IMG/VR virus record: IMGVR_UViG_3300023174_000329
Span: 1 to 40,217 of that record
From: a virus
DNA length: 40,217 bases
Strand: one strand, 5' to 3'
Made by a program: the position numbers and the translations under genes. This document shows positions 1 to 40,217 of the stretch, piece after piece (positions within the stretch are counted from its first letter, which is position 1; every line of letters starts with the position of its first letter). Below the pieces are notes generated by a model. It was given only the letters and a program-made list of their open reading frames with translations. It was not told the origin of the DNA and made no database searches.

Positions 1-2
1 AT

Positions 3-179
3 GGTTTAAAAACAAAAGGTATTAAATATATAATTTTTGATGGTATGCAAGACACATTAAATATATTTTTAAATCCTGATGGAACTCCTAATGAAAAAAG
101 ATTAAATTCTTATAATATAAAATTAGTGTTAACATTTCCATCAGACGAAAATAGATTGTTTTGTTTGATGGTGCTATAA
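3..179 (+). CDS. Unknown protein, 3' end only (cut by window edge)
   Basis: An open plus frame runs from base 3 to the TAA at 177-179 (58 codons) with no stop. The visible part contains IKYIIFDGMQDTLNIFLN and is mixed hydrophobic/polar. I do not recognise it. The true start lies left of the window. Its stop codon overlaps a TATAATTA late-type box that serves the next gene, so the two genes are tightly packed but probably transcribed separately late in infection. Confidence 0.6.
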   Translation, partial: GLKTKGIKYIIFDGMQDTLNIFLNPDGTPNEKRLNSYNIKLVLTFPSDENRLFCLMVL

Positions 180-182
180 TTA
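175..182 (+). promoter_or_regulatory. T4-like late promoter box (TATAATTA)
   Basis: TATAATTA ends 6 nt before the ATG at 189. The same 6-nt spacing recurs at other late genes here. In T4 late promoters the TATAAATA box covers about -13 to -6, so the transcript would start at or next to the ATG. Confidence 0.5.
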
Positions 183-188
183 TTTATT

Positions 189-2297
189 ATGCGTGATGAC
201 GAATTAATATTATTAGAAAATTTATATAGTAAAGTAGTTATAAACGAAATATCTAGTAAATATGTAGACGAGGTTAAAGACGCGATTGCCGATAATGAAT
301 TGCCTTTCAATAATATATTCGGTGATAAATTGCGTATCGTTATACCAGTAAAAGGAACAAAAACATATACCGAAATACTTGATGCGGTTTCAAAAATTAA
401 AAATTATTCCGGATTCGACCCACAGAAAAAAGAAGTAATAAAAACTATAAAATTAGATCCTAAATACGGGGGAGGTGAAAAGGAACAAAGAATAAATCTA
501 GGTAAAGCTATATCATCATTGAGTATACCAGAAGATCAAAAGAAAAAATTTTTGAATTGGTTTGCAGGATATAATTCAAATATACCAGAAATGGAGAATC
601 TAAAAAAATATAGTATAGTTATATCTAGAAGTCCGATAGATGTTCTTAGAATGTCGGACGTAGGAAATATAAATTCTTGTCACTCTGAAGGCGGACAATA
701 TTTTCATTGTGCTATACAAGAAGCAAAAAAAGGTGGACCGATAGCATATTTAGTTAAAACCAAAGACATTAAAGAATTATCAGAAGACGAATTTCAGAAC
801 GAAGAAATATTTGAAGATTCTTCGCGTGATGTTTCGGGCATAACCGCACTGGCTCGTTTGAGAGTCAGAAAATATGTAAATAAAAATACCGAAGAAGAAA
901 TAGCAGTACCAGAAACTCGCATATATGGTAATAGAGTATCAGGTTTTTATGATACTATAAAAGATTTCTTTAGAGATAAACAACCAGATTTAAATGCTGA
1001 AAATATATCAAAACAATTTAAAAATAAAGAACTATTGAGAACAGGTGGAACATATACTGATTCGGGCGATGATTCATTATTTAATAACATGTTTGATATG
1101 GAAGATAAATTATATGGTTCATTATCACATAGAGGCGAAGACGAAGACGAAGAAAACGGTGATGAAGCCAGAGCCAATCAGTTTGACGAAGAATTGAGAG
1201 AGTTTGATAGAAGATATGGTAACTTCACACATTTTAGTACCGGATATTCCGTAGAAGTGGGAGACGAGGCTGGTTATGTTTATTATAATGCATGGGGCGG
1301 CGTTAAATTTAATATGGATGAAAATATAGAATTCACCGATGATTTTTATAATATAGAATTGGACGATCACTATTCTATAAATTCCATACAAAGATATGAT
1401 CCTAATAGTCAATATGAATATCAAAGAAGATTACCTTACGGTGTAGACGGAGACGAATCATTTGCTCTTAAATTACAAAAGTTTTTTAAAAATTTTTATG
1501 CATATGATTCAACAAGACTCTCTGAAAATCTTAGCCGTTTTCAGGTTGATAGAGACGGCGATATATTTATAGAAGTAGGATTTGGTGATGATAATAATGG
1601 ATCTTCTTTTGATACAGATGATTATAGATATTATTTACAAGAAATAGAAAAATTTGATGAGAATTATGATGAAATTCAAAAAGCATTAGTAAAAGCTTTA
1701 TATTCAGCCGGATTTATAAAAGTTTCAGAAGAAGATGAAAATGTAGTCAAAAATACTTTTGAAACCGAAGAGGAATTAGGACAAGCACTTAAAAAGTTTG
1801 AATATGATAATTCTACCGATACATTTGATTTACATGATGCTCAGTTATTAATTTTGGATGATACTGCATTCGGAACATTTGATCGAGACAAAAATATAAA
1901 TCTGGAAAAAGATTTTTCGGGTTTCTTGGAAAAATTTTTACAGAATTATTTTAAACCAGAACAAAAAGAAAATAAAGATCAAATGACCTTTAAAGGATTT
2001 TTAGAATCCTATCAAACACCTATTCTTAAAAAATACGGTATATCCTTTACACTAACAACCGGAAGAAGGGCAGGCTTTTCTCCAAAGTATAAAGATAAAG
2101 AAACCGGAGTATTGACCGGAAATCTATCATTTAAAATATCTTATTTAAATGATACAACCGCACAACTTATAAAATTCTTAGATGATAATTATGAAGATCT
2201 TGTAAATGTTATGAAACTATTAGCATTTAGATTATTTGATTTGTCTTCTGATTATAGCGAAAATCTTGAAAGAGTCTACGGTAAATTTTTAGCGTAA
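189..2297 (+). CDS. Large late protein with N-terminal ILLE leader, 702 aa
   Basis: Function unknown. Residues 1-13 (MRDDELILLENLY) match the N-termini of two other proteins here (genes at 3490-3867 and 34640-35959) residue for residue at M1, R2, I7-L8-L9-E10, L12 and Y13. The L-L-E at 8-10 fits the (L/I)-x-E cleavage rule of the T4 prohead protease. At about residues 150-185 lies VLRMSDVGNINSCHSEGG followed by YFHCAIQEA and GGPIAYLV, a Cys/His-rich patch I associate with uncharacterised proteins of large phages. The middle is very acidic (EDEDEENGDE). The ATG lies 6 nt after a late box, and no Shine-Dalgarno is present. The stop TAA overlaps the next ATG by one base, so the two genes are probably co-expressed. 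An internal head protein is an inference. Confidence 0.85.
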   Translation: MRDDELILLENLYSKVVINEISSKYVDEVKDAIADNELPFNNIFGDKLRIVIPVKGTKTYTEILDAVSKIKNYSGFDPQKKEVIKTIKLDPKYGGGEKEQRINLGKAISSLSIPEDQKKKFLNWFAGYNSNIPEMENLKKYSIVISRSPIDVLRMSDVGNINSCHSEGGQYFHCAIQEAKKGGPIAYLVKTKDIKELSEDEFQNEEIFEDSSRDVSGITALARLRVRKYVNKNTEEEIAVPETRIYGNRVSGFYDTIKDFFRDKQPDLNAENISKQFKNKELLRTGGTYTDSGDDSLFNNMFDMEDKLYGSLSHRGEDEDEENGDEARANQFDEELREFDRRYGNFTHFSTGYSVEVGDEAGYVYYNAWGGVKFNMDENIEFTDDFYNIELDDHYSINSIQRYDPNSQYEYQRRLPYGVDGDESFALKLQKFFKNFYAYDSTRLSENLSRFQVDRDGDIFIEVGFGDDNNGSSFDTDDYRYYLQEIEKFDENYDEIQKALVKALYSAGFIKVSEEDENVVKNTFETEEELGQALKKFEYDNSTDTFDLHDAQLLILDDTAFGTFDRDKNINLEKDFSGFLEKFLQNYFKPEQKENKDQMTFKGFLESYQTPILKKYGISFTLTTGRRAGFSPKYKDKETGVLTGNLSFKISYLNDTTAQLIKFLDDNYEDLVNVMKLLAFRLFDLSSDYSENLERVYGKFLA

Positions 2298-2977
2298 TGG
2301 AACTAAACGATTTAGATTTTAAAATTGCTGCTAAAAATTATGATAAATTTTTAGATAAACGGCTAGATTCAGTTGATGTTAACGATAACTATCTCAATTA
2401 TTGTATAGGTAGGTTGGCAATAGAAGCCGGAAAAGCAGTTCCTTATTGGGTGTATTCTAATACCACAAATAAAAGACTTAAATTAGATTTGTATATAAGA
2501 ACTATGTCAGAGGAAGACATTAATACAAAATTACCCGAACATTATTTTGATCTAGGTAAATTTGACGTATTAGATATTGTAAAACTATTAATAGAAAAAG
2601 GTTACGATATTCCGGAAAAATTCTTAAAACATATGGAAGATTTGGATACCTATTATAAGGATTCTGATATATATTATATGATTGTAAGGTCTTTGTTATT
2701 CAGTTACAAAATACCATTTAATAAAATTCCTTCGGTTCTCATATATAAAATGGGAGATCATAATTTGTCAAACTCTATTCTATCTGAACTTTTAGTAGGT
2801 GGCAGAATTAAAGAAATTACTCATAGAGGATGGGAATTTTTAAATAGTAAAGGATTAATACATAAAGCTATAAGACTTCAATATATTACAGCAGATGATA
2901 TTCCATCTGATCTAGAAATAAAGATATTAAACGATTCCTTTGGTTTTAAAAATTATTTTAATAGACAGATGCTTTAA
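2297..2977 (+). CDS. Terminally tagged family protein, helical-repeat type, 226 aa
   Basis: Member of the seven-gene family in this window that shares an N-terminal M.LN.LD..I..K and a C-terminal SF.FK.(Y/F)F.R signature; here MELNDLDFKIAAKN and DSFGFKNYFNRQML. This copy is the most divergent at its C-terminus. The core holds repeats of the type VPYWVY, IPEKFLKHM and IPFNKIPSVL at 30-50 residue intervals, suggesting an alpha-helical solenoid (inference). The start codon shares its first base with the stop of the 702-aa gene, and there is no promoter box of its own, so it should be translated from the same late mRNA. No enzymatic motif is visible. Confidence 0.85.
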   Translation: MELNDLDFKIAAKNYDKFLDKRLDSVDVNDNYLNYCIGRLAIEAGKAVPYWVYSNTTNKRLKLDLYIRTMSEEDINTKLPEHYFDLGKFDVLDIVKLLIEKGYDIPEKFLKHMEDLDTYYKDSDIYYMIVRSLLFSYKIPFNKIPSVLIYKMGDHNLSNSILSELLVGGRIKEITHRGWEFLNSKGLIHKAIRLQYITADDIPSDLEIKILNDSFGFKNYFNRQML

Positions 2978-2984
2978 TCCGTGG

Positions 2985-2992
2985 TATAGTTT
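2985..2992 (+). promoter_or_regulatory. Possible degenerate late promoter box (TATAGTTT)
   Basis: TATAGTTT sits 6 nt before the ATG at 2999. The sequence match to TATAAATA is weak; the spacing, identical to better boxes in the window, is the main support. Confidence 0.3.
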
Positions 2993-2998
2993 AAGATC

Positions 2999-3493
2999 AT
3001 GGTGCAGATTGATATAAATCCTGAATGGATAAAAGAAGCCAAAAAAAAGGCTGATGATCTTGGTATACTGAAACATTCATTCATGAAAGGGGAGGGGAAT
3101 CTTGTCGGATTTTTGGGCGAAATAATAGTAGCCAAATTTTTAAATGCTGATATACAAAATACTTACGACTATGATCTGGTTAAAGGAAATATTAAGATAG
3201 ACGTAAAATCAAAAAAATGTACCAGTAAACCAAGAGATCATTACGAATGTTCGGTAGCAGCATATAATACAAAACAAAAGTGTGACTTCTATGTATTTGT
3301 AAGAATTCTAGATACTTTGGATATTGGATGGATTTGTGGTATAATAAGAAAAGAAAAATTTTTTACCAAGGCTAAATTATATAAAAAGGGATTCACCGAT
3401 ACTAGAAATTATATGACTTTCAAAGAAGATACATATAATCTGGAAATAGGCGATTTGGTAGATCTAGGAAAATTTATAAAGATAGCTATTTAA
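2999..3493 (+). CDS. PD-(D/E)XK-like nuclease, 164 aa
   Basis: Probable DNA nuclease of the restriction-endonuclease fold. The expected order is visible: a helix with Glu (GFLGEIIVAKFL, Glu about residue 41), then YDYDLV (Asp about 60), then the core I-D-V-K (KIDVKSKK, about 69-73) giving D-x-K, then a strand-helix-strand pattern ending in DFYVFVRI. Length is normal for a single-domain phage enzyme of this fold. Whether it acts in host DNA breakdown, resolution or recycling is not decidable from sequence. It lies 21 bp after the previous gene. Its TAA overlaps, on the opposite strand, the TAA of the convergent gene ending at 3490, so there is no room for an intergenic terminator. Confidence 0.7.
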   Translation: MVQIDINPEWIKEAKKKADDLGILKHSFMKGEGNLVGFLGEIIVAKFLNADIQNTYDYDLVKGNIKIDVKSKKCTSKPRDHYECSVAAYNTKQKCDFYVFVRILDTLDIGWICGIIRKEKFFTKAKLYKKGFTDTRNYMTFKEDTYNLEIGDLVDLGKFIKIAI

Positions 3494-3867
3494 TCAGCCA
3501 GACTATTTGGTTTCTTTATCTTTATAACAATTTCTCCATAGGCTTCTAACATACCCATATAATGTTGAAAATCTCTTTGTGACATATCTTTCCAATTTTT
3601 CAACTTATCAAATATCTCATCAGCCTTCTTGGTAATCTTTTCAAGACTATCGTAATTATTTGAACAGTATTCATATGGCTTTTCTTTTGCCTTAAAATGC
3701 ACGGATGTTAATAAAGCAGGACCACCCTTTGCCTCGGCTTGTTGTTGTATCTTCTTTGCACCCGCCGAACGTTTATCTATAAAACTTTCTATATCAGTTG
3801 TTTCTTTTTTACCTTCGATTACAACATCATAAAGGTTCTCAAGTAAAATTTGATCTTTGCTTCTCAT
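3490..3867 (-). CDS. Small protein with N-terminal ILLE leader, 125 aa
   Basis: Begins MRSKDQILLENLY, the second of three copies of the 13-residue leader. Position 10 is Glu in L-L-E, as in the copies at 189 and 34640. The remaining about 110 residues are basic and helical (KKIQQQAEAKGG, KADEIFDKLKNWKDMSQRDF) without a known domain. If the leader is a capsid-targeting sequence, this would be a small basic internal protein, like the T4 IP proteins (inference). A TATAAGTA box at 3874-3881 ends 6 nt before the ATG. The gene converges on the nuclease gene with overlapping stop codons. Confidence 0.8.
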   Translation of the reverse strand: MRSKDQILLENLYDVVIEGKKETTDIESFIDKRSAGAKKIQQQAEAKGGPALLTSVHFKAKEKPYEYCSNNYDSLEKITKKADEIFDKLKNWKDMSQRDFQHYMGMLEAYGEIVIKIKKPNSLAD

Positions 3868-3873
3868 TTGATA

Positions 3874-3885
3874 TACTTATAAAAA
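3874..3885. promoter_or_regulatory. Overlapping divergent late promoter boxes
   Basis: On the minus strand TATAAGTA (3881-3874) ends 6 nt before the ATG at 3867. On the plus strand TATAAAAA (3878-3885) ends 4 nt before the ATG at 3890. The two boxes overlap, so one short AT block could serve both divergent genes. Confidence 0.55.
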
Positions 3886-3889
3886 AATT

Positions 3890-5143
3890 ATGGAACAACT
3901 AGAATTTTTTGAGAGGTTGGAAGAGATTAAGAAACCCATTTGTCCGGTTTGCAGTAATTTATTTAAATACAAATATAATAAAACATATTGTTCAGCAGAA
4001 TGTTATTCTTCTATACAAGGACATGGTGAAAAATATTGGGATTCTCTATTAAAAAAAGACAAGAAAGAATTAACAAAAAAAGAAAAAAAAGCATTAAAAG
4101 ATAAAAAATATAGAGAAACTCATGCAAAATATTTAAAAATAAAAAAGAAAGAATATGCTAAAGCCGTTAATTCAATTATTTCAAATAAAAGAAAACAGAA
4201 AGAAAAAGAAATATTTGATCTCTTATCTTCAAGAGAGGAAGAAAAAGAATGGATTCCACTAAAGGAGTGGGAAGACACGTATGAAATAAGACATAATAAA
4301 GAAACTGATGAAGTAGAGTTAAGATATAAACACAATAAAAAAATATTAAGTTCTTGTTTTTCTAAATGTAATGAATATTATTTGTATTATTTACAAAATA
4401 AAAATAAAAAGTCTAATATAGCAGTTCATGTTTTAGCGGCAAAAATATTTTTAAAAAATTCAAATAGTCTTCCATTCGTTAAACATAAAGATGGAGATAT
4501 TAAAAACAATAAAATATCAAATTTAACTTGGTCGGAAATCCCTAAAAGACTTGCAGAAAAATGTTCTAGTTTTAAGGGAATAATAAATGTTTATAAAGAT
4601 GGAATATTTTTATATTCACTTCGCGGTAAAAAGGAAATAAAAGATAAAGGATTTTGTGACTCTTTTGTTTATAAATGTGTTTATGGTATAAGCGAATCAC
4701 ATAAGGGATATACGTTTGAAAGACATGGTTTATCAGAAGAAGAAAAAAAAGAAAAACAAAAAATTTATTTAGAAAAAAAAATTAAAGATAGACCAAAAAA
4801 AGTAAAATATATGTCAGATCGTTTGAAAAATGATCCAGAATTTAAAATTCTTACTATGTTGAGAAAAAGAATTCTCAATGTAATAAAAGGTAAGAGGCGT
4901 TATAGATCAATAGATTTATTAGGTTGTACAGTTTCGGAAGCAAGAGTACATTTAGAAAAACAATTTAAAGAAGGAATGACATGGGATAATCATGGAAAAT
5001 ATGGTTGGCACATAGATCATATTATACCTTGTGCATCATTTGACCTTACAGATCCAGAACAACAAAAGAAATGCTTTCATTATACTAATTTGCAACCATT
5101 ATGGTGGAAAGAAAACATTTCCAAAGGTAATAAGATTATATGA
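3890..5143 (+). CDS. HNH homing-type endonuclease with zinc knuckle, NUMOD4-like and two HNH-like regions, 417 aa
   Basis: Free-standing mobile endonuclease. An N-terminal Cys4 knuckle (CPVCSNLF...YCSAEC, about 19-37) is followed by a Lys-rich helix. EWIPLKEWEDTYEIR (about 115-130) matches NUMOD4. VHVLAAKIFLKN...HKDGDIKNNKISNLTW (about 178-216) matches an HNH_3-type module. The C-terminus (about 345-415) has a second nuclease-like module, GWHIDHIIPC...FHYTNLQPLWWKENISKGNK, which recurs in the next gene. An enzyme of this type would cut DNA to spread its own locus. The gene is very AT-rich. Its TGA overlaps the next ATG (ATGA), coupling the two endonucleases. Confidence 0.9.
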   Translation: MEQLEFFERLEEIKKPICPVCSNLFKYKYNKTYCSAECYSSIQGHGEKYWDSLLKKDKKELTKKEKKALKDKKYRETHAKYLKIKKKEYAKAVNSIISNKRKQKEKEIFDLLSSREEEKEWIPLKEWEDTYEIRHNKETDEVELRYKHNKKILSSCFSKCNEYYLYYLQNKNKKSNIAVHVLAAKIFLKNSNSLPFVKHKDGDIKNNKISNLTWSEIPKRLAEKCSSFKGIINVYKDGIFLYSLRGKKEIKDKGFCDSFVYKCVYGISESHKGYTFERHGLSEEEKKEKQKIYLEKKIKDRPKKVKYMSDRLKNDPEFKILTMLRKRILNVIKGKRRYRSIDLLGCTVSEARVHLEKQFKEGMTWDNHGKYGWHIDHIIPCASFDLTDPEQQKKCFHYTNLQPLWWKENISKGNKII

Positions 5144-5757
5144 AGACTTATAGTAAAAATTGTATTATATGTAATAGAGAAATCACAGGTCTTCGGAAAA
5201 AAAAACTTTGTGACAATCAAGAATGTAAAAAACAAAATGCTAAAAACATTTCCACAAAGATACAACAAAATAGAACATTGGAAGAAAGAAAAAAACATGC
5301 TGAAATATGTAAAAAATGGAGAAAGAAGACAGGTTACAAAAATAAAAGAAAATACGGTAAAGGCACAGGTATAAAATATAAAATGATGTATAATCTTAAT
5401 GGTAGATTCCATCAGGCATTAAAGGCTCAAAACACTAAAAATAGTGGAAAGTGTCTAGAATTATTAGGATGTTCTATAGAATACTTTATGGATTATTTGG
5501 AAAGTAGATTTAAACAAGGAATGGTGTGGATGAATTATGGTCAATATGGCTGGCATTTGGATCACATCAAACCTTGCATAGCTTTTGATCTATCAGATAC
5601 CAAACAACAAGAGGAATGTTTTCACTACACAAACTTACAACCTCTATGGTGGTGGGAGAATATTTCAAAGAATGAAATGATTTCCCATCTTAAAAAATCT
5701 ATAGAGTTTAAAAATATTTTTACAAAACCCAATTTACAACACTCTAAGAGCCAATAA
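5140..5757 (+). CDS. HNH-type endonuclease, paralogue of the upstream C-terminal module, 205 aa
   Basis: N-terminal zinc knuckle (CIICNREI...LCDNQECKK), a basic linker, then LLGCSIEYFMDYLESRFKQG, GWHLDHIKPC and CFHYTNLQPLWWWENISKNE. This is clearly the same module as the last 75 residues of the upstream protein, so the pair arose by duplication of the nuclease domain. Catalytic His-Asp-His are visible in WHLDHIKP. It overlaps the upstream gene by 4 bp (ATGA). No late box precedes it, so it depends on the upstream transcript. Confidence 0.88.
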   Translation: MKTYSKNCIICNREITGLRKKKLCDNQECKKQNAKNISTKIQQNRTLEERKKHAEICKKWRKKTGYKNKRKYGKGTGIKYKMMYNLNGRFHQALKAQNTKNSGKCLELLGCSIEYFMDYLESRFKQGMVWMNYGQYGWHLDHIKPCIAFDLSDTKQQEECFHYTNLQPLWWWENISKNEMISHLKKSIEFKNIFTKPNLQHSKSQ

Positions 5758-5808
5758 AAACTTGTCCAAAGGAGCAAAAATTTTATGAACTATCGCTTGT
5801 TATATACT

Positions 5809-6732
5809 TTATCTGTTATAAAAGAAAGATTTAAAACTAAGAGATTCCTTTATAGAAACTCCCATAACCTTATCCAATAATTTTTTAAGTCTAGTATCTT
5901 CCCCATTATAAAATTTTTTAGCAAATTTTAAATATATATTGATATGGTCTTGAAACTTTTTACTTTTAAAAAAATCCATAAGTATAGGAACCTCATCCGC
6001 AGAACCATATTTAATAATCAAATTAAGCAATATTTGTAAATCTTCTCCATAAGAATAAAAAAGTTTAGTTTCTTCTTCGTATTCTTTATTAGAATTTTTT
6101 AAAATATTTTTAAGATCTTTTGTCTGATCGATTATGTTATTAAACTCCTTATATAGTTCCGTTGTAAAATTATCAATATATTTATAAAAAGGATTGCCAT
6201 CATCCTCTTCAAAATTTTCTATAATATATGCTAAAGTAGCAATCGTATAATATCTTTCATTGCATATAGCTTCTATTATAAAATCAGGTATTTCGTGTGT
6301 ATAGTCTCGTTCCACCATATCCCTGAATATAAAATAACTTTCCTTTGGATAATCTTCATAAATATAAGCAAAGGATAAAGGAAAGGGAAAATTCTCTCTT
6401 ACAACCCCATAAATAAAATTTTCGGACATACTATCATTACTCTGAACACCTAATAAAACATCATTATATTTTTCATCTTCTATATCAAATCCTTTTTTAA
6501 GTAGAGTGTTTAATATATCAACACAAATAGATTCTACCTGTGGAAAATTTCCGTCATATCTTTCTTCTCTGGTTATTTCCGAAAACAATTCTTGAGGAAC
6601 TTCTTTACCTGAATTTATTAGATATATTATATAACCTTGAAGTTCAATAGTATATGAATTACCAAAAAGCCTAATAGGATCTATTTTACTTTTATGTATT
6701 ATAGCATAATCTAAATGGTTCAACTCAATCAT
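5809..6732 (-). CDS. Terminally tagged family protein, helical-repeat type, 307 aa
   Basis: Begins MIELNHLDYAIIHKS and ends ESLSFKSFFYNR, the paired end signatures of the family. The roughly 280-residue core has spaced VPQELFSEI / IPDFIIEAI / VPILMDFF segments, suggesting an alpha-solenoid. No catalytic motif is visible. It is the most downstream of three adjacent minus-strand paralogues (5809-8056). It has its own perfect TATAAATA box at 6749-6742, 9 nt before the ATG, so it is a late gene independent of its neighbours. Confidence 0.85.
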   Translation of the reverse strand: MIELNHLDYAIIHKSKIDPIRLFGNSYTIELQGYIIYLINSGKEVPQELFSEITREERYDGNFPQVESICVDILNTLLKKGFDIEDEKYNDVLLGVQSNDSMSENFIYGVVRENFPFPLSFAYIYEDYPKESYFIFRDMVERDYTHEIPDFIIEAICNERYYTIATLAYIIENFEEDDGNPFYKYIDNFTTELYKEFNNIIDQTKDLKNILKNSNKEYEEETKLFYSYGEDLQILLNLIIKYGSADEVPILMDFFKSKKFQDHINIYLKFAKKFYNGEDTRLKKLLDKVMGVSIKESLSFKSFFYNR

Positions 6733-6741
6733 ATATTAAAC

Positions 6742-6749
6742 TATTTATA
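6742..6749 (-). promoter_or_regulatory. T4-like late promoter box (TATAAATA)
   Basis: Exact TATAAATA on the minus strand, ending 9 nt before the ATG at 6732. It overlaps the 3' end of the upstream paralogue. Confidence 0.65.
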
Positions 6750-7392
6750 CTATATTCTTATAAAAAAAGGATCTGAACGATTCGGTCTTTACAGAATCGT
6801 CATCACCCAAAGAATTCAATAGTTTCCATGCGGATTTTGCATTTTCCTTTAATTTTTCGTTATTCCCTTTAGTGTTGCGGATATTATATAGACTCTGTAT
6901 GAATAAAGGATATTCTCTTTTACTTTTTTTCAGTCTCTTTAATAATATCACAGGCGGAACTATAAATGTTAAAAGATTAGTACATAAAAATCTAATTGAT
7001 ATATCGTGTACCTTATCCATATATTTTATTAAAATATCTTCGGGTATTTCTTTTTTAATATCAGTATAAGCAAAAATAACCCTAAGAATTCTATCTGGAT
7101 GACCGTTCATAGTTATATCCATGAACATATCATACATTTGTTTTTGTTTTGGATTTTTACTATTATTAGACTCATCACTTAAATATTCTCTAAATAATCC
7201 TAGCCCTATTTGCGGATCATACAAGTCCAATTCATTTTCACTTATTCCGACCCGACCATATAGACCATTATCCACTATATACATATTCAAAAGTTCACCA
7301 GCATCAAAATCATTTTTTAATATATTATGAATATACCTTCTTGGGTTTTTTTGCTTTACGATTATCTTACAGTCCATTATGTTAAGGTTCAT
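6745..7392 (-). CDS. Terminally tagged family protein, helical-repeat type, 215 aa
   Basis: Ends of the family are present: MNLNIMDCKIIVKQKNPR at the start and ESFRSFFYKNIV at the end. The core has IPEDILIKYM and VPPVILLKRL segments separated by about 33 residues, again suggesting helical repeats. Its N-terminal 30 residues are closest to those of the upstream neighbour (both KQKN followed by Arg), so the pair is a recent tandem duplication. A less perfect box (TATAAGAA, 7412-7405) lies 12 nt before the ATG. Function unknown. Confidence 0.85.
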   Translation of the reverse strand: MNLNIMDCKIIVKQKNPRRYIHNILKNDFDAGELLNMYIVDNGLYGRVGISENELDLYDPQIGLGLFREYLSDESNNSKNPKQKQMYDMFMDITMNGHPDRILRVIFAYTDIKKEIPEDILIKYMDKVHDISIRFLCTNLLTFIVPPVILLKRLKKSKREYPLFIQSLYNIRNTKGNNEKLKENAKSAWKLLNSLGDDDSVKTESFRSFFYKNIV

Positions 7393-7393
7393 A

Positions 7394-8056
7394 TTATTTT
7401 ATTTTCTTATAAAAAAAGGATTTAAAGGATTCTTGGTTTACCTGATTATCATTTTCCATTTCTTTCATCTCAAGCTTTTTCATACGATCATAGGTTTTTC
7501 TGATAGCGTTTTGAAGTTTTTTACTTGTAGCAACCGTATTAATTTGATATAGTCTATTTATAAACGATGTGGCTTGTTTATCGTCCTTTAAGAGAGTTGA
7601 TAAAAAATAATCAGGCGGAACTATATTATATTGGGATATGATATGAGAAACCAAATATCTAAATTGACCATAACCAAATTCCAAATAATGATCTATTAAT
7701 TCTTTCGGTATATTTTCTTCTCTTCCAATCTCAATAAAATTAGTAATAGATAAAAATACACTCGCCGCGCTTTCAGACTTTGAATATATTTCTATATACA
7801 TATCATATAATTTTTTTGCCAGAGGATTATTCGGGTCATCAAAATAATACATCAAGGATCTTTTCGAAAGATTGATATCATATAATTCCAATTCGATTTC
7901 AGGAATACCGATCTTTTCATACAATCTATTATTCCTAATATAAGAGAACAAATCCTTATTATTACCAAACGCCCCACGCATCAAAATGTTTATAGTAAAA
8001 TCACGAACATTTTTTTGCTTATATATAATATCAAAATCTAGTTCATTTAGTTTCAT
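7394..8056 (-). CDS. Terminally tagged family protein, helical-repeat type, 220 aa
   Basis: I choose the ATG at 8056 (MKLNELDFDIIYKQKN), because that places the family signature at residue 1; an in-frame TTG at 8071 would add five residues. The C-terminus is ESFKSFFYKKIK. The core has IPKELIDHYL and VPPDYFLSTL spaced like the neighbour's. A perfect late box at 8110-8103 lies too far upstream for this ATG but exactly 6 nt before a 17-codon ORF (8096-8043) that overlaps this start in another frame, so expression may involve coupling or frameshifting (inference). Confidence 0.82.
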   Translation of the reverse strand: MKLNELDFDIIYKQKNVRDFTINILMRGAFGNNKDLFSYIRNNRLYEKIGIPEIELELYDINLSKRSLMYYFDDPNNPLAKKLYDMYIEIYSKSESAASVFLSITNFIEIGREENIPKELIDHYLEFGYGQFRYLVSHIISQYNIVPPDYFLSTLLKDDKQATSFINRLYQINTVATSKKLQNAIRKTYDRMKKLEMKEMENDNQVNQESFKSFFYKKIK

Positions 8057-8096
8057 AATAGATTTTATCAAGAATTAGATGGTCAGAATCTTTCAT
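8043..8096 (-). CDS. 17-codon ORF encoding an ILLE-like leader
   Basis: Reads MKDSDHLILDKIYYETK then TGA. It parallels the MRDNDAILLESLY leader (M1, basic 2, D5, L9, acidic 10, Y13), with Asp in place of Glu10. The ATG stands 6 nt after a perfect TATAAATA box, the same spacing as full-length late genes, so this is the predicted first start codon of the transcript. It overlaps the ATG of the 220-aa gene in a different frame. It could be a leader peptide, a decayed tagged gene or the 5' part of a frameshift product. Confidence 0.4.
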   Translation of the reverse strand: MKDSDHLILDKIYYETK

Positions 8097-8102
8097 TTGA
8101 AA

Positions 8103-8110
8103 TATTTATA
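8103..8110 (-). promoter_or_regulatory. T4-like late promoter box (TATAAATA)
   Basis: Exact TATAAATA read on the minus strand, 6 nt before the ATG of the 17-codon leader ORF and 46 nt before the ATG at 8056. Confidence 0.65.
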
Positions 8111-8756
8111 AAACTTTCTATACATTCCACCATATACTACTATATTCTATACACCTTCCCCATATATACCCCCCCCCCCATATACGGCATCGCCCCACCA
8201 CCCCCACAAAAAAAAATTTGTCAACAAGAAAATTTTTCGACAGCGAGCAGATTTTTCTTGACATCGGAAAAAATTTATGTTATGTCGGCTCAACTCGAAA
8301 AATACACAAAGCGTTTCTATTCCCCCCCTTGGTATAAAATTAGTCTATCATATTTTGGAAAGGTTGTCAAGAAAATAATTCGGAAATTTTTTGTCAAGAA
8401 AAATCTACAACAATTTTCGTGCCAAGTTTTTCCTACAAGATCCGTGCCAAGATTTTCGGATAGGTTGTCAAGGATAATCTTATACAATTTTCGTGCCATG
8501 TTTTCGGATAGGGGGATGGGGAAAATAGAATAGGATAGGGGAATAGGATAGGGGAAAGCATGATGGACTAATGGCATAAACCTTTCCCCATATCTTTTCC
8601 CCATAGATTTAATCCCCAATACCAACATCAATAACTTACAACAACATAGGCTTTGCTTGCTTCAGAATGCCCTATGAATAGCTTTAGTTCTATTCGGCTA
8701 CCTTGCTATTGCTACTACTATTCAAACATCATAGCAGGGCATTTTGCGTTATTGTG
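8111..8756. other. Gene-free, promoter- and repeat-rich gap
   Basis: I find no convincing gene here. It contains an 11-C run (8169-8179) followed by further C-rich sequence to about 8210. Several TTGACA hexamers are present on the minus strand (for example near 8457-8475 and 8360-8377, each followed by ACCT.TCC.AAAAT). Three TGGCACG-N4-TTGT sites lie at 8409-8499. The open frames at 8258-8533 (+) and 8317-8631 (-) run through these repeats and look accidental. A replication or regulatory region is possible but not shown. Confidence 0.5.
8409..8499 (-). promoter_or_regulatory. Three sigma54-like elements (TGGCACG-N4-TTGTW)
   Basis: On the minus strand TGGCACG is followed after 4 nt by TTGTT (8425-8409) or TTGTA (8450-8434 and 8499-8483). 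The sigma54 consensus is TGGCACG-N4-TTGCW, so each differs at the usually conserved C of the -12 element. They are spaced irregularly, all on one strand. They may equally be protein-binding repeats. Confidence 0.3.
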
Positions 8757-8814
8757 ACACTATGCTGCGTTTTAAAATGCTGTTCTATTTTTAACCAGTG
8801 CGCCTATAAAACAG
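8757..8814 (+). repeat. Dispersed intergenic element, copy 1 (three 18-bp units)
   Basis: Three diverged units of about 18 bp built around ATGCTG-TTCTATTTTTA, ending CCTATAAAACAG. Same plan as the copy at 11437-11494 and related to copies at 18046, 33139, 34024 and 36437. It lies just beyond the helicase gene's terminator. Confidence 0.5.
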
Positions 8815-8815
8815 A

Positions 8816-8849
8816 AAAGCCCTATCGAACCGAAATCCGATAGGGCTTT
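8816..8849 (-). terminator. Rho-independent terminator after the helicase gene
   Basis: A 12-bp perfect stem (AAAGCCCTATCG with CGATAGGGCTTT) has a 10-nt loop. On the minus strand it is followed by TTTTCTGTTTT. It lies 18 bp downstream of the helicase stop. It is also U-rich enough on the plus strand to work in both directions. Confidence 0.8.
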
Positions 8850-8866
8850 ATGCAGGGCTATTAACC

Positions 8867-10396
8867 TTATGCGTTCGGGTTAGGATAGTCCACGATCTCG
8901 ACTAACTCATTGATCGCTCGGGTGATAGCAACATAGATCAGATTGTTTTCCTGAACCTTCTGCCAGTCTTTACGCGCCATCTTGGAAGGCATAAACTGCG
9001 GACGATCAAGGAGAAACACCCGATCCCATTCCAGTCCCTTGCTCTTGTGGACTGAGCAGAGAGTGAGGATGTTCTGCGGTTGCCCTTCAGCACTATCAGA
9101 GAACATAGAATCAATAAGCAGGATAACATCATTAACCGAATGCTGGTTCAATTCTTGGCAACGAGCAATAAGGGCGAGCAGAGTATTCACCTTATCACTA
9201 ACCTGTTCCATCATCATAGGTTCATCCTTCTTCTCCCATTTCTCCTGTTCACGCATGGAATAGGCATTGAGACGCTCGGTTAATTTAACGAGAGTCTGAA
9301 CACGCCACTTCTTACAAAGATTCTTCAAGCCTGTTCCAATGTCTTTACCTTCGATGCGGCACGGAATCCCTTGACGAATGAAGGAGAATGCCATCTTGGT
9401 TAGGGGAGCATTCTTGCGGCATAGGATAGCGTCATTGCCACTGAAGGAATAGGATGGAATAGCCTTGATAAACTCAGCATAGGTGGTGCTGGAAACCTTG
9501 CCATCTGGATTCTTGTCGAATGCCTCGATAGTCGGGTTGAATTGTTTTGCAAAGGCAATGATGTTCTTGCCACAACGATAGCAGATAGACAATGGCAAGG
9601 AAACCGCATTAAATGCTGTCTTGATGTTTTGCAAGGCATACGCATCCGCGCCAGTAAAGCCATAGATTGCCTGACCAGCATCGCCAACAGCAATCAATCG
9701 ACCATTCGGTTTCAGCATAGCTTGGGCAAGGGCGAGTTTTGTGGCGTTAATGTCTTGAGCCTCATCAATCAAGACATAATCGTATTGAAACAAACGCATC
9801 TTGAGAAGCAATGGCAGATAAACCATATCGTCAAAATCAATAGTCTTGAGATCGTTATTGCTGGCGACTAAAGCCTTGATTGCCATATCAATAGCATAGT
9901 CCATGTTGTAATCCTCCGCGCCTTCGGGCAAGGTAATGTCGTGATGTTCAATAACTTTCCACCATGATTCCTTGTCCATGATAGGGTGAATGAAACCGAA
10001 TCCCTCGGCCTTAGCGAATTTAACGAGCATCTTAATAGTGTATGCCATAACCTGTTCTTGAGGTTTAAGCATAGCATCAAGAATGCGCCCCACTTTTCCC
10101 TTGTTATCGTTCATCAATACTGGACGCATTCCCGCTTGTTTGAATGCCGAATTGCCGAATGAATGGCAAGTATTCGCATTCACATTCGGCAACCCCATTT
10201 GAGATAGCTTTAGCTGTAAAGCCTTAGCAATCTTAGAATTGAATGCCATCATTGCAATGTCACCTTGAAGGAGAGAAACCCCATGAAGGATAGTAGTTGA
10301 TTTTCCGCTTCCTGCTACTGCTTCGATAACCGCTGAACCTTCACCATGCTGCATGAAGTTGAATACTGCTTCTTGATAGGTTGACCAATTTTTCAT
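8867..10396 (-). CDS. UvrD/PcrA-like superfamily 1 DNA helicase, 509 aa
   Basis: ATP-driven 3'-5' helicase-type protein. Motifs in order: Walker A AVAGSGKST (about 26-34), motif II VLIDEAQD, motif III GDAGQAIYGF, motif IV SICYRC, motif V SVHKSKGLEWDRVFLL, motif VI NLIYVAITRA. It is shorter than cellular UvrD (about 720 aa), with a reduced 2B region, like other phage SF1 helicases. A role in replication or recombination is inferred. GC content is clearly higher than in the flanking late genes. Two promoters lie upstream (10522-10494 and 10715-10687), giving a leader of up to about 280 nt; a strong terminator follows. Tandem palindromes at 10826-10877 lie just beyond the distal promoter. Confidence 0.95.
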   Translation of the reverse strand: MKNWSTYQEAVFNFMQHGEGSAVIEAVAGSGKSTTILHGVSLLQGDIAMMAFNSKIAKALQLKLSQMGLPNVNANTCHSFGNSAFKQAGMRPVLMNDNKGKVGRILDAMLKPQEQVMAYTIKMLVKFAKAEGFGFIHPIMDKESWWKVIEHHDITLPEGAEDYNMDYAIDMAIKALVASNNDLKTIDFDDMVYLPLLLKMRLFQYDYVLIDEAQDINATKLALAQAMLKPNGRLIAVGDAGQAIYGFTGADAYALQNIKTAFNAVSLPLSICYRCGKNIIAFAKQFNPTIEAFDKNPDGKVSSTTYAEFIKAIPSYSFSGNDAILCRKNAPLTKMAFSFIRQGIPCRIEGKDIGTGLKNLCKKWRVQTLVKLTERLNAYSMREQEKWEKKDEPMMMEQVSDKVNTLLALIARCQELNQHSVNDVILLIDSMFSDSAEGQPQNILTLCSVHKSKGLEWDRVFLLDRPQFMPSKMARKDWQKVQENNLIYVAITRAINELVEIVDYPNPNA

Positions 10397-10493
10397 AACT
10401 TATTTACTCCAAAGGCATTTATTAAGTGCGAAACCGAATCTTTCGGAATCTGTCACTCGTTAGCGGACTGCCCAATTCCACTAACTATCATGC

Positions 10494-10522
10494 AAACTAT
10501 CAGACCAGTATGTTTATGTCAA
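10494..10522 (-). promoter_or_regulatory. Proximal sigma70 promoter of the helicase gene
   Basis: Minus strand TTGACA, 17 bp, TAGTTT. The -35 is perfect and the -10 weak. It is the nearer of two tandem promoters. Confidence 0.45.
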
Positions 10523-10545
10523 GGAAAAAATAATTTTTTATTTTC

Positions 10546-10574
10546 TTGACAGATTCAAAATTCTGTGCTATAAT
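10546..10574 (+). promoter_or_regulatory. Strong plus-strand sigma70 promoter facing the helicase leader
   Basis: TTGACA, 17 bp, TATAAT with TGTGC before the -10 (extended -10). It is oriented against all nearby genes and converges on the minus promoter at 10715-10687, about 110 bp apart. No plus-strand gene follows. Confidence 0.75.
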
Positions 10575-10579
10575 GGACT

Positions 10580-10680
10580 TACCTTTCAAGGGAAGACTCT
10601 ATATGTTTTCTGGCTAAAGCCTAGAAGGCTTTCTGGACAGGTCTGGCCGAAGGCCGACTATCTTCTCTCTCCCCTACGAT
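10580..10680 (+). ncRNA. Candidate antisense RNA over the helicase 5' leader
   Basis: Sequence downstream of the plus promoter. It can fold into an AAAGCCT/AGGCTTT hairpin and a GTC-GGCC-GAA-GGCC-GAC hairpin (one bulge). It is fully complementary to the long helicase mRNA leader. No ORF or clear terminator is seen, so the 3' end is a guess. Confidence 0.3.
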
Positions 10681-10686
10681 AAATCT

Positions 10687-10715
10687 ATTATAGCACATTT
10701 TTTAAAATTTGTCAA
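10687..10715 (-). promoter_or_regulatory. Distal consensus sigma70 promoter (helicase)
   Basis: Minus strand TTGACA, 17 bp ending TGTGC, TATAAT, followed by AGATTTATCGTAGGGGAG. This extended sequence recurs at 15052, 15835, 16914 and 17097. Confidence 0.8.
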
Positions 10716-10825
10716 GAAAAAAATTAAAAAAATAAAAAATTTTTTTTAAAAAATAATTTGACAAAATTGAAAAAATATGTTAAGTTAAGCCCTGAAGGAG
10801 AACCTTTAATCTAAAATAAAATTTA

Positions 10826-10877
10826 GGTTATTGAGAATGATTCTCAAGTAGGGTTATTGAGAATGATTCTCAAGTAG
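10826..10877. repeat. Two tandem 26-bp units with a Fur-box-like palindrome
   Basis: Two identical 26-bp units, each centred on TGAGAAT-G-ATTCTCA, a perfect 7-1-7 inverted repeat. This architecture is known for Fur-family sites (TGATAAT-n-ATTATCA). They lie between the stop of the zinc-ribbon gene and the distal helicase promoter, so they could be an operator. Confidence 0.6.
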
Positions 10878-10881
10878 GGTA

Positions 10882-11343
10882 TCATGCGGCTTTTGTTCCT
10901 CGGCATAGTGGATAGTTCAAACATCCATGAAACTTGTAGGGAGTTCCTTTCTCTTTACTCTTCCCTTCACGCACTACCATAAGGTTGCCACAATGATGAC
11001 AAGTCTCTGATGGAATTTTAGCCAGTATCTCTTCCAATCGAGTAGCAAGGTTTTTCTTCCAACCTTCTACACGATTGACTCTTTTGGACGATGCAACCTT
11101 TTTAACCTCTCCCTCCTTTGTCTTGGTGAAGCTATTGACTCTGATAGCATCCGCGCCAACCTTTCGAGAGTCACCAGAGGGATTGATTCCAGTATAAACC
11201 CGAAGAGATAGTTTGATTCCATTGTTATCGACTCGCTTCCCATAGACTAACTCATCGGTATTCGGGAGAGATAGCTTTTGGAAACCTTGCGGGGAGAGAA
11301 AAGAGTTCATTTCGTTTTCGGTAATGTTGTAATAATTGCTCAT
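10882..11343 (-). CDS. Zinc-ribbon protein, topoisomerase-type C4 finger, 153 aa
   Basis: The C-terminal part CHHCGNLMVVREGK...FHGCLNYPLCRGTK has four Cys in the C-x2-C...C-x5-C pattern of the C4 zinc ribbons at the end of bacterial topoisomerase I, which bind single-stranded DNA. The N-terminal about 110 residues (SPQGFQKLSLPNTDELVYGKRV) are a domain I do not recognise; KKVASSKRVNRVEGWKKNL is basic. A nucleic-acid-binding early protein is likely. A TTGCAT-17-TAAGAT promoter (11405-11377) lies upstream. GC content is higher than in the late genes. Confidence 0.75.
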   Translation of the reverse strand: MSNYYNITENEMNSFLSPQGFQKLSLPNTDELVYGKRVDNNGIKLSLRVYTGINPSGDSRKVGADAIRVNSFTKTKEGEVKKVASSKRVNRVEGWKKNLATRLEEILAKIPSETCHHCGNLMVVREGKSKEKGTPYKFHGCLNYPLCRGTKAA

Positions 11344-11376
11344 AGGTTTTTAACTTTGGTTGAAGGTTGAGAGATT

Positions 11377-11405
11377 ATCTTATTCTATTTTTAAATACAA
11401 TGCAA
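11377..11405 (-). promoter_or_regulatory. Sigma70-like promoter of the zinc-ribbon gene
   Basis: Minus strand TTGCAT, 17 bp, TAAGAT. It deviates from consensus at both boxes but has the right spacing and lies 34 bp before the ATG. Confidence 0.45.
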
Positions 11406-11436
11406 GAAAAAAATAAAACAAATTATTCTATACGAA

Positions 11437-11494
11437 ACACGATGCTGTATTCTAACACGATGCTCTATTTTTACACGCTGTTGTATAAAAACAG
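11437..11494 (+). repeat. Dispersed intergenic element, copy 2 (three 18-bp units)
   Basis: Three head-to-tail 18-bp units starting ACACGATGCTGTATTCTA, ACACGATGCTCTATTTTT and ACACGCTGTTGTATAAAA, then ACAG. It is the clearest copy of the element and abuts the DUF932 terminator. Confidence 0.65.
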
Positions 11495-11522
11495 AGGGGA
11501 GAGATTTTTAGTCTCTCCCCTC
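11494..11522 (-). terminator. Rho-independent terminator after the DUF932 gene
   Basis: An 11-bp perfect GC-rich stem (GAGGGGAGAGA with TCTCTCCCCTC) has a 7-nt loop. On the minus strand it is followed by TGTTTTTATA. It lies 10 bp beyond the stop at 11532. Confidence 0.8.
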
Positions 11523-11531
11523 CTTTGGTCT

Positions 11532-12572
11532 TTAGTCTTTCAGAGCCTTTAAAACTACTCGACTACCAAGTTCCTCAAGTTCCTGTCGGCTATTCTTGTC
11601 GAAGAGAAGGTTGGTGAATCGTTCCTTGTGATCTGCGGCAGAGCCAAAGTTAGCCTTGAAAGCACGATCAGCAAGGTTTGATTTTTGTCCTGTTCCCTGT
11701 CCGCTTGTATAATACTCTGTCACTCCGTTCAGAAGGTCATACATAGTCTCTCCACGATTGCCCATTCCACGCTGAAAGGTTGTCACGATCTCATTTACAG
11801 CCTTCGATGAACGACCAGAAAATTCCGTATTGCCGTCTTGAAGTTGGCTGAAGTAACCAGAAACGATTCTTTCGGCCTTTTCAACCGAGCAAGTAATTCC
11901 AGCAAGGTGACAAAGAGCCTCGATCATTTCGGTTTGTTGGTTACGCATAGCCAGCAAGATTTCGGGCAAGCTATTCATCTGAAGTGCCGCATTTTTCTTG
12001 TGATAGATACTAACCTTTGAGTCTGAACTATCTACACCAGCCCGAAGAGTATTCCAGCAAACGGTTCGGAATCCGCACATATAAGCCAGTAAAGCATCTA
12101 TACCATCATGCGAAGAAGTGAGGTTGAGATAAAAATCCCAGTTGTCACCTTTCAATACTTCCTTACTTGCGTCACTCTGTTGAAGGCTGATGAAGAAGGA
12201 TTTACCAGAGCGAACCGTTCCTGCTGTTACGATTTCCGCATCCAGTCCATTTTCATTGATAGCCTGTTGAACACAATTAAAGATAGAGCGATTATCAATA
12301 ACGCAATAGTCTTTTCCCATAACCGAGAGAGGACGAATGCGCTCGCCTTGTGGTATATTGTCACGATGGCGATAATCAGCTACAATAGCCTTGTCGGTCA
12401 TTTTAACAGATTCTCCGTCGATGGAGATTGTGATGTCGCCTTCGATGATAGGAAAGAGAATGTCTTTGATAGTCTCTTGATTGATGATATTTACCAAGTT
12501 AGCCATCCCGTGCCATTCGCGGGAAACTTTGCTATAAACTTGGTCATAAGGTTGCTCGATTTTGTGTGCCAT
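11532..12572 (-). CDS. DUF932 family protein (phage/plasmid-like TIGR03299), 346 aa
   Basis: Recognised by REWHGMANLV near the N-terminus, the family's VIDNRSIFNCVQQAI segment, LNLTSSHDGIDALLAYMCGFRTVCWNTL in the middle and the helical C-terminal third. Members are common in phages and conjugative plasmids. Their biochemical role is not established. Length is typical. It has a promoter with -10 TAGGAT (12677-12649), an excellent sigma54-type site further up (12765-12749), and a strong terminator, so it is a single-gene unit. GC content is well above that of the late genes. Confidence 0.88.
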   Translation of the reverse strand: MAHKIEQPYDQVYSKVSREWHGMANLVNIINQETIKDILFPIIEGDITISIDGESVKMTDKAIVADYRHRDNIPQGERIRPLSVMGKDYCVIDNRSIFNCVQQAINENGLDAEIVTAGTVRSGKSFFISLQQSDASKEVLKGDNWDFYLNLTSSHDGIDALLAYMCGFRTVCWNTLRAGVDSSDSKVSIYHKKNAALQMNSLPEILLAMRNQQTEMIEALCHLAGITCSVEKAERIVSGYFSQLQDGNTEFSGRSSKAVNEIVTTFQRGMGNRGETMYDLLNGVTEYYTSGQGTGQKSNLADRAFKANFGSAADHKERFTNLLFDKNSRQELEELGSRVVLKALKD

Positions 12573-12648
12573 AATATTTTAGTTTTACTTTCTATTTTTA
12601 GGTTTGGGTTAGTATCACGCAGACTCATTTGAATCTGATGATGGAAAT

Positions 12649-12677
12649 ATCCTATTCTATTTTTTCTTTTTTGTCAA
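12649..12677 (-). promoter_or_regulatory. Proximal sigma70-like promoter of the DUF932 gene
   Basis: Minus strand TTGACA, 17 bp, TAGGAT. Perfect -35, two mismatches in -10. Confidence 0.5.
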
Positions 12678-12748
12678 AGGTTATTTTAGTTTTTTTTTAT
12701 TTTTTTTCTATACTGGAATTTTGGAATCTTGGCACAGATTTAGCTCTC

Positions 12749-12765
12749 TGCAATAATCGTGCCAA
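12749..12765 (-). promoter_or_regulatory. Consensus sigma54 (-24/-12) promoter-like site
   Basis: Minus strand TTGGCACG-ATTA-TTGCA matches the sigma54 consensus (TGGCACG-N4-TTGCW) at every specified base. It points at the DUF932 gene, about 180 bp away. Phage sigma54 promoters are rare, so chance is not excluded. Confidence 0.45.
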
Positions 12766-12803
12766 CCTTCCAGATATTCAGAAAAAATAGTTTTATTTTT
12801 TTA

Positions 12804-12832
12804 TTGACAAAATTCAAAATCTGTGCTATAAT
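12804..12832 (+). promoter_or_regulatory. Strong plus-strand sigma70 promoter
   Basis: TTGACA, 17 bp ending TGTGC, TATAAT, a consensus extended -10 promoter. It points away from DUF932 and into a terminator about 60 bp on. Confidence 0.75.
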
Positions 12833-12839
12833 AGATATT

Positions 12840-12930
12840 GTAATGGGGAGAGAAGAAGATATAAATTTTCGATGCAGACATAAAAAAACCTCCTACCTTT
12901 ATATTTCAAAAGGTAGGAGGTAATTTTTGT
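12840..12930 (+). ncRNA. Candidate small RNA of about 85 nt
   Basis: Bounded by the consensus promoter at 12804-12832 and the hairpin at 12888-12921, followed by TAATTTTTGTTTT. It starts with an A/G-rich stretch (GGGGAGAGAAGAAG) and has no ORF of note. Its 3' half is the reverse complement of the end of the neighbouring minus-strand transcript. Confidence 0.4.
12888..12921. terminator. Bidirectional terminator
   Basis: A 13-bp perfect stem (ACCTCCTACCTTT with AAAGGTAGGAGGT) has an 8-nt loop. On the minus strand it ends in GGTTTTTTTAT after the gene at 12937. On the plus strand it ends in TAATTTTTG, closing the small-RNA unit. Confidence 0.82.
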
Positions 12931-12936
12931 TTTAGT

Positions 12937-13755
12937 TTAGATCATCTTCTTGCGTTTAGCCTGTGCCGCGAATCCTGCTACTTGCATGATTCCTGCTCGC
13001 CAGAAGATAGCAATCTGTTTGTTGCTGAATCCTCTTTGATGCAAGCGGACATAGTTTTCGATTGATGCTGTCTTTGTCATGTCGTTTTCTTTTTCCCTCC
13101 TTTCTATTTTTAAAATGCACATGGGGGAATGTCCGTTGTAATAGGTATCGAAAATCTCAATCGTTTTATCGGTTTGAGTTTCCCATTCCCATTTTACCTT
13201 TAGCTTATTTAGAAAGCTATCGGCTCGTTCCTCCAAGGTCTTTTCTTTTCCAATAAATTGTTTAACATCTTTGGCATTTCTTGGATTCATAAAGAAGGTG
13301 ATATAGAGCGTTTTAAAAGGCTCTCCACCATCTACCATAAAAGTATCATAAAGGCAATCCAATAACTCCTGTTTAGGTGTCCCGCAAAAATCAAGCCAGT
13401 AATGATATTCACGATTTTTCAAAATCCTATTCATGTCAAAAACAGAATCCCAAAAGTTACCATTCACAAAATATTTTTTCCTATTGTCTATGACATAATG
13501 ATTTCCAATATTCTTATCAAAATATACTCGGCTGTATCCAGAAGGGGTAATACTCCGCATCTTCTCATAACGGACAAATTCGGTTCCTTTTGTAAACTCA
13601 TCTTCAAAAGGTGTTTGGGTTGATGTTCCACCGAGATAGTGAACTAATATGTTTTCACCCGTAATGGATGCTTGCATTGATCGGGCTACTTTCTTTCGGC
13701 TCTGTGATTTAGTTACGGACAAGGCTCTATCGTTTTCAAAATACACTTTTGACAT
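12937..13755 (-). CDS. Unknown early protein with methyltransferase-like motif and C-terminal HTH-like segment, 272 aa
   Basis: I do not recognise the family with certainty. REYHYWLDFCGTPKQELLDCL (about 113-133) and the following LYITFFMNP resemble motif IV and the next strand of phage SAM-dependent methyltransferase-like proteins, but no glycine-rich SAM loop is obvious. The last 45 residues, ENYVRLHQRGFSNKQIAIFWRAGI, look like a helix-turn-helix (SNKQIAIFW). A DNA-binding or modifying role is inferred. It has its own promoter (13862-13835), a C/A-rich leader and a strong terminator. GC content is intermediate. Confidence 0.6.
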   Translation of the reverse strand: MSKVYFENDRALSVTKSQSRKKVARSMQASITGENILVHYLGGTSTQTPFEDEFTKGTEFVRYEKMRSITPSGYSRVYFDKNIGNHYVIDNRKKYFVNGNFWDSVFDMNRILKNREYHYWLDFCGTPKQELLDCLYDTFMVDGGEPFKTLYITFFMNPRNAKDVKQFIGKEKTLEERADSFLNKLKVKWEWETQTDKTIEIFDTYYNGHSPMCILKIERREKENDMTKTASIENYVRLHQRGFSNKQIAIFWRAGIMQVAGFAAQAKRKKMI

Positions 13756-13771
13756 TTGGTTGGTCTTTCTT

Positions 13772-13798
13772 GGTTTAGGTTGGTTTAGGTTGGTTGAA
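13772..13798 (-). promoter_or_regulatory. C/A-rich repeated 5' leader
   Basis: On the minus strand the leader reads AACCAACCTAAACC twice in tandem, then AAGAAAGACCAACCAAATG. Similar leaders without Shine-Dalgarno precede the ATGs at 21459, 21983, 22938, 23171, 23808, 26253, 31518 and 31789. Confidence 0.45.
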
Positions 13799-13834
13799 CG
13801 ATTCAGTTGGTTGTTCTCAATCGTTACGAGAAGA

Positions 13835-13862
13835 AATATACACTATTTTTAAAAAATAGCAA
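13835..13862 (-). promoter_or_regulatory. Sigma70-like promoter for the gene at 12937-13755
   Basis: Minus strand TTGCTA, 16 bp, TATATT. Confidence 0.45.
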
Positions 13863-13885
13863 GAAAAAAATAAATTTATTTTTAG

Positions 13886-14272
13886 TTAATATTTCCAGTA
13901 TCCATAGACAATATCCCCTTTCTTTATTTGATTAGGTGAAAGATCGTAGTAGCAGTCTCCTATTATCGGGACAACATGATCGGATAAATTTAGAATAACT
14001 TTTCCTTCTATGCTTTCCTCTCCCCATTTGAACCTTTTCGGAATCCATGAGAAGCCAAGGTTTTTCATTATCTTGTTTATGGTGTTTTTGGTCACTCCAT
14101 TGCTTGCAGAAGATACCCGATTCTTTTCCATAGAACAATACCTATTCACCAGTTCATAGGCATTTAGATAAGAAAGATTCGTTACGATTGCTATGGCTCT
14201 CGTTACACAATCTCCCTTGGCTCTACCATATCCGGCTTGTTTTCTTCCTCCATCGTGATAGTGCCAGTTCAT
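13886..14272 (-). CDS. Conserved phage protein of the DGGR...DCVTRA type, 128 aa
   Basis: Starts with NWHYHDGGRKQAGYGRAKGDCVTRAIAIVT. This pattern (DGGR, G, then DCV.RAIAI and a Y..AYEL helix) marks a family of small phage proteins of unknown function with an invariant Cys that could be catalytic, as in papain-like folds (inference). The C-terminal half has VPIIGDCYYDLSP. The start overlaps the stop of the upstream ribbon-helix-helix gene by 4 bp (ATGA), so the two are coupled. Confidence 0.65.
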   Translation of the reverse strand: MNWHYHDGGRKQAGYGRAKGDCVTRAIAIVTNLSYLNAYELVNRYCSMEKNRVSSASNGVTKNTINKIMKNLGFSWIPKRFKWGEESIEGKVILNLSDHVVPIIGDCYYDLSPNQIKKGDIVYGYWKY

Positions 14273-14457
14273 CGTTCAAGAAAATATTGGCTATCGTTTC
14301 GGGGTTTGATTGTATTGAATTTTTGTAGCCCATCCTCGCAGAATTTTTTAATCACAAGGCTTCTGGATATTCCAAAATACTCCCCGATATTCTCAAGTTG
14401 AAGGTTGAGAAGTTTGGGCAATCTCATTGTAATCTGTTCGTCTGATTTTATTTTCAT
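14269..14457 (-). CDS. Ribbon-helix-helix DNA-binding protein, 62 aa
   Basis: DEQITMRLPKLLNLQLENIGEYFGISRSLVIKKFCEDGLQ fits the RHH plan: a short beta strand with alternating residues (ITMRLP), helix A, a turn with G-IS-RS, and helix B. Such proteins are dimeric repressors or antitoxin-like regulators; the target is unknown. It is in a coupled run: the upstream 50-aa gene stops 2 bp before this ATG, and the downstream gene overlaps it by 4 bp. Confidence 0.75.
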   Translation of the reverse strand: MKIKSDEQITMRLPKLLNLQLENIGEYFGISRSLVIKKFCEDGLQKFNTIKPRNDSQYFLER

Positions 14458-14458
14458 A

Positions 14459-14611
14459 TTATTCTCCTGTGTCTTCGATTATGATTTTGTTGGTTTCTTT
14501 GTCAATACAAAATATCTTGTATTGATAGTTTGTGGCTATATCGGTGAAGCAAACTTTCTGATGTTGGTCTTCTATTGCTTGCAGATGTCTTATGAGTTGA
14601 GCGATTGACAT
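14459..14611 (-). CDS. Small early protein, 50 aa
   Basis: Reads MSIAQLIRHLQAIEDQHQKV...DKETNKIIIEDTGE. Not recognised. Support comes from its position, 2 bp before the RHH start and 8 bp after the upstream gene, and from a protein-like mix of an amphipathic N-terminal helix and a beta-rich C-terminus. No membrane segment. Confidence 0.65.
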   Translation of the reverse strand: MSIAQLIRHLQAIEDQHQKVCFTDIATNYQYKIFCIDKETNKIIIEDTGE

Positions 14612-14619
14612 AGGGAAAA

Positions 14620-14853
14620 TCAAAGGATAATGGATTCAAGTGCGGTGAAACCTTTGGCTCGGCTATATCTGACCTCGCCCTCTTCATTCAGCCTATCAAA
14701 ATCCTTGTTTGTGATATAGGTAAATTTTCCACTCTCAAATTGAATCTTAATACAATCAGATTCGGGTGATATGGATTCTACTACTTCTTTAATCTCATAG
14801 TAGGGTGATCCATGTTTTACGATAGTTCCAGCACGAAGGATTAAGTCTAACAT
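14620..14853 (-). CDS. Small early protein, 77 aa
   Basis: MLDLILRAGTIVKHGSPYYEI with IKIQFESGKFTYITNKDF suggests a small beta-barrel of KOW/SH3 type (an AGT-VKH-G-PYYEI turn), but this is only by eye. It is first in a run of four coupled genes (14853 to 13886). Promoters lie at 14947-14920 and 15052-15024. Confidence 0.7.
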   Translation of the reverse strand: MLDLILRAGTIVKHGSPYYEIKEVVESISPESDCIKIQFESGKFTYITNKDFDRLNEEGEVRYSRAKGFTALESIIL

Positions 14854-14919
14854 ATATTTTTTACTTTCTGGTTTAGGTTTAGGTTGCTTTGAATCACAAT
14901 GTAATTCAAAGATGCGATT

Positions 14920-14947
14920 ACTCTACCAGAAAATAGATTTATGTCAA
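14920..14947 (-). promoter_or_regulatory. Proximal sigma70 promoter (14853 operon)
   Basis: Minus strand TTGACA, 16 bp ending TGG, TAGAGT. Confidence 0.5.
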
Positions 14948-15023
14948 TGGATATTTTTATTTTTTTTATACTACTACCTAAAAGAAAATAGCTTATCTAC
15001 CCTTTCTCTCCTACGATAAATCT

Positions 15024-15052
15024 ATTATAGCACATTTTTTTAAATCTGTCAA
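15024..15052 (-). promoter_or_regulatory. Distal consensus sigma70 promoter (14853 operon)
   Basis: Minus strand TTGACA, 17 bp ending TGTGC, TATAAT, then AGATTTATCGTAGGAGAG. About 105 bp upstream of the proximal promoter. Confidence 0.8.
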
Positions 15053-15075
15053 GAATTATTTTTAGAATAGGATAA

Positions 15076-15115
15076 AAAAAATCGGATATAGTTTTTAGGC
15101 TATATCCGATTTTTT
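15076..15115 (-). terminator. Rho-independent terminator after the gene at 15134
   Basis: A 16-bp perfect stem (AAAAAATCGGATATAG with its complement) has an 8-nt loop, giving a built-in U-run on either strand. It lies directly upstream of the next distal promoter, insulating the two units. Confidence 0.82.
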
Positions 15116-15133
15116 ACCCTATGTCCTAACCTT

Positions 15134-15607
15134 TTACACTAAAATCGCTCTGACATTCTCGGCCTTGATCGTGAAGCAAAGGGGAGCTTCGTCACGATTC
15201 GGAAATTCACTTGCCAAGCAAATTTCTTGAATGTCTTTTTTCTCGGCCAATTCTCCATTCAAGAAATATTCGACATGAGGGACAAAAGCCGCACCAGTAG
15301 CAATATCAATTCCACTTGCAGGATAAAACCTTGCATAATCTGTTCCCTTGTGTGAGATATGATAAGGAAATTCTGCCCATTCTCCCCAAGGAAGACCAGC
15401 ATTCTCGGCAGGAAGTGAACCATCCTCACGACCTTCTTGCACAGCCTTCATGTTGTCATAATCAATACCACCACGGACGACCAATGATGTCACCTTTTCG
15501 ACAACATCATTAACTCCTTTGCGAGTCTTCAATGTCTTCGCCCAAATAGCGCGAACATTTGAACCTTTGCGTGTGGAGATTGCATTTTTGATTTCGCTGA
15601 TTTCCAT
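15134..15607 (-). CDS. Unknown early protein, 157 aa
   Basis: Not recognised by name, but it looks well conserved: VRAIWAKTLKTRKGVNDVVEKVTSLVVRGGIDYDNMKAV, GLPWGEWAEFPYHISHKGTDYARFYP and a final FTIKAENVRAILV. The length and globular composition resemble small phage/plasmid proteins often found near DUF932 genes (family memory, not a search). It is a single-gene unit with twin promoters (15727-15700 and 15835-15807) and its own terminator. GC content is higher than in the late genes. Confidence 0.75.
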   Translation of the reverse strand: MEISEIKNAISTRKGSNVRAIWAKTLKTRKGVNDVVEKVTSLVVRGGIDYDNMKAVQEGREDGSLPAENAGLPWGEWAEFPYHISHKGTDYARFYPASGIDIATGAAFVPHVEYFLNGELAEKKDIQEICLASEFPNRDEAPLCFTIKAENVRAILV

Positions 15608-15699
15608 ATTACTAAAAAAGGATTTCCGCCTTTTCCGAGTTTATTATTGGGTTCGGTTTCATTCCCATCATTCAACCTATGCGATTGATTGATATAAAG

Positions 15700-15727
15700 A
15701 GAATAGCAGATAATAGATTTTTGTCAA
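15700..15727 (-). promoter_or_regulatory. Proximal sigma70 promoter (15607 gene)
   Basis: Minus strand TTGACA, 16 bp ending TGC, TATTCT. Confidence 0.5.
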
Positions 15728-15806
15728 AGGTTATTTTTATTTTATTTTTTATCCTACCTATAAAGAAAAAAATACCTTTATCCACTCTCTCCCCTACGAT
15801 AAATCT

Positions 15807-15835
15807 ATTATAGCACATTTTTTTAAATCTGTCAA
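15807..15835 (-). promoter_or_regulatory. Distal consensus sigma70 promoter (15607 gene)
   Basis: Minus strand TTGACA, 17 bp ending TGTGC, TATAAT, then AGATTTATCGTAGGGGAG. Confidence 0.8.
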
Positions 15836-15980
15836 GAAAAAAATCAATCTATTTAAAAAATAATTCTCTACCAATTCCAGCAAAATAAAACCTCCATGCT
15901 TTCGGATTTTTTATCATACAAGTAAAATGCAATAGGATTCTTTCAATATTCATGCAAGCACTATAAAAGAAAAAACGGAA

Positions 15981-16012
15981 AAAGGCTATGAGGTTTAATC
16001 CCCATAGCCTTT
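15981..16012 (-). terminator. Rho-independent terminator after the GP88-like gene
   Basis: A 13-bp stem with one mismatch (AAAGGCTATG.GG with CC.CATAGCCTTT) is followed on the minus strand by TTTCCGTTTTTTC. Confidence 0.75.
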
Positions 16013-16034
16013 CAACCTTTTTACCTTTTACCTT

Positions 16035-16724
16035 TTACTTAACCACGAATCCGCTTTGGTCTTTTCGGCCTTTCCCCTTGGCTTTTAAACCGACTACAAC
16101 ATTTTTGCCATCCAGAAACCTTAAATCCGTTTCATCCCCATTCACCACAGCCTTGCCTTTCCATTCTTTAGGCAATTCACCAGCAAAGACCACAGCAACA
16201 TTTCCGCCTTGCCCTAAAACATTCTCAACGAATCCGTCATTGTCTTCTTTGCGGGAAAATGTTAGGTGATAGTTTTCTGGCAATTCTCCTTTCAAGAATT
16301 GCAACATACGGAAAGGATTCGGGGTATAGTCATAAAATTGAACATGGGGAAAGGTTTGCATAATTTCCCCGATATTATGCCAAGGTAAATCACTAGTGCC
16401 GTTTAATCGGATGCAAGGTGTCATTCCAGTTTTTGCGGCTTTTCGGACAACATAATCAATATCCTTCTTTAATTGATTGGAGAATGCTTTTCTATCCTCC
16501 AAGAATGCCATTGTTTTCCTCATACGGGCATTCTGGACATTTGAGAAAGCACCCATCCCCGCTGTATATAAACAAGCCGCTTTGCATCCAATAGAAGCAT
16601 GGGCGCAAAGATTCCGACCGCTTTCGTTTGCAGGGGAAAGATAAAGGATTCCCGTCATATATCCTTTACTCCTTCCTTTAATAGTTTTGGCGTTTGTGTC
16701 GATTGCAAGGTATTTAAGAGACAT
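16035..16724 (-). CDS. GP88-like conserved phage protein, 229 aa
   Basis: Contains LSPANESGRNLCAHASIGCKAACLYTAGMG (about 29-58), then NARMRKTMAFLEDRKAF, IRLNGTSDLPWHNI and VQFYDYTPNPFRML. This combination is typical of the phage 'gene product 88' type family found in many phages and plasmids, function unknown. The three clustered Cys (C-x7-C-x3-C) could bind a metal. Basic C-terminus (KGKGRKDQ). It has its own terminator and two or three promoters upstream (16798-16771, 16914-16886, 17097-17069), which suggests high early expression. Confidence 0.75.
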   Translation of the reverse strand: MSLKYLAIDTNAKTIKGRSKGYMTGILYLSPANESGRNLCAHASIGCKAACLYTAGMGAFSNVQNARMRKTMAFLEDRKAFSNQLKKDIDYVVRKAAKTGMTPCIRLNGTSDLPWHNIGEIMQTFPHVQFYDYTPNPFRMLQFLKGELPENYHLTFSRKEDNDGFVENVLGQGGNVAVVFAGELPKEWKGKAVVNGDETDLRFLDGKNVVVGLKAKGKGRKDQSGFVVK

Positions 16725-16770
16725 AGTAGAGTTTTCTTTCTAAGGTTAAGGTTTATCACTAACGGCGAGC

Positions 16771-16798
16771 ATTATAGAGAAGAATAAAAATATGTCAA
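16771..16798 (-). promoter_or_regulatory. Proximal consensus sigma70 promoter (16724 gene)
   Basis: Minus strand TTGACA, 16 bp, TATAAT. Both boxes perfect. Confidence 0.75.
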
Positions 16799-16885
16799 AT
16801 GTTTTTTTATATTTTTTTTAGAAGGTATTTTAGGTAATAGGAAAATAAAACTCTATCCTAAGTCTTCTACCCCTATCATAAATCT

Positions 16886-16914
16886 ATTATAGCACAGATT
16901 TTTCAATTTGTCAA
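16886..16914 (-). promoter_or_regulatory. Distal consensus sigma70 promoter (16724 gene)
   Basis: Minus strand TTGACA, 17 bp ending TGTGC, TATAAT, then AGATTTATGATAGGGG. Confidence 0.8.
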
Positions 16915-17068
16915 GAAAAAAATTCAATTATTGAAAAATTTTTATCTTTACAAAATTAAAAAAATATGATAAAATAATATTGATATGCCAAAAGATTATA
17001 GAGTATTCCCCAAAATTCCCCATATAGCCAAAATACTTACTATCCACTCCCCTCCCTACGATAAATCT

Positions 17069-17097
17069 ATTTTAGCACAGATTTTAAAATTTGTCAA
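17069..17097 (-). promoter_or_regulatory. Further sigma70 promoter of the same family
   Basis: Minus strand TTGACA, 17 bp ending TGTGC, TAAAAT, then AGATTTATCGTAGGGAGG. It is the third promoter stacked before the gene ending at 16035. Confidence 0.65.
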
Positions 17098-17235
17098 AAA
17101 AAAAATAAAAAAAATTTGGGAAGTATATCATAAAATTTTGGTTTGTCAAGAAAAATATTGGGGAAAATTTGGGAAGATTTATAAGTAGTTGAGTATAAAG
17201 GAATTAAAATATTTTGGATAATTTTACGAATTTTC

Positions 17236-17264
17236 TTGACATTTTTAGAAATTTTTGGTATAAT
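17236..17264 (+). promoter_or_regulatory. Consensus plus-strand sigma70 promoter without a gene
   Basis: TTGACA, 17 bp, TATAAT, with both boxes perfect. It points into 370 bp of non-coding, repeat-containing DNA before the convergent gene at 17633. A non-coding transcript is possible. Confidence 0.65.
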
Positions 17265-17377
17265 TATTTTGATTGTGGAATTTTTTTGGCCAAGTTTAAT
17301 AAGATAGTTTGGTAAAAGTATATCAGATTTTTAAATTTTTGTCAAGAAAAAAAATAAAAAAATAAAAAAAAATAAAT

Positions 17378-17506
17378 GCGAATGAGTCTCAATATCAAAA
17401 TTACAATGGGATACAAAGTAATTGATAATGAGTCTATCAATATCTATAAATGTATCCCAAGGTATCCCAATAGGTAATTTAATGTGATTTAATGTATCCC
17501 AAGGTA
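17378..17506. repeat. Palindrome plus GGGATACA repeat cluster
   Basis: GAATGAGTCTCAATATCA is followed by TACAATGGGATACA, the same two-part module as the 54-bp tandem repeats at 32449. It continues with AATGAGTCTATCAATATC and two copies of TGTATCCCAAGGTA (17451 and 17493) in inverted orientation. The rest of the gap from 17100 to 17632 shows no gene. Confidence 0.55.
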
Positions 17507-17632
17507 GTTCAAAATAGGTAGTTCAATAGGTAGGTAATCTAAAAGGTTATTCCAAAAGTATGACTAATATATTAAAGTCTTGGGTTTTGATTTGGCTCAA
17601 GTTTTAAAAGTTTTGTAATAGTAGTAGATATA

Positions 17633-18010
17633 TTATTTTTGTCCTATGTATTTTTTGAATATGCTGAATATACTTGTTTCTTCTTTTAGGGTATCATAGG
17701 GTTTAAAGAAGTTTGGTCTGAGTCCTTTTAGTATAGCAATCTCGGTTCTTAGGTTTAGAAGTCCCATAAATAGTCTTAGGTGGTGGGGTTCTTTGGCTAT
17801 TACGGATTTGATCCCTACTGCTATATCTTTTTGTTTGGGTCGTCTGGTGATTAGAAGTATTGGGGATATAAGTTTTTTCATATCTGGAACTATATAGACT
17901 AACCAATCTCTTTCTATATAATCGAGTCTTACTGCTTTGAAGATATTATTATGATTGTCTTTTACTCTTAGGTTAGGAAAATTATACTTCTTCGGTTTGT
18001 TTATTGACAT
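17633..18010 (-). CDS. Unknown basic early protein, 125 aa
   Basis: MSINKPKKYNFPNLRVKDNHNN...WLVYIVPDMKKLISPILLITRRPKQKD...SIFSIFKKYIGQK. Basic, with a hydrophobic strand (SPILLITR) but no signal peptide or motif I know. It is the last gene of the small-gene run read leftwards. No hairpin terminator is obvious after it. Confidence 0.65.
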   Translation of the reverse strand: MSINKPKKYNFPNLRVKDNHNNIFKAVRLDYIERDWLVYIVPDMKKLISPILLITRRPKQKDIAVGIKSVIAKEPHHLRLFMGLLNLRTEIAILKGLRPNFFKPYDTLKEETSIFSIFKKYIGQK

Positions 18011-18045
18011 TTAATTTGTTTTATTGTATTCCTTGCTGTATTGAA

Positions 18046-18083
18046 ACATGGTGTTGTAATTTTTTATGGTGTTGTATAAAAAC
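18046..18083 (+). repeat. Dispersed intergenic element, copy 3 (two units)
   Basis: ACATGGTGTTGTAATTTTTT followed by ATGGTGTTGTATAAAAACAC. A two-unit version of the element, 6 bp beyond the stop of the 53-aa gene. Confidence 0.5.
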
Positions 18084-18089
18084 ACTCCT

Positions 18090-18251
18090 TTAGGATTTAT
18101 TCGATAGGTAGTGATACAGAGTTCCGTTTCGGTTTATTCTTTCCGCCCATGATTCTTTTGATATGTCGAAGAAGATAGGTAGCCTTGGTTCTTGGTGCGG
18201 GAACAATCTATTAAGAATGACTCTAATTGTATTTACTATATTATTTTTCAT
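18090..18251 (-). CDS. Small early protein, 53 aa
   Basis: Reads MKNNIVNTIRVILNRLFPHQ...ISKESWAERINRNGTLYHYL. Found by reading the minus strand of an apparent gap. It has a continuous frame, normal residue mix and fits between neighbours. Not recognised. The plus strand opposite has no comparable frame. Confidence 0.55.
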   Translation of the reverse strand: MKNNIVNTIRVILNRLFPHQEPRLPIFFDISKESWAERINRNGTLYHYLSNKS

Positions 18252-18339
18252 TTTATTTATATTACTGGTTGATTGTGGGCGACTTATTTTATTTTATCTT
18301 GTTTTATTTATTTTACCTTTATGTAGGTTTTAGGAACAT

Positions 18340-18687
18340 TTACCCCTCTTTTGTGGTAACTTTCTCTCCTTTAATAGTCGAAATCATCTCCAATTTTTTG
18401 CAATTATCGTATATCTCTATATCATAATTGATTCTATATGGATAAAAAAGGCAATAGATTTCGAGCGTTTGATTTGTTTCTGGATCATACTTTCGATATA
18501 CATTGCCAGTTTCTTCCAGTGGTGCGTCTTGTGTCGGGAGATTGATATACAGGTCTGTTTCCCCAAGGTGTTCGATCTTGTGGGTTAATTTGGGATTGAC
18601 GAATATAGCCTCTGGAACAATATCAATAACATTATCGTCTTGTTTGGTCTTCTTGAACCATCTGAAATTTTTAAATATATCTTTCAT
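18340..18687 (-). CDS. Unknown early protein, 115 aa
   Basis: MKDIFKNFRWFKKTKQDDNVIDIVPEAIFVNPKL, then an acidic, beta-prone region (YINLPTQDAPLEETGNVYRKYD) and a C-terminal YDIEIYDNCKKLEMISTIKG. Soluble; no motif recognised. It lies 29 bp after the upstream gene in the same direction. Confidence 0.65.
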   Translation of the reverse strand: MKDIFKNFRWFKKTKQDDNVIDIVPEAIFVNPKLTHKIEHLGETDLYINLPTQDAPLEETGNVYRKYDPETNQTLEIYCLFYPYRINYDIEIYDNCKKLEMISTIKGEKVTTKEG

Positions 18688-18716
18688 CTATACATAATTT
18701 ATCAGAAGAATATAAT

Positions 18717-19025
18717 TTAGTAAAGGACTAAATTATTGTTTTCTACTTCCTCATTTAGTTTATTGATTGCTCGTCCCAAGGCAATAGAGTTTCCCATTCT
18801 CCGATTCCATGAGTCTTTTTCGGAACAGATGGCAATTCCCTCTACATCATAAACATTGTCGGGAGAGGTAATCTGAATTGTGGTTATGCCGCCTTTTGGA
18901 CTATATTCGGTTGCTGTGCCGTCGAATTTCTGGATGGTCTTGGTGGGGCGTTTGTGCAGAACTCTTACCTTGAATCCTGCTTGACGAAGTGATTTGATTG
19001 TGGCTTTATTGAGTATTGTATTCAT
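18717..19025 (-). CDS. Unknown early protein, 102 aa
   Basis: I start it at the ATG at 19025 (MNTILNKATIKSLRQAGFKV), because this ATG overlaps the TGA of the upstream zinc-knuckle gene (ATGA), the coupling used throughout this block; an upstream in-frame start at 19070 would lie inside that gene. Contains VLHKRPTKTIQKFDGTATEY and SIALGRAINKLNEEVE. Function unknown. Confidence 0.7.
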   Translation of the reverse strand: MNTILNKATIKSLRQAGFKVRVLHKRPTKTIQKFDGTATEYSPKGGITTIQITSPDNVYDVEGIAICSEKDSWNRRMGNSIALGRAINKLNEEVENNNLVLY

Positions 19026-19189
19026 ATTTTTATTTTTTCGATTGAGGTTTCTTTTCCACAATCGGAGCAAAGAGGTTGTCCGATATTTTCGATTTGATAT
19101 TCTTGTTTATTTTCGTTCCAGATTGCGGTTGCATCAAAATATACATTCTCGTTTTTACAATATTTGCAGATTATTTTAATGTTTTTCAT
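19022..19189 (-). CDS. Small zinc-knuckle protein, 55 aa
   Basis: Two CxxC pairs, CKYC (about residues 8-11) and CSDC (about 41-44), about 30 residues apart, form a zinc ribbon like those of small phage-encoded RNA-polymerase- or nucleic-acid-binding proteins (inference). The start lies 1 bp before the upstream gene's stop in the run, and the end overlaps the next ATG by 4 bp, which strongly supports it as real although short. Confidence 0.75.
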   Translation of the reverse strand: MKNIKIICKYCKNENVYFDATAIWNENKQEYQIENIGQPLCSDCGKETSIEKIKI

Positions 19190-19190
19190 T

Positions 19191-19361
19191 TTATTTTAGA
19201 TTTAGATTTTTCGGGTTAAAGATTTCTTCGACTTCTTGTTTTATTTTTTGTTTTTCGTCGTATTTTTCAAAGGTTTTACATCCAAGAAGAGTTAAGACAA
19301 AAACAATTAGAATGATATAAAAATTTATACCAAGTTTATATGGATTTAATTTAGTTTTCAT
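19191..19361 (-). CDS. Small putative lipoprotein, 56 aa
   Basis: MKTKLNPYKLGINFYIILIVFVLTLLGCKTF: a charged N-terminus, an about 14-residue hydrophobic core and the lipobox L-L-G-C (Cys about 28), then a short charged tail KYDEKQKIKQEVEEIF. A type II signal peptide is likely, placing the product in an envelope membrane. It overlaps the next upstream lipoprotein gene by 11 bp. A spanin-like or superinfection-exclusion role is possible but unsupported. Confidence 0.7.
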   Translation of the reverse strand: MKTKLNPYKLGINFYIILIVFVLTLLGCKTFEKYDEKQKIKQEVEEIFNPKNLNLK

Positions 19362-19680
19362 TGTAGGCGGCTCGCATTTTTCTTAACAATTTCTTTCCGA
19401 TTTCCCCTCCCAAGTCAGCCATTGTTGCGTCTTGGGGAGGAACATTTCGGTAAATAGTTTGATACTTAATGGTTTCTACTGGAACTATTTTTTCCTTATA
19501 GATTATTACGGGTGTTGTGGGTAGTATTTCATATTCTTTTTGAATCGTCGGGGTTGGTTCTGGTTGTATATTATTATAGGATATGGTATTACTATAATAA
19601 TTTAGATTAGTTTTGGTTTTACTTCCTGTGGTGCATCCGATTAAAGAAAAGGATAATAGAATCAAAATAATTGGTTTCAT
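19351..19680 (-). CDS. Putative lipoprotein, 109 aa
   Basis: MKPIILILLSFSLIGCTTGSKTK gives a classical type II signal peptide with lipobox L-I-G-C (Cys16). The mature part has a Pro/Thr stretch (QPEPTPTIQKEY) and a beta-like VIIYKEKIVPVETIKYQTIY repeat, then a helical end (IGKKLLRKMRAAYNEN). It is made early with two neighbours, so host envelope modification is more likely than lysis (inference). Confidence 0.75.
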   Translation of the reverse strand: MKPIILILLSFSLIGCTTGSKTKTNLNYYSNTISYNNIQPEPTPTIQKEYEILPTTPVIIYKEKIVPVETIKYQTIYRNVPPQDATMADLGGEIGKKLLRKMRAAYNEN

Positions 19681-19681
19681 T

Positions 19682-19870
19682 TTATTTGTATTTGGTTACG
19701 ATTTTCCAGTTTAGTTTTTCGAGTGCATTATCAAATGACTTGGTTTTTTCGATGATCGGTTTTAATAACCAACCAAAGTCTTCCATAAGAGTATCTGTTA
19801 TATCATATCCTTCCTTTAGAGTCAAGGATATTTTTTCTTTTCCACAATGGAGTTCGTAGGTCTTGTCCAT
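19682..19870 (-). CDS. Small early protein, 62 aa
   Basis: MDKTYELHCGKEKISLTLKEGYDITDTLMEDFGWLLKPIIEK. Soluble alpha/beta, not recognised. It ends 1 bp before the lipoprotein start, so it belongs to the same transcript. Confidence 0.65.
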   Translation of the reverse strand: MDKTYELHCGKEKISLTLKEGYDITDTLMEDFGWLLKPIIEKTKSFDNALEKLNWKIVTKYK

Positions 19871-19881
19871 CTTACATATTT

Positions 19882-20187
19882 TTAAATGTTGTATTGATGC
19901 TTTTCTTCTCCTAAATAGATTGTTGTCTTTTCCGATACCATTTCCGATTCTTCTCCGTTGTATAGGAAATCTTCAAGAATACATCCATCTTCGGTCATAC
20001 TTGCCTCTTCCATCATCCCTCTTTTGTCGAATTTTTGGTATTCGATTTTTAATCCTCTCATATCTGGTTTTGAATTTATACCATATTTTTTATTTAGAAT
20101 GAAAAGTCCGTGCCAATCATCGCGCCGAATTTCTGTATCATCTGGAACATTAAAATTATATTCCAGTTTAATTTTTAGTTTTTTCAT
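19882..20187 (-). CDS. Unknown early protein, 101 aa
   Basis: The start at 20187 (MKKLKIKLEYNFNVPDDTEIRRDDWHGLFILNKKY) is preferred, because it follows the upstream stop by 1 bp. The body is acidic (EEASMTEDGCILEDFLYNGEESEM) and beta-rich. Function unknown. Confidence 0.68.
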   Translation of the reverse strand: MKKLKIKLEYNFNVPDDTEIRRDDWHGLFILNKKYGINSKPDMRGLKIEYQKFDKRGMMEEASMTEDGCILEDFLYNGEESEMVSEKTTIYLGEEKHQYNI

Positions 20188-20188
20188 T

Positions 20189-20515
20189 TTATTCTTCTTC
20201 TTCGGATACTTCCAAGTCACAGAAGTCTTCGTCTCCTTCGGATCGGGTCATAAACCATTCAGAAGTAGTTGCTTTGCCTGTTTTGAGATTGTAGGTGATA
20301 TTGTCTCCGTAGTCATTACCTTCTCCTGCTCCACTATATGAATAGACTTCCCATGCCCATTCTTCGATTTCAGATTCAAGGGCTGAATTATCTGGTGTGG
20401 TATAAACATCAAGGTAGCCTTCGTCGCTTCCTCCGCTAAATCTCAATTCGATTGTTTCGATGTTAAGCTCTTTGGCTTTATCGTAGATTGCTTTTTTGAG
20501 TGGTTCGATTGTCAT
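20189..20515 (-). CDS. DUF6878-like acidic protein, 108 aa
   Basis: IETIELRFSGGSDEGYLDVYTTP near the N-terminus and the acidic EIEEWAWEVYSYSGAGEGNDYGDNI follow the pattern I associate with DUF6878 (a GxGDEG loop followed by an acidic helix). The last third is very acidic (RSEGDEDFCDLEVSEEEE), as in DNA-mimic or host-binding phage proteins (inference). It sits in the coupled run. Confidence 0.6.
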   Translation of the reverse strand: MTIEPLKKAIYDKAKELNIETIELRFSGGSDEGYLDVYTTPDNSALESEIEEWAWEVYSYSGAGEGNDYGDNITYNLKTGKATTSEWFMTRSEGDEDFCDLEVSEEEE

Positions 20516-20519
20516 ATTT

Positions 20520-20879
20520 TTATTTGATTTCTAATGTTTGGGTTTTGGTTTTTTTGCCGACTTGTAGCATCCACATATCGGGATGAGTTTTCAAGTGGGA
20601 AAGGTATTGTTGAGGTGTTGGAATGAATCCACAATCCTCCATTAAATGTTGTTCTGCAAGAAGTTTTGTAGGAATCTTTTGTCCTTTGTTGTTTGTGATG
20701 GTATGTCCGAATTTTTCGATTGACCATTGAATCCCTGCTGAATGATGACGCAAGGCTCTATGAGTCCAATCACCTGTATAGGATTTAGTCTCATCGAACC
20801 AATCGTGCAAGGCAATATAATCTTCTGGTTCGCCTCCCCACTTTTGAGCCGAGGCTTGAGCGTGTTTGTATGGAGTCAT
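20520..20879 (-). CDS. DUF6915-like protein, 119 aa
   Basis: The ATG at 20879 gives MTPYKHAQASAQKWGGEPEDY, which matches the family start. Then LHDWFDETK, THRALRHHSAGIQW, KFGHTITNNKGQKIPTKLLAEQHLMEDCGFIPT: the conserved DWFDESK / HRALRHH / EQH..ED.G.IP pattern of DUF6915, a family of unknown function in bacteria and phages. The His-rich RHH and EQH could bind metal. It starts 1 bp before the end of the upstream gene in the run. Confidence 0.8.
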   Translation of the reverse strand: MTPYKHAQASAQKWGGEPEDYIALHDWFDETKSYTGDWTHRALRHHSAGIQWSIEKFGHTITNNKGQKIPTKLLAEQHLMEDCGFIPTPQQYLSHLKTHPDMWMLQVGKKTKTQTLEIK

Positions 20880-20880
20880 A

Positions 20881-21090
20881 TTAAAGTTTATCCCAATTCT
20901 TTTCAATTTGGTTAATGATTTCGTCTTCCTCTCCTGTATCTACTCTTTCACCTGTTGACAAGTCAAATACTTCCCAATCAATGAATTTATATGAATCTGA
21001 ATCAAGCCAGATATTTGCTTTGTATTTCTTTCCTTCATTTTCTACTTGAAAGGTTCTTTTGTTTTCTGTTTCGATTTTATCTATTGTCAT
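20881..21090 (-). CDS. Small acidic early protein, 69 aa
   Basis: MTIDKIETENKRTFQVENEGKKYKANIWLDSDSYKFIDWEVFDLSTGERVDTGEEDEI. One small beta-sheet domain with an acidic end. Not recognised. A TTGACA with a suboptimal spacer lies just upstream (around 21115), possibly a weak promoter. Confidence 0.65.
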   Translation of the reverse strand: MTIDKIETENKRTFQVENEGKKYKANIWLDSDSYKFIDWEVFDLSTGERVDTGEEDEIINQIEKNWDKL

Positions 21091-21111
21091 ATTATTCTAA
21101 TTCTTTTGTTG

Positions 21112-21459
21112 TCAATCCTTTTTTTCCTCAAAATGTGCCAATAGTTTAGATACTTCAAAAATTTCCTCTATATTTTTTGTTGTCAAGATTGTGATTTGTG
21201 TGTGATATTCTTCTCCTTCTGCATCGGTATCATATAGGAACATTGAAGAACCCACAATCTTTACTTCTTGGTTGTCTCCTTCCATGAATTTGAGATTGTA
21301 ACCTTCTCCCTCGTCGTCCCATTGGATATAAAGGAACTCGTTTGTATCGTCATCTTCCAAGTCTGATAATGCTGGATATACCAGAACACTATCGTCAATA
21401 ATGACGGCACTTGCATCTTCAAGGATTTGGTATGCTTCTTTTAGGGTTATTGTTTTCAT
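21112..21459 (-). CDS. Acidic early protein, 115 aa
   Basis: MKTITLKEAYQILEDASAVIIDDSVLVYPALSDLEDDDTNEFLYIQWDDEGEGYNLKFMEGDNQEV. Strongly acidic alpha/beta protein, not recognised. Its leader reads AACCATAGAAAAACCAAATG and follows a TTGACT-17-TAGACT promoter (21522-21494), so it heads a transcription unit running left through the coupled small genes. Confidence 0.7.
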   Translation of the reverse strand: MKTITLKEAYQILEDASAVIIDDSVLVYPALSDLEDDDTNEFLYIQWDDEGEGYNLKFMEGDNQEVKIVGSSMFLYDTDAEGEEYHTQITILTTKNIEEIFEVSKLLAHFEEKKD

Positions 21460-21493
21460 TTGGTTTTTCTATGGTTGATTTTGTTGAGCGTGT

Positions 21494-21522
21494 AGTCTAT
21501 CTAATAATTCTCGTAAAGTCAA
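21494..21522 (-). promoter_or_regulatory. Early promoter, TAGACT class
   Basis: Minus strand TTGACT, 17 bp, TAGACT, then ACACGCTCAAC and the AACCATAGAAAAACC leader. Nearly the same sequence recurs at 23238-23210 and 23875-23847. Confidence 0.6.
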
Positions 21523-21983
21523 GAATTATTTTCTATTTCTTCCCATTCCTCATATCCGAGTTCATTGAGAAGTTCTTCTGGTGATGCTTTGATGTCGTTG
21601 TAAAACTCATCATGGTCAAATTCTCGTCCTGCTGTATATTTTCCACAGAAGAACATTCCTTCTTCAATGTATCCAAGAACAAGAGTCTGTCCAGTAATTT
21701 CTGCCAGCTTCTTGATGATTGGGAGTGGAGGACTCCATGCTGTGCAGAATGAGAATGCTGTCTGGTCATCATTGAAGCGACCATCATATCCTGTCCACTT
21801 TGTTCCCCAATTCTGAACTCTCCAATCATACCACTCTTCCCCATCTGTTTTTGGTTCTGGAATGATCTTGTTAAAATCGAAGTCATATTCTCCTTCTCCT
21901 TTGTATATGAGATATTGATTCAATATACTCAAAAGGTCTTCTCCGCTTGCGAGTGTGAGTTGGTTGTTATTATGATTTGGCAT
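21519..21983 (-). CDS. Api92-like (DUF1281, ferredoxin-like domain) protein, 154 aa
   Basis: MPNHNNNQLTLASGEDL, then FDFNKIIPEPKT, EEWYDWRVQNWGTKWTGYDG, and FCTAWSPPLPIIKKLAEITG: the hallmark order MPNH / FDFN.IIP.P / WYDWR..NWGTKW / F.TAWSPP.P.I of the Api92-like family found on phages and plasmids. Role unknown. It has its own TTGACA-17-TAGTAT promoter (22068-22040) and a C/A-rich leader. Slightly higher GC than the late genes. Confidence 0.88.
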   Translation of the reverse strand: MPNHNNNQLTLASGEDLLSILNQYLIYKGEGEYDFDFNKIIPEPKTDGEEWYDWRVQNWGTKWTGYDGRFNDDQTAFSFCTAWSPPLPIIKKLAEITGQTLVLGYIEEGMFFCGKYTAGREFDHDEFYNDIKASPEELLNELGYEEWEEIENNS

Positions 21984-22039
21984 TTGTTTGGTTTTTCTAT
22001 TGGTTTAGGTTTAAGTTTGTTCTTTATTGAACGCCGAAG

Positions 22040-22068
22040 ATACTACACAAAAATTTTCAAAATGTCAA
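22040..22068 (-). promoter_or_regulatory. Early promoter, TAGTAT class
   Basis: Minus strand TTGACA, 17 bp, TAGTAT followed by CTTCGGCGTTCAAT. The downstream motif is shared with promoters at 31606-31578 and 31857-31829. Confidence 0.65.
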
Positions 22069-22085
22069 TGGATATTTTAAAAATT

Positions 22086-22550
22086 TTACAGGTTGCTTTC
22101 AAGGTATCGAAGAAATTCTTTTCCTTCTTTTGGTGATCGAACCCATGCCCGATCATATAAAACATTTTGATTCCCTTTATCTGCTCGTCTTCCCTCCAAG
22201 TCGTGTTCCAGATAATATACAGAACCATCTTCTTTCACCTCATGGGCTATGTGGTAAGAAACCATATCCTCGAAATCTGATCCAAACTCTTTCTTGTCAA
22301 TGATGACTGCTGAATATGCTTTCGTTCCACAGAGAGAACGAATGTTGTATTCAATCACATACTCATTGAAATTGGAATAGAATCTATTTTCCAGATGAGT
22401 TGCGAAATCGTGCATATCGGTTTCGTCCATCCAAGATTCTAAAAGGGTTGGAAGTTCGGTTACATCGAAATGTTTTGCAATTCGATTATACTTTTCAATG
22501 ATTTTAGGGTTGTGTCCTAATTCTCCTGTGAATGACATATTAGTTTTCAT
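22086..22550 (-). CDS. Unknown early protein, 154 aa
   Basis: The start at 22550 (MKTNMSFTGELGHNPKIIEKYNRI) gives an ATGA overlap with the upstream gene. Contains ELPTLLESWMDETDMHDFATHLENRFYSNF, a central SAVIIDKKEFGSDFEDMVSYHIAHEV and a C-terminal VRSPKEGKEFLRYLE. Soluble, acidic; family not recognised. It is the last of at least three coupled genes (22938 to 22086). Confidence 0.7.
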   Translation of the reverse strand: MKTNMSFTGELGHNPKIIEKYNRIAKHFDVTELPTLLESWMDETDMHDFATHLENRFYSNFNEYVIEYNIRSLCGTKAYSAVIIDKKEFGSDFEDMVSYHIAHEVKEDGSVYYLEHDLEGRRADKGNQNVLYDRAWVRSPKEGKEFLRYLESNL

Positions 22551-22726
22551 TTTGCTTCCTCCCATTTCCAGTATTGTTCTTTTTCGTTGAACTCCGTAAT
22601 AGAGTTATAGTTTGTTCCCATCTCTTCGTTCCATTCTTGGATTTGTTCCAAGGCTTCTTGCTTGGTGACAGGTTCACTCCATTCATTAGAGGATTCGTCC
22701 TCTATGTCAATCAGTTTAAATTTCAT
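22547..22726 (-). CDS. Small acidic early protein, 59 aa
   Basis: The start at 22726 (MKFKLIDIEDESSNEWSEPV) overlaps the upstream TGA (ATGA). It continues TKQEALEQIQEWNEEMGTNY. Both ends overlap neighbours by 4 bp, which is the main support. Function unknown. Confidence 0.7.
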   Translation of the reverse strand: MKFKLIDIEDESSNEWSEPVTKQEALEQIQEWNEEMGTNYNSITEFNEKEQYWKWEEAK

Positions 22727-22938
22727 TTGGATTTTTCTTTCTTGTAGAGTTCTGTTAGTTCGGAAATAAGCAACAAGCACTCGTCGTCTGTTGCTTCTTC
22801 ACCATCTATGTCTTGAGTTGTATAGACTCCATCTAATACCATTCCTGCGAGTCCTCCTTCAAAATCAATCTGATCTTTTAGTTTTTCAGAGTCCTTGAAA
22901 ACATCAAGGTATATTTCTTTCCATTCGGATAGTTTCAT
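22723..22938 (-). CDS. Small acidic early protein, 71 aa
   Basis: MKLSEWKEIYLDVFKDSEKLKDQIDFEGGLAGMVLDGVYTTQDIDGEEATDDECLLLISELTELYKKE. Mostly helical and acidic. Not recognised. The leader is of the AACCATAGAAAAACCAAACC type, but the gene starts only 20 bp after the next gene, so it may be read from the promoter at 23238. Confidence 0.65.
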   Translation of the reverse strand: MKLSEWKEIYLDVFKDSEKLKDQIDFEGGLAGMVLDGVYTTQDIDGEEATDDECLLLISELTELYKKEKSK

Positions 22939-22958
22939 TTGGTTTGGTTTTTCTATGG

Positions 22959-23171
22959 TTAGTTTTTATATTTGTGTTCTTTTTTTACCATCTCAAGATA
23001 TTGTTCCGTTTTTTCGGACTTGAGTTCGTAATACTCTTTTAGCAATCGTGCTACTCCGATTTTTGAGGTTTCTGTATCTGGATTGTAAAACATTTTCACA
23101 AGTCCATCAATACAATTATATTCAAATACTTTTTCTCTGATTATCTGCAAGTCTTCTTCTGATAGGTTCAT
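22959..23171 (-). CDS. Small helical early protein, 70 aa
   Basis: MNLSEEDLQIIREKVFEYNCIDGLVKMFYNPDTETSKIGVARLLKEYYELKSEKTEQYLEMVKKEH. Predicted all-helical, soluble. Not recognised. First gene behind the promoter at 23238-23210 and a C/A-rich leader. Confidence 0.68.
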   Translation of the reverse strand: MNLSEEDLQIIREKVFEYNCIDGLVKMFYNPDTETSKIGVARLLKEYYELKSEKTEQYLEMVKKEHKYKN

Positions 23172-23209
23172 TTTGGTTTGGTCTTTCTATGGTTGATTGT
23201 TGAGCGTGT

Positions 23210-23238
23210 AGTCTATCTGGAAATTTTTAAAAAGTCAA
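23210..23238 (-). promoter_or_regulatory. Early promoter, TAGACT class
   Basis: Minus strand TTGACT, 17 bp, TAGACT, then ACACGCTCAACAATC and the AACCATAGAAAGACC leader of the gene at 23171. Confidence 0.6.
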
Positions 23239-23246
23239 GAACTTTT

Positions 23247-23435
23247 TTATTTATTTTCATGTTCTGGTTGATCTTCGTTGCAGTATTTTTCGACTCCTGC
23301 ATAATATCCCTTTTCGTAACAATATCTTTCAAAGTTTTTCTTGAAAGGATTCATGTCAACTCCCTCTTTTAATCCATGATTGAATCCGATTTCCCATGCT
23401 TCTGATTCTTCGACATTGATTGTTCGTCTTTCCAT
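23247..23435 (-). CDS. RMF/CrpP-like small protein, 62 aa
   Basis: AWEIGFNHGLKEGVDMNPFKKNFERYCYEKGYYAGVEKY follows the plan A..GF..G......NP(F/Y).......Y..GY.AG of ribosome-modulation-factor-like small proteins, which in bacteria silence ribosomes. The assignment is by pattern only. A second, different protein of this plan is at 31616-31789. It ends 9 bp before the promoter at 23238 and is coupled (1 bp gap) to the membrane protein upstream. Confidence 0.5.
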   Translation of the reverse strand: MERRTINVEESEAWEIGFNHGLKEGVDMNPFKKNFERYCYEKGYYAGVEKYCNEDQPEHENK

Positions 23436-23436
23436 T

Positions 23437-23625
23437 TTATTTAAATCTAAATTGAGTTTCTCCTGTCGATTGATTTGTCACTTCCCAAGTGGCATATCCT
23501 TTTTGAATTGCTTCTGCTCGGAGTGGATCGGTTACAATGATCTGAAAACTAACCAATCCTATTAAGCATCCGACGATGAATGATATTAGTGCTATTATGA
23601 GTATTTCTAATTCATCTATTTTCAT
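23437..23625 (-). CDS. Small single-span membrane protein, 62 aa
   Basis: One long hydrophobic segment (ILIIALISFIVGCLIGLVSF, about 8-28) after a short acidic N-terminus, then a soluble tail QKGYATWEVTNQSTGETQFRFK. Probably inserted in the inner membrane with the tail outside. Function unknown. It lies in a run with genes of similar size. Confidence 0.7.
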   Translation of the reverse strand: MKIDELEILIIALISFIVGCLIGLVSFQIIVTDPLRAEAIQKGYATWEVTNQSTGETQFRFK

Positions 23626-23637
23626 AATATTTAATTT

Positions 23638-23808
23638 TTAGTAGTTTCCAAATTCCAGTTCGGATTGAAGTTCTTCCCACCGATCTTCATAATCAAGTTG
23701 TTCGCAATCAGCATCTACAATTTCGATTTCGAGTTCGGGGGAGATATTGGAACGGATAGCTTCTACCATCCCTCTTTTGACATAGATTGCTATTTTTGGT
23801 ATTTTCAT
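23638..23808 (-). CDS. Small acidic early protein, 56 aa
   Basis: MKIPKIAIYVKRGMVEAIRSNISPELEIEIVDADCEQLDYEDRWEELQSELEFGNY. A basic first third and a strongly acidic rest. It has a promoter (23875-23847) and the C/A-rich leader directly upstream, so it is very likely real. The pattern is familiar from small phage/plasmid proteins, but I cannot name a family. Confidence 0.75.
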   Translation of the reverse strand: MKIPKIAIYVKRGMVEAIRSNISPELEIEIVDADCEQLDYEDRWEELQSELEFGNY

Positions 23809-23846
23809 TTGGTTGGTTTTTCTATGGTTGATTTTGTTGAGCGTGT

Positions 23847-23875
23847 AGTCTATCGGAAAATTCTTGGAATGTCAA
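23847..23875 (-). promoter_or_regulatory. Early promoter, TAGACT class
   Basis: Minus strand TTGACA, 17 bp, TAGACT, then ACACGCTCAACAAAATC and the AACCATAGAAAAACC leader of the gene at 23808. Confidence 0.65.
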
Positions 23876-23883
23876 GAACTTTT

Positions 23884-24405
23884 TTATGCTGTTTCTAAAT
23901 GTGCTTCTTCTGGAAAGATTTCTCCAACGAATGATCCTGTGATTCGGGTGAACAAGTCTTTTGCTTCTTCCCATTCTGCATTGTCTCCATCAGAAGAAAA
24001 GGTGAATACATCTGGATTATCAAATGCGTGTTTGAATGCAAGAAGAGAAACACAAACCAGAAGATCGTATGGTTTCCTTGCGGTCTTGCAGAAGTCTTTT
24101 GCTGATCCACCAGAAGGAAACCATTTGATTCCAAATGTTTCGTGATTCATTCCTGTCTTGTCATCACCATTGAACCATACTTCTGATTCGTTTATCATCG
24201 GTGTTCCTTCTCCAAGTCCTCCACGAATGATGCAGGGCTGGTCATCATAAAATCCTCCTGCTTGTCCTTTGTGACGGAACTTGTCTTTCTTAATCATCTT
24301 GTGTGCCTTGTCGATTATGTCAACTGCTTTCCGAAACTTCTTGCGAAGTTCTTCGGTGTCCAAGATTTCGTTTGGTTGGTATGTCCAGAAATGTGTATAA
24401 CCCAA
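23884..24405 (-). CDS. Conserved MGYTH-type phage/plasmid protein, 173 aa, TTG start
   Basis: Starts MGYTHFWTYQPNE, with FDNPDVFTFSSDGDNAEW and GFYDDQPCIIRGGLGEGTPMINESEVWFNG; the M-GYTHY opening and the D.....ISSDGD-like segment are familiar from uncharacterised phage and plasmid proteins. The start codon is TTG at 24405: it restores the family N-terminus and is preceded by GAGG 8 nt upstream, one of the few good ribosome-binding sites in the window. Promoter at 24510-24482. Function unknown. Confidence 0.75.
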   Translation of the reverse strand: MGYTHFWTYQPNEILDTEELRKKFRKAVDIIDKAHKMIKKDKFRHKGQAGGFYDDQPCIIRGGLGEGTPMINESEVWFNGDDKTGMNHETFGIKWFPSGGSAKDFCKTARKPYDLLVCVSLLAFKHAFDNPDVFTFSSDGDNAEWEEAKDLFTRITGSFVGEIFPEEAHLETA

Positions 24406-24481
24406 TTTATTATCCTCGTCTTTCTATTTTTATTTGTTTTTGTTGTTTAGTTTGGTTTTTGTTCTTGATTGAACGGCGACT

Positions 24482-24510
24482 ATACTATCAAGGTTTTTCT
24501 TCTTTGTCAA
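24482..24510 (-). promoter_or_regulatory. Early promoter, TAGTAT class
   Basis: Minus strand TTGACA, 17 bp, TAGTAT, then AGTCGCCGTTCAATC. It overlaps the end of the gene at 24488. Confidence 0.65.
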
Positions 24511-24694
24511 ATGTTTTTTCGGGAAAGATTACAATTTTTGATATTGTTCCCCATGCTTTTTTGCTTTGGGTCTTTCCTGTAAAAACACATTCTAAAACTT
24601 GATCCTTGCTATCACATTCTACAATATCCTCAAACAAATGAGTTATACCGATAGCATCCCTTTCTCTTCCGATTGCTTTTACCTTAAATCTCAT
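24488..24694 (-). CDS. Small early protein, 68 aa
   Basis: The ATG at 24694 (MRFKVKAIGRERDAIGITHLFEDIVECDSKDQVLECVF) is preferred over an in-frame TTG at 24703. It overlaps the end of the upstream 50-aa gene by 11 bp. A short alpha/beta domain, not recognised. Confidence 0.65.
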   Translation of the reverse strand: MRFKVKAIGRERDAIGITHLFEDIVECDSKDQVLECVFTGKTQSKKAWGTISKIVIFPEKTFDKEEKP

Positions 24695-24836
24695 CTTCTT
24701 CAAGTTCGTCTTCTGATTCTATAATGTGCCAACCGAGTTCTTTCATAGCCTCTTCCCTTGCTTGTTCTGGTGTTTCCGCTTCAACCATAAAAGGTTGTTC
24801 GGTTTCCAGAGTGCAATATACCATGTAATTTTTCAT
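24684..24836 (-). CDS. Small acidic early protein, 50 aa
   Basis: MKNYMVYCTLETEQPFMVEAETPEQAREEAMKELGWHIIESEDELEEDEI. It resembles small 'xxVxAxTPEEAxxxAxxxL' modules common in phages. Found on the minus strand of an apparent gap and fits between its neighbours. Function unknown. Confidence 0.72.
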   Translation of the reverse strand: MKNYMVYCTLETEQPFMVEAETPEQAREEAMKELGWHIIESEDELEEDEI

Positions 24837-24841
24837 TTTAG

Positions 24842-25036
24842 TTATTTAGAAGAAACGCTACCCCGAAGTAAAATCATAATGATAAAGGCATAGAACCAAT
24901 TTGTCCATGTAAAAGGAATTGTTAAACTAAACAAACCATTTACCGACCAGATCAAAAGAAATGGGGTAATGAGTAGAAATCCGATTCCGACCAAAATTAG
25001 TCCGATTCCTGTAAAAAATAAATTGTTGTCTTTCAT
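24842..25036 (-). CDS. Small two-span membrane protein, 64 aa
   Basis: Two hydrophobic segments (LFFTGIGLILVGIGFLLITP about 5-27, and WTNWFYAFIIMILLRG at the end). Overlaps the upstream gene by 4 bp (ATGA), so it is co-translated with another membrane protein. Function unknown. Confidence 0.7.
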   Translation of the reverse strand: MKDNNLFFTGIGLILVGIGFLLITPFLLIWSVNGLFSLTIPFTWTNWFYAFIIMILLRGSVSSK

Positions 25037-25200
25037 AGTGGTATTCCAAAAATTGTGATTGTGTAGTTAAAAAAGTAGAGTGCGATTGCCTTGACGATTG
25101 CCATTGTTAATCCCAATATACAAGCACCGAAGTATATGCAACCGAATCCTATAATTGCCATGACCGCACCATCTGGTATTTCTATATCTTTTAGTTTCAT
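25033..25200 (-). CDS. Small membrane protein, 55 aa
   Basis: The start at 25200 (MKLKDIEIPDGAVMAIIGFGCIYFG) is chosen because it follows the upstream stop by 4 bp; an earlier in-frame start at 25221 lies inside that gene. Most of the chain is hydrophobic, with probably two spans (AVMAIIGFGCIYFGACILGL and AIVKAIALYFFNYTITIFGI). Function unknown. Confidence 0.68.
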   Translation of the reverse strand: MKLKDIEIPDGAVMAIIGFGCIYFGACILGLTMAIVKAIALYFFNYTITIFGIPL

Positions 25201-25204
25201 AGTT

Positions 25205-25435
25205 TTAGTTAATGTATCCAAGGTTTCTCAATCTATTTCTTGTGGGGCAATAATCTTCAATAACTTGGTGAGGATAAACATTGGAATAAACAGGTCTTTC
25301 ACAATGATATGGTCTGACTGGATATTCTCGATAATAAGAATATTGTCGGGTTGGATAATAGTTGTAGCCTTCCATATCAACACATCCCACCAGAGAGATT
25401 GAAACGATTCCCAAAAGTAATGTTAGTTTTTTCAT
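25205..25435 (-). CDS. Putative lipoprotein, 76 aa
   Basis: The ATG at 25435 gives MKKLTLLLGIVSISLVGCVDM, a textbook type II signal peptide with lipobox L-V-G-C (Cys18). The mature part is Tyr/Pro/Arg-rich (YNYYPTRQYSYYREYPVRPY) with two further Cys. It is the first gene behind the promoter at 25477-25449, followed by two membrane proteins, so this small operon targets the envelope. Exclusion of competing phages is a possible role (inference). Confidence 0.75.
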   Translation of the reverse strand: MKKLTLLLGIVSISLVGCVDMEGYNYYPTRQYSYYREYPVRPYHCERPVYSNVYPHQVIEDYCPTRNRLRNLGYIN

Positions 25436-25448
25436 TTTGATAGCGAAG

Positions 25449-25477
25449 AGTGTATCAGAAAATTTAAAGTATGTCAA
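25449..25477 (-). promoter_or_regulatory. Early promoter of the envelope-protein operon
   Basis: Minus strand TTGACA, 17 bp, TACACT. It lies only 13 bp before the lipoprotein ATG. Confidence 0.55.
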
Positions 25478-25745
25478 TGAGATTTTTTATATTATTTTCT
25501 ATCACCAATACTCTTTTTTGTTTAATCAGATTAGTCCATTTTTGTTTTGTTTCATTTAAGAAATCGTTTTCGTCTTCTCTATTTTGAAATACAGCATCCC
25601 ATACTAATTCAAATCTTTCAAGAGAAACTAAAAATACTGATATGTTTGTGGAATCTTTTACATTTAAAGCAAGAACACTATTTCTAAATTTAAAAATCGT
25701 GGTATAAAGATTTTCCTTTTCTGGTATAATTCTTACCATTTCCAT
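25464..25745 (-). CDS. Unknown early protein, 93 aa
   Basis: The start at 25745 (MEMVRIIPEKENLYTTIFKFRNSVLALNVKD) avoids overlap with the upstream gene; a longer frame would begin at 25805 inside it. Alpha/beta, with a C-terminal TKQKWTNLIKQKRVLVIENNIKNL. Not recognised. It lies 13 bp after the upstream gene. Confidence 0.6.
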   Translation of the reverse strand: MEMVRIIPEKENLYTTIFKFRNSVLALNVKDSTNISVFLVSLERFELVWDAVFQNREDENDFLNETKQKWTNLIKQKRVLVIENNIKNLIDIL

Positions 25746-25758
25746 ATAATTTTTAGTT

Positions 25759-26253
25759 TTAGATATTCCACCAATAAGGAACATTACCGAGTTTCCAAGT
25801 AGCAAAGTCTTTCTTGTCGTTTAGGTAATAGGTTCGGTAGGCTTTAACAGGATCGGGATTTTTGTATTCTTCTGGCATTGCTTGTGCATGGTTTGTCAAT
25901 TCTCCTTCTGGAATTAGATAATCCATATCACACAATTTTTCGATTCCTTTTTGACATGAATGAATTTTGTTATATCTCTTTGTATATTCATTACATAGTT
26001 CCAAAGCATGAATAGAAGCCCAATTATAGTTTGTCCTGCTATCTCCACACCATTGAGTGCAAGGATGATTATGATAGCCTCCTTTTAATGGTGTTCCTTT
26101 AGCTGTTAATGGCATCATATTACTTGTTGCGCCATGTCTAATTACTGCACTACCAAGCTGTTGAAATAACTCTACAACCATTTTTGTAGCGTGTTTATCA
26201 CAGGAATATTGAGCGGCTTTTATAGGGTCTTCGTCTAATACAAAGATATTCAT
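25759..26253 (-). CDS. Conserved phage protein of the MNIFVLDEDP type, 164 aa
   Basis: MNIFVLDEDPIKAAQYSCDKHATKMVVELFQQLGSA, then GGYHNHPCTQWCGDSRTNYNWASIHALELCNEYTKRY.K.HSC, and DPVKAYRTYYLNDKK near the end. This order (LD.DP..AA...CDKH..KM..E, HPCT.W...S..NY.W, EY..RY.K.H) defines a well-conserved family in large phages whose function I do not know. The conserved Cys/His/Asp suggest an enzyme or metal site. It has its own promoter (26314-26286) and C/A-rich leader. Confidence 0.8.
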   Translation of the reverse strand: MNIFVLDEDPIKAAQYSCDKHATKMVVELFQQLGSAVIRHGATSNMMPLTAKGTPLKGGYHNHPCTQWCGDSRTNYNWASIHALELCNEYTKRYNKIHSCQKGIEKLCDMDYLIPEGELTNHAQAMPEEYKNPDPVKAYRTYYLNDKKDFATWKLGNVPYWWNI

Positions 26254-26285
26254 TTGGTTTTTCTATGGTTGATTATTGAGCCGAA

Positions 26286-26314
26286 AGATTATCAGAGTTT
26301 TTTAGATTTGTCAA
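26286..26314 (-). promoter_or_regulatory. Early promoter (gene at 26253)
   Basis: Minus strand TTGACA, 17 bp, TAATCT, then TTCGGCTCAATAATC and the AACCATAGAAAAACC leader. Confidence 0.6.
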
Positions 26315-26353
26315 GGGGAATATCAGAATTTTTTACTTTTTTTATTGTAGGGG

Positions 26354-26509
26354 AAAATTCAAGATATTTTAGAATTTCTTTCATTGACTAAAATTGGAAA
26401 ACAATTTGGTGTTTCTGATAATGCTATTAGGAAATGGTGTAAAAATTATGGAATAAAGAATCTCCCGAAGAACGATTATAGACAAAAACAATTTCATTCT
26501 AAAAAATAG
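26354..26509 (+). pseudogene. Remnant of an HNH/homing endonuclease C-terminal helix-turn-helix
   Basis: An open plus frame without a start codon reads LTKIGKQFGVSDNAIRKWCK...YGIKNLPKNDYRQ and stops at 26507-26509. IGK.FGVSDNAIRKW is the helix-turn-helix that ends many phage HNH endonucleases. An in-frame TAG lies just upstream (26348-26350), so the catalytic part is gone. It is the only plus-strand coding trace between 8.1 and 32.6 kb and abuts the tRNA cluster, whose Leu gene has an intron. Confidence 0.65.
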
Positions 26510-26511
26510 AA

Positions 26512-26589
26512 TGGCGGAGATGGCAGGACTCGAACCTGCATCATCCAATTATGCGCTTACTGATTAGAAGTCAGTGCCAATACACCTCC
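26512..26589 (-). tRNA. tRNA-Arg (UCU), apparently without a normal D-arm
   Basis: 7-bp acceptor stem (GGAGGTG with CATCTCC), discriminator G and encoded CCA. T-arm GCAGG-TTCGAGT-CCTGC. Anticodon arm ACTGA-CTTCTAA-TCAGT, so anticodon TCT. Only 7 nt (TATTGGC) separate acceptor and anticodon arms, too few for a D-arm. Instead 19 nt lie between anticodon and T arms and contain GCATAATTGGATGATGC, which looks like a D-arm. Total length is normal. Confidence 0.7.
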
Positions 26590-26596
26590 GTTAAAC

Positions 26597-26673
26597 TGGT
26601 GGGCTGTGTCGGATTCTAACCGACGATCCTTCGGTTATGAGCCGAACGCTTTGGAACGCTAAGCTAACAGCCC
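26597..26673 (-). tRNA. tRNA with CAU anticodon (Met, or Ile if modified)
   Basis: Acceptor GGGCTGT with ACAGCCC, discriminator A, encoded CCA. D-arm GCTT...AAGC. Anticodon arm TTCGG-CTCATAA-CCGAA. T-arm GTCGG-TTAGAAT-CCGAC. A complete cloverleaf. A G-C first pair and no run of three G-C pairs in the anticodon stem argue against an initiator; Ile (lysidine at C34) cannot be excluded. Confidence 0.9.
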
Positions 26674-26699
26674 TTTAAATATCAACTACTTACAAAAAC

Positions 26700-27042
26700 T
26701 GGTGTCGAAGGAGGAACTCGAATCCTCACGCCATTACTGGCAACGGATTTTCTTACTACTATAACTTTCGTTACCAGATTCGTCAGTCAGCGTATCGACC
26801 GCTCTGTTCAATCCTTTCGGGATTTACTTTTCTCAATCTGTTTGTAGTCTGGACTTTACCTTAACCATTGCTTTCGCTTTAGGTTCTTGCCGTCAAGTCT
26901 CTACACCTTCATCTTTCGATGCTTGGCTCGGTATTAGGAGTTTAAACCCTTCACCGAATTTGACAAGTTACATTTGAAAGGTTTCCCAATCAAAGCTCAA
27001 ATTTCTTCAAGTCCGTTGTGTCTGCCATTCCACCACTCCGAC
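26700..27042 (-). tRNA. tRNA-Leu (UAA) interrupted by a group I intron
   Basis: Exon 1 is 27042-27009 (GTCGGAGTGGTGGAATGG... to ACGGACTT) and exon 2 is 26751-26700 (AAAATCCGT... to CTTCGAC-A-CCA). Joined, they make an 86-nt type II tRNA with acceptor GTCGGAG/CTTCGAC, anticodon loop CTTAAAA (anticodon TAA), a long variable arm and encoded CCA. The split falls after U34, between the first and second anticodon bases, exactly where the cyanobacterial/plastid tRNA-Leu intron sits. Confidence 0.9.
26752..27008 (-). ncRNA. Group I intron in the tRNA-Leu gene, 257 nt
   Basis: The 5' exon ends in T and the intron in G, as expected. P1 can form between exon CTT and intron GAG, giving the usual U-G pair at the splice site. 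Core elements are recognisable: CAAATTCGGTGAAGGG and AATACCGAGCC (P/Q), GTGTAGAGACTTGACGGC (R) and GGTAAAGTCCAGAC (S), with AGACTT/AAGTC forming P7. This resembles the IC3 introns of cyanobacterial tRNA-Leu. It is too short to carry an endonuclease ORF, and none is present. Confidence 0.85.
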
Positions 27043-27044
27043 AT

Positions 27045-27120
27045 TGGTAGCGGGTGATAGAATCGAACTATCCTAAAGATGCTTATGAGACACCCCAATT
27101 CGCCAGAATTGTAACCCGCA
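27045..27120 (-). tRNA. Second tRNA with CAU anticodon
   Basis: Six-pair acceptor GCGGGT/ACCCGC plus a T-T opposition at position 1:72, discriminator A, encoded CCA. D-arm CAATT-CTGGCG-AATTG. Anticodon arm GGTGT-CTCATAA-GCATC (two wobble pairs). T-arm GATAG-TTCGATT-CTATC. The unpaired first position recalls initiator tRNA, but the anticodon stem lacks the three G-C pairs, so identity (fMet, Met or Ile2) is open. It ends 2 bp before tRNA-Leu and is first in the cluster. Confidence 0.85.
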
Positions 27121-27157
27121 ATATAAAAATATTTAATCTAAAACTATCAAAAATCTA

Positions 27158-27215
27158 TTTCCAATTTTTTAAAAGTCTGGATGAACTTTTTTTCCAATTT
27201 TTTAAAAGTCTGGAT
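27158..27215 (-). repeat. Two direct repeats upstream of the tRNA cluster
   Basis: A 25-bp sequence (on the minus strand ATCCAGACTTTTAAAAAATT and so on) occurs twice, with starts 33 bp apart, between the promoter at 27266-27238 and the first tRNA. It could be an operator or a processing site. Confidence 0.45.
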
Positions 27216-27237
27216 AACTTTATTTAATATACCTGCC

Positions 27238-27266
27238 ACTATACACTAAACTTACTTGCCTGTCAA
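27238..27266 (-). promoter_or_regulatory. Promoter of the tRNA cluster
   Basis: Minus strand TTGACA, 17 bp ending GTG, TATAGT. It transcribes through two 25-bp repeats into the four tRNA genes. Confidence 0.65.
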
Positions 27267-27276
27267 TGAAAATCTA

Positions 27277-27843
27277 TCAGAAAAATTTCAAAGTTTGCCC
27301 TACATAGATTTTGTTTGGGTCTTTGATGTTATTGATTTTCATTAGTCTTTCGGTGACAAGGTGATATTTCTTGGCAATGCTGTTGATAGTATCTCCTTGT
27401 TTTACTTGATAGGTTTGAGTATATTTTGATTTAGTTTTTGTTTCTGTATTTTTTGCCTGTTGTTGTGGGGTTGGTTTTGGAACAGATTCGGCAATTTTTG
27501 TTTCATTTGTTTTCGGCATTGTTTTAACCATCGGAGCATCTGGATGAGGGAAATCATTTTTAGATACTTCTTTTGGTTCTACTTTTTCTGGTTCTCCTAC
27601 ATATACACTTTCGTTACTTGAAACAAATTTTTTATCTTCTTTTATTTCTTCGGCTGTTGCTTTTAGATTATTGGATGAAATTAAGATTCCTCCGATAACT
27701 ATTGCATGAAGGGCTAATACCACACCGAAAGCACTTTTAAATTTTATCGGCGGTTTTTCTTCTTCTACTTCTACTTCTTCCAGTTCTATTTCAATATCTG
27801 GTTGTGGTCGTTTCATGTCGTTCAAAAGAAATTGAGGTTTCAT
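27277..27843 (-). CDS. LysM-domain protein with one membrane anchor, 188 aa
   Basis: An acidic cytoplasmic N-terminus (IEIELEEVEVEEEKPP), one membrane span (FGVVLALHAIVIGGILI, about 41-57), a Pro/Lys/Thr-rich linker, and a C-terminal LysM (TYQVKQGDTINSIAKKYHLVTERLMKINNI...IYVGQTLKFF, about 143-188), which binds peptidoglycan. It should sit in the inner membrane with LysM on the cell wall. It could modify or sense the wall early in infection. Anchor plus LysM resembles host-type proteins known to me from Verrucomicrobiota, so a host origin is possible. It overlaps the upstream gene by 4 bp. Confidence 0.85.
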   Translation of the reverse strand: MKPQFLLNDMKRPQPDIEIELEEVEVEEEKPPIKFKSAFGVVLALHAIVIGGILISSNNLKATAEEIKEDKKFVSSNESVYVGEPEKVEPKEVSKNDFPHPDAPMVKTMPKTNETKIAESVPKPTPQQQAKNTETKTKSKYTQTYQVKQGDTINSIAKKYHLVTERLMKINNIKDPNKIYVGQTLKFF

Positions 27844-27971
27844 TGTTTGGGGGGAGGGATTAAATGATAGCCTAATTCTTCAAGTGCTACATCTTCGGGT
27901 GATTCATCGGACTTTACCCAAATTTCGATAGAGTCATTTACATCCCAAATATTAACCAACTTCCATTTCAT
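27840..27971 (-). CDS. Small acidic early protein, 43 aa
   Basis: The start at 27971 gives MKWKLVNIWDVNDSIEIWVKSDESPEDVALEELGYHLIPPPKQ, a compact domain resembling the 50-aa protein at 24684 (strand, then SPEDVALEELG helix). Longer in-frame starts exist at about 28016 and 28055, but these add only low-complexity Lys/Asn/Pro. The stop overlaps the LysM ATG (ATGA). Confidence 0.6.
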   Translation of the reverse strand: MKWKLVNIWDVNDSIEIWVKSDESPEDVALEELGYHLIPPPKQ

Positions 27972-28038
27972 TTTATTTTTTATTTGTTTTGGTTTTTTGG
28001 TCAGATTGATTTTCATTTTATTTATTTTTGGTTTAGGG

Positions 28039-28233
28039 TTATCCTTCAAATTCAAGTAAGTCTTCCATTAGTTTGATAGAGTCTTTTACTTTAAGATTTC
28101 CATGCAGTCTGATTTTTCCTTCAAGGGCATTGTGGTCTTCGATTTTATCACCGAAGACATAGTTGTGAAGAATGCCAGCAATGTCTTTGGTTCTGGTTTC
28201 TCCGTAGTGTTGGAGTAGTTGTTCTTTTGTCAT
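28039..28233 (-). CDS. Small early protein, 64 aa
   Basis: MTKEQLLQHYGETRTKDIAGILHNYVFGDKIEDHNALEGKIRLHGNLKVKDSIKLMEDLLEFEG. Probably helical and soluble. Not recognised. Same direction and close spacing as its neighbours. Confidence 0.65.
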   Translation of the reverse strand: MTKEQLLQHYGETRTKDIAGILHNYVFGDKIEDHNALEGKIRLHGNLKVKDSIKLMEDLLEFEG

Positions 28234-28241
28234 TTTTTTTC

Positions 28242-28436
28242 TTAATAAAAGGATTGTGATTTATGTTGCATTTTTATGTGTTTCCAATGTTGTTTTTCGT
28301 AATTAGTTTCGATCCATTTTTGGAGTATGTTTTGTGCTTTGCATATATTTATTTTTGCTTCGTCAATTTGTGGTGAGTTTTCGGTGATTGAATTTCTTAA
28401 AATTCCCAATGTTTCTTCGATTTCTATAATATTCAT
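28242..28436 (-). CDS. Small helical early protein, 64 aa
   Basis: MNIIEIEETLGILRNSITENSPQIDEAKINICKAQNILQKWIETNYEKQHWKH. Two long amphipathic helices are likely. It starts 13 bp downstream of the rIIB terminator hairpin, so it depends on read-through or an unseen promoter. Function unknown. Confidence 0.62.
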   Translation of the reverse strand: MNIIEIEETLGILRNSITENSPQIDEAKINICKAQNILQKWIETNYEKQHWKHIKMQHKSQSFY

Positions 28437-28449
28437 TTTTTAAAAGAGT

Positions 28450-28497
28450 GGGGAGAGATAGGCACAACCATTAACCAACCAAAACCTATCTCTCCCC
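28450..28497 (-). terminator. Hairpin terminator after rIIB
   Basis: A 13-bp perfect stem (GGGGAGAGATAGG with its complement) has a 22-nt loop. On the minus strand it is followed by ACTCTTTTAAAA. The weak U-run suggests partial termination. Confidence 0.6.
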
Positions 28498-28512
28498 TTC
28501 CCTAACCAACCA

Positions 28513-29487
28513 TTAGGAATTTTTCTTTACAAACTTGCCATCTTGTCCACGAACATTGTGGAACTTGTGACCGCTTGGTTTGTAACCATATCCTTTGTCT
28601 TTACAGAAGCAATGATTCTCGTCGCAGTCATTAGAGTATGTGCAATCGTTTTCGTTCTCGTATTCGTCAACCTCATCCAGTTCGTCAAGCTCATAGTCTC
28701 CACCATCGGAGGAATAGAGTTCGGAGTCGAAGCCAGATTCATCACGATTGAGTTTAGAACGCCAGTCTTCTTTGTATTCTGCAATTACTTCGTATCGGCA
28801 AGTGCGTCCCTTGGTGTTGTTGTAGTCTGCTGGAATTGCTACTACATCGCGGGGATTGATCTTGACGATCATTGTCTTGCCATTCTCTCCATCGGAGAAG
28901 TGTGGAAGATACTGAATCGAACAGAAGTGAAGTCCGTAGGAACAGGTGCGTTCCTTGTCCTCGTCAACCGCATTGCGAGGCATTTCACAAACTTTGCCCA
29001 CAGAGTTGTCAAACTTGCCAGAGTGAATGTCGAAGTAATTGCTACGAACATTCTTGAAGGCGAGGAAGTGACCATCCTCTGTGATTGGGAGTTCTCCTGC
29101 TTCAAGGAAGTCATAGAGTTCATCTACTGCTCGCTTGCTTGGATTGTCCATGAGGTTCTTGAAGAAGTTCAAGAGAGGTTCATGGGGAAGACCCTCACGC
29201 ATGAATGAGAGAATGCGCTTTGTGAGGGTATTGTGAATGATCTGACCATGATAGTTGATCGAACCATCCTTGATCTCCACTTCTGTTCCATCGAAGTATG
29301 ATTGAACCTGCTGACTGATGTTGACCAGATTGACGAATCCATTCCAATCTTTCGAGCGAACTGCTTCGAGTGCCTGTGAGTATTTCGGGTGATCGGTGTC
29401 AATCGTGTAGGATTGTCCGTTGATGGTAGCGGCGATTTTGCCGCTACCTGTGATGATGACTGCTGCTTGGTTGTTAGTGGTATTCAT
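28513..29487 (-). CDS. rIIB: rIIB-like protein, 324 aa
   Basis: Homologue of T4 rIIB, a membrane-associated early protein that with rIIA affects lysis timing and exclusion by lambda Rex. Recognised by LLNFFKNLMDNPSKRAVDELYDFLEAGELPITEDGHFLAFKNV (about 105-148), then DIHSGKFDNSVGKVCEMPRNAVDEDKERTCSYGLHFCS and INPRDVVAIPADYNNTKGRTCRYEV. The C-terminus is an unusual acidic and Cys/His tail (DELDEVDEYENENDCTYSND, then DENHCFCKDKGYG). It lies 33 bp after rIIA. GC content is above that of the late genes. Confidence 0.92.
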   Translation of the reverse strand: MNTTNNQAAVIITGSGKIAATINGQSYTIDTDHPKYSQALEAVRSKDWNGFVNLVNISQQVQSYFDGTEVEIKDGSINYHGQIIHNTLTKRILSFMREGLPHEPLLNFFKNLMDNPSKRAVDELYDFLEAGELPITEDGHFLAFKNVRSNYFDIHSGKFDNSVGKVCEMPRNAVDEDKERTCSYGLHFCSIQYLPHFSDGENGKTMIVKINPRDVVAIPADYNNTKGRTCRYEVIAEYKEDWRSKLNRDESGFDSELYSSDGGDYELDELDEVDEYENENDCTYSNDCDENHCFCKDKGYGYKPSGHKFHNVRGQDGKFVKKNS

Positions 29488-29520
29488 TTGTATTACTTAC
29501 TTTCTATGGTTTGGTTTATT

Positions 29521-31518
29521 TTAGTTGGTTTTCTCTGTTTCGAGAATCGCTTCAAGCGTCTTCTCGACTCCCACCTGCCAACTATCACAGGAGAGATAAA
29601 ATAACTCTACCATCTTTGAAGGAAATGTCAACACATTTTTTCTTTCTTCGGTAGAAATATGTCGGAGGATTGATTCCAGTTTTCCAATCTCCTTCTTGAT
29701 TTCAAGAATGCTGTCAACAAAAATCTTAAATGGATTTGTGTCGGAGATTTTGGAATACATTTTGTTCTTCGATATATTGAGTGCTGTTCTAAATTCGATA
29801 TGCTTTGCAATCTGAATTCTGTCCCAAGAAAGTTTGGGTTGTTTTTTCTTGACAACATCTGCGAGGTTGGTGCTTCCAAGTGTGTCAAGGAATTTCGCAT
29901 TGTTTTTTGCTACCATGCGAACATCGGTGATGTCGATTCCTGCATACTGACAGAAATCATTTAGAGTTGACTTGTCTTTAATGGTCATCAACTTTTTACC
30001 ATCCGTTGATTTGAGTTCCATGCCGTCAAACTTCCAAGTAGAAACATCCTTGACAACATAATACTTGGGTGCTGTGCCAGTAGCGAGGTCGAAGCTATTG
30101 GATTCCCAAGAAGACTGATAGGTATTACCAATACTATAAAGAGAAATCATTCCCTTTGGCTTGCTGTTCTTGATGCTTCCTTTTCTGCTACCACTTGCAA
30201 TAGCAGGGAGAGTTGAAGTGGGAATGAAGACGCTTGCAGGGAATCCAGAAGCAATCAAATCTTTCATTGACTTTTGATCCACCAGATTGATTGAAATGTC
30301 GGCATTGGAATGTCCACGAATAAAGGTTGTCACTCGTTTATGTGATCCTCGTTTGAGGTCATCGAAATACCAGAGTGCATTGTTGCTCAAATCCGCATAT
30401 CCAGATACAGCGATTTTTGACCTTCCCCATCTTGTTTTAGAAAGAGATTGGAATGTGTCTTGACAGATTGCTTTGATTGATTTTCGAGGATCGGTGATGT
30501 CAACCTTGTTCCAGAATACTTTTCCGTTAATCAAAGTGGAATTAAGGAAACTCCATTGGTTGCTCAAGAGGTAGAGTGCCTTGAGAGCATCCAGAAGGTT
30601 TGGAGAGTTCTTGATCTGATCCTCGACTTTGGTGACGAAATCTTTCTTGACAAGAGCAATCTTGTCGTTGATTGCCTTGACAACCCAATCGTGATACATG
30701 AGTGATTCGCGGGAAGGAGTGACATCGAGTTCCCCAATATCGAATTTGATTACAAGTCCTGCTTTGCGAACAATGTCGTAATGTTCAGACTCGACTTTGT
30801 ATGTGTCGATTGGATATGTGACTCCCCCCATGACAGCATAGGATTGATGAAGATTGGAATAGGATTTCCAGAATGTTCCTTCAAAGTTTGCCTTGTCTGT
30901 CCAGTCAATAGAATCCCCTGTGATGATTGGTTTGACATCAAAGAAACGGAATGCTTTGAAGACAGCATAAGAGAAGTTTCCAATATCGGTCTGTTTAATT
31001 GGAATCTGAATTGCTACACCATTGGCATCCGTTGTGTTCTCCTGTGAGGCCAGAGAGATTGTGGGCATTCCGCTATTACCGAAATATGCGTTGTAGATAC
31101 GCTTAACTTGATTGTGAATCGAAGTGATCGTAAAGTTATCTGTATAGCAGAAGGGAGATTTACTACCGAGGCCGAGCATTCCTACTTGGGTGTTGGTGTT
31201 GGTTTTTGTGCTGGCGAAATATACGGAATAGATTTCGTAGATATTCTCATGGGAGATACCTGTGCCGAAATCTTGGATAGTCAACCAAGGTTCTAATGCG
31301 TTTGGAATGTGAACCGCAAAGGGAAGATTGGGTTGACCAGAAGCAATGTGAGAGTCCATTGCATTGCATCCGAGTTCTCGCACAATGGCGAGTGGTTTGT
31401 CAGAGTATAGGGAAGAAAGAATCTGGAATGCTTTCTGGCTATTACGCATTTTGAATTGCGCTTCTTCTTGGATAGTTCCGATTGATTCGATTGTGGTTTC
31501 TTTATCTTGAATAATCAT
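29521..31518 (-). CDS. rIIA: rIIA-like protein with GHKL ATPase domain, 665 aa
   Basis: Homologue of T4 rIIA. The N-terminal GHKL ATP-binding fold shows the N box VRELGCNAMDSHIASG (about 42-57), the G1 box QDFGTGIS and the G2 box GMLGLGSKSPFCYTDNF. Middle: VTPSRESLMYHDWVVKAI. T4 rIIA is 725 aa, so the length is close. With rIIB it forms an early two-gene unit. The promoter TTGACA-17-TAGTAT (31606-31578) is followed by a long C/A-only leader ending AGAAAGACCAACCAAAATG, with no Shine-Dalgarno. Confidence 0.93.
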   Translation of the reverse strand: MIIQDKETTIESIGTIQEEAQFKMRNSQKAFQILSSLYSDKPLAIVRELGCNAMDSHIASGQPNLPFAVHIPNALEPWLTIQDFGTGISHENIYEIYSVYFASTKTNTNTQVGMLGLGSKSPFCYTDNFTITSIHNQVKRIYNAYFGNSGMPTISLASQENTTDANGVAIQIPIKQTDIGNFSYAVFKAFRFFDVKPIITGDSIDWTDKANFEGTFWKSYSNLHQSYAVMGGVTYPIDTYKVESEHYDIVRKAGLVIKFDIGELDVTPSRESLMYHDWVVKAINDKIALVKKDFVTKVEDQIKNSPNLLDALKALYLLSNQWSFLNSTLINGKVFWNKVDITDPRKSIKAICQDTFQSLSKTRWGRSKIAVSGYADLSNNALWYFDDLKRGSHKRVTTFIRGHSNADISINLVDQKSMKDLIASGFPASVFIPTSTLPAIASGSRKGSIKNSKPKGMISLYSIGNTYQSSWESNSFDLATGTAPKYYVVKDVSTWKFDGMELKSTDGKKLMTIKDKSTLNDFCQYAGIDITDVRMVAKNNAKFLDTLGSTNLADVVKKKQPKLSWDRIQIAKHIEFRTALNISKNKMYSKISDTNPFKIFVDSILEIKKEIGKLESILRHISTEERKNVLTFPSKMVELFYLSCDSWQVGVEKTLEAILETEKTN

Positions 31519-31577
31519 TTTGGTTGGTCTTTCTGTGTTGGTTGGTTGTTTGGTTTGTTCTTGATTGAACGCCGAAG

Positions 31578-31606
31578 ATACTATATGGTTTTTTCTATAA
31601 TGTCAA
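31578..31606 (-). promoter_or_regulatory. Early promoter of rIIA-rIIB
   Basis: Minus strand TTGACA, 17 bp, TAGTAT, then CTTCGGCGTTCAATC. Same downstream motif as at 22068 and 31857. Confidence 0.68.
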
Positions 31607-31615
31607 AGGAAATTT

Positions 31616-31789
31616 TCAGATTTTTTTTGCTTCCCTCTTTCCCTTCGCCCAAATCTTCTGCAATGCCGTTCCAGTTTTAAATGGATTGGTTTTTTTTACA
31701 AAGGCTGAATTATATCCAGCAGTATAAGCCATGAGGAATGAAGACTCGCTCACTCCATATTTTTCGTAGGGTTGTTGATATTTTTTCAT
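31616..31789 (-). CDS. RMF/CrpP-like small protein, 57 aa
   Basis: MKKYQQPYEKYGVSESSFLMAYTAGYNSAFVKKTNPFKTGTALQKIWAKGKREAKKI. The pattern AY.AGY.SA....NPF.......W.KG..EA follows the plan of ribosome-modulation-factor-like proteins, which bind 30S subunits; the C-terminus is basic, as expected for RNA binding. Called by pattern only. It has its own strong promoter (31857-31829) and C/A-rich leader, which favours a real, well-expressed gene. A second candidate of the same plan is at 23247. Confidence 0.6.
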   Translation of the reverse strand: MKKYQQPYEKYGVSESSFLMAYTAGYNSAFVKKTNPFKTGTALQKIWAKGKREAKKI

Positions 31790-31828
31790 TTGGTTTATTT
31801 TGGTTGGTTGTTTGATTGAACGCCGAAG

Positions 31829-31857
31829 ATACTATTCTAAAATAAAAAAAATGTCAA
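31829..31857 (-). promoter_or_regulatory. Early promoter, TAGTAT class
   Basis: Minus strand TTGACA, 17 bp, TAGTAT, then CTTCGGCGTTCAATC. Drives the RMF-like gene. Confidence 0.68.
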
Positions 31858-31860
31858 CAA

Positions 31861-32007
31861 TTATTTTCCGAAAAATAAAAGGTAGAATAAAACACAAGAG
31901 GCTGCTAAAAATCCGAGAATGCTAAAAGATATTCCAAAATAAAAAGACCAATACATCATTTTCAGATATAATCGGCACATATTTAGACTGAATATTTTTT
32001 TAAGCAT
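31861..32007 (-). CDS. Small membrane protein, 48 aa
   Basis: MLKKIFSLNMCRLYLKMMYWSFYFGISFSILGFLAASCVLFYLLFFGK: a basic amphipathic start and about 25 hydrophobic residues forming one span. Found by reading the minus strand. It has a clear frame and sits between a hairpin (32012-32056) and the next promoter. Function unknown. Confidence 0.6.
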   Translation of the reverse strand: MLKKIFSLNMCRLYLKMMYWSFYFGISFSILGFLAASCVLFYLLFFGK

Positions 32008-32011
32008 ATTT

Positions 32012-32056
32012 TAAAATGAAATAGGAACGGATAGAACATTCTACTATTTCATTTTA
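32012..32056 (-). terminator. 13-bp inverted repeat after the 75-aa gene
   Basis: TAAAATGAAATAG and its exact complement flank a 19-nt spacer between the genes at 32065 and 32007. U-richness is inside the stem, so this may be a weak terminator or a processing site. Confidence 0.4.
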
Positions 32057-32064
32057 GTTTTAGA

Positions 32065-32292
32065 TTACTGCCATTCGGGTGCAATAATCTCAATAGTCTT
32101 ACCAGATACGGAAACTTTTTGAATGATCTCGTATTCTGTCTTTGTATTCCTTGCCTTGTTGCGGGTAGAAAGAAGCAAAGCATTATTGATCTTCTTGGTG
32201 TATTCGTATCGGGCATCCTTATTGAGAAATGCGCGTGTGTTCTTGTTCTGGATAACCCAAAACTGATTCTTGTTTTTTGTTGTTGTCTTCAT
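32065..32292 (-). CDS. Small basic early protein, 75 aa
   Basis: MKTTTKNKNQFWVIQNKNTRAFLNKDARYEYTKKINNALLLSTRNKARN, with a C-terminal EIIQKVSVSGKTIEIIAPEWQ. Basic N-terminal half, beta-prone C-terminus. Not recognised. It is the first gene of the minus early block, behind a promoter at 32332-32305 and another at 32427-32399. Confidence 0.68.
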   Translation of the reverse strand: MKTTTKNKNQFWVIQNKNTRAFLNKDARYEYTKKINNALLLSTRNKARNTKTEYEIIQKVSVSGKTIEIIAPEWQ

Positions 32293-32304
32293 ATTAGGAA
32301 TACA

Positions 32305-32332
32305 ATCCTAAATTATTTTCCAGATATGTCAA
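32305..32332 (-). promoter_or_regulatory. Proximal sigma70 promoter (gene at 32292)
   Basis: Minus strand TTGACA, 16 bp, TAGGAT. Confidence 0.5.
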
Positions 32333-32398
32333 TCGTTTTTTTAAATATTTTTTTAAAGATCAAAAATTTACATTTAGTCCTCCCCCATCACCAAGTTT

Positions 32399-32427
32399 AT
32401 TTTAGCACATTTTTTAATTTTTGTCAA
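32399..32427 (-). promoter_or_regulatory. Distal sigma70 promoter (gene at 32292)
   Basis: Minus strand TTGACA, 17 bp ending TGTGC, TAAAAT. Same family as the distal promoters at 10.7, 15.0, 15.8, 16.9 and 17.1 kb, but without the AGATTTATCGTAGG follower. Confidence 0.65.
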
Positions 32428-32448
32428 TTAAAAAAATAAAAATTTTTT

Positions 32449-32556
32449 ATTGAGAATGAGTTTCAATATCATAAAATACATTGGGATACATTGTAATTTT
32501 TTATTGAGAATAAGTCTCAATATCATGTAATGCAATGGGATACATTGTAATTTGAG
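32449..32556. repeat. Two tandem 54-bp repeats with palindrome and GGGATACA box
   Basis: Each unit begins ATTGAGAATnAGT(T/C)TCAATATCAT (an imperfect palindrome related to the 10.83-kb sites), then CA(T/A)TGGGATACATTGTAATTT. The two differ at only a few positions. They lie between the outermost early promoter and the first late gene, at the early/late boundary. A third, diverged copy is at 17378. Confidence 0.7.
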
Positions 32557-32608
32557 TAAAGGTATTTCCAGACTTTTAATTAGATTTTAATACATTTTAA
32601 TAATTTTG

Positions 32609-32616
32609 AATAAATA
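32609..32616 (+). promoter_or_regulatory. T4-like late promoter box (AATAAATA)
   Basis: AATAAATA ends 5 nt before the ATG at 32622. Confidence 0.55.
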
Positions 32617-32621
32617 TTATT

Positions 32622-33137
32622 ATGGGATTTAGATTTAATAATTTTGATTGTAAATTAATATATAACAATTCAAATTCAAAACTTTTAGAAGCAATGTGTA
32701 AAAAACATAATGCTTTTTTCGGTTTTAGGTATCTTGATTATCTTTTAGATGATATGAAAGATATACCAAATGAATTATTATCAAATCTTTCAAAATTTGC
32801 ATCTCCGTATGAATTACATCATATAGTCGAAAGATTATTAGGTTATCAAGTAGATGTTCCTGATTTTGTTTTAGAAAATATATCAAAAATAGGAGTTTCT
32901 TCTTATAAAACTTGTAGAATATATATAGAAAATAAAAAAATTCCTCCAGATATTATAATAAGAGGTATGGTAAATACATGGAACGATTTAGGCAAAGGAA
33001 ATTTTTTAATATTTTTAGCAAATAAAATAAAAGAAGAAAGTATGATTAATAAAATAAAAAATAAAATCGCAGAAATCGAAAAGGAAGAATCGGTTAAGCA
33101 AGAATCATTTAGTTTCAAATCCTACTTCATGCGGTAA
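32622..33137 (+). CDS. Terminally tagged family protein, helical-repeat type, 171 aa
   Basis: MGFRFNNFDCKLIYNNS at the start and KQESFSFKSYFMR at the end. The core contains IPNELLSNLSKF, VPDFVLENISKI and IPPDIIIRGMVN at about 30-40 residue steps, so at least three helical repeats. The last 21 bp of the tag region are identical in DNA to those of the next two genes. A late box lies 5 nt before the ATG and there is no Shine-Dalgarno. Very AT-rich. Function unknown. Confidence 0.85.
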   Translation: MGFRFNNFDCKLIYNNSNSKLLEAMCKKHNAFFGFRYLDYLLDDMKDIPNELLSNLSKFASPYELHHIVERLLGYQVDVPDFVLENISKIGVSSYKTCRIYIENKKIPPDIIIRGMVNTWNDLGKGNFLIFLANKIKEESMINKIKNKIAEIEKEESVKQESFSFKSYFMR

Positions 33138-33138
33138 T

Positions 33139-33182
33139 GCTGCACCATGTTTTATTTTTACATGGTGTTCTATTAAAACAGC
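33139..33182 (+). repeat. Dispersed intergenic element, copy 4 (hairpin form)
   Basis: CACCATGT-N9-ACATGGTG forms a perfect 8-bp hairpin, followed by TTCTATTAAAACAGC. It lies directly after the stop at 33137 and directly before the AATAAGTA box, so it could separate two late units. Confidence 0.6.
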
Positions 33183-33190
33183 AATAAGTA
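33183..33190 (+). promoter_or_regulatory. T4-like late promoter box (AATAAGTA)
   Basis: AATAAGTA ends 7 nt before the ATG at 33198. Confidence 0.5.
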
Positions 33191-33197
33191 TTTTTTT

Positions 33198-34022
33198 ATG
33201 CGATTAAATAAACTGGATTATATAATACTTATTAAAAGTTTTAATGATAATAATGTAAATAAAAAATTAAGATTATTTATAAAAGCCTCAAAAGATAATG
33301 GATATCAATTAGTATATTTAGCAGAAGCATTTGAAAAAGTGTTTCCCGATAAAGAACTACCTGATGTAATAAAAGAATATTTTGAAATTTCTTATATTTC
33401 TAGTATTAGTCTTTATATATGTGATTTTATATTAAATAAAAACGAAAAGCCTCCAGTATGGACTATTAATGCTTTTTTTAGGAACATTGATAACAATAAA
33501 AGAATAACCCCCGATGTTACTGTTTCTGCTAAATCTTCGGATATTATTGATTATTATTTATCGATTTTAAATTTTGATGATATTGATATAAGATTTTTTT
33601 ATTATTTGAGTAATTGGAAAGATTATCACCATATGCTATATAAATTGGATAAAAAAATAAATATCGAAAAAAATAAAAATAATCCTAAAATCAAAAAAAT
33701 ATTAGATTTACCAATATATTTAGATTATAATCGAATGCATTTTTTACTATTGATAAAACAAATATTTGAAGATATGTATGATGTTGTTAAGGTTGTTGGT
33801 GATGATAACAAAACGCCTTGGGCATTGTTTGGAAATGCTTTAAAAAATACAGGTACATTAGATAAATGGATAACACATGCAATAGAAAAACATAATATAC
33901 GTAAACCTTTAATAGACGCAATTATGAGTTTAGGTATTGAATATAAAGATTTACCAGATTCTTTAAAGGAAGATAAAGTAAAAAAGGAATCATTTAGTTT
34001 CAAATCCTACTTCATGCGGTAA
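33198..34022 (+). CDS. Terminally tagged family protein, helical type, 274 aa
   Basis: MRLNKLDYIILIKSFND at the start and KKESFSFKSYFMR at the end, the last 11 residues identical to the preceding gene. Core segments LPDVIKEYFEISY, KPPVWTINAFFRN and ITPDVTVSAKSSD suggest helical repeats, but the sequence is otherwise unlike its neighbours. Preceded by the hairpin element and a late box. Function unknown. Confidence 0.85.
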   Translation: MRLNKLDYIILIKSFNDNNVNKKLRLFIKASKDNGYQLVYLAEAFEKVFPDKELPDVIKEYFEISYISSISLYICDFILNKNEKPPVWTINAFFRNIDNNKRITPDVTVSAKSSDIIDYYLSILNFDDIDIRFFYYLSNWKDYHHMLYKLDKKINIEKNKNNPKIKKILDLPIYLDYNRMHFLLLIKQIFEDMYDVVKVVGDDNKTPWALFGNALKNTGTLDKWITHAIEKHNIRKPLIDAIMSLGIEYKDLPDSLKEDKVKKESFSFKSYFMR

Positions 34023-34023
34023 T

Positions 34024-34066
34024 GCTACACCATGTTTTATTTTTACATGGTGTTCTATTAAAACAA
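34024..34066 (+). repeat. Dispersed intergenic element, copy 5 (hairpin form)
   Basis: CACCATGT-N9-ACATGGTG hairpin then TTCTATTAAAACAAC, after the stop at 34022 and before the late box. Confidence 0.6.
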
Positions 34067-34067
34067 C

Positions 34068-34075
34068 AATAAGTA
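34068..34075 (+). promoter_or_regulatory. T4-like late promoter box (AATAAGTA)
   Basis: AATAAGTA ends 7 nt before the ATG at 34083. Confidence 0.5.
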
Positions 34076-34082
34076 TACAAAA

Positions 34083-34610
34083 ATGATTACTTTAAATAAT
34101 TTTGATATAAAATTAATAAATAAAAGTTCTATAAAAAAAATATATCAAAATATAAAAATTTCACCATATAACATAAAAACTGTGGATATGCCTAATATAG
34201 AAGAATGTAAAGGTTTTATATCTGACTTTTCTAATGTAGTAAACCTGAAATCTTTAAAAAAATGTTTATATTTTCGTTGCAGTTCTCCTATAATAGATTT
34301 ACCTAAATTGGAATATGCTGGAGAAATTAATGTCACTTATTCAAACACTATATATCTTCCAAAATTAAAAATAGTGAAAGATGAACTATGGTTTAATTCG
34401 GCCAAAGAAATATACTTATACACATTAGAGGAAGCTCAACGTATATCATGTGGAAATGCAAAACTTTTAGTTATACCGAAAAAATTTGCTCTTGAAAAAT
34501 TAAACGATAAAAAAACATTTACGATAAATTCTGACTGTGAAATAGTTTATACTGAAAATTATATTAAAAAGGAATCATTTAGTTTCAAATCCTTTTTTAG
34601 TAGAAATTAA
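34083..34610 (+). CDS. Terminally tagged family protein with leucine-rich-repeat-like core, 175 aa
   Basis: The ends are those of the family (MITLNNFDIKLINKSS and KKESFSFKSFFSRN), but the core is different. Strand-turn units such as LKSLKKCLYFRC, LPKLEYAGEINVTYSN, LPKLKIVKDELWFNS and LYTLEEAQRISCGN, about 20-22 residues apart, resemble BspA-type leucine-rich repeats. So the same terminal tags are attached to a beta-repeat fold instead of helical repeats. A late box lies 7 nt before the ATG. Confidence 0.85.
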   Translation: MITLNNFDIKLINKSSIKKIYQNIKISPYNIKTVDMPNIEECKGFISDFSNVVNLKSLKKCLYFRCSSPIIDLPKLEYAGEINVTYSNTIYLPKLKIVKDELWFNSAKEIYLYTLEEAQRISCGNAKLLVIPKKFALEKLNDKKTFTINSDCEIVYTENYIKKESFSFKSFFSRN

Positions 34611-34614
34611 TATA

Positions 34615-34628
34615 TATAAATATAAGTA
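34615..34628 (+). promoter_or_regulatory. Two overlapping late boxes (TATAAATA, TATAAGTA)
   Basis: TATAAATA (34615-34622) and TATAAGTA (34621-34628) overlap by two bases; the second ends 11 nt before the ATG at 34640. Confidence 0.55.
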
Positions 34629-34639
34629 ATTTAAATACT

Positions 34640-35959
34640 ATGAGAGACAACGATGCAATTTTATTAGAATCCCTTTATACTACATTGATTTTTGAAGATG
34701 CTCAATCACAAATCAATCAAGCCGCTAATATATTAAAGAAAGCTAATTTTGAAAAGACAAAGGCCGATACGGGAGGAAAGATACCACCAGAAGAATTTGA
34801 ATCTTTTAAGGTAGAGAATCAAAAAAGAGCCGAGGAAATCGTTGGCAGATTAAAATCTATTATAGATAGTGCCGAAAAACCAGCAGACAATCCAAATTTT
34901 GGTGCTGGTTATGAGTTTCTTCCGTCTTTGGCTAAAATTTTTATAGCAATGGGTGGAAATCTTGAGGGTATACAAACAGATTATCATGATTATTCTCGTA
35001 TTTCTACACCAGAAGGAATCAAGGCTCGTAGAAACAAAATCATAAACACTCTTTCTCCTTCTGATTTTAGTTCAACGGTTCATACAATAAAATCGGAAGA
35101 AACCAATCTTAAAAAGTCTGAAGTAGGAGAAGAAGAAATCAAGAAAACTTCCGAGGGAGATTTTTCAAACGATCCTAATAATGTATATGAGGATGAAAAT
35201 GTTATAGTTCTAAAAGGAACAGTTGAAGATTTACACGAATCTGTTAAAAATTGTAGAAAATATGGTCAAGGTTTAAAATATGATCTATGTATTTCGGGTG
35301 AAAATGCTTACTATCATTATATGAATTATAGATTTAATTTTGGTTTAACCACTTATTTCGTATATTTCAAAAATCCAAATAAAAATGCGAAACAAGGATT
35401 TATAATAATTGATTATGTCAACCGTGAAATCGCTGATGAAAACGGAAACATACCCGGTATTGCTTATCAATACAATGATATCGGTACTAGTACTACTAGT
35501 CAAACTGATATACCAGTAAAATCAGAAGAACCTATTATAAAAAGATTTCCAGAATTACAAAAACCATTTTCTGAAGAAGTATTCAAAGATATTCCATTGA
35601 TAGGTGATGAATTGGAAATTAAAGAAAAGGTTTATAAGTCCGACAGCATATTTGATAAAAACATAATAAGCAATCCAAGATTAATTCAGGCATTCATTAT
35701 TATAAATAACGGCAAGATTAAAAAATATGGAGATGGTGTTAAAGCCGAAGATCTTATAAAGATTAAAGAAGCAATGCCGGATCAAAGCGATTCAATTATA
35801 GCAAATATATTAGAACTGGGTGTGCAGCTTGACGAAGAATCCTACAACGAATTAAAACCCCAACAACAAAAGAGATGGGAAGTTATAAGACTTAGAAAGA
35901 TTGAACAGGCTTTTGGATTGAATGCACAAGAAAATCCAGAAGAACCACAAGAAGATTAA
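34640..35959 (+). CDS. Large late protein with N-terminal ILLE leader, 439 aa
   Basis: Begins MRDNDAILLESLY, the third copy of the leader (L-L-E at 8-10). A helical region follows (SQINQAANILKKANFEKTKAD). At about 190-270 lies ENVIVLKGTVEDLHESVKNC, then YGQGLKYDLCISGENAYYHYMNYRF and TTYFVYFKNPNK: a Cys/Tyr-rich domain roughly like the SCHS...YF patch of the 702-aa protein, so the two may share a domain. Acidic Gln/Glu C-terminus. Function unknown; an internal head protein is an inference. It converges with the next gene, with overlapping stop codons. Confidence 0.85.
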   Translation: MRDNDAILLESLYTTLIFEDAQSQINQAANILKKANFEKTKADTGGKIPPEEFESFKVENQKRAEEIVGRLKSIIDSAEKPADNPNFGAGYEFLPSLAKIFIAMGGNLEGIQTDYHDYSRISTPEGIKARRNKIINTLSPSDFSSTVHTIKSEETNLKKSEVGEEEIKKTSEGDFSNDPNNVYEDENVIVLKGTVEDLHESVKNCRKYGQGLKYDLCISGENAYYHYMNYRFNFGLTTYFVYFKNPNKNAKQGFIIIDYVNREIADENGNIPGIAYQYNDIGTSTTSQTDIPVKSEEPIIKRFPELQKPFSEEVFKDIPLIGDELEIKEKVYKSDSIFDKNIISNPRLIQAFIIINNGKIKKYGDGVKAEDLIKIKEAMPDQSDSIIANILELGVQLDEESYNELKPQQQKRWEVIRLRKIEQAFGLNAQENPEEPQED

Positions 35960-36372
35960 AGCATCTTCCATAGTCCATCTAGGTCTGTGTAATAAACTTT
36001 TTTAATATCAAATACCTGTAATAAGTTTAAACAGCTTTCGCAAGGTTTTGAATAGTTTATTTTAAGATTCCGGTCTATCCTAATACATAACATCTCGCAT
36101 TTTTTAAGTGGTATATTGGTTGTATGGATTACTTTTTTAATAACATCAAATTCAGCGCAGATATGTTTCTCGCTTGAATAGTCTTCTCCGGTCTTTCTAC
36201 TGGTTTTAGGATTTCTTAGATTGGTAGGATGGGTTTTTCTTTTGTTTTCACCCACAGATATAAATTTTCCTTTATAACTCAAAAAACAAAAGTGGTTTGA
36301 TCTTTTACCTGAATTTATATCAAACAAAGAATAAGCAAATTCTTCGGCTTTTTTGAATTTCTTTGCTATCAT
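35956..36372 (-). CDS. Cytidine/deoxycytidylate deaminase-like zinc enzyme, 138 aa
   Basis: The zinc and catalytic signature is present: HICAEFDVIKKV (C-A-E, about 69-71) and SKPCESCLNLLQVFDIKKVYYT (P-C-x2-C, about 108-112). This is the cytidine-deaminase fold (zinc-bound Cys3 with catalytic Glu). A hydrolytic deaminase of a nucleoside, nucleotide or base is expected; the substrate is not evident. The N-terminal half (SGKRSNHFCFLSYKGKFISVGENKRK) is variable. An early-type promoter (36412-36385) drives it, although its neighbours are late genes. Its stop overlaps that of the convergent 439-aa gene. Confidence 0.78.
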   Translation of the reverse strand: MIAKKFKKAEEFAYSLFDINSGKRSNHFCFLSYKGKFISVGENKRKTHPTNLRNPKTSRKTGEDYSSEKHICAEFDVIKKVIHTTNIPLKKCEMLCIRIDRNLKINYSKPCESCLNLLQVFDIKKVYYTDLDGLWKML

Positions 36373-36384
36373 AATATAATTAAA

Positions 36385-36412
36385 ATACTATACATCAAAT
36401 AGATTTTGTCAA
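36385..36412 (-). promoter_or_regulatory. Early promoter of the deaminase-like gene
   Basis: Minus strand TTGACA, 16 bp, TAGTAT. Confidence 0.55.
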
Positions 36413-36436
36413 CAAAAAAGAAACATAGTGTGGTAT

Positions 36437-36480
36437 TGTTGCACCATGTTGTAATATTTCATGATGTTATATAAAAAATA
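36437..36480 (+). repeat. Dispersed intergenic element, copy 6
   Basis: TTGCACCATGTTGTAATATTTCATGATGTTATATAAAAAAT-type sequence, the same two-half plan as copies 3-5. It directly precedes the GATAAATA box. Confidence 0.5.
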
Positions 36481-36488
36481 GATAAATA
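36481..36488 (+). promoter_or_regulatory. T4-like late promoter box (GATAAATA)
   Basis: GATAAATA ends 6 nt before the ATG at 36495. Confidence 0.55.
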
Positions 36489-36494
36489 TTTTTA

Positions 36495-37067
36495 ATGTAT
36501 ATTTCGTGTTATGGTGATCCTAGTGTTGATAATGTAGATGATCCGGTAGTTTATATCACCTTAACACCCACACCTAAACCGACTCAAACATTCCAACCCA
36601 CCAGAACCTATACACCAACACCAACTAATACTCCTACAAGAACACCTACACCTACTATAGCTTGTAATGGGGTGACATCACAAAGCGTTAGTGTCAATGA
36701 CTATCATATGTGGGGTGAGTGTCCGGGGGCTGGTTCTCCTTGTCCTTCCGGTACAGGTGTAGCCACTTGCTCTAATTTTAGTGGTTCTGGTACTGTAACA
36801 TCTCAAAACTTTTTAAAGAGTTGTATGACTACAACCCCATATGCTTATGCAAGTGTTTCCTTTGATAATACAGGAACCATAGGTACATTATCAGATAATG
36901 GTTCGGGTCGTCCTGAATGTAGTTTAGGATCGGCTAGTGGAAACGTTCCGGTTACTATTACGGATCTAGGTAATTATATACGTTTAAGTGTGAATTATAC
37001 ATACCAAAATGCTCAACACGGTGGTCCTTATGGTATAGCCGGAAATGTTACATTTTATATAGCTTAA
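36495..37067 (+). CDS. Thr/Pro-rich late protein, 190 aa
   Basis: After MYISCYGDPSVDNVDDPVVYI comes a roughly 35-residue Thr-Pro linker (TPTPKPTQTFQPTRTYTPTP...TPTRTPTPT), then a globular Ser/Gly/Cys-rich C-terminal domain (about 57-190) ending VNYTYQNAQHGGPYGIAGNVTFYIA, beta-rich by eye. Such linkers and beta domains are common in virion decoration and fibre proteins. It pairs with the next gene, which carries the linker at its other end. A late box lies 6 nt before the ATG. No signal peptide. Confidence 0.78.
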   Translation: MYISCYGDPSVDNVDDPVVYITLTPTPKPTQTFQPTRTYTPTPTNTPTRTPTPTIACNGVTSQSVSVNDYHMWGECPGAGSPCPSGTGVATCSNFSGSGTVTSQNFLKSCMTTTPYAYASVSFDNTGTIGTLSDNGSGRPECSLGSASGNVPVTITDLGNYIRLSVNYTYQNAQHGGPYGIAGNVTFYIA

Positions 37068-37070
37068 ATA

Positions 37071-37078
37071 GATAATTA
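37071..37078 (+). promoter_or_regulatory. Late promoter box (GATAATTA)
   Basis: GATAATTA ends 6 nt before the ATG at 37085. It resembles the box before the gene at 189. Confidence 0.4.
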
Positions 37079-37084
37079 TTTAGT

Positions 37085-37585
37085 ATGACATATAATTTTC
37101 CAGATCATTACAGTGGAGATACTTTTAAGGGTATTAGTTCTATAACCTTGTTAGAAAATGGAACGCCCTTAAACTTAACAAATTGTGGTGTTTATGCTCA
37201 ATTTAGATCTATAACAAATTTGGCTAATCCGGTTGTTTTTGAATTTTCATCTGATCTTCAAAATGTAATTATAATTTCTCCTAGTTTGGGTATGATAACA
37301 ATACCTGAACAAATAATGGATATTCCGGCTGGTGATTATGATTATGATCTTCAGGTTATTTTTCCTAATGGTTATATAAAAACATATTTAAAAGGAAGAA
37401 TTAAAATTTTACCCCAATTAACCAGAATTAAAAATATAGGTAGGCCGTATAATTCTTTGACTCCTACTTCTACACCTTATCCTATATCAACGCCTACTCC
37501 TACTCCTACACCAAATCCTAGCGCAACCAGTACGATCACACCAACTCCTACACCAACCTCTGCATATAACGGATATTCTTGCTAA
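37085..37585 (+). CDS. Ig-like baseplate/tail-type domain with Thr/Pro tail, 166 aa
   Basis: Residues 1-120 (DHYSGDTFKGISSITLLENGTPLNLTNCGVYAQFRS, ...VIIISPSLGMITIPEQIMDIPAGDYDYDLQVIFPNGYIKTYLKGRIKI) follow the pattern of the N-terminal Ig-like domain of phage BppU/receptor-binding proteins: GDTF, a loop, Y.Q.R, then IPAG.Y.YD.QV...G...T...G. The C-terminus is a TPTPTPTPNPSATSTITPTP tail ending in Cys. A virion surface protein is likely. A late box lies 6 nt before the ATG. The stop overlaps that of the opposite gene at 37582. Confidence 0.78.
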   Translation: MTYNFPDHYSGDTFKGISSITLLENGTPLNLTNCGVYAQFRSITNLANPVVFEFSSDLQNVIIISPSLGMITIPEQIMDIPAGDYDYDLQVIFPNGYIKTYLKGRIKILPQLTRIKNIGRPYNSLTPTSTPYPISTPTPTPTPNPSATSTITPTPTPTSAYNGYSC

Positions 37586-37980
37586 AAAGAATCATCCCAA
37601 CAAAAAATAACATTATCAAAATTTTCCAGACTTTTTACAAGATTATGTCTTATTAATTTTTGCCATATACGATATTTATTAGCTAGTCCTCCACCTAACT
37701 GAGATATGTAAAACTTTTTATCTGGTCTTTTTTGTATAATAATTTTAAGTTTTTCAAGTTCTTCAAAAAAAACCGGAGAATATTCTTCTGGCTTATAAAA
37801 TGAATTATCTTTATTATCAGGATATTTTTTTGTTATAAATCCTATTGCGTGTGGATGATACCTTAAAATTGCAGCACCACCCATACCTTCTCTTATTAGA
37901 TTATCACCAAAAATAAAATAAGAATCTGGATTATCGTCTAAAAATTCTTGGGTTATTATAATGTTTTTATATATAGCCAT
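37582..37980 (-). CDS. Macro-domain-like phage protein, 132 aa
   Basis: SYFIFGDNLIREGMGGAAILRYHPHAIGFITKKYP is the core of a small phage/bacterial family (FGDN..R.G.GG.A..R..PNAIG..TK..P) that I link to the macro-domain fold, which binds or hydrolyses ADP-ribose derivatives. KKFYISQLGGGLANKYRIW supplies the second Gly-rich loop. The link to ADP-ribose is by resemblance only. AATAAGTT (37994-37987) lies 6 nt before the ATG, the spacing seen for late boxes, so it may be late-expressed. Its stop overlaps that of the convergent gene. Confidence 0.7.
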   Translation of the reverse strand: MAIYKNIIITQEFLDDNPDSYFIFGDNLIREGMGGAAILRYHPHAIGFITKKYPDNKDNSFYKPEEYSPVFFEELEKLKIIIQKRPDKKFYISQLGGGLANKYRIWQKLIRHNLVKSLENFDNVIFCWDDSF

Positions 37981-37986
37981 TATAAA

Positions 37987-37994
37987 AACTTATT
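37987..37994 (-). promoter_or_regulatory. Possible late promoter box (AATAAGTT)
   Basis: Read on the minus strand, it ends 6 nt before the ATG at 37980. Confidence 0.4.
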
Positions 37995-38220
37995 CTTCAG
38001 ATTCGGTAAATTTAGATCTATTATTTTTTTCCTGTCTTTTTTGTTTTCTTTGTTTCTTTTGATCTTCCGAAAGAATACCTAAAACATCTTCTCTCCATGT
38101 TCGGTTTGCTTCTTTATTTGAAATAGGAGGTTGTCCCTTTTCTGATTTTTTCTTTAATGCTTGTCTAATTTCCGCCATCATTGGAGATGATTTTAGTGAT
38201 GTCCATGTTGCTGTTATCAT
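37990..38220 (-). CDS. Small highly charged protein, 76 aa
   Basis: MITATWTSLKSSPMMAEIRQALKKKSEKGQPPISNKEANRTWREDVLGIL, then a Lys/Arg/Gln-rich tail (EDQKKQRKQKRQEKNNRSK). Predicted helical and basic. Not recognised. First gene behind an early-type promoter (38254-38227). Confidence 0.65.
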   Translation of the reverse strand: MITATWTSLKSSPMMAEIRQALKKKSEKGQPPISNKEANRTWREDVLGILSEDQKKQRKQKRQEKNNRSKFTESEE

Positions 38221-38226
38221 ATTATT

Positions 38227-38254
38227 ATATTAATCTAAAAAATGTATTTGTCAA
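38227..38254 (-). promoter_or_regulatory. Early promoter (gene at 38220)
   Basis: Minus strand TTGACA, 16 bp, TAATAT. Confidence 0.5.
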
Positions 38255-38260
38255 TGTTTT

Positions 38261-38803
38261 TTACCAACCGCCTGTATAAATTCCATCGTTATTAAGTTGT
38301 TTCCATTCTTTAACTGGCTGTAATAAATCTATTCTCAATCGATCTGAAGCAAAACGAAGGATTCTTAGGTTAGGCCATGCCATCGGACGAATCTTAATAA
38401 TTTCATCCAATGCTTCTTGTGGGGGTTTACCTTGCATTACCCAAGCTATAATGCCTATTGCTGTGGATCTAGAAACGCCAGCAAAACAATTAACACCAAG
38501 ATTATGCTCTTTATTAGATTCCACAATTGGTTGTAAAAAAGAAATAATATTATTGACATGCTGTTCTTTTGGCCCTAGTTCTTCTATGTGTCTTTGTATG
38601 TATACGTCATTATCTTCATCAGACCAATCATAAAAATATTGTGCAAAATGTGGAATTTGTTTTTGAAAAAAATTTTTTTTCATCATTCGAATTTTTTTTT
38701 GATCTGCTTCATCCACAGCAGAAATCCAAACGGTTTGAATACAATCTTTAAAAGAAGTAGAAACCGCAGTAGAAAGGTCGGTAATTATAACACTTTTAAT
38801 CAT
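38261..38803 (-). CDS. Tyrosine/dual-specificity phosphatase, 180 aa
   Basis: The catalytic P-loop VNCFAGVSRSTAIGIIAW (about 106-123) fits C-x5-R with Cys nucleophile and Arg. An upstream acidic segment (YDWSDEDNDVYIQRH) could supply the general acid. C-terminal PPQEALDEIIKIRPMAWPNLRILRF is the usual closing helix region of this family. Such an enzyme removes phosphate from Tyr (or Ser/Thr) of proteins, or from other substrates. The target, host or phage, is unknown. The start overlaps the upstream stop by one base (TAATG). Confidence 0.85.
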   Translation of the reverse strand: MIKSVIITDLSTAVSTSFKDCIQTVWISAVDEADQKKIRMMKKNFFQKQIPHFAQYFYDWSDEDNDVYIQRHIEELGPKEQHVNNIISFLQPIVESNKEHNLGVNCFAGVSRSTAIGIIAWVMQGKPPQEALDEIIKIRPMAWPNLRILRFASDRLRIDLLQPVKEWKQLNNDGIYTGGW

Positions 38804-39003
38804 TAAAATCTATTCAAAAACTGATTTAAATCCCAACTATAAACACCATGCTCACCATTTTCTAAAACGGGACAAGTTTTACCTCTCATAAAATTATCCC
38901 AATCATTATGGAGGCTGCTTGGTAAATTAAAAAGAATTTCACTTTCTTTGATATGACCAGCATTCAAAGAAATTTTTTCCAAATTTTGAATCCAATTATT
39001 CAT
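38803..39003 (-). CDS. Small protein, 66 aa
   Basis: MNNWIQNLEKISLNAGHIKESEILFNLPSSLHNDWDNFMRGKTCPVLENGEHGVYSWDLNQFLNRF. Not recognised. It overlaps neighbours on both sides (ATGA at 39000-39003, TAATG at 38803), which supports co-translation with the phosphatase. Confidence 0.68.
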   Translation of the reverse strand: MNNWIQNLEKISLNAGHIKESEILFNLPSSLHNDWDNFMRGKTCPVLENGEHGVYSWDLNQFLNRF

Positions 39004-39695
39004 TTGATTAAAAATAAAGCTCTTTGAGTTTCTTGGATTACTTCTTTATAACTTGAAATAATATTATTTAAATGATCCTTATCAACGACTATAGGTTTAC
39101 CGTGATTAGTAACAATTATTTTTTTACAGTTTTCAATAAAATTGTCGTTAACTATATAACCATATCCATCCATTTCCCATTCATGATGTAAAATTTTAAA
39201 CTTAGAAATAATTTTACCGAAATCTTTTTCTATTTTTTTTTCCTGTGGACAAATATATTCCGATACGATATTTTCATGACCCGGATACGGTGGAATTTCA
39301 TCGTTTTGATTAAAACTCGCCCAATCTTTCATAGTAGTCCAATCAAAATTATCATAAGAACCAATTATATCAGGATAAGGTGGCATGTATTCAGCTAGAT
39401 CGGGAGGAAGATCAATAGAATCTACATAATTAAGATTTTGAATATTATCATCTGCAATAGAACTTAAATTTACGGTGATAGTATCTAAAGGATTATTCTG
39501 CAATTCAGAAGAATCCCAAAAATGACCATTGGAAGTTTCTAACCCAAATTTTTTTATAAACTCCTGATCTATAAACTCCTGATCTGAATGACTAAACAGA
39601 TAATCGAGTTTTTTAGTTTCTTTTAATTTATTTTTAGCCTTAAGAAGTTTAAATTCTAATTCTAATTCTTCTACTCTTTGTTCAAGATATTTCAT
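39000..39695 (-). CDS. Unknown protein with N-terminal coiled coil, 231 aa
   Basis: Residues 1-30 (MKYLEQRVEELELEFKLLKAKNKLKETKK) form a clear heptad pattern. The middle has Pro/Tyr-rich loops (PPDLAEYMPPYPDIIG and IPPYPGHENIVSEYICP). The end is alpha/beta (IIVTNHGKPIVVDKDHLNN). It contains a short internal repeat (DQEFIDQEFI, from a 15-bp duplication near 39565). Function unknown. The start overlaps the upstream 50-aa gene by 14 bp and has GGAG 9 nt before the ATG, one of few Shine-Dalgarno-like sites here. Confidence 0.7.
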   Translation of the reverse strand: MKYLEQRVEELELEFKLLKAKNKLKETKKLDYLFSHSDQEFIDQEFIKKFGLETSNGHFWDSSELQNNPLDTITVNLSSIADDNIQNLNYVDSIDLPPDLAEYMPPYPDIIGSYDNFDWTTMKDWASFNQNDEIPPYPGHENIVSEYICPQEKKIEKDFGKIISKFKILHHEWEMDGYGYIVNDNFIENCKKIIVTNHGKPIVVDKDHLNNIISSYKEVIQETQRALFLIK

Positions 39696-39834
39696 ATGAG
39701 TCTCCTATATTATAACGTATCCAAGTATTTTTATCAACTAAAATTTCGGTTAAACCTTCAGATTCATCTTCAACGTAAAATGAATATCTTTTAAAAAACC
39801 AAAATCCCCAAACATCTTTGTAATATATTGTCAT
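39682..39834 (-). CDS. Small protein, 50 aa
   Basis: MTIYYKDVWGFWFFKRYSFYVEDESEGLTEILVDKNTWIRYNIGDSYEIS. It starts on the TGA of the AbrB-like gene (ATGA) and runs 14 bp into the next gene, so the frame is tied to both neighbours. Aromatic-rich beta protein, not recognised. Confidence 0.65.
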   Translation of the reverse strand: MTIYYKDVWGFWFFKRYSFYVEDESEGLTEILVDKNTWIRYNIGDSYEIS

Positions 39835-40106
39835 TTGTATTGTTCTAAACCTTTCTCTAAAAGATCTGAAATAACCTGATTAACCGAAATATCTTTATCA
39901 CAAGATTCTTGAATAAGAAATTCTATTAGTTCTCTGTCAAGCTCAGATAAATTAATGTCAACCGTAGAAAACTTTTCAAGTAAAATTCCTCCATCAGTTT
40001 CTTTAATAGAGAACTTATCTCCTTGTTTAATGTTAAGTTGAGCTAGTTCATCTTCTGTGAATTTAACACAGACATCTCCTGTTGGTTCTACTGTTTTTTT
40101 GATCAT
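39831..40106 (-). CDS. AbrB/MazE-like DNA-binding protein with C-terminal helical part, 91 aa
   Basis: CVKFTEDELAQLNIKQGDKFSIKETDGGILLEKF (about 13-46) fits the swapped-hairpin AbrB fold (L..L.I..GD.f.I....gGi.Le). The C-terminal INLSELDRELIEFLIQESCDKDISVNQVISDLLEKGLEQ looks like a helix-turn-helix or RHH-type dimer module. A transcription regulator or antitoxin-like protein is likely; no toxin gene is evident next to it. The start overlaps the upstream gene's TGA by 3 bp. Confidence 0.72.
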   Translation of the reverse strand: MIKKTVEPTGDVCVKFTEDELAQLNIKQGDKFSIKETDGGILLEKFSTVDINLSELDRELIEFLIQESCDKDISVNQVISDLLEKGLEQYK

Positions 40107-40217
40107 ATTAATTTTTCTAGTAAATCTTTTTCGTTACAAATAAGGTTGCAATCAGTCCAATCTCTACTTTGAACACTATCTTCGTATTTGTCATCTAAGA
40201 CAGTATACATTGTCTTT
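40103..40217 (-). CDS. Small protein, possibly cut by window edge
   Basis: A minus frame open to the window end reads MYTVLDDKYEDSVQSRDWTD, then CNLICNEKDLLEKLI and TGA, overlapping the AbrB-like ATG (ATGA). An ATG at 40210 would give a 35-aa protein, but the frame continues to the edge, so the true start may lie outside. Not recognised. Confidence 0.55.
   Translation of the reverse strand, partial: KTMYTVLDDKYEDSVQSRDWTDCNLICNEKDLLEKLI

Follow-up and report, generated by a model that had tools for sequence, protein, structure and literature searches.

Candidate Fur boxes upstream of strong promoters in an rII-bearing phage, and their clustering in other phages

Introduction

Two 54-bp units stand in tandem where two gene blocks of a phage genome diverge, and the question they raise is which protein reads them, one of the phage or one of its host. 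In many habitats bacterial growth is limited by iron, which bacteria sense through the protein Fur, and one half of each unit resembles the operators of bacterial iron genes. Here, we analyzed the window, meaning the whole stretch of DNA that holds the units, a 40,217-base virus record from IMG/VR, and compared its repeats with those of bacteria and of other phages.

Results

A 54-bp repeat between divergent gene blocks

The window is probably one part of a larger phage with rII genes, because rIIA, an rIIB-like gene and a phage DNA helicase gene are present; no near match to its first 25 kb was found among INPHARED phages. Minus-strand genes span about 8.3 to 32.3 kb and are mostly 31-45% GC, while the blocks flanking them are mostly 23-31% GC. 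The following genes are referred to below.

8867-10396, minus strand: phage DNA helicase gene, downstream of site C
16035-16724, minus strand: GP88 (PF17338) gene, downstream of site B, with further promoters between
28513-29487: rIIB-like gene
29521-31518: rIIA
32065-32292, minus strand: 75-aa gene, downstream of site A, no family above cut-off

The first plus-strand gene starts at 32622, and the 54-bp units lie in the gap between it and the minus-strand block. The plus-strand block is plausibly "late." No relative of the 75-aa gene was found among viral contigs.

Elsewhere in the window, a paralogous protein family is encoded at 5809-8071 and 32622-34610, with a common C-terminal tail such as ESFSFKSYFMR and no known family for the members scanned. 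The DNA of an HNH-like gene stretch at 4937-5133, perhaps a mobile homing endonuclease, is 78-83% identical in the otherwise diverged relatives L097, L309 and L397. ARAGORN and Rfam concur on a tRNA at 26600-26673, and each calls a second one without the other's support (26515-26589, 27045-27120). A 51-bp repeat, intergenic and containing hairpin-like parts (for example ACCATGTTTTATTTTTACATGGTGTTCTATTAAAACA), is dispersed over the window (8745, 11443, 18034, 33130, 34015 and 36429) and also occurs in the relatives L097, L098 and L309; these copies are perhaps terminators or late-gene signals.

Three sites carry the same palindrome

The units at 32449-32502 and 32503-32556 are identical at 45 of 54 positions by direct reading, which bears out the tandem repeats that a sequence-only reading of this DNA had described. 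Each consists of TGAGAAT-n-AGTYTCA, ATATCA, three bases and then a second palindrome. The first palindrome has the core TGAGAATnATTCTCA, often with WTATCA next to it, and boxes of this AGTCTCAATATCA type, which we call Fur-like, occur at three sites.

32451-32471 (core 32451-32465), plus strand: site A, Fur-like box 1, TGAGAATGAGTTTCAATATCA
32505-32525 (core 32505-32519), plus strand: site A, Fur-like box 2, TGAGAATAAGTCTCAATATCA
17377-17397 (core 17377-17391), plus strand: site B, Fur-like box, TGCGAATGAGTCTCAATATCA
17423-17444, plus strand: site B, degenerate box with three mismatches to the core, TGATAATGAGTCTATCAATATC
10832-10846, plus strand: site C, perfect Fur-like box 1, TGAGAATGATTCTCA
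10858-10872, plus strand: site C, perfect Fur-like box 2, TGAGAATGATTCTCA

Site B had been noticed before as a recurrence of the motif pair within the early block, and the pair is indeed there (17377-17391 and 17400-17422). Site C had been overlooked; it holds perfect copies of TTGAGAATGATTCTCAA at 10831-10847 and 10857-10873, 26 bp apart and without the second motif. The placement first proposed, where divergent blocks meet, holds for site A alone, the other two sites being within the minus-strand block. A search with TGAGAATRADTCTCA at no more than one mismatch gave seven strand-hits at five places, against 0.02 expected from dinucleotide shuffles, and none of 100 shuffles held seven. None of the three sites has an Rfam match.

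Tandem units in AT-rich DNA could also be replication iterons, as the sequence-only reading had suggested, or an array recognized in packaging by terminase. The layout speaks against both. There are two units per site with one or two strong boxes, the spacings are unequal (54, 46 and 26 bp), and the sites, three in all, are spread across 22 kb, each upstream of a promoter. No composition switch is confined to any site, and no initiator or terminase was recognized among the neighbors scanned, which took in part of the small ORFs. In bacterial genomes, moreover, the same motif is an iron operator. We therefore consider an iteron or packaging array very improbable, even with the terminase-linked arrays of other phages described below.

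The palindrome corresponds to Fur boxes of the Enterococcus type

We scanned 84,980 prokaryote genomes with the pattern TGAGAATRADTCTCAWTATCA and found it in 114 stretches, mostly intergenic and near gene starts, in Pelagibacter, Enterococcus, Trichococcus, Planctomycetes, Leptospiraceae and others. Among 51 adjacent or downstream proteins, FecCD permeases were the top family (five), and iron-type solute-binding proteins (four), ABC ATPases (three), TonB receptors (two) and an Fe2+ transport protein (one) also occurred; one neighbor of the pattern was a FUR protein.

The closest characterized counterpart is the Fur box of E. faecalis, a 7-1-7 inverted repeat, and iron-transport genes behind the identical 15-mer are up 12- to 18-fold when fur is mutated (PMC6056675). 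Site C reproduces this box without a mismatch (TGAGAATGATTCTCA, 15/15). Sites A and B match it at 13 of 15 positions, with two differences, a score that the best shuffle also reached. Compared by sequence, the phage boxes differ from the E. faecalis box in being paired or tandem, in lying upstream of the -35 and in having no known iron gene behind them. When only the Fur consensus of E. coli or of B. subtilis was used for comparison, the window boxes were not above chance, and the assignment to Fur therefore rests on the TGAGAAT type. On this comparison, the palindrome half of the unit reads as an Enterococcus-type Fur box.

A second palindrome is paired with the box at two sites

The other half of the unit is a palindrome close to ATTACAATG-ggata-CATTGTAAT, present in three copies and, at site B, followed by reversed half sites.

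32475-32497, plus strand: site A, second motif copy 1, AATACATTGGGATACATTGTAAT
32529-32551, plus strand: site A, second motif copy 2, AATGCAATGGGATACATTGTAAT
17400-17422, plus strand: site B, second motif copy 3, ATTACAATGGGATACAAAGTAAT
17451-17501, minus strand: three reversed second-motif half sites (TGTATCCC-type), TGGGATACA at 17451 and 17493 and TGGGATACC, with one mismatch, at 17461

At two mismatches, ATTACAATGGGATACATTGTAAT had three matches in the window and none in shuffles, and the second motif always starts 23-24 bp from the start of the Fur-like box. Additional boxes had been reported as far as 17506; half sites do lie there, at 17451, 17461 and 17493, but the half site TGGGATACA by itself was not significant at one mismatch (12 vs 8.3). 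As far as we searched, the second palindrome is confined to the window. The sole viral match of AATGGGATACATTGTAA fell inside a tail-like gene of an unrelated phage, and we dropped the idea that the motif is an element of general occurrence.

At sites A and B, where it accompanies the Fur box, the second palindrome is probably the operator of a different regulator. The idea of one regulator is supported for the first half of the unit, likely read by a Fur-family protein, probably that of the host; Fur does not account for the second motif. Alternatively, a regulator encoded by the phage, or a host regulator other than Fur, could act through the boxes, their similarity to Fur boxes being due to convergence or descent; the two palindromes of a unit would then be read by a single complex or by a pair of phage proteins. 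The pairing of the box, at a fixed distance, with a second palindrome that we found in this phage only favors such an arrangement, as does the incompleteness of the genome. We nevertheless judge it unlikely, given that identity over 15 to 21 bases with boxes before bacterial iron genes would be hard to reach by convergence.

All three sites lie upstream of strong promoters

Each site is upstream of a near-consensus minus-strand sigma-70 promoter with an extended -10 TG.

32399-32427, minus strand: sigma-70 promoter downstream of site A, TTGACA-17-TAAAAT, TG before the -10
17317-17345, minus strand: sigma-70 promoter downstream of site B, TTGACA-17-TATACT, TG before the -10
10687-10715, minus strand: sigma-70 promoter downstream of site C, TTGACA-17-TATAAT, TG before the -10

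From box center to the first base of the -35, the distance is 31 and 85 bp at site A, 39 bp at site B, and 124 and 150 bp at site C, and no box overlaps any of the three core promoters. Box 1 of site A doubles as a weak plus-strand promoter (TTGAGA-16-TAAAAT), which may be chance. Near-consensus plus-strand sigma-70 promoters are also present at 10546, 12804 and 17236, pointing into minus-strand genes; they may drive antisense or small RNAs, and Rfam had no match at these three positions.

Our favored reading, to which we give somewhat better than even chances, is that host Fur, loaded with iron, binds at the three sites and modulates the early promoters downstream of them. In an iron-replete host, Fur charged with Fe2+ would sit on the paired boxes, 30-150 bp upstream of the -35 boxes, and modulate the three strong minus-strand promoters. 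Because the boxes are upstream of the -35 in AT-rich DNA, the effect could have either sign: bound Fur might repress by spreading along the AT-rich DNA, or it might act as an upstream anti-silencer, as at E. coli ftnA. Part of the early gene expression of the phage would thereby be tied to host iron status. We infer Fur binding at the sites, the sign of its effect and the benefit to the phage. Several observations count against Fur: the boxes are upstream of the core promoters, unlike in classical repression, the genes downstream of the sites have no known iron role, and relatives are without the sites. Predicted boxes are, furthermore, often not bound, a warning given in the paper that proved PhoB sites on a phage (PMC10976474).

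Box arrays recur in unrelated phages

The sequence-only reading had looked to further copies elsewhere as a test of the repeats, and more were found both in the window and in many phages. In a viral collection, TGAGAATRADTCTCAWTATCA occurred in 114 stretches vs 0 for the reversed control, and 89 of 118 viral matches were intergenic by a rough gene call. The carrier phages are unrelated and range from 28 to 61% GC, a recurrence that would be hard to explain by convergence on the operator of some other regulator. After dereplication, two or more boxes within 150 bp were present at 33 of 56 viral loci vs 7 of 64 bacterial loci; at most six of the viral spacings are overlapping half-shifted sites, and the contrast between viruses and bacteria is unchanged by them. 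Array copies found by the 15-base core alone have a symmetric TGnTAW/WTAnCA extension, the pattern that overlapping Fur sites should give, and the canonical TGATAATGATTATCA is found among them.

Searching for a Fur gene gave 0 of 26 viral records, including the window, and 13 of 14 control genomes by the same search; the viral records are mostly fragments, and a non-viral origin is possible for some of the IMG/VR contigs. The lack of a Fur gene in these records makes host Fur the likely reader. INPHARED phages and plasmids yielded no array match, the best result of the phage search being a 26-bp match at E 0.4. Searches of the open-access literature turned up no account of arrays of Fur boxes in lytic phages.

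Clustering far more frequent than in bacteria might indicate a decoy, in which the boxes titrate host Fur from a multi-copy phage genome and derepress host iron uptake while phage genes stay uncontrolled. Multicopy Fur boxes do titrate Fur in a standard assay (PMC6071977), and the genes adjoining the boxes vary from phage to phage. Five boxes per genome are few for titration, however, and all three sites of the window lie upstream of strong promoters. Arrays elsewhere also lean towards pairs of divergent genes and away from convergent pairs: among arrays with two neighbors, 9 of 39 were between divergent genes and 3 of 39 between convergent genes, against a baseline of 109/973 and 119/973, respectively. 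We regard a decoy, with a phage-encoded reader the chief rival, as quite unlikely and retain the modulation of promoters by host Fur.

In L013, L045, L169 and L234, arrays lie near the start of terminase small subunit genes (127-234 bp away), which is in favor of the packaging array considered above. The L013 array has five copies at an exact 31-bp spacing. In one clade, arrays adjoin a phrog_1924 tail gene.

Close relatives lack the sites

Conservation in relatives, which had also been named as a test, was not found. Two contigs with an rIIA 92-93% identical to that of the window had no box even at three or fewer mismatches. In these rIIA relatives, L097 and L098, TTTTGTATGACAATAG occurs at least three times at about 9780-9930, upstream of rIIA, forming a different, operator-like array at a comparable place. 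We rejected conservation of site A, as the L097/L098 DNA upstream of rIIA is unrelated and has other repeats, and the 75-aa gene is without a relative in viral contigs. L309, whose gene order is similar, has direct and inverted repeats of TTGTAAGATAA upstream of GP88 at about 500-620, replacing the Fur boxes. Weak box matches in the relative G032 were discarded: the three strongest or most palindromic, inspected individually, lie in genes and form no promoter array.

The absence of the sites from relatives suggests a quick turnover of such operators. Quick turnover fits adaptation to the regulator of the host; it fits equally well the alternative of a phage regulator, since relatives carrying other repeats at comparable places are what fast-evolving phage regulators would leave.

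GP88-group genes occur beside some arrays

Among viral loci, 24 of the 60 with arrays and 4 of the 54 with a single box have a gene of the group GP88/DUF7227/phrog_2554/phrog_1392, compared with 0 of 74 control loci. Once loci were clustered by DNA similarity, the association was 6/30 vs 0/25 (p=0.027), which is suggestive only. GP88 has three invariant cysteines (C40, C47 and C51). Its predicted structure is confident (pLDDT 91), although the single-sequence model is poor. A search for a known iron-sulfur fold gave no significant PDB match, the best being TIM-barrel-like at E 0.017, and to call GP88 an iron-sulfur protein is a guess.

A conserved pairing of Fur control with GP88 was rejected, as nearly all of 78 window-type GP88 loci lack such boxes. 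L365 has the sole array among them, three boxes of the related type TGCGAATGATTCGCA at 5128-5269, upstream of GP88; a different group of hosts may have Fur boxes of the TGCGAATGATTCGCA type.

Discussion

Host Fur acting on a phage-borne promoter has a precedent in the Fur-regulated Shiga toxin 1 promoter of lambdoid prophages. That promoter serves an accessory toxin gene of a temperate phage, whereas the candidate targets here are early genes of a large rII-bearing phage. For lytic phages, the known example of wiring to a host nutrient regulator that we found concerns phosphate: cyanophage promoters with PhoB/Pho boxes likewise join lytic phage genes to a host operator, and there binding is proven (PMC10976474), while the part of iron and Fur in the present phage is read from sequence. 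The position of the boxes has its counterpart at E. coli ftnA, where several Fur sites also lie far upstream of the promoter (reviewed in PMC3788343); ftnA is a host ferritin gene with TGATAAT-type boxes, at which Fur relieves H-NS silencing.

Taking the other phages into account, tandem Fur-box arrays could be a widespread and repeatedly acquired phage device that senses host iron or titrates Fur, often adjoining cysteine-rich GP88/DUF7227 proteins that are possibly iron-sulfur enzymes; we put this forward tentatively, at somewhat less than even confidence. The clustered boxes carried by many unrelated phages are simple sequences that standard Fur assays can test. If Fur reads them, the iron status of the host would feed into the lytic program of a large phage, or the phage would derepress the iron uptake of its host.
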